Source: Kordiimonadales bacterium
Lineage (GTDB): Bacteria; Pseudomonadota; Alphaproteobacteria; Sphingomonadales; Kordiimonadaceae
NCBI GenBank assembly: GCA_015485385.1
Contig: WFTS01000068.1
Location: 1 to 38,003, forward strand
Direction of reading: 5' to 3'
DNA length: 38,003 nt
Shown here: positions 1 through 38,003 of the stretch, piece after piece
How the letters are laid out: each line of letters opens with the position of its first letter
Position numbering within the stretch: the first letter of the stretch is position 1
The notes under the pieces: generated by a model
Told to the model about the DNA's origin: nothing
What the model saw: only the letters and a program-made list of their open reading frames with translations
The model's database searches: none
Made by a program: the position numbers and the translations under genes

Positions 1-381
1 GTCTATAGCTTCATCAGGAATATCCGCTGATGCACCGACGGCAGTCATGTTTGCGGCCAATGCTGCAGCACCATCCTCATCCAAGGCTAGTGCCATAGTG
101 GCTTTTAGCCCTTGCGCCTTAAATAGTTTTTGCACGCCTCGAATGGTGTAGCCGTCCGAATGCAATAACTTTTTAATCGCCGTTAAAAGGGCAACATCAT
201 CCGGGCGATAATATCTGCGATTTCCGCCGCGTTTTAATGGTTTGATCTGAGTGAACTTACTTTCCCAAAAACGCAGAACATGCTGAGGAAGATCTAAAGC
301 TTCTGCCACTTCTGAAATTGTTCTGAAAGCCTCACGGCCTTTGCCGCCTCGATGAGAGGCTGAGCGCGTAGAATGATCCAC
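1..381 (-). CDS. MerR family transcriptional regulator, partial (C-terminus beyond the window)
   Basis: The frame is open from a GTG at 381 to the window edge, giving 127 codons without a stop. The N-terminal half carries a MerR-type winged helix-turn-helix: [12 protein letters not shown], then [10 protein letters not shown], then [13 protein letters not shown] (about residues 22-62), followed by an Ala-rich stretch where the protein is cut. The GTG is chosen because a GGGGG run lies just upstream; a TTG codon directly before it is an alternative. It follows ihfA by 14 bp on the same strand, the usual alphaproteobacterial ihfA-merR arrangement, so it is probably the last gene of that transcript. 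The effector and target genes cannot be told from the sequence. Family call is firm; the full length is unknown. Confidence 0.88.
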
Positions 382-395
382 CAAGCTGCCCCCGT

Positions 396-683
396 CTATG
401 TGTTGATCTCGTCTTTCATCACCTGACTTGGGCGAAAAACAAGGACACGACGCGGCTCGATAGGAACTTCTTCACCTGTTTTAGGGTTGCGGCCCATCCG
501 GCCGTTCTTCTGGCGTACCAAAAAACTGCCAAAGGATGAAATTTTTACATTTTCGCCGTCAACAAGACTGTTGGAAATTTCATCAAGAACACGTTCGACC
601 AAATCCGCACTTTCATTGCGCGAAAGACCAACTTCTTCATAAACGGATTCGGTTAAGTCTGCTCTGGTTAATGTAGTGCCCAT
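396..683 (-). CDS. ihfA: Integration host factor subunit alpha
   Basis: A 95-residue HU/IHF-type DNA-bending protein, of normal length for IhfA. It has the [12 protein letters not shown] core and the DNA-contacting beta-arm [20 protein letters not shown] (about residues 64-83), with the Pro at the tip that intercalates in IHF. The N-terminal [16 protein letters not shown] segment is typical of the alpha rather than the beta subunit. It should pair with IhfB, encoded elsewhere, to bend DNA in replication, recombination and transcription complexes. The ATG start follows a GGGGGCC run. A good sigma70-like promoter lies about 50 bp upstream, so it can be transcribed apart from plsX. Confidence 0.95.
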
Positions 684-733
684 GATGGCCCCCTATTTGG
701 AAGTTTTGCAGGAGAATGCTTATTATCAGATGA

Positions 734-762
734 AAATTACCGAAAACAAGGCTTTCTGTCAA
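734..762 (-). promoter_or_regulatory. Predicted sigma70-type promoter of ihfA
   Basis: Reading the minus strand, a perfect -35 hexamer TTGACA (757-762) is separated by 17 bp from TAATTT (734-739), a reasonable -10 element. Transcription would begin near 725, leaving a leader of about 40 nt before the ihfA ATG at 683. It sits in the 167-bp gap after plsX. Confidence 0.6.
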
Positions 763-850
763 TGTGGTCTGCGTAATATGTTAAGGTTTGCAACGGCTTA
801 AAACAAAATGTTCAACTAGTGCGCCATCTTTGAGCACCAGCATAGCGGCT

Positions 851-1894
851 TTAAGTGTTAACGCTCGGTGCATCTTCGGTTGTGATTTCGTGTAAATCAT
901 CACCAATAAGACGAATCAGGTCATTTTGCGCCATATCAATAGCGGATGCTACGGCTGAGGAAAATCCCTGAGCGTTTGAGCCGCCATGGCTTTTCATAAC
1001 CAAACCATTCAAGCCCAAAAACACACCACCATTATGGTTGTTGGGGTCAAGATGGTCTTTTAAAGAGCCCAGGCCTGGCCTGGCTAATAAATACCCAAGC
1101 TTTGTCATTAATGACGATTTAAAGGCCCGGCCCAAAAGATCTGTGACCAAACGCGCTGTGCCTTCGGCTGTTTTCAGTGCCACATTTCCAGTAAATCCGT
1201 CTGTGACAACCACATCCACTTCGCCAGACGCGATATCGTTGCCTTCCACAAAGCCGACAAAATGCATCGGTAGGTGCCGGCTTTCTTTCAGAACGTCAGC
1301 GGCAGCTTTTATGCTATCTTTGCCTTTCAGGTCTTCTGTGCCAACATTCAGCAGCGCAACAGAAGGACGACTTTGCCCCAGAACGGTGCGCACATAAGCA
1401 GCCCCCATTATTGCAAACTGAACCAGATTATTGCTGTCACATTCAACGTTTGCACCCAGATCAAGCATCACACTTTCACCGCGTAATGTTGGCATTGGGG
1501 CGATCAAAGCCGGGCGGTCAATACCGGGCATTGTACGCAGCATAAATTTGGAGAGCGCCATCAACGCCCCTGTGTTACCGGCAGAAATCGCAACATCTGC
1601 AACTTCATCTTTCACCGCTTGTATAGCCAAACCCATTGAGGACTTGCGGCTTTTCCTAAGGGCTTGGGACGGTTTCATTTGCGACGAAACTACATCCTCG
1701 GTGTGAATGATTTCACTTGCTGATTTCAATTCAGGATACTGATCAATAAGGGGCCGTACTTGGGCTTTATCTCCAAACACCATGAACCGTGTCGTAGGGA
1801 AAAGGCTACGAGCAATTGCAATGCCGTGGATCACCATATCTGGTGCTTTGTCGCCACCCATTGCATCAACTGCGATGGTAATTCTTTTTGCCAC
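851..1894 (-). CDS. plsX: Phosphate acyltransferase PlsX
   Basis: 347 residues, the usual PlsX length. The enzyme converts acyl-ACP to acyl-phosphate, the acyl donor for PlsY at the start of membrane phospholipid synthesis. The N-terminus has the family hallmark IAVDAMGGDKAP (about residues 7-18), and further conserved blocks include SAGNTGALMAL, DLGANVEC and VVTDGFTGNVALK. The start codon is GTG at 1892-1894, preceded by a GGAAA stretch. It lies downstream of the YceD gene, as in most bacteria, with a 112-bp gap. fabH, commonly the next gene, is missing: 167 bp of non-coding DNA and then ihfA follow. Confidence 0.97.
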   Translation of the reverse strand: MAKRITIAVDAMGGDKAPDMVIHGIAIARSLFPTTRFMVFGDKAQVRPLIDQYPELKSASEIIHTEDVVSSQMKPSQALRKSRKSSMGLAIQAVKDEVADVAISAGNTGALMALSKFMLRTMPGIDRPALIAPMPTLRGESVMLDLGANVECDSNNLVQFAIMGAAYVRTVLGQSRPSVALLNVGTEDLKGKDSIKAAADVLKESRHLPMHFVGFVEGNDIASGEVDVVVTDGFTGNVALKTAEGTARLVTDLLGRAFKSSLMTKLGYLLARPGLGSLKDHLDPNNHNGGVFLGLNGLVMKSHGGSNAQGFSSAVASAIDMAQNDLIRLIGDDLHEITTEDAPSVNT

Positions 1895-2006
1895 CCAAAG
1901 TTTCCAATTCTACTGTACGGTCCCACATTCCAAGAATGGAGAACGCATCGTTAGTGTTTAGCCTGTGCCCAAGTTACTGGCCACCATAGCGATTTTGAAG
2001 TGTTCT

Positions 2007-2555
2007 TCAAGATTTGTCCGAAAGTTTTGATAGCACTGAAAACGGATTTGGTTTTCCCAATTCAGGTTCATTGATAGAAATGTTAGGGTTTTTAGGGGCT
2101 TTGGCGACCGCGTCTTCCGCCCTTGGGTAGGGCTCCATCGTGATAGAGAGCGTCTGGGCTACTATGTCACCCACATCAATGATATCTCCCTCCAAGGCGT
2201 CATATTCCGGTGCCTCGGGGTCCAAATAGCTTTCCTCTTCATCCATGCGGGCGGCCATGTCTGGATCAACCAACAATAATTCAAAAGAGGCCTCAACATC
2301 TTCCGGCACGTCAGCCAAGCTAACAATACAGCGCTGCACCAAATTTGCCTGTATTTTCCCTTTGATCAAAATGCCGTTATCTTTGCCTTTATGTTGAATA
2401 GACAAATCAGCAGTCAAACGATCAAGAGCAACCAAAGCAAAGCGCTCGACCAAGGCTTCACGATCTGATTCGTTGGCTTCAAGCGATAGCTTGCGGGGTT
2501 CAGATTCAATATCTTCAACCCGCAGGGTATACTTTAAACTCGACTTTTGTGTCAT
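2007..2555 (-). CDS. YceD/DUF177 family protein (23S rRNA accumulation/L32-linked)
   Basis: 182 residues from the ATG at 2555; a TTG five codons upstream is possible but less likely. The central block around VQRCIVSLADVPEDVEASFELLLV, with the conserved Cys, is the DUF177/YceD signature, followed by an acidic stretch (EEESYLDPEAPEYDALEGDI) and the conserved DIGDIVAQTLS-like segment. In well-studied bacteria YceD is linked to 23S rRNA accumulation and is usually next to rpmF; no rpmF is present here. The gene begins 11 bp after the stop of the cytochrome bc1 chaperone gene and probably shares its transcript, ahead of plsX. Confidence 0.88.
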   Translation of the reverse strand: MTQKSSLKYTLRVEDIESEPRKLSLEANESDREALVERFALVALDRLTADLSIQHKGKDNGILIKGKIQANLVQRCIVSLADVPEDVEASFELLLVDPDMAARMDEEESYLDPEAPEYDALEGDIIDVGDIVAQTLSITMEPYPRAEDAVAKAPKNPNISINEPELGKPNPFSVLSKLSDKS

Positions 2556-2566
2556 GCTTTTGTCTT

Positions 2567-3085
2567 TCAAACGGCAGGAAATGATAACGCGACTGTGTTT
2601 GGTGCAGTCAGTGTACTGGCTTGTAAAAGGCTTTGCGCCCTTTCTACATAGTCATTCAGGCCTGATATTCCATCATGGTCTTCATTTTGATATATATTGG
2701 TCTTGATTGCTTTTAGGAAGCTTTCACCTTCTTCGCAGGCTTGAGCATAGGCTGCACGCCGACCAAGCCAAGCTGCGCCCACCTTCTTCATTTCTTTGCC
2801 CACACTCATGTCGCCAACACCAAGTTCACGGAATGAGCGGTCCATATCTGTCACCATTGTTTCTTGAATATAGCGCCTTAGCCGCACATAATCTTGGCCT
2901 TCTTGCTCAAGCCGGTGATCCACAAGAAACAAATGCAGCAAAATCATATCAAAGCGGCCCTTGATATCATCCTTAACACCCAATTTGGTATAGAAGGTCT
3001 CGCTGCGTGCTTGTGTCACTAAGGCACGATATATAAGGAAAGCATTCTTTTTCTCAGCCTTAGCCTGAAAGAAGCGAGCAAACAT
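2567..3085 (-). CDS. Ubiquinol-cytochrome c chaperone (CBP3/UQCC1 family)
   Basis: 172 residues from the ATG at 3085, which has an AAAGG ribosome site and begins MFARFFQAKAEK. The frame stays open 32 codons further upstream, but that part lacks a good start and reaches toward the divergent lipoprotein gene. Conserved features are YRALVTQARSETFYTKLGV, then DMILLHLFLVDHRL, then FRELGVGDMSVGKEMKKVG, typical of the family that assists cytochrome b assembly into complex III in mitochondria and alphaproteobacteria. No signal peptide or membrane segment is seen, so it probably acts on the cytoplasmic side. It is first in the run leading to yceD and plsX and is divergent from bamE, with starts about 170 bp apart. 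Confidence 0.88.
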   Translation of the reverse strand: MFARFFQAKAEKKNAFLIYRALVTQARSETFYTKLGVKDDIKGRFDMILLHLFLVDHRLEQEGQDYVRLRRYIQETMVTDMDRSFRELGVGDMSVGKEMKKVGAAWLGRRAAYAQACEEGESFLKAIKTNIYQNEDHDGISGLNDYVERAQSLLQASTLTAPNTVALSFPAV

Positions 3086-3253
3086 AAGATCAACCTTTTT
3101 TTCGCCAATATTGGGCGCATAATCAACGCTTATGGCGGATAATCTGAGGCACGCTCTAACATGGAGCCTTGCGCCGCGCAATGGGGACCGCTATTAAAGC
3201 GACAGTTAGTGTTTGGCACTTTAATTTGGTGCCATGGTACAGGATTAAAATTT

Positions 3254-3751
3254 ATGATGGAACGCGGCCTTAAATCAAACCGCAAACATATCGCTGCCGC
3301 GCTTATTATCGCGACCAGCCTTACGGTGTCTGCCTGTGGAAACGGCCGCGCTGTCAGGGGCTATATCTTCGATAACGAGTTGGCAGATGCGATTTTACCG
3401 GGTGTAGATAATCGCCAGTCGGTCCATTCAACACTTGGTACACCAACGCTTACGGCAACTTTTGACGATGGCACATGGTATTATATCACCACGATTGTTC
3501 GCGTGCGGCCCGTTTTTTGGCCAGATCCAAAGTTCCACCGGGTTATGGCTGTGCGCTTTAACGAGCAAGGCGTTGTGGAAAATGTGGATAATTATGATTT
3601 ATCCGACATGAAGGCCATTACGCCTGTTGCGGATAAAACTCCGACAAAAGGTCGTAAGCTAAGCTTGTTTCAACAAATTTTTGGCAATGTTGGCCGTTTC
3701 TCTGGTCAGGCACCTGTTGGATCAGGCAGTGGTCAAGGCCCCAACGGCTAG
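3254..3751 (+). CDS. bamE: BamE/SmpA family outer-membrane assembly lipoprotein
   Basis: 165 residues from ATG 3254 (a second ATG follows at once); an AGGA lies 9 bp upstream. The N-terminus is a lipoprotein signal: basic LKSNRKH, hydrophobic AAALIIATSLT, lipobox VSAC. The mature part has a BamE-like domain: ILPGVDNRQSVHSTLGTPT, then FDDGTWYYIT, then a strand with VMAVRFNEQGVVENVDNYD. The C-terminus is Gly/Gln/Ser-rich and low in complexity. BamE stabilises the BamA-BamD complex that inserts beta-barrel proteins in the outer membrane. The gene stands alone on the plus strand, divergent from the bc1 chaperone gene as in many alphaproteobacteria. Confidence 0.88.
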   Translation: MMERGLKSNRKHIAAALIIATSLTVSACGNGRAVRGYIFDNELADAILPGVDNRQSVHSTLGTPTLTATFDDGTWYYITTIVRVRPVFWPDPKFHRVMAVRFNEQGVVENVDNYDLSDMKAITPVADKTPTKGRKLSLFQQIFGNVGRFSGQAPVGSGSGQGPNG

Positions 3752-3810
3752 GCACTTTTGGTATTATTTGCGACAGTAATCTGCAAATCGAATATTTGAT
3801 TGAACGCATA

Positions 3811-3839
3811 AAAAAAGCCCCGGCATAACCGGGGCTTTT
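3811..3839. terminator. Bidirectional rho-independent terminator between bamE and hppA
   Basis: An A-run, the stem AAAAGCCCCGG, a 5-base CATAA loop, then CCGGGGCTTTT form a perfect 11-bp hairpin. It has an A-tract on the left and a T-tract on the right, so it can end bamE on the plus strand and hppA on the minus strand. It lies in the short convergent gap between the two stop codons. Confidence 0.9.
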
Positions 3840-3858
3840 GTGTTTCATAGTATCTATT

Positions 3859-5943
3859 TTAGTGTGCCAGCGTTGCCAAGAGCAACAGAGCCACAATGTT
3901 AGTGATCTTGATCATCGGGTTGATCGCAGGGCCAGCCGTATCTTTATACGGGTCGCCAACTGTATCACCGGTAACCGCCGCGTGGTGAGCGTCTGAACCC
4001 TTACCGCCGTGATTGCCGTCTTCGATGTATTTCTTGGCATTATCCCAAGCACCGCCACCGGCAGTCATGGAAATAGCTAAGAATAAACCGCCCACGATTA
4101 CACCAACCAACAGAGCGCCAAGAGCCGAGAAGGCAGCCGCTTGCCCTGCTACAGCATTAATCACGAAATAAACCGCGATTGGCGCTACAATAGGCAGCAA
4201 GCTTGGCATAATCATTTCTTTGATCGCTGTTTTAGTCAGTAGATCAACAGACCGAGCATAGTCAGGCTTACTGGTGCCTTCCATAATACCTGGATTGTCA
4301 CGGAACTGGGCCCGGACTTCCTCAACCACTTCACCGCCTGCACGGCCAACGGCTGTCATGCCCATCGCACCAAACAGATAGGGAAGCATTGCACCGAGGA
4401 AAAGACCAACGATCACATAAGGGTTTGAAAGCCCAAAATCGACAGTCACGTCAGCGAAATATTCCTTGAGATCAGCGGTATAAGCCCCGAACAACACCAA
4501 AGCCGCCAAACCAGCGGATCCAATGGCATAGCCTTTGGTTACTGCCTTAGTTGTATTACCAACAGCGTCAAGCGCGTCTGTGCGGTTCCGCACATCTTCA
4601 TCAAGACCAGCCATCTCAGCAATGCCGCCAGCGTTATCGGTAACAGGGCCATATGCATCAAGTGCGACAACCATACCAGCAAGAGCCAACATGGCCGTTG
4701 CAGCAAAACCAAGGCCCAACACGCCCGCTAGGCTGTACGCTATGATAATGCCTGTAACAATGATGATTGTTGGAATTGCTGTTGATTCCATTGAAATCGC
4801 CAAACCTTGTATCACGTTGGTGCCGTGACCCGTTTCAGACGCTTTCGCGATTGATTTAACCGGACGGAACTCAGTGCCTGTATAATATTCAGTTACCCAA
4901 ATAATCAGGCCAGTGACAACTAGACCAACAAGGCTACAGTAAAACAGTGTCATGCCGGTAAATGTAACGTCGCCAGCAGTGAACACTTTGTCCATACCGC
5001 CAAGCGCCCAGTCCATGGCATAATACATAGCGCCAGCCGATGTAACAGCCGTTACGATAAAGCCTTTATACAAAGCGCCCATGATAGAGTTGCTAGCACC
5101 AAGTTTGACAAAGAAGGTACCCAAGATTGAAGTCAGGATACAAACGCCGCCCATAATAAGGGGAAGCTGCATAATATCCGTTGCACCCGATGACATATAG
5201 AGCGCCGCGATAATCATAGTGGCGCCAACTGTCACCACATATGTTTCAAACAAATCAGCAGCCATACCTGCACAGTCACCCACGTTATCGCCAACATTAT
5301 CAGCGATTACAGCAGGGTTGCGTGGGTCATCCTCAGGGATTCCTGCTTCAACTTTGCCAACCAAATCAGCACCAACATCCGCACCTTTGGTAAAGATACC
5401 GCCACCAAGGCGTGCAAAGATTGAGATAAGCGATGCACCAAAGCCAAGGGCTACAAGGCTATTGATAACAGGACGGCTTGTAGCATCCATTCCCATTGTA
5501 ACAGTTAAGAGGTAATAAAACCCTGCGATGCCGATCAAGGCAAGACCTGCCACCAACATGCCTGTTACAGCCCCAGCTTTAAAAGCAAGCGTTAAGCCGC
5601 TCTGCAAGCTTTCACTAGCAGCTTGGGTTGTGCGTACGTTGGCTTTTACTGAGATCAGCATGCCAATATAACCCGCAACGCCCGACAGCACTGCACCAAT
5701 GATAAAGCCAATAGCGGACAGTTGGCCAATGGTCATAAAGATCACTGCGACAACAACTACGCCAACAACAGCAATTGTTTTATATTGCCTGTTCAAATAG
5801 GCCTGAGCACCTTCTTGAATAGCAAGTGCTATTTCTTGCATTTTCTCGTTGCCTGCGCTTGCAGCCAAAATCGAGCGGCGTGTAAGTACGCCGTATACTA
5901 CTGCTGCCAAGCCGCAAAGCATGGCCGCCATTAATACCGTCAT
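3859..5943 (-). CDS. hppA: K+-insensitive membrane-bound proton-translocating pyrophosphatase
   Basis: 694 residues from ATG 5943, chosen because AGGGGGAGA stands just upstream; the frame is open 24 codons further but without hydrophobic character. It is a polytopic membrane protein (about 16 segments) that couples PPi hydrolysis to proton export. The catalytic blocks are present: [21 protein letters not shown] (about residues 189-209) and [19 protein letters not shown] (about 215-233). The subtype motif reads GNTTKA, with Lys near residue 466 where K+-dependent pumps carry Ala, so this should be the K+-independent H+ type. It is convergent with bamE. A possible promoter lies 150 bp upstream. 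Confidence 0.96.
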
Positions 5944-6091
5944 GGGATGATCTCCCCCTAAAGAAACAAAACAAAAGGCACAGGACCCACAGCCATAAAC
6001 AAGCTGGTCGCCCACAGGCGGCGATACTCCCCTACATACCGCCCGGCCCCATTATTAATAAACCAACCCACTATGCGGGATGGCTGAAAGC

Positions 6092-6120
6092 ACAGTAGGT
6101 AGCAATTAAGGGGCTGGCAA
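6092..6120 (-). promoter_or_regulatory. Possible promoter of hppA
   Basis: On the minus strand, TTGCCA (6115-6120) and TACTGT (6092-6097) are spaced by 17 bp, about 150 bp before the hppA ATG. The match to consensus is moderate. The 247-bp gap between the FliL-like gene and hppA otherwise shows only AT-rich sequence with a TTATTAATAA palindrome at 6052-6061. Confidence 0.35.
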
Positions 6121-6190
6121 GTGCGGCAGTGAAAGAATTCTATAAAATTGATAAATAGAAGCAAAAAAAGTCGTGACTGGATCGCTATTG

Positions 6191-6691
6191 TTAGTTGGAA
6201 ATGCGCATGGACTTAAAAACAGTCACCGATTTTATTGTTCCAGCGCCGATAACAGCGTCCGCTTTAGCTTTTAATATTTTTGCAGCTTTATCGACATCCA
6301 ATTCAGTGGGCGCGTCTTCGCGCATAAGATTGGCTTTTGTGATTGCAGAAATGAAAGCATGCTGCAATTCTGCCATAGAGCGTTTAACGGCGATCTGATT
6401 ATCAGCGCCAACAACATTAACCTTCAATTCAATAAAATAATTCCCAACATAGCGCCTCTTATTGCCGCGCTTTGTATAAATAGGGACAGCAAGCCGATCA
6501 AATGGGATCGCAATTGTTTCTTCTATAGGGGCTTTTTTTTCTATGGCTGTTTGACTTTCAGTCTCATGATCTGCAGAGCTGCCGAAATAATAATATCCGC
6601 CCCCGGCACCAAGGCCTGCACCGATCAATACACCCAATACCAAAAATACTTTGCCGGAACCACCTTCTGCTTCAACTGTATCTTCAGACAT
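6191..6691 (-). CDS. Single-pass membrane protein with FliL-like architecture
   Basis: 166 residues from an ATG preceded by AGGGGCGG. A short acidic cytoplasmic N-terminus leads into a Gly-rich membrane helix (about residues 14-36, VFLVLGVLIGAGLGAGGGYY) and a linker with EKKAPIEE. A periplasmic domain follows, with YVGNYFIELKVNVVG, a helix SMAELQHAFISAI and the terminal strand TIKSVTVFKSMRISN. This layout matches flagellar FliL-type proteins (SPFH-like periplasmic domain), but no flagellar genes are nearby and similarity is only by layout. It follows thiL by 17 bp and probably shares its transcript. A stator- or envelope-associated role is possible but unproven. Confidence 0.65.
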   Translation of the reverse strand: MSEDTVEAEGGSGKVFLVLGVLIGAGLGAGGGYYYFGSSADHETESQTAIEKKAPIEETIAIPFDRLAVPIYTKRGNKRRYVGNYFIELKVNVVGADNQIAVKRSMAELQHAFISAITKANLMREDAPTELDVDKAAKILKAKADAVIGAGTIKSVTVFKSMRISN

Positions 6692-6708
6692 AAAACCGCC
6701 CCTCTGTT

Positions 6709-7692
6709 TTAAAAATGTTGATATCCCATAGATGTAACTTGCCTTAATTTCCCTGACATATCAACCAGTTCGACGCCAGCCCCATCCGATATATGGCCAA
6801 TTTTAGTCAAGGCCACACCAGTTTCTTTTGCGACATCAATGATTTTACCTTCACTTTTTTTTGGGGCGGTGAAAATAATTTCATAATCATCACCCCCTGA
6901 CCATATCGCTGGCCACAAGCTCGCATTTTCTTTGATATTTTCCAGAACTATCTTGGAAAGTGGTATCTGCTTTTCGTAAAGGCGGGCAGCTTTTCCTGAT
7001 GCCTTGCATATATGCCCAATATCGGCCAACAGTCCGTCGGAGACATCTGCTGCCGAGGTTGCAAGGCCTACCAAGCGCTGCCCCACTATATGCCGGGCCT
7101 GTGGGCGATTTAACCTATTCAAGAGGTCCGTGTGAGGCTTTATCTCACCCTGAGTTGCTTTTACGCCTAGTGCTGCATCCCCGATAGTGCCCGAAACATA
7201 AAGATCATCGCCAGCTTGCGCGCCCGATCGCTTGATCATCCGGTTCGCTGTAACCAAGCCGTGCGCTGTAATGCTGACAACCACAGGCCCGCTGGTTTTT
7301 GTAGTATCGCCGCCTATCAGCTCTATGCCGTATGTTGCCTGTGCCTTTGCAAGGCCCGATGCCAATTGCTGTAACCAACTTGGTTTGACATTGGGCGGCA
7401 AGGCAAGTGTGAGCAAATAGTATTTTGGTAAAGCCCCCTTAGCCGCCAAATCAGAAACATTAACCGAGACCGCTTTAAAGCCAATGTCCTCCGCATTGTC
7501 AGTGTGTGCAAAATGAACACCCTCAACAAGCATATCGGCGCTTACGATTAAATCAAAACCGTCGGCTACAGTGAAACAGGCCGCATCATCTAACAACCCT
7601 AAGCCAGCGTCCCCTGCAAGCGGGGCAAAATATTGGGAAATCAGGTCAAATTCGTCAGTAACGCATGTGCCTATTTCAGACGGCGCGGCCAT
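6709..7692 (-). CDS. thiL: Thiamine-monophosphate kinase
   Basis: 327 residues, normal length for ThiL, which phosphorylates thiamine monophosphate to the active cofactor thiamine diphosphate using ATP. Seen motifs are EFDLISQYFAPL at the start, DDAACF and VSADMLVEGVHF (metal and ATP binding), KAVSVNVSDLAAKGA, LIGGDTTKT, then VSDGLLADIGHI and SGGDDYEIIFTA toward the C-terminus. These are the PurM-like fold signatures of this kinase. The gene starts 14 bp after the nusB stop in the riboflavin-nusB run, a very common neighbourhood. Confidence 0.95.
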   Translation of the reverse strand: MAAPSEIGTCVTDEFDLISQYFAPLAGDAGLGLLDDAACFTVADGFDLIVSADMLVEGVHFAHTDNAEDIGFKAVSVNVSDLAAKGALPKYYLLTLALPPNVKPSWLQQLASGLAKAQATYGIELIGGDTTKTSGPVVVSITAHGLVTANRMIKRSGAQAGDDLYVSGTIGDAALGVKATQGEIKPHTDLLNRLNRPQARHIVGQRLVGLATSAADVSDGLLADIGHICKASGKAARLYEKQIPLSKIVLENIKENASLWPAIWSGGDDYEIIFTAPKKSEGKIIDVAKETGVALTKIGHISDGAGVELVDMSGKLRQVTSMGYQHF

Positions 7693-7706
7693 ATATGTGG
7701 TCCTGT

Positions 7707-8174
7707 CTATTGCCGAGTAGTTCGCGCCAATTTATCCAAGACACCGTTCACAAAGGATGCCTCACTGCGGTCATAAAAAGCATGGGCTACATCAAGATAT
7801 TCGTTGATAATCACGGCAGTTGGAACATCTGGACGCGCAACAAGCTCGTAACTTCCAGCCCGGAAGATAGCATGAACAAGTGGTTCGATCCGGTCAAGTG
7901 CCCAGTCTTTGGTAAGGCACGGGCTAATCAATGCGTCCCATTCTTCACGGCGCTGCCAGCCCCCTTCTGTTATGTCCGCAAACAGGGCTTCATCCGCATC
8001 AACAAACTGGTCACCATCAACCTCGGCACCCAATCTGTATTTTTGGAATTCTTCGATTGCCTCTTTTACCCGAGGCTCTTCACTTGCGGCCAATTGGTAC
8101 AAAGCCTGCACCGCTGCCAAGCGTGAGGCGCTACGAGGCCCGCCCATTTTCGTTTTATTATTATGTTGGGCCAT
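7707..8174 (-). CDS. nusB: Transcription antitermination factor NusB
   Basis: 155 residues. The N-terminal basic segment RSASRLAAVQALYQLA is the RNA-binding start of NusB. The C-terminal half has the family blocks LDRIEPLVHAIFRAGSYEL and PTAVIINEYLDVAHAFYD, then FVNGVLDKLAR. NusB binds boxA RNA with NusE (S10) in rRNA antitermination complexes. Its ATG overlaps the ribH stop by one base (TAATG), suggesting translational coupling with lumazine synthase, and thiL follows after 14 bp. Confidence 0.95.
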   Translation of the reverse strand: MAQHNNKTKMGGPRSASRLAAVQALYQLAASEEPRVKEAIEEFQKYRLGAEVDGDQFVDADEALFADITEGGWQRREEWDALISPCLTKDWALDRIEPLVHAIFRAGSYELVARPDVPTAVIINEYLDVAHAFYDRSEASFVNGVLDKLARTTRQ

Positions 8175-8614
8175 TATGCCAATCCAAACTTTGATTTTAA
8201 ACCAATCATAGCGAGCGCTGCTTCCGCTGCACCGCCACCTTTATTTTTATCGTCTCGTTTTGCCCGCGCCCAAGCCTGATCATAATCTTCAACTGTCAAA
8301 ATTCCATTACCGATCGCCATATCATACTTTATTGATAATTCTTGAAGGCCGCGTGCGCTTTCGTTGCAAACTGTATCATAGTGAGATGTCTCTCCTCGGA
8401 TCACACACCCTAGGGCGACATAGCCGTCAAACTCTTTATACGTCCCTTTGTGAGCAAATTTAACAGCAGCAGGTATCTCTAGGGCGCCGGGTACTGATAC
8501 GCGCTCCCATGTGCCTCCAGCCGCCTCAATGGCTTCTATCGCTCCTAGAGCCTGCTCATCTGCAAGATCGGCATAAAAACGCGCTTCTATGATTAGAAGG
8601 TGCGGGTTTGGCAT
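8174..8614 (-). CDS. ribH: 6,7-dimethyl-8-ribityllumazine synthase
   Basis: 146 residues. The enzyme condenses 5-amino-6-ribitylaminouracil with 3,4-dihydroxy-2-butanone 4-phosphate to make the lumazine precursor of riboflavin. Family blocks are LLIIEARFYADL, then WERVSVPGALEIPAAVKF, then YVALGCVIRGETSHYDTVCNE, holding the catalytic His in GETSHYD, then IGNGILTVEDYDQAWARA. The ATG follows an AGGATATT ribosome site. It lies 71 bp after ribBA and overlaps nusB by one base. Confidence 0.96.
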   Translation of the reverse strand: MPNPHLLIIEARFYADLADEQALGAIEAIEAAGGTWERVSVPGALEIPAAVKFAHKGTYKEFDGYVALGCVIRGETSHYDTVCNESARGLQELSIKYDMAIGNGILTVEDYDQAWARAKRDDKNKGGGAAEAALAMIGLKSKFGLA

Positions 8615-8685
8615 TTGGAATATCCTTAATCCGTAATCAGAAGCCAGACGTTAAAGGCTTCTCCTATGTTCAGTTGGTGCTGTTG

Positions 8686-9786
8686 CTACTTCAGAGGAAT
8701 TTCGCGTTGTTCTACAATATCCAAACCATAGCCTTCAAGCCCTACAATATGGCTTGGGGTATTAGAATAAAGCACCATGTGCCTAACACCCAGATCTCTT
8801 AAAATTTGAGCCCCAATTCCATATTCTCGCAAGGCCCCTGGGCCCTTGGCCCCCTGCCCGCCTTTAACAATTTGGGATGGGCGCATTGCCGTTAGCCCTG
8901 GGAATAAAACAACCACCCCTTTGCCTTCATCTTCTATCGCTTTCATTGCACGCGATAATTGGCCGCTTCGAGGATGGTCCATTTCCAGCAGGTCCTCAAA
9001 TGGATTTAAAGAATGCATCCGGACATGAATCGGATCTTCTTCATTTATATCCCCAAGCGCCAGCGCCACGGTTTCGCGGCGGTCGCCCGTTGAGGTATAA
9101 ACGGCAACACGCCAATCTTTGCCACTTTTGCGCCGGAAACTGGTGTCGGAAATGCGGTCAACAAGGATATCATTTACCAACCGGTAGGCGATTAAATCTC
9201 GAATTGTGGCAACATTTAGCGCGTGCTCTTTAGCAAAATCCACCAAGTCAGGCAGGCGCGCCATTGTGCCGTCCTCGTTCATTATTTCACAGATGACGGC
9301 TGACGGATTAAGCCCAGCCAGTCGCGAAATATCAACGGCAGCCTCTGTGTGGCCCGCACGCACCAAAACACCACCGTCCTGTGCTATCAGCGGAAATACA
9401 TGGCCGGGGGTCGCAATGTCAGCGGCTGTCGTCTTCGGGTCAATGGCGACTTCGATGGTTTTGGCCCTATCAGCGGCTGATATGCCGGTGGTTACCCCTT
9501 CACGGGCCTCAATAGACGTGGTGAACGCTGTTTGGTGACGGCTTTGATTGTTCGTACTCATTAAATCAAGGCCCAACTGCTCCACTCTTTTTTGAGTAAG
9601 CGGCAAGCAAATAAGACCGCGCCCATGTCGTGCCATAAAGTTCACAACATCAGGCGTGGCCATTTCAGCCGGGATAATCAGATCCCCTTCGTTTTCGCGG
9701 TCTTCGTCATCCACAAGAATAAACATGCGGCCAGAACGCGCATCTTCAATGACATCTTCGATAGGAGATAGAAATGTATGAGGCAC
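8686..9786 (-). CDS. ribB: RibBA: active DHBP synthase fused to a degenerate GTP cyclohydrolase II domain
   Basis: 366 residues. Residues 1 to about 205 are a complete 3,4-dihydroxy-2-butanone 4-phosphate synthase: acidic metal loop [11 protein letters not shown] (25-35), [11 protein letters not shown] (53-63) and [10 protein letters not shown] (143-152). Residues about 225-366 align in layout with GTP cyclohydrolase II, but the three zinc cysteines are gone: the region after [13 protein letters not shown] (256-267) has none. The catalytic RQEGRGIGL block is replaced by FPGLTAMRP (295-303). The second half is therefore probably not a GTP cyclohydrolase; a separate ribA would be needed. It starts 5 bp after ribE within the riboflavin operon. 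Confidence 0.92.
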
Positions 9787-9791
9787 AGGGC

Positions 9792-10391
9792 TTAGCCTTT
9801 TTCCTGAAGGCGCGAAACATAACGCGCTAATATATCGAATTCCACATTCACGGTATCACCAAGCTTGCTGGCACGAAAACTTGTGACCTCCTGAGTGTGG
9901 GGAATTAAGTTAAGCGAGATGGTCGTGCCTGCATCAGAATCAGCAACTTTGTTAACAGTCAGTGAGACACCGTCGAGAGTCACACTACCCTTTTGAACCA
10001 CAAAGTGGCCAAAGTCAGTTGGGACAAGGATTTCAAGCAAAATACTATCATCAATCGCATCAAGGCGTGTCACACGGCCTACACAGTCAACATGGCCTGT
10101 TACGATGTGACCGCCCAGTTCTTCACCAACTTTCAGTGCACGCTCAAGGTTCACCAAGCTTCCTACAGACCATCCACTGATGTTGGTTACGCTCAGGCTT
10201 TCGCGGGACACATCGGCGCTAAACCATTGCTGGCCCTTGTCTACAACGGTCAAGCAGACACCAGCGCACGCTATTGATGCCCCAATTTCAATGGTTGAGG
10301 TATCATAGATAGTGTCTATGGCTATACGGATATCTCCGTCGCCTTCTATCGAGCGCACAGCGCCCACATCAGTGACAATTCCTGTAAACAT
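9792..10391 (-). CDS. ribE: Riboflavin synthase alpha subunit
   Basis: 199 residues, normal length. It has the two tandem lumazine-binding barrels: MFTGIVTDVGAV and CAGVCLTVVDKG in the first, GGHIVTGHVDCVGRV and GSVTLDGVSLTVNKV in the second. The enzyme dismutates two lumazine molecules to riboflavin. It sits between ribD (9 bp away) and ribBA (5 bp away) on one transcript. No FMN riboswitch fits in these short gaps. Confidence 0.96.
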   Translation of the reverse strand: MFTGIVTDVGAVRSIEGDGDIRIAIDTIYDTSTIEIGASIACAGVCLTVVDKGQQWFSADVSRESLSVTNISGWSVGSLVNLERALKVGEELGGHIVTGHVDCVGRVTRLDAIDDSILLEILVPTDFGHFVVQKGSVTLDGVSLTVNKVADSDAGTTISLNLIPHTQEVTSFRASKLGDTVNVEFDILARYVSRLQEKG

Positions 10392-10400
10392 GCGCTTGAA

Positions 10401-11495
10401 TTACTCCGCATTCACATAGGTTGCAAGCAAATCCGAGCCGAATTTGCGGATAGTTTCTAGCCTAAGATGGGGCGCATCATCAAGATCGACAAGTCCTATA
10501 GAGCCGATCGCGTTCAATCCTTCGCATCCGATTATTTTACTGGCCTGAAAAGAAAGCAATTCATCACACATACCTGCCGTCAAAAATGCGGCTAAAACCT
10601 GAGCGCCACCCTCAACCAAAACACGGTTAATCCCTTGATTTAATATAGCTTTAGAGACCAATTGCATATCACGGGTATCAGATACATAAAGCAAGTTCGC
10701 CCCGGCCTCTGATAAGCTTTTCGCAGCATCATTGCCCTGGTTATATTTGCCACAAATAATCAAAGGGTTATGAATTTTATCTTGACCCAGCAACTTGCAA
10801 GTCTGCGGCGTCCGCAAATGACTGTCCAATATTATCGGAATTGGTGATCTCTCTTCGAGGCCTGCAAGTCGGCAGTCCAGAAGCGGGTCATCGGCAATGA
10901 CGGTATTGACCCCAACCACAATCGCATCATGTTTTGCCCGGAGTAAATGCCCAAACTGCCTAGCTTGTGGCCCTGTAATCCATTTGCTCTCACCATTTTC
11001 AGTTGCTATTTTTCCGTCAATAGTCGCCGCAGACTTTAAAGCAAAAAATGGCCTTCCCTTCTGAACGGCGGAGAAAAATCCCGCATTCAACTTACGGGCT
11101 TCGTCCTTTAAAATATGTTTTGTAACTTTAATATCCGCCGTTTCCAACAGCTTGATACCTTTAGAGTTCACACGTTCATCAGGATCCTGAACAGCGACAA
11201 CAACCTCACTGACACCCGCATGAACCAGCGCTTCAGCGCAGGGAGGGGTTTTGCCGTGATGCGCACAAGGTTCAAGCGTAACATAGGCCGTAGCGCCTCG
11301 TGCAGCTTGGCCCGCCATCTTCAAGGCTTCAGTTTCAGCATGGGGACGGCCACCGGGCTGTGTCCAGCCCAGCCCAACAACAATACCGTCCTTAACAAGA
11401 AGGCACCCAACCGCAGGGTTAGGTGCCACATTGCCAAGGCCGCGCCGCGCCAAAGAAAGCGCGGCTTTCATCCATTTTTCGTGTTCAGGCAACAC
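10401..11495 (-). CDS. ribD: Bifunctional diaminohydroxyphosphoribosylaminopyrimidine deaminase / 5-amino-6-(5-phosphoribosylamino)uracil reductase
   Basis: 364 residues. The N-terminal deaminase has the zinc site HAETEAL (H52, E54) and PCAHHGKTPPC (C77, C86). The C-terminal reductase starts near FFALKSAATIDGKIA and contains FGHLLRAKHDAIVVG and GINRVLVEGGAQVLAAFL. It carries out the second and third steps of riboflavin synthesis. The start codon is GTG at 11493-11495, 14 bp after nrdR. The nrdR-ribD order is common in bacteria. Confidence 0.95.
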   Translation of the reverse strand: MLPEHEKWMKAALSLARRGLGNVAPNPAVGCLLVKDGIVVGLGWTQPGGRPHAETEALKMAGQAARGATAYVTLEPCAHHGKTPPCAEALVHAGVSEVVVAVQDPDERVNSKGIKLLETADIKVTKHILKDEARKLNAGFFSAVQKGRPFFALKSAATIDGKIATENGESKWITGPQARQFGHLLRAKHDAIVVGVNTVIADDPLLDCRLAGLEERSPIPIILDSHLRTPQTCKLLGQDKIHNPLIICGKYNQGNDAAKSLSEAGANLLYVSDTRDMQLVSKAILNQGINRVLVEGGAQVLAAFLTAGMCDELLSFQASKIIGCEGLNAIGSIGLVDLDDAPHLRLETIRKFGSDLLATYVNAE

Positions 11496-11509
11496 GCTAA
11501 ATCCTTTGA

Positions 11510-11980
11510 TTAGTCTTCATAGTCCTCTTCTTGGCCCGACATTTTACCAAGAAATTTTTCAAAGTCTGAGGCCTCACGGAAATTCCGGTAGACCGATGCA
11601 TAGCGCACATAGGCAACTTGATCTAGGCTCTCTAAACCCTCCATCACCAATTTGCCTATCTGCTCAGAATCCACATCACTTTCGCCCATTGATTCTAAGC
11701 GCCGGACAATACCATTGATCATGCGTTCAACACGGTCAGGCTCAACCGGACGTTTCCTTAGCGCAATATCAAGCGAACGCTCAAGTTTGCTGCGATCAAA
11801 CAAAACACGCCGGCCTGTTTTCTTGAGAACTGTCAGCTCACGAAGCTGTACGCGCTCAAAGGTGGTAAAGCGCGCCCCACACGCGGGGCAGTAACGACGA
11901 CGCCGAATGGAAGATTTATCATCAGTTGGACGACTATCTTTTACTTGTGTATCTTCGTTTTGGCAAAACGGACAACGCAT
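11510..11980 (-). CDS. nrdR: Transcriptional repressor NrdR
   Basis: 156 residues. The N-terminal zinc ribbon has four cysteines (C3, C6, C31, C34) with the basic [19 protein letters not shown] segment. An ATP-cone domain follows (about residues 50-140: [20 protein letters not shown] and [19 protein letters not shown]). NrdR senses (d)ATP and represses ribonucleotide reductase operons. The C-terminus ends in an acidic EEDYED tail. The gene follows glyA after 71 bp and precedes ribD. Confidence 0.96.
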
Positions 11981-12051
11981 AACGCCCCCTACTCCCCTAT
12001 CTGAAACCGCAGAGCGTTTTTAAAATAGCGCCCTGCATATGCCCCTAACCT

Positions 12052-13335
12052 TTACCCATAAATTGGGAAACGTGTACAAAGTGCGGCTACTTTTTCTCGG
12101 GCCGCTGCTTCTGCTTTTTCATTATCATCGGGATTTGCTGCCAAGGCGTCAAGCACATCGGTAATCATATCAGCAATTTGGATAAATTCATTGGTCCCAA
12201 ACCCGCGCGTAGTTCCTGCTGGTGTACCAAGCCGAATACCAGATGTTATAAAGGGCTTTTCAGGGTCAAACGGCACGCCGTTTTTGTTACAGGTCATCAG
12301 TGCGCGCTCAAGCGCCTCATCCGCTGCTTTACCGGTTAGACCTTTGGGGCGTAGATCTACCAGCACCACATGCGTGTCAGTGCCACCAGAAACAATATCA
12401 AAGCCATTTTCCTTTAACCGTGCAGCAAGGGCTACCGCATTCGCAACCACTTGCGCTGCATACGCCTTGAACTCAGGTCGCAGGGCTTCACCAAATGCGA
12501 CAGCCTTGGCGGCGATCACATGCATCAAAGGCCCCCCTTGAAGACCGGGAAAAACCGCCGAGTTTATTTTTTTGGCAATCGCTGGATCATTGGTCAAAAT
12601 CATGCCGCCGCGTGGACCGCGCAGGGTTTTATGTGTTGTTGTCGTCACGATATCCGCGTGATCTAACGGATTTGGATGCGCCCCACCAGCAACAAGGCCC
12701 GCGAAGTGCGCCATGTCCACCATCAAAATAGCATCGACACTATCGGCAATCTCACGGAAGCGTTTGAAATCAATCTCACGCGGATAAGCCGAACCGCCTG
12801 CAATAATGATCGTTGGTCTGTGTTCAAGAGCTAAGGCTGCTACCTCGTCATAATCTATCAAGGCATCGGCGCGGCGAACCCCATACTGAACGGCATTGAA
12901 CCATTTTCCGGAAAGCGCGGGAGCAGCCCCGTGCGTTAAGTGCCCCCCAGCATCCAGAGACATGCCCAAAATTGTGTCACCCGGCTTTGCAAGAGCGAGC
13001 ATGACCGCCCCGTTAGCCTGCGCGCCGGAATGGGGCTGCACATTAACGAACTCTGCATTAAACAAACTTTTTGCGCGGTCTATAGCGAGGCTTTCAGCTT
13101 GATCAACATAATGGCAACCTTGGTAATAGCGGCGTCCTGGGTATCCCTCCGCGTATTTATTGGTAAGAACCGAGCCCTGCGCTTCCATAACGGCCTTGCT
13201 AACTATATTTTCTGAAGCAATGAGTTCGATTTGATTTTGCTGACGGTGCAGTTCACCCTTTAAAGAGGCACTAACATCTGGGTCAGACTGCGCGATGTCA
13301 GCTGTGAAAAAACCATCCTGAATAAAATTGGTCAT
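12052..13335 (-). CDS. glyA: Serine hydroxymethyltransferase
   Basis: 427 residues from ATG 13335, chosen because AGGG lies 9 bp upstream; the ATG three codons earlier sits right on that ribosome site. The PLP lysine is in [15 protein letters not shown] (K236), and other family blocks are [29 protein letters not shown] and [11 protein letters not shown]. The enzyme interconverts serine and glycine and supplies one-carbon units to tetrahydrofolate. It lies between rpiB and nrdR, and an rpiB terminator hairpin lies upstream, so glyA probably has its own promoter in the 75-bp gap. Confidence 0.97.
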
Positions 13336-13385
13336 GGAAAACATCCCTAAAACTAAGTGTTACTTCGTATCTCTGCGATATAATT

Positions 13386-13410
13386 AAAACAGGCAGGGGC
13401 TTATCCCTGC
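13386..13410 (-). terminator. Terminator hairpin after rpiB
   Basis: On the minus strand, directly after the rpiB stop, GCAGGG and CCCTGC form a perfect 6-bp stem around a 6-base loop, followed a few bases on by a TTTT run. It could reduce read-through from rpiB into glyA. Confidence 0.55.
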
Positions 13411-13845
13411 TTAGCTCATTTTGTCTATTCGCCGCTGATGGCGACCGCCTTCAAAGGGCGCTTTTAAAAAACTGTCAACACAGTCGAAGGCTGTTTCGAT
13501 TCCAATCAGACGTGCCCCTAAAGCCAACACATTGGCGTCATTATGCTGACGGGCCAATCTTGCGGCTAAACCACTTTGCACTAATGCAGCGCGCACAGCC
13601 GGATTGCGATTTGCCGCTATTGATATTCCAATCCCAGAACCACACACAATAATGCCAAATGTAGCGTCTTTATTGGCTATTGCCTTCCCCATGAGGGCGC
13701 CATAATCAGGATAATCTACTGATTCTGGCCCGTTTGTTCCTAAATCTAAGATCGCATGACCTTCAGACTTCAGTTTATCTCTGATCGCGTTTTTCAGTTC
13801 ATACCCAGCGTGATCGCTTGCTAGTGCAATTATATTCTGGCTCAC
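13411..13845 (-). CDS. rpiB: Ribose-5-phosphate isomerase B
   Basis: 144 residues from the GTG at 13845, chosen because a strong GGAGAAGG lies 5 bp upstream; an ATG 13 codons earlier lacks a ribosome site and would add a non-conserved extension. Conserved RpiB blocks are IALASDHAGYELK, LGTNGPESVDYPDYG, GIIVCGSGIGISIAANR (catalytic Cys in VCGSGIG) and RQHNDANVLALGARLIG. It interconverts ribose-5-phosphate and ribulose-5-phosphate, feeding nucleotide and riboflavin synthesis. It is the first gene of the glyA-nrdR-rib run, and a terminator hairpin follows it. Confidence 0.94.
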   Translation of the reverse strand: MSQNIIALASDHAGYELKNAIRDKLKSEGHAILDLGTNGPESVDYPDYGALMGKAIANKDATFGIIVCGSGIGISIAANRNPAVRAALVQSGLAARLARQHNDANVLALGARLIGIETAFDCVDSFLKAPFEGGRHQRRIDKMS

Positions 13846-14010
13846 GGCGCCTTCTCCAATAGAACAGTCGTTTAAAACAACCACTGTATTTTAGACTATA
13901 AGGCGCTGGATATCATAGATGCAGTCACAACCCAAGAGAAGCTTGCGATATCTAGCCGTATTTAAAGCTGGCATGTAAAGAATTCACGTTTTACTTGATT
14001 ATTGTAATTC

Positions 14011-14033
14011 TTAACAAATGGTTAATGCATTAA
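14011..14033. promoter_or_regulatory. Overlapping palindromes upstream of mucR
   Basis: TTAAC-AAATG-GTTAA (14011-14025) overlaps the perfect 12-bp palindrome TTAATGCATTAA (14022-14033), about 90 bp before the mucR ATG in a very AT-rich stretch. Ros/MucR proteins bind AT-rich DNA and often repress their own gene, so this may be an autoregulatory site; that is inference. The rest of the 279-bp gap 13846-14124 shows no gene. Confidence 0.3.
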
Positions 14034-14124
14034 TTAGGTAACTTTTTCCATTTCATGTTGTGTTTATTCTATAAATGCTGCAATAAAGGTGGAAACCTAA
14101 TCAAACAATTGGGCGAATAAATTC

Positions 14125-14535
14125 ATGTCAGACAATTCGATCGACTTGACTTCTACGAATGAGATGCTCGGTTTAGCCACTGATATAGTTACAGCTTACG
14201 TTAGTAATAATTCAGTTACTTCTTCGGAACTTCCTGATGTAATTAAAACTGTCTACAGTACGTTAAGCTATTTAGATAAAGGCCAAGACCTTCCTTCTAT
14301 GGTTAAACCTGCGGTTCCTATTAAAAAATCTTATACCGACGAATATATTATCTGCTTAGAAGACGGTAAAAAGTTAAAGATGCTGAAAAGATACTTGCGG
14401 TCACATTTCAATATGACACCTGAAGAGTATCGGGCCAAATGGGGATTGCCGGCAGATTATCCTATGGTAGCACCAAGTTATGCAGCCAAAAGGTCTGCAT
14501 TTGCCAAGGAAATTGGTTTGGGAAAAAAGCGCTAG
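14125..14535 (+). CDS. Ros/MucR family transcriptional regulator
   Basis: 136 residues. The N-terminal half has the TDIVTAYVSNNSV segment that mediates oligomerisation in MucR proteins. The C-terminal half has YIICLEDGKKLKMLKRYLRSH, then NMTPEEYRAKWGLP, the Ros-type DNA-binding domain. Compared with Ros itself, the second zinc Cys is Asp80 and one zinc His is Tyr90, leaving C77 and H94, so zinc binding may be altered, as in other MucR variants. In relatives these proteins act as broad H-NS-like silencers controlling exopolysaccharide, motility and cell cycle genes. The gene stands alone on the plus strand; a hairpin at 14572-14594 follows but lacks a T-run. Confidence 0.92.
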   Translation: MSDNSIDLTSTNEMLGLATDIVTAYVSNNSVTSSELPDVIKTVYSTLSYLDKGQDLPSMVKPAVPIKKSYTDEYIICLEDGKKLKMLKRYLRSHFNMTPEEYRAKWGLPADYPMVAPSYAAKRSAFAKEIGLGKKR

Positions 14536-14609
14536 GGCTTGATCTCATGGAACGTGGTCATCATATTGCGCGTAAGTATCAGTGCTGATCTTACAGTTTA
14601 AGCGCAAGC

Positions 14610-14831
14610 CTAGATAGTAATGCCCCGCCGACCACCTTGATGCTTGGCAGCAGCCTCTTTTTCCATAACATAGCGTAGTTTTTTCGCGGCTAACCGCTCT
14701 AACTCGGCCTTGCTTACACGCGGGTCGCCAACCATGCTCACTTCACGGCCTGTGCGCTCGCAAATAGCATTTACTTTGACAAGATGGCCAACTTTAACAA
14801 ACTCAATTATAATTCTATCTGGCTTAGACAT
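14610..14831 (-). CDS. Small DUF6898-like conserved protein downstream of hemA
   Basis: 73 residues from ATG 14831 (MSKPDR), 7 bp after the hemA stop; an ATG six codons earlier would overlap hemA. It has RIIIEFVKVGHLVKVNAICE, then TGREVSMVGDP, then ELERLAAKKLRYVMEKEAA and a basic, Gly-rich end. The pattern, a short beta-rich protein with FEFVRIGxxVKVxAxDxxTGxEVSIVG-like conservation, fits a small alphaproteobacterial family I recall as DUF6898. The family name is from memory and the function is unknown. Its place right behind hemA suggests cotranscription. Confidence 0.72.
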   Translation of the reverse strand: MSKPDRIIIEFVKVGHLVKVNAICERTGREVSMVGDPRVSKAELERLAAKKLRYVMEKEAAAKHQGGRRGITI

Positions 14832-14838
14832 CGTAAAA

Positions 14839-16059
14839 TTATATAGCAACTGCTCTTGTTAGGCCAAGTCGTAACCAGACCTCTGTTAAGGCATCCATTA
14901 AAGCATCCATTGCCGCATCGTCATGTAATGGCCCTGGCGTAAAGCGAAGGCGTTCGGTCCCACGCGGCACGGTTGGATAATTGATAGGCTGAACATAAAT
15001 GCCGTATTCATTAAGTAATAAATCTGAGACTTTCTTACAAAGCACAGGATCCCCAATGAACAACGGGACAATATGACTGACAGACTCCATCACTGGCAAA
15101 TCTGCCGTGGCCATACGCTTTTTAAGCTCCGCTGCACGCATCTGCTGCAACTCACGCTCGACATTGCTGGCTTTTAGGTGACGAATACTAGCAAGCGCAC
15201 CGGCGGCAAGAACTGGGCTAAGGGCTGTTGTGAATATAAATCCAGAGGCATAACTGCGCACAACATCTATTAAAGCTTTTGAGGATGCAATATAGCCGCC
15301 CATCACGCCAAAGGCCTTACCAAGTGTACCTTCAACAATGGTTAAGCGGTCCAGCAAGCCTTCTCTTTCGGCAACTCCGCCGCCACGAGGTCCATACATA
15401 CCAACAGCATGTACTTCATCTAGATATGTCATAGCCCCGTATTTATCGGCTAAATCACAAATTTCTTTGATCGGAGCAATATCACCGTCCATTGAATAAA
15501 CAGACTCGAATGCAATGATTTTTGATGTACCGGGGCCTGAAGCTTTAAGCAGCTCTTCTAAATGTGCCACGTCATTGTGCCGGAAAATATGTTTTTTGGC
15601 ACCACTATGGCGAATACCTTGAATCATAGACGCATGATTTAAGGCGTCCGAAAAAACTTCACAGTTCGGTAAAAGCTTCGCCACGGTAGAAAGTGTGGCT
15701 TCATTGGAAATATAGCCAGACGTAAACAGCAAAGCGGCTTCTTTCTGATGCAGATCAGAAAGTTCGGCCTCAAGAAGGACATGATAATGGTTCGTACCAG
15801 CAATGTTACGGGTTCCGCCAGCGCCAGCGCCAGTTTCATCAAGGGCAGTGTGCATAGCAGACAGTACATCGCTGTGCTGTCCCATCCCTAGATAATCATT
15901 CGAACACCAGACCGTAATAGCGCGGGCGTTATCCCCTGCGTCGTGCCGTAAGGCGCGCGGGAAATTTCCCCGTTCACGAGAGATATCGGCAAACACCCGG
16001 TATCGCCCTTCTTCTCGGATGGCGTCTATCGCGTCAGCAAAGATTTTTTCATAGTCCAT
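14839..16059 (-). CDS. hemA: 5-aminolevulinate synthase (C4 pathway)
   Basis: 406 residues from ATG 16059 ([12 protein letters not shown]), the start typical of the family; an ATG four codons earlier (16071) is also possible. It condenses glycine and succinyl-CoA to 5-aminolevulinate, the first step of haem synthesis in alphaproteobacteria. Family blocks are [49 protein letters not shown] and [16 protein letters not shown], whose Lys248 binds PLP. A 12-bp inverted repeat spans its start region. It shares the neighbourhood with hemB and a MarR-type regulator, which may control haem synthesis. Confidence 0.97.
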
Positions 16060-16122
16060 TGCGTTTTCCATCAGCTGATGTTTTGCCGAATTTACATGCG
16101 CGGACTACATAACGCAATGGAC
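16054..16122 (-). promoter_or_regulatory. Long inverted repeat over the hemA start region
   Basis: GTCCATTGCGTT (16054-16065) and its exact reverse complement AACGCAATGGAC (16111-16122) are 45 bp apart. The inner arm contains the hemA ATG at 16057-16059. The loop holds the perfect palindrome CATCAGCTGATG (16069-16080), which contains the alternative ATG at 16071. The outer arm overlaps by three bases a second repeat, GACAGT-N9-ACTGTC (16120-16140). If transcribed, the two hairpins would be mutually exclusive. Confidence 0.5.
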
Positions 16123-16205
16123 AGTGCTTCGTCTACTGTCGAAATTGTCGCACTTGGGCTATTTTTGTGGAAAAAATGCACCAAATTCATGGAGAAATTT
16201 TCAGT

Positions 16206-16685
16206 TTATAAGCCAAAGTGTATTTTATCCGCCCAGAAGCGTTCCAAATTACGCAGGTTTTTCCGCAAGTCTTTCAAGTTCTCATGGTTGATCAGGTCGT
16301 CTTGCATCAATTCATCAAGGTGCTTTTTATACAAGCCATCCATAAGTTCTCTTATTTCATAACCCTTATCGGTTAACGAAATGCGAACAGCGCGCCGATC
16401 AAAATCAGACCGCTCATGACGAAGATACCCCATTTCAACAAGTTTCTTGAGGTTATAGGATACATTGGACCCCTGATAATACCCGCGTGTCTTCAATTCC
16501 CCGGCAGTCATTTCATTCTCGCCGATATTGTATATCAGCAAGGCTTGCACCGGATTGAGGTCATTCCTACCAACATGTTCCAGATGGTTTTTAAGAACAT
16601 CCAGCAGCCGCCTGTGAAGACGTTCTACTAAGGAAAGAATATCCAGGAAAAGAAATCCCGGATCATTAAAATCATAACCGCTCAT
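16206..16685 (-). CDS. MarR-type winged-helix regulator (LdtR-like)
   Basis: 159 residues. A MarR fold is visible: dimerisation helices at both ends (DILSLVERLHRRLLDVLKNH and ENLKDLRKNLRNLERFW), the recognition region TAGELKTRGYYQGSNVSYNL (about residues 59-78) and the wing YLRHERSDFDRRAVRISLTDKG. The GYYQGSNVSYNLKKLVEMGY segment is characteristic of the LdtR subgroup found across alphaproteobacteria, where the studied members affect cell-wall L,D-transpeptidase and stress genes. Here it lies between hemA and hemB, so control of haem genes is possible. Two palindromes lie in the divergent gap upstream. Confidence 0.85.
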   Translation of the reverse strand: MSGYDFNDPGFLFLDILSLVERLHRRLLDVLKNHLEHVGRNDLNPVQALLIYNIGENEMTAGELKTRGYYQGSNVSYNLKKLVEMGYLRHERSDFDRRAVRISLTDKGYEIRELMDGLYKKHLDELMQDDLINHENLKDLRKNLRNLERFWADKIHFGL

Positions 16686-16738
16686 GATACATTTACCTGA
16701 CTATCTTTATCTGCCTATTCACAGATATTGTTTCATTT

Positions 16739-16759
16739 GATTCGATTTTTCGTCGAATC
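16739..16759. promoter_or_regulatory. Palindrome in the marR-hemB gap, proximal to marR
   Basis: GATTCGA (16739-16745), 7 bp, then TCGAATC (16753-16759) form a perfect inverted repeat about 55 bp before the MarR-type gene. Size and spacing suit a dimeric winged-helix regulator. Binding by the neighbouring regulator is inference. Confidence 0.35.
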
Positions 16760-16845
16760 GTGCTGGTTCACTGTGTGCGACAAGTCCTAACGCAATGTTA
16801 AAGCTAAAATTCTAACAAAATTTGAACTTTTCTCTCGATGACACC

Positions 16846-16866
16846 CTAGTTGGTCCAGCAAACTAG
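16846..16866. promoter_or_regulatory. Palindrome in the marR-hemB gap, proximal to hemB
   Basis: CTAGTT (16846-16851), 9 bp, then AACTAG (16861-16866), about 65 bp before hemB. A weak TTGAAC element lies at about 16832-16837. It differs in sequence from the palindrome nearer marR, so the two may bind different proteins. Confidence 0.3.
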
Positions 16867-16929
16867 AAACAAAGATGACATGCCTATGAATTAAAGATAG
16901 ATTGATCAAAATATTTTGTGAGGTAATTT

Positions 16930-17919
16930 ATGTCTACTGGCTTCCCGGCAACAAGGCTCCGTCGTCCCCGCTCAACAGTTTGGTCACGGCGTATGGTTAG
17001 CGAAAACAGCGTATCTACCGGTGATCTAATTTGGCCGATTTTCATCCGGGAGGGCACAAATGAACGTGATCCCGTTTTGTCTATGCCCGGCGTGGACCGC
17101 CTAAGTATAGATTTAGCTGTTCAGGCTGCGAAACATGCGGCAACTATTGGAATTCCGTGCCTTGCACTATTTCCGAGCACCCCTGCGGATTTGCGTTCTG
17201 ATTTTGGAGATGAGGCTCTCAATAAAGACAATTTGATCAACACCGCCATGCGCGCAATCAAGGACGCTGTACCCGATATTGGTTTGCTTGCTGATGTTGC
17301 ACTTGATCCATATACCAGCCACGGACAAGATGGTTTGGTTCAAGAAGGCCAAATATTAAACGACGAAACCATCGGAGTTTTGGTGCAGCAAGCCGTGGTG
17401 CAAGCGAATGCAGGTGCAGATATTATCGCCCCGTCAGACATGATGGACGGCCGAGTTGGGGCTATCCGAACTGAATTGGACAAAGCAGGCCACACCGGTG
17501 TGCAAATCATGGCTTATAGCGCTAAGTATGCCTCAGGATTTTACGGACCCTTTCGCGATGCTGTCGGCAGCACTGGCGTTTTATCCGGAGATAAAAAGAC
17601 CTACCAGATGGACCCCGCGAACCGCGCTGAGGCCTTGCGAGAAGTCGCTCTTGATATATCAGAGGGCGCAGACAGTGTAATGATTAAGCCCGGAATGCCC
17701 TATCTAGACATTATTCGCGAAGTCAAAGACAAGTTTCAGGTCCCCACCTTTGCCTACCAAGTATCGGGGGAATATGCCATGTTGGTCGCAGCGGCGCAGA
17801 ACGGCTGGCTAGACCGCCACAGTGTTGTGATGGAAGCTATGCTATCGTTCAAGCGCGCCGGTGCGGACGGGGTTCTAACCTATTTTGCCCAAGAGATCGC
17901 TGAGCTTTTGGACACTTAA
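16930..17919 (+). CDS. hemB: Porphobilinogen synthase (delta-aminolevulinic acid dehydratase)
   Basis: 329 residues with a GAGGT ribosome site. It joins two 5-aminolevulinate molecules into porphobilinogen, the step after hemA. The Schiff-base lysines are K199 (MAYSAKYASGFYGPF) and K253 (VMIKPGMPYLDI). At the metal site the cysteines of the zinc-dependent enzymes are replaced: DVALDPYTSHGQDG has Ala124, Asp126 and Asp134, which marks the Mg-type or metal-independent class usual in alphaproteobacteria. The stop lies only 2 bp from the convergent haem-binding protein gene. Confidence 0.97.
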   Translation: MSTGFPATRLRRPRSTVWSRRMVSENSVSTGDLIWPIFIREGTNERDPVLSMPGVDRLSIDLAVQAAKHAATIGIPCLALFPSTPADLRSDFGDEALNKDNLINTAMRAIKDAVPDIGLLADVALDPYTSHGQDGLVQEGQILNDETIGVLVQQAVVQANAGADIIAPSDMMDGRVGAIRTELDKAGHTGVQIMAYSAKYASGFYGPFRDAVGSTGVLSGDKKTYQMDPANRAEALREVALDISEGADSVMIKPGMPYLDIIREVKDKFQVPTFAYQVSGEYAMLVAAAQNGWLDRHSVVMEAMLSFKRAGADGVLTYFAQEIAELLDT

Positions 17920-17921
17920 AA

Positions 17922-18470
17922 CTAGGCCCGAGTTAAGCTGTTTTCGTCGGTGTGCGCAAAAGTCCGCCCGTAAATCTCAAGCATAATTGTTTGCTCGTAG
18001 TGAAGACCGTTTCCGTCAACAGTCATCTTGTGGGTGAAAGCTGTGGTGCGTGCATTGTCCCGCATGAAGGGTTGCTGCACGATGCCCCAATCTTTATCGC
18101 CTTCTTTTGACGAAACAGAGAACACGCTACGGCTACCATCAGTTTCGACAGTGCCGCCAGCCAATAGAGCAACTGCACGCGGTATTGTCAGGGATTGGCA
18201 TATAACATCTGTTTCGGGATCAAAATACCAATATCCGACCTGATCATGGATCACATCATCATTGGCTAGATCATGAACTTCCTGATGATAGCGTACCGAC
18301 AAAAGTGTCTGGTTTTCAGCATTTGTGACATCCCCAACATACTCTATGGTTAAGGTTTCATAATAATCCGTTGATTCTTCGCCCACCACTTCAGGAGAAA
18401 CGTCGGTCCCTTTTTTTCCGCCCCAAATTCCTATTAGCTGGTTTAAAGGGCCGAGATCTATTTCTGTCAT
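17922..18470 (-). CDS. Haem-binding beta-barrel protein (nitrobindin/THAP4-like domain)
   Basis: 182 residues from ATG 18470, chosen because AGGAG stands 7 bp upstream; an earlier ATG nine codons away lacks one. The opening GPLNQLIGIWGGKKGTD matches the GxWxGxG-like start of nitrobindin-type fatty-acid-binding-protein barrels. It goes on with YYETLTIEYVGDVTNAENQ, GYWYFDPETDVICQSLTIPR and a C-terminal FAHTDENSLTR holding a His. The family binds haem or fatty-acid-like ligands in a 10-strand barrel; some members bind NO or isomerise peroxynitrite. No signal peptide is present, so it is cytoplasmic. Lying tail-to-tail with hemB, it may handle haem, but this is inference. Confidence 0.82.
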   Translation of the reverse strand: MTEIDLGPLNQLIGIWGGKKGTDVSPEVVGEESTDYYETLTIEYVGDVTNAENQTLLSVRYHQEVHDLANDDVIHDQVGYWYFDPETDVICQSLTIPRAVALLAGGTVETDGSRSVFSVSSKEGDKDWGIVQQPFMRDNARTTAFTHKMTVDGNGLHYEQTIMLEIYGRTFAHTDENSLTRA

Positions 18471-18517
18471 ACTAATGCTCCTGTTTTTTGAATTCACTTA
18501 TAGTTATATCCGTCTTT

Positions 18518-18535
18518 TTGATGATCGGTCATCAA
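18518..18535. promoter_or_regulatory. Palindrome before the haem-binding barrel gene
   Basis: TTGATGA-TCGG-TCATCAA is an 18-bp perfect inverted repeat about 50 bp before the ATG at 18470, in the 137-bp gap behind the lectin-like gene. It has no T-run downstream on the minus strand, so it reads as an operator rather than a terminator. The bound regulator is unknown. Confidence 0.4.
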
Positions 18536-18607
18536 TATATCACATAAGGTCATTCTTTAGGTGCGTGCAGCCAGTTTATTTCAATAGACTAAGTGCCTCG
18601 CACACTT

Positions 18608-19204
18608 TTAATTTCCGGGCAGAGTATCTGTCTCTCCTGAGGGGCCCGTGCCTTCTTGTGGGATAGGAAATTCCACGATCATATAGGACAGATTTTGATT
18701 AGCAGAACCAGCTTCCCAGCGAATTCCTAGCTCGTGCGGGTAATAGTAAATAGGAAGGACTTTCCCACTATTTTTGTTGGCACGACACGTTCTTGAAATA
18801 GTGCGCTCAGTACCGTCATTCCATGCGCGAAACGGTTGCTCCCCAATTTTAGTTCCGTCCAACCATTCTATCTCTGCTTTTTCATTACAAGTCGCCCTAA
18901 GACCAATCCACATTTTTTCTTTTCGTAAAAGAGGGAATTTTGTCAAAAGAAAATAATGTACAGACTGCGACTTAACCTCAGCTAATCGCCCTTCCCTACC
19001 TTCAACAAGATAGCCTTTCACCATAAGTTTAGCGTGACGCCACGTGTGGGGTGGGCGACCATAAAATTCAAAGATTTGGAAGTAGCTACCCGTGGTAGGT
19101 TCTAAATACACCTCGCCGATAGGGCGAGCAATGGCAGTTCCTGTTGCATCCACACCTTGAAACATCAAGGCAACGGCAAACAATAATCCTGATAGCATTG
19201 GCAT
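18608..19204 (-). CDS. Secreted protein with a C-type-lectin-like domain
   Basis: 198 residues (or 196 from the second ATG); GAGG lies just upstream. A signal peptide is seen at residues 1-26 (LSGLLFAVALMFQG, then a small-residue stretch). The mature part follows the order of a C-type-lectin fold: GRLAEVKSQSVHYFL (72-86), WIGLR (99-103), WLDGTKI (114-120), FRAWNDGTE (125-133), C140 and the closing strand YMIVEFP (174-180). Cysteines C106 and C140 could form a disulfide. The tail is Gly/Thr/Pro-rich. The ligand is unknown, and the canonical EPN/QPD calcium-binding motif is not seen. It lies between trmJ and the haem-binding barrel gene; no functional link is evident. Confidence 0.6.
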   Translation of the reverse strand: MPMLSGLLFAVALMFQGVDATGTAIARPIGEVYLEPTTGSYFQIFEFYGRPPHTWRHAKLMVKGYLVEGREGRLAEVKSQSVHYFLLTKFPLLRKEKMWIGLRATCNEKAEIEWLDGTKIGEQPFRAWNDGTERTISRTCRANKNSGKVLPIYYYPHELGIRWEAGSANQNLSYMIVEFPIPQEGTGPSGETDTLPGN

Positions 19205-19269
19205 ACATCCTCGGAAAAATATATTTTAGCGAGTCCTAAGTTTATCGTGCTTTGTGGCAAAAAGAAGGT

Positions 19270-19995
19270 TTAATCCGCACCGTTGCGGCCAAGGGATTTA
19301 ACCACGCCGCGCAGGGTCATAACTTCTTGAGATGAAAGTTCAGCATTTTGCAACAGATTCCTGAGTGTCCGTCGCTGCGGGTCTCTGCGTCCCGGACTGC
19401 GAAAAAAGCCTTTGCTATCTAAAACAGATTCTAAATGCTCCATCAAATCAACCAGTTCTTTTTTCGACGAAAGGCCATCATCGTGTGCTGGCTGATACGC
19501 TGGTGTCTCATTTTTGCTTTGGAAATATTCATACGAAACCAAAATAACAGCCTGTGCGAGATTTAAGCTTCCGTAATCAGGATTGATTGGAACAGTTAGA
19601 ACGGTATCCGCTAGGGCAATATCATCATTGGTCATTCCTGATCGTTCTGGACCAAACATAACCGCTGGGCGCTCTCCAGCTGCGATTAGCCCATGCATTT
19701 GAAGCGCCACCTCGTGTGGTGTGGCGACAGGCTTTGGCATGTCCCGATTTCGAACAGTCGTGGCATAAACATGCGTGCAATCTGCAATAGCCTCTTCAAC
19801 GGTGGAGAAAATACGCGCTTTATCAAGCACCACACCAGCACCAGCTGCTGTTGGGCCTGCATCTGGATTTGGCCATCCATCACGCGGAGCAACAAGGCGC
19901 AAGTCGGTTAGTCCGAAGTTCAGCATAGCACGCGCGGCTTTGCCGATATTCTCTCCCAACTGAGGACGAATTAAAATAATAGCAGGCTGAGCCAT
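19270..19995 (-). CDS. trmJ: TrmJ-type tRNA/rRNA 2'-O-methyltransferase (SPOUT family)
   Basis: 241 residues from ATG 19995 (MAQPAIILIRPQ), one base after the cysS stop; the longer frame would run into cysS. SPOUT knot motifs are RPQLGENIGKAARAMLNFG at the start, MFGPERSGMTNDDIA and PINPDYGSLNLAQAV. The C-terminal extension (after residue 175) contains LMEHLESVL, then GFFRSPGR and RTLRNLLQNAEL, as in TrmJ/LasT proteins. TrmJ methylates the ribose at position 32 of tRNAs. Its place behind cysS in the same run suggests cotranscription with the aminoacyl-tRNA synthetases. Confidence 0.9.
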   Translation of the reverse strand: MAQPAIILIRPQLGENIGKAARAMLNFGLTDLRLVAPRDGWPNPDAGPTAAGAGVVLDKARIFSTVEEAIADCTHVYATTVRNRDMPKPVATPHEVALQMHGLIAAGERPAVMFGPERSGMTNDDIALADTVLTVPINPDYGSLNLAQAVILVSYEYFQSKNETPAYQPAHDDGLSSKKELVDLMEHLESVLDSKGFFRSPGRRDPQRRTLRNLLQNAELSSQEVMTLRGVVKSLGRNGAD

Positions 19996-19996
19996 T

Positions 19997-21334
19997 TTAA
20001 TCCGCCCTGCGCCAAATAGTTCCATCAGCGCTATCTTCTAAGACAATGCCCTGCTCTAAAAGAGAATCCCGAATACGGTCTGATTCTGCAAAATCTTTAT
20101 TAAGCCTTGCTTGGTTTCGGGCTTGTATCATGGCTTCGATGGCCTCAGTTGAAACTCCTTCGGGAACCTCCCCGCGAAACCAGCTTTCATTCGACTGCAT
20201 CAAAAATCCCATAAAATTAGCGCCAGCTTTCAAGTCGGCGGCTGTTTTGGGGCTTGCAAGTGCATCTAGGGCAGCGATAGCCATAGGAGTGTTCAAATCA
20301 TCCGAAAGCGCATCAATGACAGTTTCAGGCACTGTATCAGAGGCTTCAATGCCGTCAGTAAGTCTATACCACCGGTCAAGCCTGCGTTTTTGTTCTGTAG
20401 CATTATCATGTGAAAAATCAACGGGTTGCCTATAGTGGGCTGTCAAAAGCGATAACCGCGTTGCCTCCCCCCCATGTTGATCTAACACCTCGCGGATCGT
20501 GTGGAAATTCCCTAGAGATTTCGACATTTTCACACCGTCAACGGTTAGATAACCGTTATGCATCCAGTAGCGAACAAAATTATGTCCATGAGCACATTCA
20601 GACTGTGCTATTTCATTTTCGTGGTGCGGGAAAATTAAATCTTGGCCGCCCGCGTGGATATCAATTTCTACACCCAAATGTTTTTCAATCATGCACGAAC
20701 ATTCAAGATGCCAGCCCGGACGACCGCGTCCCCATGGGCTACCCCATCCAACCTGATCTTTGGATGATGGCTTCCAAAGCACAAAGTCTGCTGCATCGCG
20801 CTTATAAGGAGCCACATCCACACGCGCGCCCGCAACCAATTCATCACGGCTATGGCGCGAAAGCCGACCATAATTACTCATTGATGTCACATCGAACATC
20901 ACATGGCCTTCAGCCTCATAAGCATGGCCTTTTTCAATGAGCGTGCGCATCATCTTAATCATCTCAGGCAAATGATCAGTTGCTTTGGGCTCAAGAGTTG
21001 GAACTAAGGATCCAAGCTCAGCTATATCAGCCTGAAAAATCTTCGCGTAACGGCGACTGATGGCCTTGATGCCAACGCCTTCATCTGTGGCGCGCTGCAT
21101 AATTTTATCATCAATATCCGTGATATTCCGTGCATAAGTCACATGATCTTCACCGTACCTATGACGCAGCAAGCGGAACAATATATCAAAGGCCGTGTAG
21201 GGTCGCGCGTTACCAATATGTGCGTTGCCGTAAACGGTTACTCCGCACACATACATGCGTACGTTTTTCGGATCAATTGGAATGAACCGCTCTTTTTTTC
21301 GGGCCTCAGTATTATAGATAAATAGCTCGTTCAC
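19997..21334 (-). CDS. cysS: Cysteine--tRNA ligase
   Basis: 445 residues, a class I synthetase. The N-terminus has YVCGVTVYGNAHIGNARP, carrying a zinc Cys and the HIGH-type HIGN. Other blocks are WHLECSCMIEKHLG and HAGGQDLIFPHHENEIAQS, which holds zinc ligands, and the KMSKS motif is intact in VDGVKMSKSLGNF. It charges tRNA-Cys. Its ATG overlaps the gltX stop by 4 bp (ATGA), which suggests translational coupling, and trmJ follows almost directly. Confidence 0.96.
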   Translation of the reverse strand: MNELFIYNTEARKKERFIPIDPKNVRMYVCGVTVYGNAHIGNARPYTAFDILFRLLRHRYGEDHVTYARNITDIDDKIMQRATDEGVGIKAISRRYAKIFQADIAELGSLVPTLEPKATDHLPEMIKMMRTLIEKGHAYEAEGHVMFDVTSMSNYGRLSRHSRDELVAGARVDVAPYKRDAADFVLWKPSSKDQVGWGSPWGRGRPGWHLECSCMIEKHLGVEIDIHAGGQDLIFPHHENEIAQSECAHGHNFVRYWMHNGYLTVDGVKMSKSLGNFHTIREVLDQHGGEATRLSLLTAHYRQPVDFSHDNATEQKRRLDRWYRLTDGIEASDTVPETVIDALSDDLNTPMAIAALDALASPKTAADLKAGANFMGFLMQSNESWFRGEVPEGVSTEAIEAMIQARNQARLNKDFAESDRIRDSLLEQGIVLEDSADGTIWRRAD

Positions 21335-22662
21335 CCGGTTTGACCCTTTAAACGCGAGAGTATCTTATCGCGCCCAATCAAAGGTACCAAAGAGGCCATG
21401 TCCGGCCCTTGGCTTTGCCCTGTAAGCGCAAGGCGAAGCGGCATAAATAAGCCTTTGCCCTTCACGCCGGTTTCAGCTTTTATTAAATCGGTCCATTGTT
21501 TCCAACTGTCTTCAGTTAGGGTGCCTGCTGGTAATAAACTCGCGGCTTTCGCCATATGCTCAGCGTCCTCAATGATGGGGATCACTGGGCCAGAGACCAT
21601 TCTTTGCCAATCCGCTATATCAGAAAGCTTTTTAAGGTTTGGACGAACAGCGTTCCAAAAAGCCTCATCTACCCCTTCCAGCCGGTCTTTAATGGAAGCA
21701 TAGTCAGTCATGTGCAAGATTTTGGCATTTAGAATCTCTAAATCTGCAACATCTAATTTTGCCGTGCCTCGACTAAATTTAGAAAAATCAAATCCAGTAA
21801 CCAATGCACCTATGCTCGAAAATGCCTCAATCGGTTCGCTAGTGCCAACGCGCGCCAAAAGCGAGACGATTGACATAGCTTCAAGCCCTGCTTCATCACG
21901 GTATTCCCCGATAGACATGGCACCGTGTCGCTTGGAAAGCCCTTCACCGCCTTTGCCTGTCAGAAGTGCAAAATGAGCCATTTCCGGGGCCTTGGCACCA
22001 AGAGCCTCAAACAATTGCACCTGAACAGCCGAATTTGTCACATGGTCTTCGCCGCGAACAATGTGGGTAATACCAAAATCAGCATCATCAACCACACTTG
22101 GCAGTGTGTATAAAAAGCTTCCATCACCTCTAATTAAAATAGGATCAGAAACCGATGCTAGATCAATAGAGACATCCCCTCGTATCAGGTCTGTCCAAGA
22201 AATACGGGCAGGAACATCAAGCTTGAAGCGCCAATGTGGCGAACGGCCTTGAGCCTTATAATCTGCTATCTGTTCTGAGGTTAAATCCAGCGCTGCCCTG
22301 TCATACACAGGAGGCTTCCCCCTGCCCATCTGAACTTTGCGCTTAATATCTAATTCTTCAGACGTTTCATAACATGGGTATAAGCGACCTTCAGCTTTAA
22401 GCTTTTCAACCACTTCTTGGTAACGCTCGAAGCGGTCACTTTGGCGAAACGTTTCATCCCAATTCAGGCCAAGCCAAGTTAGATCAGCGCGGATTGCATC
22501 TTCATACTCCGCAGTAGAGCGTGCAATATCCGTATCATCAATCCGCAGTACAAAAACACCGCCTTGTTGGCGTGCAAACAGCCAGTTTACGAGGGCCGCA
22601 CGAATATTCCCAACATGGAGATGGCCTGTGGGAGATGGGGCAAAACGGACTTTTACTGTCAT
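21331..22662 (-). CDS. gltX: Glutamate--tRNA ligase
   Basis: 443 residues. The class I HIGH motif reads SPTGHLHVGNIRAAL (about residues 10-24) and the KMSKS equivalent is LSKRHGAMSIGEY. The tRNA-binding C-terminal half is present but poorly conserved, so the total is shorter than the roughly 470 residues of E. coli GltX. Alphaproteobacteria often have two such proteins; this one resembles the shorter second form, but which tRNA it charges (Glu only, or Gln as well for GatCAB) cannot be told from the sequence. It starts downstream of nadE after a small hairpin and overlaps cysS by 4 bp. Confidence 0.93.
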   Translation of the reverse strand: MTVKVRFAPSPTGHLHVGNIRAALVNWLFARQQGGVFVLRIDDTDIARSTAEYEDAIRADLTWLGLNWDETFRQSDRFERYQEVVEKLKAEGRLYPCYETSEELDIKRKVQMGRGKPPVYDRAALDLTSEQIADYKAQGRSPHWRFKLDVPARISWTDLIRGDVSIDLASVSDPILIRGDGSFLYTLPSVVDDADFGITHIVRGEDHVTNSAVQVQLFEALGAKAPEMAHFALLTGKGGEGLSKRHGAMSIGEYRDEAGLEAMSIVSLLARVGTSEPIEAFSSIGALVTGFDFSKFSRGTAKLDVADLEILNAKILHMTDYASIKDRLEGVDEAFWNAVRPNLKKLSDIADWQRMVSGPVIPIIEDAEHMAKAASLLPAGTLTEDSWKQWTDLIKAETGVKGKGLFMPLRLALTGQSQGPDMASLVPLIGRDKILSRLKGQTG

Positions 22663-22674
22663 AGGTTTTTCCTA

Positions 22675-22690
22675 AAGGGCAACTGCCCTT
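22675..22690 (-). other. Hairpin between nadE and gltX
   Basis: AAGGGC and GCCCTT form a perfect 6-bp stem around a 4-base loop just after the nadE stop, with the gltX ribosome site AGGAAA right behind it. The T-run on the minus strand is very short (TTT), so it is at best a weak terminator or processing site. Confidence 0.3.
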
Positions 22691-22695
22691 AATTA

Positions 22696-24369
22696 TTATT
22701 TATCAAAACGGGCGCTTCTAAACCCGTTTGTTATCGGGTAGCGGCGATCTTTACCAAAATTCTTTCGGGTGATTTTCACCCCCGGCGGAGCTTGGCGTCT
22801 TTTATATTCGGCGATGTACAATAGGTGCTCAATGCGCGCAACCTCTGATGCTTCATGCCCTCGTGCAACAACCTCTGACGCTGACATATCTTCATCTACC
22901 AAACATTTAAGCATATCATCCAGCACGTCGTAAGGAGGCAAATTGTCTTCGTCTTTTTGATTGTCTCTTAACTCGGCTGTTGGCGGTTTGGAAATGATAT
23001 TCTTGGGGATCACGACACCGGATGGCCCTTGACCACCAGCAGGAACATGCGAATTGCGCCATGCCGATAAAGCAAAAACATCAAGCTTATAGATGTCCTT
23101 CAAGACATTATAACCGCCGCACATGTCGCCGTAGAGAGTAGCATAACCTACTGATATTTCTGATTTATTTCCTGTGGTCAGAACCATTTTCCCGAACTTG
23201 TTTGATAGTGACATCAAAACCAACCCACGCAGGCGCGACTGAATGTTTTCCTCTGTTGTGTCAATCTGGGTGCCTTCAAATATAGGTTCAAGCATTTTAT
23301 CAAATGCCTCCACACCCTCTTTGATCGCTATCGTGTCATATCGCGCTCCAAGCGCTTTTGAGCATGCTTGCGCGTCTATAACACTTTCGTCTGTAGTATA
23401 GCGTGACGGCATCATTATGCAGTGAACCTTATCCGCACCTAGGGCATCTACTGCCACAGCCGCCGATAAGGCACTATCAATGCCACCTGACATGCCAAGA
23501 ATCACACCGGGGAATCCGTTCTTATGGATATAATCTCGCAGGCCAAGCATCATCGCCTGATACATGGTTGTCATACGGTCCGGTAATGAGGAGCAAACTT
23601 CAGTTTGACACACCAAAGCAACTGAGGAGCGCTGCCAACACGTAAGCTGGCCATCTTCAGTCCAACTGGGCATTTGTACAGGCACACTGCCGTCAGCAGC
23701 GATTACATAACTTGCACCGTCAAATACCAACTCATCCTGCCCACAAATCTGATTGCAAAAAATCAAAGGAAGGCCAGATTCCGCAACACGCGCTTTTGCC
23801 TGCATCTGGCGCTCACCATGCTTTTCAAGCTCAAATGGGCTACAGGTTGGCACAAGCAAAATATCTGCTCCGCCTTGCTTTAAGGCTGCAGTGACACGTG
23901 GATACCACATATCCTCGCAAATCATGACTCCAAGCGAATATCCACGAAACGCAATAGGCTTAGGTAACTCGCCGCCTTTGAAGACCCGCTTTTCATCGAA
24001 AACGCCATAGTTTGGCAGTTCATGCTTGTAACGTATCTCTTTTACGGTTCCGTCTTCCAACAACAATACCGCATTGTATAATATGTCACCATTAAGCCAT
24101 GGGCAGCCAACAAGAAGCGCTGGCTTACCCTCGCCCTCGGTAACGTCAGCTAAGGCCTCTGCAGCCAACCGTGCCTGACGTACAAAAAACGGTTTCAGAA
24201 CCAAATCTTCAAGGGGGTATCCCGTGATAGAAAGCTCAGGAGTAAGCACGAGATCAGCACCGTCCGTCAAAGCGGCCGCATAAGCCGCTGCTATCTTCTC
24301 GCAGTTGCCTTTGATAGCACCAACCGTTGGATTAAGTTGTGCGATATAAATGGAAAGTTGGTTTTTCAT
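22696..24369 (-). CDS. nadE: Glutamine-dependent NAD+ synthetase
   Basis: 557 residues, two domains. The N-terminal nitrilase-like glutaminase has the catalytic triad E45 (VLTPELSITGYP), K113 (YKHELPNYGVFDE) and C149 (GVMICEDMWYP). The C-terminal synthetase has the ATP-pyrophosphatase loop SGGIDS (292-297) and the GNKSEISVGYATLYGD segment. It makes NAD from deamido-NAD using ammonia channelled from glutamine. It lies between class II DAHP synthase (terminator between) and gltX. Confidence 0.96.
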   Translation of the reverse strand: MKNQLSIYIAQLNPTVGAIKGNCEKIAAAYAAALTDGADLVLTPELSITGYPLEDLVLKPFFVRQARLAAEALADVTEGEGKPALLVGCPWLNGDILYNAVLLLEDGTVKEIRYKHELPNYGVFDEKRVFKGGELPKPIAFRGYSLGVMICEDMWYPRVTAALKQGGADILLVPTCSPFELEKHGERQMQAKARVAESGLPLIFCNQICGQDELVFDGASYVIAADGSVPVQMPSWTEDGQLTCWQRSSVALVCQTEVCSSLPDRMTTMYQAMMLGLRDYIHKNGFPGVILGMSGGIDSALSAAVAVDALGADKVHCIMMPSRYTTDESVIDAQACSKALGARYDTIAIKEGVEAFDKMLEPIFEGTQIDTTEENIQSRLRGLVLMSLSNKFGKMVLTTGNKSEISVGYATLYGDMCGGYNVLKDIYKLDVFALSAWRNSHVPAGGQGPSGVVIPKNIISKPPTAELRDNQKDEDNLPPYDVLDDMLKCLVDEDMSASEVVARGHEASEVARIEHLLYIAEYKRRQAPPGVKITRKNFGKDRRYPITNGFRSARFDK

Positions 24370-24420
24370 GCCTGACTTTTACCCTGCTATATGTCAGCGA
24401 ACAAGTGCAATCATAGAAAC

Positions 24421-24446
24421 AAAAAGAGCGGCATAACTGCCGCCCT
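24421..24446 (-). terminator. Terminator of the DAHP synthase gene
   Basis: Reading the minus strand, GGGCGGCA, a 4-base loop GTTA, then TGCCGCTC form an 8-bp stem with one G-U pair, followed by a TTTTT run. It lies about 25 bp after the aroG stop and separates it from nadE. Confidence 0.75.
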
Positions 24447-24470
24447 TCCACACCGCTTATGGCAATGCGT

Positions 24471-25844
24471 TTAAGCAGCTGAAGCTTTGGATAATTGCTC
24501 GCGCTCTTCTTTAATGCTTTCAGCGACAAGAAATGCCAACTCAATGGATTGGCTGGCGTTTAGACGAGGGTCACAGTGTGTGTGATACCGGGAAGATAGA
24601 TTATCTTCAGTTACGGCAATCGCGCCGCCGGTACATTCTGTAACATCTTGCCCTGTTAACTCTAAGTGAATACCACCAGCATAAGTCCCTTCGGCGTTGT
24701 GACAGGCGAAGACCTGCTTAACTTCCTTCAAAACACGGTCGAATGGGCGTGTTTTCAGGCCGCCAGTGGCTTTCACCGTATTGCCGTGCATTGGGTCACA
24801 TGACCAAACGACTTTGCGACCCTCTTCTTTAACCCGCCGTAGAAGCTTTGGAAGATAATCTTCAACCTTATCAGCGCCAAACCGACTAATAAGTGTCAAG
24901 CGACCGGGTTCATTTTCAGGGTTTAAAATGTCGATTAGACGGATCAAATCATCTGGGTCTGTTGTGGGCCCAACCTTTGATGCTAATGGATTACCAATGC
25001 CCCGCAAGAATTCAATATGTGCGCCATCAGTTTGGCGTGTGCGGTCCCCGACCCAAAGCATATGGGCAGAGGTATCATACCATTCCCCTGTGGTCGAATC
25101 GACACGCGTTAGTGCCTGCTCATAGCCCAAAAGCAGTGCCTCATGGGATGTGTAGAAGTCAGTGCCTTGTAACTGGCGCACATCGCCTGGGTTCAAGCCG
25201 CATGCCCTCATGAAAGACAGGGCCTCACCAATACGGTCAGCTACATCTTTATATTTTGCGCCTGCACCGCTTTTTTCTACAAAATCGAGGTTCCATTCAT
25301 GCACAGAAACAAGATTAGCATAGCCGCCTTGCGCAAATGCCCGAAGTAGGTTCAAAGTTGCTGCGGATTGGCTGTAAGCACGAAGCATACGCTTTGGATC
25401 AGGGATCCGGGCTTCGGCGTCAAAACTCATACCGTTAATGATGTCGCCCCGGTAGCTTGGTAACTCAACACCGTCAATGGTTTCCATGCCGCTTGAGCGT
25501 GGCTTGGCAAACTGGCCAGCAAGCCGGCCAACTTTCACGACCGGGCAACTTGCCGCGAATGTCAGGACAACAGCCATTTGAAGCAATACGCGAAAAGTAT
25601 CACGGATGTTATTTGGATGAAATTCCCGGAAGCTTTCGGCACAGTCCCCGCCCTGCAATAGGAACGCCCTGCCTTCAGCGGCTTCAGCCAATTGGGCTTT
25701 AAGGTTGCGGGCCTCTCCAGCAAATACTAGAGGGGGATAGCTAGATAGTTCTTCTTCAACGTCCCGAAGTGCTTTTTGATCAGGATATTCCGGCACCTGT
25801 ATTACAGGGCGTTTTTTCCAACTATCTGGATGCCATTCACTCAT
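24471..25844 (-). CDS. Class II 3-deoxy-7-phosphoheptulonate synthase (DAHP synthase)
   Basis: 457 residues from ATG 25844; GAGG stands 7 bp upstream and a GTG directly before it is an alternative. It is the plant-like type II enzyme that joins PEP and erythrose-4-phosphate at the start of the shikimate pathway. Family blocks are [32 protein letters not shown] (metal-binding Cys), [47 protein letters not shown] and [15 protein letters not shown]. No regulatory ACT domain is present. The gene has its own terminator and a likely promoter in the divergent gap with the HAD phosphatase gene. Confidence 0.95.
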
Positions 25845-25917
25845 CACTTAACCTCAATTTTGGTATCTTTGTTCGTTTGTTTCAAAATATGTAAAGCAAA
25901 CGTAATTTCATTAGGGC

Positions 25918-25945
25918 TTAATATAGAAGATTATGCAGGAATCAA
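25918..25945 (-). promoter_or_regulatory. Possible promoter of the DAHP synthase gene
   Basis: On the minus strand, TTGATT (25940-25945) and TATTAA (25918-25923) are 16 bp apart, about 75 bp before the ATG. The match is moderate. The 233-bp divergent gap 25845-26077 holds nothing else recognisable. Confidence 0.35.
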
Positions 25946-26077
25946 GCATATTCAACGGCTAGATAATATAACGCCTTTTCTATAGCAGATCGCGATAAAA
26001 CTTGCCTTCTAGCTTTTCTTGCCTATAGCCTCAGCCGTTCTTCACTGAAAATCAACCATTTCAACTGTGACTAATTT

Positions 26078-26752
26078 ATGAAGCCTCAATTCTCAGCCCA
26101 AAAAATCCTATTTGATCTTGATGGTACGCTGGTCGATACTGCGCCAGACTTGCATGCTGCCACCAATTTTACGCTGCGCTCTGTTGGTCGCCCTCCTGTC
26201 TCTTTAGATCATGTCCACCAAATGACCGGCTATGGCGCTCGGCGCTTGATAGAACTGGGCCTTGAAGAAACTGGAGGAACGGCCGGTTTGGATATGGAAG
26301 CGCTGCATCTGACATTCTTGAGCTATTATAGAGATCATATTTGTGATCACTCGGAAATTTTCAGTGGAGGCAAAAAAACTCTTGAAAGCCTGAGCGCTAT
26401 GGGCTTCCAGATGGCTGTCTGCACCAATAAACCACATGCGATGGCGGTTCGGCTTTTAGATAAAATTGGCATAGCTCCTTTTTTCGAAGTGGTAACTGGC
26501 GGTGATAGTTTTGCTTATAAGAAGCCGGATGGGCGACACCTTACGGCAACCAGCTCCATGCTAGATTGTGTCGGCAGTACGATAATGATTGGTGATAGCC
26601 TTCCCGACATCCATGCTGCAAAGGCGGCAAATATGCCTGTTATTGCAGTTGATTTTGGATATTCGGATGTGCCTATAGAAAGCCTAGAGCCAGACCATAT
26701 TATCAGCTGTCTTCCTGATCTGCTCTCTTTAGTAAAGTACGCACATTCCTAA
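26078..26752 (+). CDS. gph: HAD-superfamily phosphatase, phosphoglycolate phosphatase-like
   Basis: 224 residues. HAD motif I is FDLDGTLVDTAPDL (nucleophile and acid Asp), motif II is the T in MAVCTNKPH, motif III the Lys in YKKPDGRHL and motif IV is MIGDSLPDIHAAKAA. The alpha-helical cap (about residues 20-85) is the C1 type found in Gph, which removes phosphate from 2-phosphoglycolate; related specificities cannot be excluded. It is monocistronic on the plus strand. Its last 50 bp overlap the convergent nucleotidyltransferase gene. Confidence 0.85.
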   Translation: MKPQFSAQKILFDLDGTLVDTAPDLHAATNFTLRSVGRPPVSLDHVHQMTGYGARRLIELGLEETGGTAGLDMEALHLTFLSYYRDHICDHSEIFSGGKKTLESLSAMGFQMAVCTNKPHAMAVRLLDKIGIAPFFEVVTGGDSFAYKKPDGRHLTATSSMLDCVGSTIMIGDSLPDIHAAKAANMPVIAVDFGYSDVPIESLEPDHIISCLPDLLSLVKYAHS

Positions 26753-27749
26753 TGGCCTTGCGCAACAAATGTGCAAGAAGTAAATGCCACGGCATTCTTA
26801 AATAATGACTTCTTATCAATAAGATTGTTTTTGCACTATACGCCTTATTAATATGCATTAATTTCTGCTTCAAAGCATAGCGTACGATCAGCCCTGAAGG
26901 CTTTGCGTTAGAGGCTTTTAGTAAGGTATCAGCCACCGTGTCATCTAAAACGTCCGCTAATATCCATAGCGCGGTAGCAACGGGTTGCGTTGCTCCAACG
27001 TCTGCGGCCCGAATATTTATGTTTTTTTGTTCCTCCGTGGATAGATCACGAAGGAGATAATATAATTCAACGAGCGTGCGTGCGGGAGTATCAAAAGAAC
27101 CGTCTGCAAAGCTATGAACTGCTGAATGAATGAACCGGTCCACTGGCGCTAAAACTTTCAGCTTCCCACCAGCCAGTGGCATGGCCGCATCCAGCATAAG
27201 GTTAGATTGCAGCTTGATCCTAGAGGTTCTTGGTAGCAAATGGTGATGTACATCCACGACTGTTTGGCGTTTATTGTGCCGCAGCGGCGGAAGCTCGTGC
27301 ATATATTTTCGGTAATATGCGATGTCATAATCATTATTTGTGGTTTCATCAAACTCCCAGCCCGCAGCTCTTAATAAGCCTTCAGTTTGATCTAGCTGTT
27401 CTTCACTGACCATTATATCAATATCGGAAACACGGCGGCCTTTAGCCGCCTTTGAGCCCACAGCGACATATGCGCCGCCCTTTAGCAAAATAGGTGCAAT
27501 GCCAGACCCTAATAGCGCCCTAGTTATCCTATCTTTCTCAAACCGAAGCATCCGGTGATCAAACCCGGTTCGCAACAATCCATTTTCCAATACTTCCTTT
27601 AGTTTTCCTTCAGTTTTACCTTCCCAAGTAACAGCCATTTGTCCCAAAACATGGTGCGTATCGGCAAATTCAATCATTTTTGCTCGCTCGGCAATATTTT
27701 CGGGCATGGGCGCTTGGCCAATGATGGTTTTTAGCCAATCCCTAATCAT
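26703..27749 (-). CDS. Nucleotidyltransferase-fold protein of the HPr-rel-A-type cassette
   Basis: 348 residues. The NTP_transf_5-like nucleotidyltransferase core has PILLKGGAYVAVG (about 86-98) and GRRVSDIDIMV (104-114), with the metal-binding pair D109 and D111, then a third acidic site likely in VVDVHHHLLP. The rest is helical. Such proteins occur in exosortase A loci and, in lasso-peptide clusters, next to HPr-kinase-like genes where they extend phosphorylation of the precursor. Its ATG overlaps the kinase gene stop by 4 bp (ATGA), so the two are probably made together. The substrate is unknown. The 3' end overlaps gph by 50 bp on the opposite strand. Confidence 0.82.
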   Translation of the reverse strand: MIRDWLKTIIGQAPMPENIAERAKMIEFADTHHVLGQMAVTWEGKTEGKLKEVLENGLLRTGFDHRMLRFEKDRITRALLGSGIAPILLKGGAYVAVGSKAAKGRRVSDIDIMVSEEQLDQTEGLLRAAGWEFDETTNNDYDIAYYRKYMHELPPLRHNKRQTVVDVHHHLLPRTSRIKLQSNLMLDAAMPLAGGKLKVLAPVDRFIHSAVHSFADGSFDTPARTLVELYYLLRDLSTEEQKNINIRAADVGATQPVATALWILADVLDDTVADTLLKASNAKPSGLIVRYALKQKLMHINKAYSAKTILLIRSHYLRMPWHLLLAHLLRKAIRNVRTLLKRADQEDS

Positions 27750-28681
27750 AGCCCCGCCTTTGCGGCTAAATCACGAGTTATTTCTAGACTATCCTGTGTA
27801 TTTCCGTATGTGATTTCAAACGTCTGTGCCCCGGCAACCATCTTTATCAATGCCTCAAAAGAAGCAGTCCCCAAAAGGTGATAATTGGTTGAGCTTGGTA
27901 TTAATTTCATAATCGTTTCTGATTTGGACAGTTCCCGAACCGAGGGGGGAGTATCCTCTTGAAAAACGGGGAATAAGATCAATTTCGCAGCCATAGGAGT
28001 TTTGGAAAGCTGAATGTCGCTCGGACGCACCCGGCGGTAGGCAATATCCCCTTTTGGCGTGCCACCAAATGTTTTTGTTAGCCATTTTTCCCCTGTAAAC
28101 TCTCGAACTATATCGATTGATTTCTCTTTTAACGACACTGGTCTTGGGTATGGATGCAACATGCCGGTTTCCATATCAAGCAAACCAAATTCATCTGAAA
28201 AAAGCCGATAGCCTTCAACCATTAATGCGGATGCAAGTGTGCTTTTACCTCCACCCGAGTGAGCACTGATTAAAATTGCACCTCTCTCATTGCCTACCAC
28301 AGCTGAGTGAAACGTTGTGAAACGACAACATTTCAGTGCGATCGCTAAATTAAGCCCCATTTCAAAAGCAAGTGGAGACAAATACGGCGGCAAAGGAACA
28401 GCCGGCACTATAAAGCCTGGATCAGCGATCACTTGTCTACGAATATATTTACGGATGATATTCGGGGGCCGGACGTTAATGGCAACATCCGTTACATCAC
28501 CCAATTTAAGGCGTACAGGCGCATCCCGGTAAGCATCAAATAGGAAATCAACAATATCTGCCTCACGGCCTTCTAGCCGCATACTGAAAGGCCCGAGCTC
28601 CATCTCAAGAGACCCAGACCTTAAAGCAACGTCTATATCTTCCCTATGGTAATCGCCTAACCGCTGAAACTCATTTTTCAT
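27746..28681 (-). CDS. HPr-kinase-related kinase (HprK-related kinase A family)
   Basis: 311 residues. The C-terminal half is an HprK-like kinase: His125 in FTTFHSAVVG, the P-loop HSGGGKST (141-148), and the acidic pair in LFSDEFGLLD (160-169). The N-terminal 110 residues do not resemble the HprK N-terminal domain and are specific to this family. True HprK phosphorylates Ser46 of HPr; this relative lacks the HPr-recognition extension and is coupled by ATGA overlaps to a PqqD-like gene before it and a nucleotidyltransferase gene after it, which points to a peptide or protein substrate from its own cluster. That substrate is inferred, not shown. Confidence 0.88.
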   Translation of the reverse strand: MKNEFQRLGDYHREDIDVALRSGSLEMELGPFSMRLEGREADIVDFLFDAYRDAPVRLKLGDVTDVAINVRPPNIIRKYIRRQVIADPGFIVPAVPLPPYLSPLAFEMGLNLAIALKCCRFTTFHSAVVGNERGAILISAHSGGGKSTLASALMVEGYRLFSDEFGLLDMETGMLHPYPRPVSLKEKSIDIVREFTGEKWLTKTFGGTPKGDIAYRRVRPSDIQLSKTPMAAKLILFPVFQEDTPPSVRELSKSETIMKLIPSSTNYHLLGTASFEALIKMVAGAQTFEITYGNTQDSLEITRDLAAKAGL

Positions 28682-28986
28682 GCTTTTGTCTCGACGGGGA
28701 TTACCAAGCCAAGTTCGTCCAATTCAAGAATTGTTCTTTTGACCAAAGACGCAGGGCAGTCATGTTCAGTCATTTGAATTTCATCTAATATTTTTGGAAA
28801 TGCCGTTGCAAAATTTTCATCCCCTTTGGCTAATATTTTAAGAGTAGCGGCAGAGAGAAAATTCAAAATATGAGTGTCCCCAGAAATCTTATGGAAGGCA
28901 ATAGTAACGGATTCAGATGGTTGCAATAGCATTTTGCTAATGTCGGCGGTCCAGGTGGTTTGTTCTGAATAAGGGCCAGCAGACAT
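28678..28986 (-). CDS. PqqD-family peptide chaperone (RiPP recognition element-like)
   Basis: 102 residues with AGGA 7 bp before the ATG. The pattern is that of PqqD/RRE proteins: beta-rich start (ESVTIAFHKISGDTHILNFLS), then helices with AATLKILAKGDENF, then PASLVKRTILELDELGLVIPV at the C-terminus. PqqD-like domains bind leader peptides and hand them to modifying enzymes. It matches the small protein of the HPr-rel-A system. The stop overlaps the kinase start (ATGA), and the Tat-exported protein gene precedes it by 61 bp. A partner of this chaperone could be that protein or a short peptide not visible here. Confidence 0.8.
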   Translation of the reverse strand: MSAGPYSEQTTWTADISKMLLQPSESVTIAFHKISGDTHILNFLSAATLKILAKGDENFATAFPKILDEIQMTEHDCPASLVKRTILELDELGLVIPVETKA

Positions 28987-29047
28987 GCAAACATCCTAGT
29001 GGCCATTATATTGGCCGAACTGAGAGATAGTTCAGACTATACGGAGA

Positions 29048-29779
29048 TTAATGACCCATGTAATTCAAAATGGAAATCACACAAGACACGCCGGGCCAAT
29101 GCCCGTTAACCCCGTTTTCATCAATATATTTAAGAGAAAGCTCAAGATAGAGGCCGTCATCACCGGATAAATTCCAATCGCCACCCTGCGTTACATAATC
29201 ACCGGGAGAAATGATTTGGCTTCGGCTATATTCGTAAACTGCATAGCCGCACGGAGCATTCGTAATAATACTATGCCCGTGAGAATCTTGTGCATGGCCA
29301 TCGTCATCGCAAGAATGATCATGCCCATCATCTTCACCGCTGCCGGCAAGATAATCATTCATGGCATAAGTGCCATTTTCATCCGTTAAGTGGGATAATA
29401 GATCGTCATGGTCCCCAGAACCACCACTTTCATCACATGTTTCATACTCGCATGCATCCGGGCGATATGAGGCTGACACACTGTCATGAGGAAAAATATA
29501 GGATGCATCATGCTTGAAATTTTTAACATCCTTATCTTTTAAATTTCCAGTTTTCTTATCCGTGCGTAATTTACCGCTGCCAACCCAAGCCGCACCAGTA
29601 TCATCAACCAAAATTTTAAATTTGCTCGGGATTGTAATGGTACAGCGCAACTGAGAAATCACTGCTTCTTGCGCACTCGCCCGCAAAGTAAGCACCATTG
29701 GCATGCCTGCGGCACCCAGTTTTAAAAGATCTCGTCTCTGCTCAAGAAACAAATCAGTTTTTTTGTTTTTATCCGTCAT
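29048..29779 (-). CDS. Tat-exported Asp/His/Cys-rich protein of unknown function
   Basis: 243 residues; AGGTGA lies 9 bp before the ATG. The start carries a twin-arginine signal, QRRDLLKLG (14-22), then a hydrophobic stretch MPMVLTL and a likely cleavage site after ASA (34-36). The mature part has six cysteines (46, 110, 115, 157, 177, 233). An Asp/Glu/His-rich segment runs from 149 to 170, with His at 153, 155, 162, 167 and 169, which suggests metal binding. Strand-like stretches include CTITIPSKFKILVDD and LYLELSLKYID. No PEP-CTERM tail or other known domain is seen. As first gene of the chaperone-kinase-nucleotidyltransferase cassette it is the best candidate substrate. I do not recognise the family. 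Confidence 0.75.
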   Translation of the reverse strand: MTDKNKKTDLFLEQRRDLLKLGAAGMPMVLTLRASAQEAVISQLRCTITIPSKFKILVDDTGAAWVGSGKLRTDKKTGNLKDKDVKNFKHDASYIFPHDSVSASYRPDACEYETCDESGGSGDHDDLLSHLTDENGTYAMNDYLAGSGEDDGHDHSCDDDGHAQDSHGHSIITNAPCGYAVYEYSRSQIISPGDYVTQGGDWNLSGDDGLYLELSLKYIDENGVNGHWPGVSCVISILNYMGH

Positions 29780-29830
29780 AGTGAATTTTCACCTAAAACT
29801 GCGCCGTCCGCATACCATATTGTCCCTTAC

Positions 29831-29864
29831 ATACTAGCAGCGTTAGCTACCCTTGGTCTAGTAT
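29831..29864. promoter_or_regulatory. Inverted repeat upstream of the Tat-exported protein gene
   Basis: ATACTAG (29831-29837) and CTAGTAT (29858-29864) are perfect reverse complements 20 bp apart, in the 107-bp gap that separates the XrtA operon from the cassette. It is about 50 bp before the ATG. It may be an operator giving the cassette its own control. Confidence 0.35.
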
Positions 29865-29886
29865 CATTTTAACACTCAGTGGTGCA

Positions 29887-31779
29887 TTACAGTGAGAGCC
29901 CTAAATTGCCAAGGGATCGCTCTAGACACAATAACGACCATAATGTCGTATGATGATCTCTAGCTTCCCGTATATGTTCATCTACCAAGCTTCGAATTCC
30001 GCTGCGTGAAATCAACCCAGTATCAAGAAGTGCCTCACTTTTCTCTAGCTTATTCAATTCCGGCACTAGTTCGTTTCGCAACCAATTTCCGATGGGAACA
30101 TCAAAGCCACGCTTAGGTCTGTAGAGTATATCATCTGGCAAAATACCGCGAAGTGCATTTTTGAAAACAGCCTTTCCTTGTCCTTCAACAATACGGGTTT
30201 CATGTGGCAACCGCATGGCGTACTCAACAAATTTATGATCCAAGATAGGCACTCTCACTTCCAATGAATGTGCCATACTAGTGCGATCAACTTTGGTTAG
30301 TATGTCCCCGGGTAAATATGTCTTCAGGTCTATATATTGCACCATCGACAGTGCATCGACCCCTTTTACTTTATCACCTAATTCCTTAAAGCGTTCATGT
30401 GGGTGATATCCAGATAGTGCTTTCTTCATTTTGGAAGTATGCAGCCGGTACCGATCTCGGTCAGGCGTTTTGCTAACAGTATGGCAATATGCTTCTGCTG
30501 ACGAACGCCCAAGGGCCTCGAATGTAGATTTTGCTCTTAAAAATTGCGGAGCTCGATCCAGCTTAGGGTACAAAGCAGCAAGCGGCTTGAATATAGGGCG
30601 GCGAATTCCGAGAGGCAGCACCCCCCTAAGATGTTCTTCAAGCATATGAAACCGGTGACGACGATAGCCAGCAAACAGCTCGTCTCCGCCATCACCAGAT
30701 AAACACACTTTCACTTTTTCTCTCGCTAAACCACATACACGGTAAGTTGGTAGAGCTGATAAATCAGAAAAAGGCTCATCAAATACTGTAGCCATACGGT
30801 CCAATAAAAAACCGTCGTTGGCAGACGCTAACCTTAACCTGTGCCGTGTGCCAAAATGATCTGCAGCCAATTGTGCATAGCCGCTCTCGTCAAATTCAGG
30901 ATCTTCTGAGCCGATTGCGCATGTTTCCACTGGGGCATTACTGTTTTTACTCATTAAAGCAACGACCGCACTACTATCAACGCCGCCAGAAAGAAATGCC
31001 CCCAGCGGCACATCCGCAATCATCCGCATATGAACGGCATCTTCAAGGCGTTCAACAAGTTCGGTTTGATCTGCATATGCATTCGCGTCGCGCTGCTCTA
31101 GGTCTGGCTCCCAATAGTTTGTTTCAGATAAATCAGGCGAACCCTGACGCTTCACCAGTATGCAAGCAGGTGAGAGCTTACTTACTCCGGCAACAATAGA
31201 TTTTGGATCAGGCACATACCCAAGTGTCAGGAAATCTTCGAGGGCGTCCACACGCAATTTTCGCATGACACGTTTGTGCTTCAGGATTGCCTTTAATTCA
31301 GAGGCGAATAAAAATGTCCCATCAGGCAACAAACAATAATAAAGGGGCTTGATTCCCAATCTATCTCGCGCAAGAAATAGCTCTTGGCTGCGGTTGTCCC
31401 ATATCGCAAATGCAAACATTCCGCGTAACCGTGTGACACATGCCTGCCCCCATTCCAAATAAGCCTCAAGCAAAACTTCAGTGTCGGATTGCGTTCGAAA
31501 TTGACGCCCCAAAGCTTCGAGTTCCCGCCTTAAGTGGCGGAAATTATAAATTTCACCATTAAAGCTTAGCACCACTTGTCGGTCCGCACAGTACATAGGC
31601 TGCGAACCGCCTTCGATATCAATGATGCTTAATCGCCGGTGCCCCAGAGCCACAGTTTGGCCAAAATAAAATCCATCACCATCTGGTCCACGGTGACCAA
31701 TTTCATTCGTCATTGCGCGCAGCAAGCCTTGATCCAGCTCTGTGCCGGCAGGAACCATAATGCCCGTTATTCCACACAC
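29887..31779 (-). CDS. XrtA/PEP-CTERM-associated amidotransferase (asparagine synthase-like)
   Basis: 630 residues. The N-terminal class II glutaminase begins MCGITGIM (nucleophile Cys2) with GHRGPDGDGF and SFNGEIYNFRHLRREL. The C-terminal synthetase has the ATP loop SGGVDSS (264-270), SGDGGDELFAGYRRH and LPGDILTKVDRTSMAHSLEVR. The length fits the exosortase A amidotransferase family, thought to modify sugars or other parts of the exopolysaccharide rather than make free asparagine. The GTG start overlaps the xrtA stop by 13 bp. It is the last gene of the XrtA operon and also lies directly upstream of the PqqD-kinase cassette. Confidence 0.9.
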   Translation of the reverse strand: MCGITGIMVPAGTELDQGLLRAMTNEIGHRGPDGDGFYFGQTVALGHRRLSIIDIEGGSQPMYCADRQVVLSFNGEIYNFRHLRRELEALGRQFRTQSDTEVLLEAYLEWGQACVTRLRGMFAFAIWDNRSQELFLARDRLGIKPLYYCLLPDGTFLFASELKAILKHKRVMRKLRVDALEDFLTLGYVPDPKSIVAGVSKLSPACILVKRQGSPDLSETNYWEPDLEQRDANAYADQTELVERLEDAVHMRMIADVPLGAFLSGGVDSSAVVALMSKNSNAPVETCAIGSEDPEFDESGYAQLAADHFGTRHRLRLASANDGFLLDRMATVFDEPFSDLSALPTYRVCGLAREKVKVCLSGDGGDELFAGYRRHRFHMLEEHLRGVLPLGIRRPIFKPLAALYPKLDRAPQFLRAKSTFEALGRSSAEAYCHTVSKTPDRDRYRLHTSKMKKALSGYHPHERFKELGDKVKGVDALSMVQYIDLKTYLPGDILTKVDRTSMAHSLEVRVPILDHKFVEYAMRLPHETRIVEGQGKAVFKNALRGILPDDILYRPKRGFDVPIGNWLRNELVPELNKLEKSEALLDTGLISRSGIRSLVDEHIREARDHHTTLWSLLCLERSLGNLGLSL

Positions 31780-33305
31780 AAATTATGCCCCCTATCTGAA
31801 CCTTGCAATTCTGACCATAAGACCCTATCCAGCGGAAATGTCGATAAGAATTTTTCTAATTTATCAGGTGATCGAGCAAATCCACTAGTTTCGGGCATAG
31901 ACAAGGCAAAAACAGCACCCGCAGATGCCCCATAAACAAGACGCTCGACAGCGCTTTCAATCTTCACCCATGTTTCAGAAACCAAAGCTTTTCCATTTAG
32001 AAAATACCCCACATAGACCACGCGGCGTTGATTGTTTTTCCAATAGACTTCCCTCTTCAGCTTCCAGCCAGACTGTTCGATAACTTTTGACCCTATTCCT
32101 GGCAAGAGATCCCAGCCAGACCCTCCTGGCATATTTCCAGTTTGAATAAGGCGTCGCTCACCTCGTTGCGGACAGTATAGCGCCGCTGACATTAAAATTG
32201 TATCGCCGCCAGAACGGTATTTATATGTAAACTGATTGTCTGCGCCGTGCCATTGAGGGCCCTGCCCTATATTTTGGTAATCAATAGCGCGGATATCACA
32301 GTTTTCACATAGTGGTTCCTGTGCAGTGGTGAAAGAAGCCCCCACGGGGGTCTCAACTGGCGCCAAGGCTAAGGCCAGTCCGGGGAAGAAAACTGTCAGA
32401 ATGAGCACAAAAATAGTGGCGCCAGAGAAATTGCCCTTAAAGTTATCCGCCTTACTCTGTTCGGTCCGGTCTTTGGTTTCCTCATCTACAGCATCAGAAA
32501 ATTGGTAAGCAACCAAGATTAAAACAATAAGAATAAAGGACAAAAACCCCCAACCATAAACAATATGGTCAATACCCTTTGCAAAAGAGGCATCTGTCTG
32601 TTCCGCGACCAGTAAGATACCAAGAACTCGTATTGCATTGGCAATGATTGGCAGCAGAGCCGAGACTATGACAATAATTATTCGTCGCGCCCAGCTGCGA
32701 TAAACAAGGTGCGCGAGCAAAACACCCAATACCACGCTAGTGAAAAAGAATTTCACGCCCGCACACGCACGAGCAACTTCAAACACTCCACTTGGGATCG
32801 TTATCAAAACGCCCTCAGCAGAAACGGGGACACCAAACATTGAAAGTAAGAAGATTACAATCTCGGCAGTATATGTTTGCATAACGGGGATTAGATTTTC
32901 CCCTATTGGAATAGTTAGAAACAAAAATAACATTGGAAATAAAATACTACGGTAAAATCGCCACCCTAGCGTAACAACCACAATACCCTGTATACCTAGA
33001 ACCAAAGCAATATGTTCTCCAAGGCGCACCTCTGCAGCAGCAGCTAAAAGCCACAAAACAGAGGCGGCAATAACCAGAAAAACCCCTGCGGGTGAGTATT
33101 TTAGGGCTGACAGGTTTAAGTTGTCCCGTCGAGACCATATTAACCCTGCCGATATAAGAGGTACCATCCATCCATGGGAATAGCTGTCAACAGTCCATAC
33201 TATTTCTGCTAAATGGCGAACAGTTCCGGACCAGATCACAAGTAAGGAAACAATTCCAACTGCGCAGAAAAGAAAATGTAAATATGTCTGGTTCCTAGCT
33301 GTCAT
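31767..33305 (-). CDS. xrtA: Exosortase A with fused EpsI-like domain
   Basis: 512 residues from ATG 33305; the frame is open eight codons earlier, overlapping the glycosyltransferase gene more. The N-terminal part is a polytopic membrane protease/transpeptidase with the exosortase triad: Cys181 (EVARACAGVKF), Arg226 (IIANAIRVLGI) and His247 (GIDHIVYGW). After about residue 300 and one more membrane helix comes a periplasmic EpsI/DUF3485-like domain, with YWKNNQRRVVYVGYFLNGK. Exosortase A cuts PEP-CTERM proteins and hands them to an exopolysaccharide-linked export route. No PEP-CTERM substrate gene is seen in this window. Confidence 0.93.
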   Translation of the reverse strand: MTARNQTYLHFLFCAVGIVSLLVIWSGTVRHLAEIVWTVDSYSHGWMVPLISAGLIWSRRDNLNLSALKYSPAGVFLVIAASVLWLLAAAAEVRLGEHIALVLGIQGIVVVTLGWRFYRSILFPMLFLFLTIPIGENLIPVMQTYTAEIVIFLLSMFGVPVSAEGVLITIPSGVFEVARACAGVKFFFTSVVLGVLLAHLVYRSWARRIIIVIVSALLPIIANAIRVLGILLVAEQTDASFAKGIDHIVYGWGFLSFILIVLILVAYQFSDAVDEETKDRTEQSKADNFKGNFSGATIFVLILTVFFPGLALALAPVETPVGASFTTAQEPLCENCDIRAIDYQNIGQGPQWHGADNQFTYKYRSGGDTILMSAALYCPQRGERRLIQTGNMPGGSGWDLLPGIGSKVIEQSGWKLKREVYWKNNQRRVVYVGYFLNGKALVSETWVKIESAVERLVYGASAGAVFALSMPETSGFARSPDKLEKFLSTFPLDRVLWSELQGSDRGHNLCVE

Positions 33306-34497
33306 CCCGGCTCTCTGAAAGAAGGGCATTTAACTGGGCGTATGATCTCTCCCACGAAAAATTCTGTTTTACATAGGATCTGGCACTTTTGCCAAGCCTC
33401 TCGCCAATGGTATGGTCTTCTAATAAATTACATATGGCGTCACAAAATTGCGGGCCAGTATCAGCGATACATATATGTATGTTAGCCTGAGCATTAATGC
33501 CTTCATTCGCCAGCTGTGTAGCCACCACAGGTTTCGCCATGGACATGGCTTCAAGAACTTTATTTTGAATACCGCGCGCAGTTTGTAACGGTGCAACAAC
33601 AATTTGCGCACCCGAAATAGTAGCGGCCATATCTTCCACATACCCCAACACACAAACACCCGTTTGCAAGGCCAGTTTTCTTGACCGCGATGTTATAGGC
33701 CCCCCGGCAATCAAAAATTCTGCACCGGGATTTTTCAATAAAACATGTGGCCAAACATTATTGCAAAACCATTCTGCAGCCTCAATGTTGGGGTGGTAAT
33801 CCATCGCCCCAGTGAATATAATTTTCTGCCCTCGAGACTTGAAAGAATATTTCTTCGGATCGAAAAAGTCAGTATCAACGCCGTTTGCTATTCCAATAAT
33901 TTTATCCTTGAGGGCAGGATTTAAAGTTTGAAACAAGCAAGCTTCGTCATTGCTTACAAATATTGTTTTAAAGGCACGCGTGGCCACATGTGTCTCAAAC
34001 GCAGCAAGTTTTCTTGCCTCACGCTTATATAGCCACGACAAAGGCCACCTCGCAGCTTTTGCGTAAGAGCCCCACTTTTGAGAGTCTACATCAACAAGAT
34101 CTGCGACAACACGAACGTCTGAACGCGCCTCTATCAACGGGGCTGTGGCGGCAGAAAATAAAAAAACTAGATCGATTTGTTGGTTTGAAATCAAATCATT
34201 ACAGTATTTTTTTAGCTTTCTAGGGGGATAGGCACATTCGGTTAAAGACTTGCCGTTTAACAGTCCGAGAAGGCTACGAACTTTTTGGACCAAAGGATTA
34301 ACCTGCTTATAGCAAACACTTACAAATTGGTCTTTCAGTTTGGGCACATACTGTAAATCATTCGGATTATCGACATAAAAACCAAGATGCACGGTATGGT
34401 CATCAGACAAGCGGGAAAGAAAATTCCAAGACCTAATTTTATCGCCTTTATTTGGCGGATATGGGATGCGGTGAGATAGAAAAAGAATATTTGCCAT
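33295..34497 (-). CDS. XrtA-associated glycosyltransferase (TIGR03087-like, GT-B fold)
   Basis: 400 residues. The start NILFLSHRIPYPPNKGDKIR is the hallmark of this exosortase A-linked sugar transferase family. The C-terminal Rossmann half has IIFTGAMDYHPNIEAAEWF, EFLIAGGP and the donor-binding VVAPLQTARGIQNKVLEAMS, with its conserved Glu. It should add a sugar to a lipid-linked exopolysaccharide unit on the cytoplasmic face; the sugar is unknown. It starts 4 bp after the FemAB-like gene stop and overlaps xrtA by 11 bp. Confidence 0.93.
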   Translation of the reverse strand: MANILFLSHRIPYPPNKGDKIRSWNFLSRLSDDHTVHLGFYVDNPNDLQYVPKLKDQFVSVCYKQVNPLVQKVRSLLGLLNGKSLTECAYPPRKLKKYCNDLISNQQIDLVFLFSAATAPLIEARSDVRVVADLVDVDSQKWGSYAKAARWPLSWLYKREARKLAAFETHVATRAFKTIFVSNDEACLFQTLNPALKDKIIGIANGVDTDFFDPKKYSFKSRGQKIIFTGAMDYHPNIEAAEWFCNNVWPHVLLKNPGAEFLIAGGPITSRSRKLALQTGVCVLGYVEDMAATISGAQIVVAPLQTARGIQNKVLEAMSMAKPVVATQLANEGINAQANIHICIADTGPQFCDAICNLLEDHTIGERLGKSARSYVKQNFSWERSYAQLNALLSESRDDS

Positions 34498-34501
34498 ATT
34501 G

Positions 34502-35551
34502 TTACCCTAGGTGCCGGGCAAGATGAGGGCCAATCATATTGGCAATTGGTAAAGGCAGTTTCTTCCACAGATTAGTCATCAACCGATATTTAGCACTATT
34601 AGGGTTCAGGTTGCTTTTAACGGCACCGTCTGCCAATCGGCTCTGATATGCTAAAATTTTAGGCTCAAAGCCCCAATTTTTCTTAAACTTATAGGGCCCG
34701 GTGCCAATTTTACTGCGGCCAAAGTCAAAGCCTGTTTTACCCCGTTCTGCCGCGCGTAGCATCAATTGATAGTACATAAAATCATGTGCACCATATTTGC
34801 GCGCGCTCAAATTTCCGCCCGCATAATATGGTAACACCCAATCCCCGTGATAAAAGCTCATCAAGCTTGCAACGGCAGCGCCCTCAGGGGTGTAAATTAC
34901 TTGAATGTCCACATCATCACCGAATTCGGCCATAAACTGTGAAAAAAGCCCCTTGGGAAATACCGGCGTTCCAAGGTTGCGAACACTTTCCGCATATAAT
35001 TTGTAAAAACCGTCTAAATTCTTTTCCCAAGAACACGTAAGATCATGTTTCAAGCTCTTCCGTACTACAGCACGTTGCTTGCGCGGAATATCTAACAGAA
35101 TGTCCTCAGGCGTATTTTTCAGTGATTTGCGAAAGGTCGCGGACGTTGCGGCTTCCGTCTGCCAATTCACAGACCTAGCTTGGCTAACATCCTCGGTTCG
35201 GTATTCCAGAGAGGCTGCGCCCAATAATGTTGCTTGTTGCCACGCAAAATCATCTAAAGCCATCTTGATGTCATCAGTGTCGGCCAGAGGTCCTCCGTAT
35301 ACCGCAAACAACGTCGAAACCAACGCACTTCCAAATAAAAGGCTTTTCCTGTGTGCTAGTGGCAATATGCCAACAATGTTTCCAGTATCATCCTCTTCAG
35401 CGAGCAGGAAATAGCTCTTTTGCTTGCTACCGTTTTCTATAACGCTGCGCCAACCAGCACGGTGACAAAATGTACCTTTTGGATGCGCCAATACATAATG
35501 ATCCCATGCAACTGCATCTGAAGGTTTCATATGCCGAACGGTCACTGCCAT
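34502..35551 (-). CDS. FemAB-like XrtA-associated protein (GNAT fold)
   Basis: 349 residues. It is a FemAB/GNAT-type double acyltransferase: the N-terminus has WDHYVLAHPKGTFCHRAGWR, the middle LLDIPRKQRAVVRKSLKH, and the C-terminal half DFMYYQLMLRAAERGKTGFDFGRSK, then GPYKFKKNWGFEP, as in the exosortase A-associated FemAB family. Relatives use aminoacyl-tRNA or acyl donors; here a modification of the polysaccharide or its lipid carrier is likely, but unproven. The ATG overlaps the deacetylase stop by one base (TAATG). Confidence 0.9.
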   Translation of the reverse strand: MAVTVRHMKPSDAVAWDHYVLAHPKGTFCHRAGWRSVIENGSKQKSYFLLAEEDDTGNIVGILPLAHRKSLLFGSALVSTLFAVYGGPLADTDDIKMALDDFAWQQATLLGAASLEYRTEDVSQARSVNWQTEAATSATFRKSLKNTPEDILLDIPRKQRAVVRKSLKHDLTCSWEKNLDGFYKLYAESVRNLGTPVFPKGLFSQFMAEFGDDVDIQVIYTPEGAAVASLMSFYHGDWVLPYYAGGNLSARKYGAHDFMYYQLMLRAAERGKTGFDFGRSKIGTGPYKFKKNWGFEPKILAYQSRLADGAVKSNLNPNSAKYRLMTNLWKKLPLPIANMIGPHLARHLG

Positions 35552-36471
35552 TATTTGGCCGATCTATTGGGTTGGATGATTGTAGCAAAAATATCTTTCA
35601 TGCACCCCCAAGCAAATGCACGTGATATTTTATGCAGCTTTTTTGGCAGAGCCTTTTGTCCCGTATAATGACGGAACCGAGATAATAATGGCGCATTTTT
35701 CACATGCGGCTGACCAAGGTCCATCTCCCATGGGTGCATATATAAAATAGCTGGTGACTGTGCTTGCCTCGCTCCGCGCGCGATCATATACTCCGACAGA
35801 AAATAGGGAAGCAACCTAAAATACCCCCCACCCGATGCAGGCATCCTCAACAACGGAAAATCACAAACTGTCATAGGAATTTCCACGAAACCATTATCTG
35901 GGATTGGATAAAATGGCCTCCGAGGCGCTGATCTAGCGCCGTAATGATCTGTTTTAACAGGATAAAGGCTTGAAGAGTATTTGAAGCCAGCATCTGCCAG
36001 TTCTTCATAAGCCCACCAAACATCCGGTGTAAGAGAAAAACTAGGCGCACGGTATCCAATAACACTGCAATTAGTAGCGCTCTCCAGTAAATCCTTAGCG
36101 CGGCGAATATCAGCTCGAAATTCAGGCCGGCTCATGGTGAATATCCGCCCATGATCCATACCGTGACAGGCAATTTCATGTCCTGCCGCAGAGATTGCCT
36201 GTATAATATTGGGGTAACGTTCAGCAACGGAGCCTAACGCAAAGAAGGTTCCTTTAATTTCAAGCCGATGTAATAAATCTAAAACAGCAGATGTTTGTGT
36301 TTCAACACGGCTTTCTAAACCTGACCAGTTAGATTTATCAAAGGTGGTTTCAAATGCACCTACTTGAAACCACTCTTCAACATCTACAGTGAAGGCAAAT
36401 TTATTTTGGTCCCTCATTAACGATATATCAGCGGTGTGAAACTTCTGCTTTACAAAGAAATCAGCCGTCAT
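35551..36471 (-). CDS. XrtA-system polysaccharide deacetylase (NodB/DUF3473)
   Basis: 306 residues from ATG 36471, which overlaps the ATPase stop by 11 bp; a later ATG (36417, MRDQNKFAFTVDVEEW) is an alternative. The NodB domain has the catalytic/metal residues D30 (FTVDVEEWFQV) and the metal pair H103 and H107 (EIACHGMDHGR), then IGYRAPSFSLTPDVWWAY. The C-terminal part has ILYMHPWEMDLGQPH. It should remove acetyl groups from N-acetylated sugars of the exopolysaccharide. No signal peptide is seen, which is usual in this family. Confidence 0.92.
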   Translation of the reverse strand: MTADFFVKQKFHTADISLMRDQNKFAFTVDVEEWFQVGAFETTFDKSNWSGLESRVETQTSAVLDLLHRLEIKGTFFALGSVAERYPNIIQAISAAGHEIACHGMDHGRIFTMSRPEFRADIRRAKDLLESATNCSVIGYRAPSFSLTPDVWWAYEELADAGFKYSSSLYPVKTDHYGARSAPRRPFYPIPDNGFVEIPMTVCDFPLLRMPASGGGYFRLLPYFLSEYMIARGARQAQSPAILYMHPWEMDLGQPHVKNAPLLSRFRHYTGQKALPKKLHKISRAFAWGCMKDIFATIIQPNRSAK

Positions 36472-37495
36472 CGCCTTTTGATCCACCCGCTGCCAGCTGT
36501 GCCATGATGCTGGTCAATTTTTGAAGTGTCTCATCCTGCGATTTCATCATATCCTCAAGCTTACCAAGGCGGCCTTCCATTTCGTCATTGGGAGCCTTTG
36601 TTTCCAAAGGAATGCTTGCATCATTAGCTGACGTAGCGTGTTGGGCCATCGGCCTTGCAGAACTGGTTGAAACGACAGGGCGCGTATCGCTTGACATATC
36701 AGCAACAACCGCATTGATAACTTCTTCATCAATCGTGTGAATTTCTTCCAATGATCCATAAAGCAAAACACGGGAACAAAGCGTGTTTAACCGGCGCGGC
36801 ACTCCAGCACTATGTTCATAAATGGCCTCTACCGCCTCAGCAGTGAAGCATGGATCATTGTCCCAGCCAACAAGCTTAAGACGGTGTTCGATATAAAATG
36901 CCAGCTCTTCACGTTCCATAGGCTCAAGATGGTGTGTCGCTATTACACGCTGGCGCAGTTGCTCAAGTTCGGGCGCTACAAAAATACGCTCGCGGAATTC
37001 GGGCTGCCCCACTAAAAAGCTTTGAATCAGAGCTTTGTCGCCTTCTTGGAAGTTGGACAACATCCGCATTTCTTCCAAGGCCGCATTGGATAAATTTTGT
37101 GCCTCATCGACAACCAGCAGGGCACGGCGTCCCATTTTAAACTGCTCGCGCAGATGTTGCTCTAGGCGCGATAACAATTGACCCTTATCTTCAGCCTGGG
37201 CATCCAAGCCAAATGCGGCCACAACGCTTCGTAGAAGGTCTTCCGCACTTAACTGCGTAGATACGATCATCGCGGCGATAAATTCATTACGGTCTAAAGT
37301 ATCAAATAAGTGCCGAACCAAAGTGGTTTTACCAGTGCCGATATCACCAGTGACAATGATAAAACCCTCACCTTGGTTGAGCCCATAAGTAAGGTAAGCC
37401 ATCGCCTTTTTATGCGTGCGAGAGCTATAATAAAACCTTGGATCAGGAGTTAACTGAAACGGACGACCTTGTAGATTGTAAAAGCTCTCATACAT
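36461..37495 (-). CDS. XrtA-associated ATPase (ExeA/GspA-like AAA)
   Basis: 344 residues. The start MYESFYNLQGRPFQLTPDPRF is the common opening of ExeA-type AAA proteins. Walker A is GDIGTGKT (50-57), Walker B ALLVVDEAQ (125-133), and sensor-like segments follow in FLVGQPEF and GVPRRLNTLCSRVLL. The C-terminal 80 residues are low in complexity and end in a short coiled-coil (LGKLEDMMKSQDETLQKLTSIM) and a Gly-rich tail. In exosortase A loci this ATPase lies among polysaccharide polymerisation and export genes and is thought to drive chain-length control or assembly. It starts 6 bp after the outer-membrane protein gene. Confidence 0.92.
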   Translation of the reverse strand: MYESFYNLQGRPFQLTPDPRFYYSSRTHKKAMAYLTYGLNQGEGFIIVTGDIGTGKTTLVRHLFDTLDRNEFIAAMIVSTQLSAEDLLRSVVAAFGLDAQAEDKGQLLSRLEQHLREQFKMGRRALLVVDEAQNLSNAALEEMRMLSNFQEGDKALIQSFLVGQPEFRERIFVAPELEQLRQRVIATHHLEPMEREELAFYIEHRLKLVGWDNDPCFTAEAVEAIYEHSAGVPRRLNTLCSRVLLYGSLEEIHTIDEEVINAVVADMSSDTRPVVSTSSARPMAQHATSANDASIPLETKAPNDEMEGRLGKLEDMMKSQDETLQKLTSIMAQLAAGGSKGDDG

Positions 37496-37501
37496 AGCGG
37501 T

Positions 37502-38003
37502 TCAAAAAGTCCCTCGTAAATAGACCGTTAGCGCATTTTCTTCCAAATCAGAACCTTGTGCGCTTGATTGACGCTCTGAATGGTTAAATCCGATTGCAGC
37601 CTTGAAGTATCGCGATAAAGTCGTGGTCCAGTCAAGACTTGCTGTAATATAATTATCTACCCTAGTTTCGCCCTCAAATCTACTACGGCGATAGCTTGTT
37701 CTACCCTTAATCGATGATCTTTTCGTGATTTGCCGATCAAAGGTATAAGAAAGTCCTATTGAGGTTGCAGTTCCTGTGCCATCATCAAATGTGCGGCGTT
37801 CATAATTCGCAGTTAAACTCATCTTGGTACGCATTTGGCGCAACGTGAAGCCAGCCCTCGCGCTTTGCCTCCTGAAGTCTACATCTGAAAGTGTAAATAT
37901 TGGGTCCGTTTCATCAATAGGAAGCCCAGAAGAGTTTGAAATACCCAAATTTTCATCAAAGCCAAAATCCTGCAAACTGTTGTTGGTTACAATAGTGTTA
38001 GCA
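37502..38003 (-). CDS. XrtA/PEP-CTERM-associated outer-membrane beta-barrel protein, partial (N-terminus beyond the window)
   Basis: The frame is open from the stop at 37502 to the window edge (167 codons); no true start is seen. The sequence shows repeated amphipathic strands with alternating polar and hydrophobic residues (SLTANYERRTF, TSIGLSYTFDRQI, YITASLDWTTTL, KAAIGFNHSERQ) and ends in Phe (TVYLRGTF), the typical C-terminus of outer-membrane barrels read by BamA. With the downstream ATPase and exosortase genes this matches the TIGR03016-type outer-membrane protein, thought to take part in exopolysaccharide export. Only the C-terminal part is here. Confidence 0.85.
   Translation of the reverse strand, partial: ANTIVTNNSLQDFGFDENLGISNSSGLPIDETDPIFTLSDVDFRRQSARAGFTLRQMRTKMSLTANYERRTFDDGTGTATSIGLSYTFDRQITKRSSIKGRTSYRRSRFEGETRVDNYITASLDWTTTLSRYFKAAIGFNHSERQSSAQGSDLEENALTVYLRGTF

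What the first reader, a model, noticed from the sequence alone, without database searches (positions are those of the whole stretch)
26703..29779. Four-gene cassette resembling a lasso-peptide phosphorylation module, but with a Tat-exported protein instead of a lasso precursor
Seen: a Tat-signal protein, then a PqqD-like chaperone, an HprK-related kinase and a nucleotidyltransferase, the last three joined by 4-bp ATGA overlaps. Known: in phosphorylated lasso-peptide clusters (paeninodin type) a PqqD-like element, an HprK-like kinase and a nucleotidyltransferase act on the precursor, beside an asparagine-synthase homologue. Inferred: this HPr-rel-A-type cassette uses the same chemistry on the Tat protein or on an unseen short peptide. 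The asparagine-synthase-like gene just upstream strengthens the parallel, but no leader protease is seen.
Basis: partly seen in the sequence, partly recalled or inferred. Interest (0 to 1): 0.75.

Follow-up and report, generated by a model that had tools for sequence, protein, structure and literature searches.

The report
Tat-exported protein with its modifying kit
Four neighbouring genes appear to make an exported protein and the machinery (a peptide-binding adaptor, a kinase and a transferase) that probably tags it before export, and the same set recurs across very different bacteria, often inside polysaccharide gene clusters.

Summary
The kinase is NCBIfam "HprK-related kinase A" (TIGR04352), the small protein its PqqD-type adaptor, the fourth gene a PF14907 nucleotidyltransferase. 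The upstream "asparagine synthase" is not a lasso cyclase but the XrtA/PEP-CTERM amidotransferase of an adjoining exosortase-A locus.

A Tat-signal ORF lies just upstream of the adaptor-kinase pair in 127 of 137 distinct assessable loci, against 116 of 921 control upstreams; in 108 of 137 it ends in [ST]-C-hydrophobic-x-S (0 of 921 controls). Mature parts of 95 such proteins fall into 29 BLAST clusters, while the ends stay alike. In the window's family, Tat gene and kinase are both present in 26 of 29 genomes and both absent in 3. The adaptor model resembles leader-bound lasso RREs. In 397 Pseudomonadota genomes the kinase co-occurs with exosortase A: 27 of 38 versus 26 of 359.

Best reading: a Tat-coupled, RiPP-like module. 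The Tat signal doubles as leader; the Tat protein is the substrate, probably phosphorylated on a C-terminal Ser and then capped. The chemistry is inferred. I found no publication of this.

The parts
29048..29779 (-). Tat-signal protein, proposed substrate (243 aa)
   Evidence: ORF; 32-member alignment A2; Tat-signal ORF at this place in 127 of 137 distinct loci
29672..29737 (-). Tat signal, residues 15-36 RRDLLKLGAAGMPMVLTLRASA; proposed to double as RRE-bound leader
   Evidence: R16 and P27 invariant in 32; pattern P-x(1-2)-h-[TS]-h in 28 of 29 cluster representatives (shuffled mean 2.9, max 9) and in 69 of 95 proteins; binding inferred
29072..29086 (-). C-terminal motif S232-C233-V-I-S236, proposed acceptor site (Ser236 favoured)
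   Evidence: S232, C233, S236 invariant in 32; motif in 108 of 137 distinct loci, 0 of 921 controls
29255..29452 (-). Variable Asp/His-rich insertion between the two conserved halves of the Tat protein
   Evidence: Alignment; low-confidence part of the model
28678..28986 (-). PqqD-like adaptor (RRE-like model), TIGR04353-type
   Evidence: 33.2 bits, cut-off 35; model pLDDT 92.0; best PDB matches include lasso RREs with leader
27746..28681 (-). HprK-related kinase A (TIGR04352)
   Evidence: 228.6 bits, cut-off 200; H125, P-loop G143-x-G145-K146-S147-T148, D163, E164 invariant in 22 aligned
26703..27749 (-). Nucleotidyltransferase-like protein (PF14907 NTP_transf_5)
   Evidence: 119.7 bits, cut-off 31.2; D109-x-D111 and K90 invariant in 20 aligned
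29887..31779 (-).
   Evidence: TIGR03108 854.7 bits, cut-off 816.9
31767..36486 (-). Exosortase A locus: XrtA, TIGR03087 glycosyltransferase, FemAB, polysaccharide deacetylase; recurrent context
   Evidence: TIGR03109, TIGR03087, TIGR03019, TIGR03006, each over its cut-off

Best explanation
The cassette is a self-contained protein-tagging module. The PqqD-like adaptor is an RRE that binds the N-terminal signal of the freshly made Tat protein. The HprK-like kinase, brought in by the adaptor, phosphorylates the conserved Ser of the C-terminal [ST]-C-hydrophobic-x-S motif in the cytoplasm. The nucleotidyltransferase then caps that phosphate with a nucleotide or sugar. The tagged, folded protein leaves by the Tat pathway and the signal, which served as leader, is cut off by ordinary signal peptidase. 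The product acts at the envelope, often together with the exosortase-A/extracellular polysaccharide system. Shown: the recurrent gene set, both conserved ends of the Tat protein, kept catalytic residues, RRE-like fold of the adaptor model, linkage and co-occurrence with exosortase A. Inferred: binding, phosphorylation, which residue, the second step, and the role in the envelope.
For: Tat-signal ORF upstream in 127 of 137 distinct assessable loci against 116 of 921 control upstreams by the same rule; C-terminal motif in 108 of 137, 0 of 921 controls. Mature parts of 95 Tat proteins fall into 29 BLAST clusters; one representative each: leader pattern P-x(1-2)-h-[TS]-h in 28 of 29 (shuffled mean 2.9, max 9), C-terminal motif in 20 of 29 (shuffled mean 0.19, max 2). 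Among 90 proteins with [ST][CA]xxS the third position is hydrophobic or aromatic in 89 and the residue after the Ser in 88. Tat gene and kinase both in 26 of 29 family genomes, both absent in the same 3. One genome whose cassette lacks a neighbouring Tat gene (G342, L097) has, elsewhere, an ORF with a weak match to the Tat signal (E 0.006) that ends in the motif (L221). Adaptor model: best PDB hits include TbiB1 and TfuB1 with leader peptide, probability 1.00, E 0.006-0.02. Kinase: HPrK-type His, P-loop Lys and first Asp kept. Transferase: D-x-D invariant in 20. TatC is present in the own genome. Precedents: PadeK and PsmK phosphorylate a C-terminal Ser of lasso precursors and PsmN is needed for hexoses on it (PMC9266682, passages); LPP kinase LppK phosphorylates Ser3 of a linear peptide (PMC13381572, sections 6 and 7).
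Against: No biochemical evidence. 10 of 137 distinct loci gave no Tat candidate. By eye L137, L186 and L098 do have one, but L033 and L167 show none nearby, and the kinase of L208 (seen wider as L222) has no Tat gene, and no adaptor or transferase was detected beside it. 15 of 137 have a Tat-like candidate without the motif; several share a different domain by eye, so one acceptor rule does not fit all. Four have Ala for the motif Cys. The leader Pro pattern is in 69 of 95 proteins only: most of the large sphingomonad cluster lacks the Pro. The second catalytic Asp of HPrK is Glu here. The leader lacks the Tyr/Trp of the [Y/W]xxP motif of lasso and LPP leaders. Deleting lppN changed nothing detectable in the published LPP system. 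7 of 75 loci with room had no detected adjacent transferase.
Confidence: 0.62

Rival explanations
1. Export-licensing chaperone: the PqqD-like protein is mainly a Tat-signal-binding proofreading chaperone, and the kinase/transferase pair regulates release of the Tat protein rather than building a lasting tag.
For: The signal itself is conserved beyond the twin arginines. Dedicated Tat chaperones are known for other substrates (recalled).
Against: A C-terminal motif shared by otherwise unrelated proteins is not needed for signal proofreading. The RRE + kinase + transferase set is the one known from peptide modification.
Confidence: 0.15
2. The Tat protein is only a genetic partner; the cassette modifies another, unlinked peptide or a polysaccharide-locus protein, and the Tat protein is a reader or carrier of the product.
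For: A minority of loci lack a Tat neighbour, and the cassette often lies within exosortase-A loci with many other proteins.
Against: By eye no other short ORF is consistently present in the upstream listings (ORFs under 40-60 aa were not listed). Tat gene and kinase share a presence pattern in 29 of 29 family genomes. The four aligned unlinked copies keep the same ends.
Confidence: 0.15
3. A lasso-peptide or related RiPP cluster with the asparagine-synthase-like gene as cyclase.
For: The kinase, adaptor and transferase resemble lasso tailoring genes, and an asparagine-synthase homologue is adjacent.
Against: That gene is TIGR03108 by 854.7 bits and scores 249.6 on the lasso cyclase model, whose cut-off is 525. 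In 12 of 13 order relatives outside the family (L096-L108, some of them short stretches) no match to it better than 1e-10 lies in the fetched stretch. No B2-type protease was noticed; none was searched for.
Confidence: 0.02
4. The C-terminal C-x-x-S is a structural or redox element (for example a disulfide with the Cys near the mature N-terminus) and the acceptor lies elsewhere.
For: C46 and C233 are both invariant in 32 aligned proteins, and the motif starts a confident last helix in the model.
Against: The Cys is replaced by Ala in some proteins while the Ser three residues later stays.
Confidence: 0.25

Closest known systems
Linear polyphosphorylated peptides (LPP) of Bacillota, lppA-K-B-S-D-N (PMC13381572, sections 6, 7 and 12 read)
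   Same: Discrete RRE, HprK-like kinase, NTP transferase; no macrolactam cyclase of its own; set in polysaccharide loci; leader removed by a signal-peptidase-type enzyme.
   Different: LPP uses its own SpI-like peptidase and exporter and a 35-200 aa precursor with a YxxP leader, phosphorylated near the core's N-terminus. Here the leader is a Tat signal without Y/WxxP, the candidate site is C-terminal in most, and no dedicated peptidase or exporter adjoins the cassette in the window.
Paeninodin- and pseudomycoidin-type phosphorylated lasso peptides (PMC9266682, passages read)
   Same: HprK-like kinase acting on a C-terminal Ser, PsmN-type nucleotidyltransferase, PqqD-like B1.
   Different: No lasso cyclase adjoining, no B2 protease noticed, and a Tat-signal protein of about 90-300 aa instead of a short lasso precursor.
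HPr-rel-A system, NCBIfam TIGR04352 and TIGR04353
   Same: Kinase passes its cut-off and the adaptor's best family is the matching one; this cassette belongs here.
   Different: Of 11 Tat proteins scanned (the window's and 10 others) none matched an NCBIfam model, so the substrate has no family there that I could find.
Exosortase A (XrtA)/PEP-CTERM loci
   Same: Neighbouring genes, recurrent linkage and co-occurrence.
   Different: The Tat protein's C-terminus is not a PEP-CTERM signal; the cassette is an optional companion of the locus.

Membership tests
HPr-rel-A system (NCBIfam) | Kinase passes TIGR04352 cut-off | tested here: met
   228.6 bits against 200
HPr-rel-A system (NCBIfam) | Adaptor passes TIGR04353 cut-off | tested here: inconclusive
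   33.2 bits against 35; only family hit, and 23 of 23 aligned adaptors match at E<=0.01
RiPP recognition element | Winged-helix fold like leader-bound RREs | tested here: met
   Model pLDDT 92.0; Foldseek 5v1u, 5v1v, 6jx3 (RRE with leader) at ranks 1, 2, 4, probability 1.00, E 0.006-0.02, none below 0.001
RiPP recognition element | Binds the leader of a cognate precursor | not testable with these tools
   No complex prediction or binding assay available
Phosphorylated lasso peptide cluster | Lasso macrolactam cyclase | tested here: not met
   Adjacent gene is TIGR03108; 249.6 bits against a lasso cut-off of 525
Phosphorylated lasso peptide cluster | Kinase residues His-Lys-Asp-Asp | tested here: inconclusive
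   H125, K146, D163 invariant in 22; fourth position is Glu164, also invariant
LPP family | [Y/W]xxP leader motif | tested here: not met
   Window leader reads AAGMPMVL; the residue three before Pro is Ala
LPP family | Adjacent SpI-like peptidase and exporter | tested here: not met
   The cassette's neighbours in the window, a phosphoglycolate-phosphatase-like gene and the XrtA amidotransferase, are neither; not searched elsewhere
Tat substrate | Twin-arginine signal, and TatC in the genome | tested here: met
   RRDLLKLGAAG; TatC 239.8 bits; export itself untested
PEP-CTERM substrate | PEP motif, transmembrane stretch and basic tail at the C-terminus | tested here: not met
   By eye: C-terminus is PGVSCVISILNYMGH

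The most novel reading that the evidence does not exclude
A widespread class of Tat-coupled RiPP-like protein modification: the Tat signal doubles as the RRE-bound leader, so that cytoplasmic phosphorylation and capping of a C-terminal Ser are tied to export of a folded protein, which then links or organises exosortase-A-dependent polysaccharide at the cell surface.
Probability: 0.4. Interest if true: 0.88.

Novelty: new variant of a known kind. Interest (0 to 1): 0.75.

Why it matters
It names a likely substrate, and in most cases a likely acceptor residue, for a kinase/adaptor pair that NCBI names but whose target I found nowhere in the searched literature, and it would widen HprK-type peptide phosphorylation from short peptides to Tat-exported proteins. 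It also gives the exosortase-A polysaccharide system a new, testable companion.

Tried and rejected
Lasso cyclase reading of the upstream gene: rejected. Unseen short precursor near the kinase: none consistent by eye in the upstream ORF listings, which left out ORFs under 40-60 aa. Fold of the mature Tat protein as a clue: model mean pLDDT 76.8, best PDB hit E 0.87, no usable match. Pfam and NCBIfam scans of Tat proteins from other loci: no match over a cut-off. A second Tat-type gene in the own genome: none by the A2 profile. Cys-Cys pairing as evidence for a disulfide: the counts were too loose to decide. An N-terminal C-x-x-S in the minority Tat class was seen by eye only and is not claimed. 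Cluster counts (30 clusters) included one protein, L120, whose twin arginine my script had misplaced; one search mends this (29 clusters) and its numbers are used. Literature: 'HPr-rel-A' (0 papers); 'HprK-related kinase' or 'PqqD' (173 papers, 20 listed, none of the 20 with 'HprK-related kinase'); RiPP, twin-arginine, HprK, RRE, three of four (8 papers); exosortase, XrtA, PqqD, kinase, nucleotidyltransferase, three of five (6 papers); HPr kinase, PqqD family, Tat signal and two more, three of five (2 papers): judged from the listings, none describes this association. Subscription papers and preprints are not covered. Two RRE-finder papers were searched for key terms only, with no mention of HPr, kinase or twin-arginine.
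Full report
What is there. The window's minus strand carries four genes in line: a Tat-signal protein (29779-29048), a PqqD-like protein (28986-28678), an HprK-related kinase (28681-27746) and a nucleotidyltransferase-like protein (27749-26703); the last three overlap by 4 bp. The kinase passes TIGR04352 (228.6 bits, cut-off 200). The adaptor is TIGR04353-like (33.2 bits, cut-off 35) and the transferase is PF14907 (119.7 bits, cut-off 31.2). The Tat protein matches no family in Pfam or NCBIfam. It continues an exosortase-A locus with XrtA, the TIGR03087 glycosyltransferase, FemAB and polysaccharide deacetylase, each over its cut-off. A genome in the window's genus (G304) has a contig of the same length, 230,731 bases, as a named Kordiimonas laminariae record, so the window is most likely from Kordiimonas.

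Own family. Of 29 genomes of the family (own genome included) the Tat protein (E<=1.1e-8) and the kinase (E<=1e-50) are both found in 26 and both missing in the same 3 (G309, G311, G316). In all 26 loci the order Tat, adaptor, kinase, transferase is kept. Outside the family, 8 of 30 genomes of the order have a weak Tat match (E 0.003 to 1); in 5 of these 8 one lies directly upstream of a kinase (G318, G319, G324, G329, G333). Extra Tat paralogues without the cassette occur in family genomes (L085, L088-L094); the four aligned (L085, L088, L090, L091) keep the C-terminal SCxxS.

Wider survey. Three sets were scanned with one rule (Tat-like ORF ending 150-850 bp before the kinase domain). Set A: 80 named loci, the best 80 of 577 confirmed relatives; 6 had under 900 bp upstream; of 74 assessable, 63 have Tat and C-terminal [ST]C-hydrophobic-xS, 4 have Ala for Cys, 3 Tat only, 4 none. 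Set B: 34 loci from the 53 of 397 Pseudomonadota genomes with the kinase, 4 of them added after the first look; 21, 0, 10, 3. Set C: 45 loci of the own class, order and family; 40, 0, 2, 3. Sixteen loci of A or B lie on contigs already in C or A (equal contig lengths; all 16 have the motif). Without them 137 distinct assessable loci remain: 127 with a Tat candidate, 108 with the Cys motif, 4 with the Ala form, 15 Tat only, 10 none; with them 143 and 124 of 153. Relatedness among the rest is not corrected for. Control: 921 upstream regions of other ORFs of 200 aa or more, both strands, in the loci of sets A and C; 116 with a Tat-like ORF (3 of them with the Ala form), none with the Cys motif. 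An earlier scan with a somewhat different rule gave 64 of 80 against 0 of 873. Of the ten misses, L137, L186 and L098 do have a Tat ORF by eye. L097 has none nearby, but its genome has, elsewhere, an ORF with a weak match to the Tat signal that ends in the motif (L221). L033 and L167 show none nearby. L150 has only a short frame with a Tat-like start. L207 and L212 were not resolved. L208 (seen wider as L222) has no Tat gene, and no adaptor or transferase was detected beside its kinase.

The ends are conserved, the middle is not. For 95 Tat proteins (hand-curated: the window's and 94 others) the mature part without the last 22 residues forms 29 clusters at BLAST E<1e-3, the largest with 30, 20 and 8 members. 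One representative of each: the signal pattern P-x(1-2)-h-[TS]-h in 28 of 29 (shuffled mean 2.9, maximum 9) and the C-terminal motif in 20 of 29 (shuffled mean 0.19, maximum 2). Over all 95 the figures are 69 and 85; most of the large sphingomonad cluster lacks the Pro. Among the 90 with [ST][CA]xxS, position 1 is Ser in 52 and Thr in 38, position 2 Cys in 85 and Ala in 5, position 3 hydrophobic or aromatic in 89, and the residue after the Ser hydrophobic or aromatic in 88; 2-25 residues follow the motif Ser. That Ser, which stays when Cys becomes Ala, is the favoured acceptor. A minority of Tat proteins, mainly in set B, lack the motif, and several share another domain by eye.

Machinery. The adaptor model (23-sequence alignment, mean pLDDT 92.0) matches RREs in the PDB: TbiB1 and TfuB1 with leader peptides at ranks 1, 2 and 4, and among the following hits cyanobactin and microcin enzymes and PqqD, but also Rickettsia methyltransferases; E 0.006 and up, none under 0.001. 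A profile of the adaptors ranks TfuB1 first, E 0.015. The kinase profile finds HPr kinase structures (best E 0.00015) with His, P-loop and first Asp aligned; the next residue is Glu instead of Asp. The transferase keeps D109-x-D111 in 20 aligned. Adaptors were detected next to 77 of 80 kinases of set A, transferases in 68 of the 75 with room.

Context. In 397 Pseudomonadota genomes, exosortase A (over cut-off) is in 38 and the kinase in 53, both in 27 (27 of 38 against 26 of 359; Fisher p 1e-18; by genus 17 of 26 against 12 of 196, p 8e-12). These tests do not correct for descent. In 31 larger stretches (L222-L252, hand-picked from those genomes), 13 have XrtA-locus genes other than the amidotransferase nearby on the same strand; in 10 of these the cassette's kinase lies between a TIGR03087-type glycosyltransferase and an amidotransferase like the window's; 5 more have only the latter; 13 have neither. 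In set A 15 of 80 have such genes within about 8 kb, 9 of them Kordiimonas relatives.

Interpretation. HprK-like kinases with RRE and transferase are known in paeninodin-type lasso clusters, where they act on a C-terminal Ser (PMC9266682, passages), and in the linear LPP family, where the kinase acts on Ser3 and the leader is removed by a signal-peptidase-like enzyme in polysaccharide loci (PMC13381572, sections 6, 7, 12). The present cassette fits the same logic with a Tat signal in place of the leader. That Tat signals are cleaved by signal peptidase is established knowledge; that this one is bound by the adaptor, and that the protein is phosphorylated and capped, is inference. Probabilities I would give: Tat protein is the cognate substrate 0.85; the C-terminal Ser is the acceptor in the majority class 0.6; the transferase adds a sugar or nucleotide to the phosphate 0.4.

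Noticed in passing
L085, L088-L094 (unlinked Tat paralogues): In the three loci listed (L088, L090, L094) the unlinked Tat paralogue lies just downstream of a gene whose homologue recurs in 6 other loci; in L088 the two genes upstream are a YCII-domain protein and a DUF6596/sigma-70 region protein.
   Followed up: partly
L066, L067, L074, L083: Between the XrtA amidotransferase and the cassette lie opposite-strand genes: in L067 a response regulator and a histidine kinase (Pfam), which with the ORFs in L066, L074 and L083 look like pho/pst genes by eye.
   Followed up: no
L191, L193, L194, L206, L215, L226-L230: A second class of cassette-linked Tat proteins has, by eye, SPGxW..WP-like and LNA-like segments in several members and no C-terminal motif.
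   Followed up: partly
G293:C7:102198-103094: The kinase match is reported with one TAA; the ORF here ends 9 bp before the transferase start instead of overlapping it.
   Followed up: no
L230, L231 (G688): One genome carries two kinase cassettes over the TIGR04352 cut-off, each with its own Tat-like gene upstream.
   Followed up: no
window 29255-29452: The Tat protein has a variable Asp/His-rich insertion that might bind metal.
   Followed up: no
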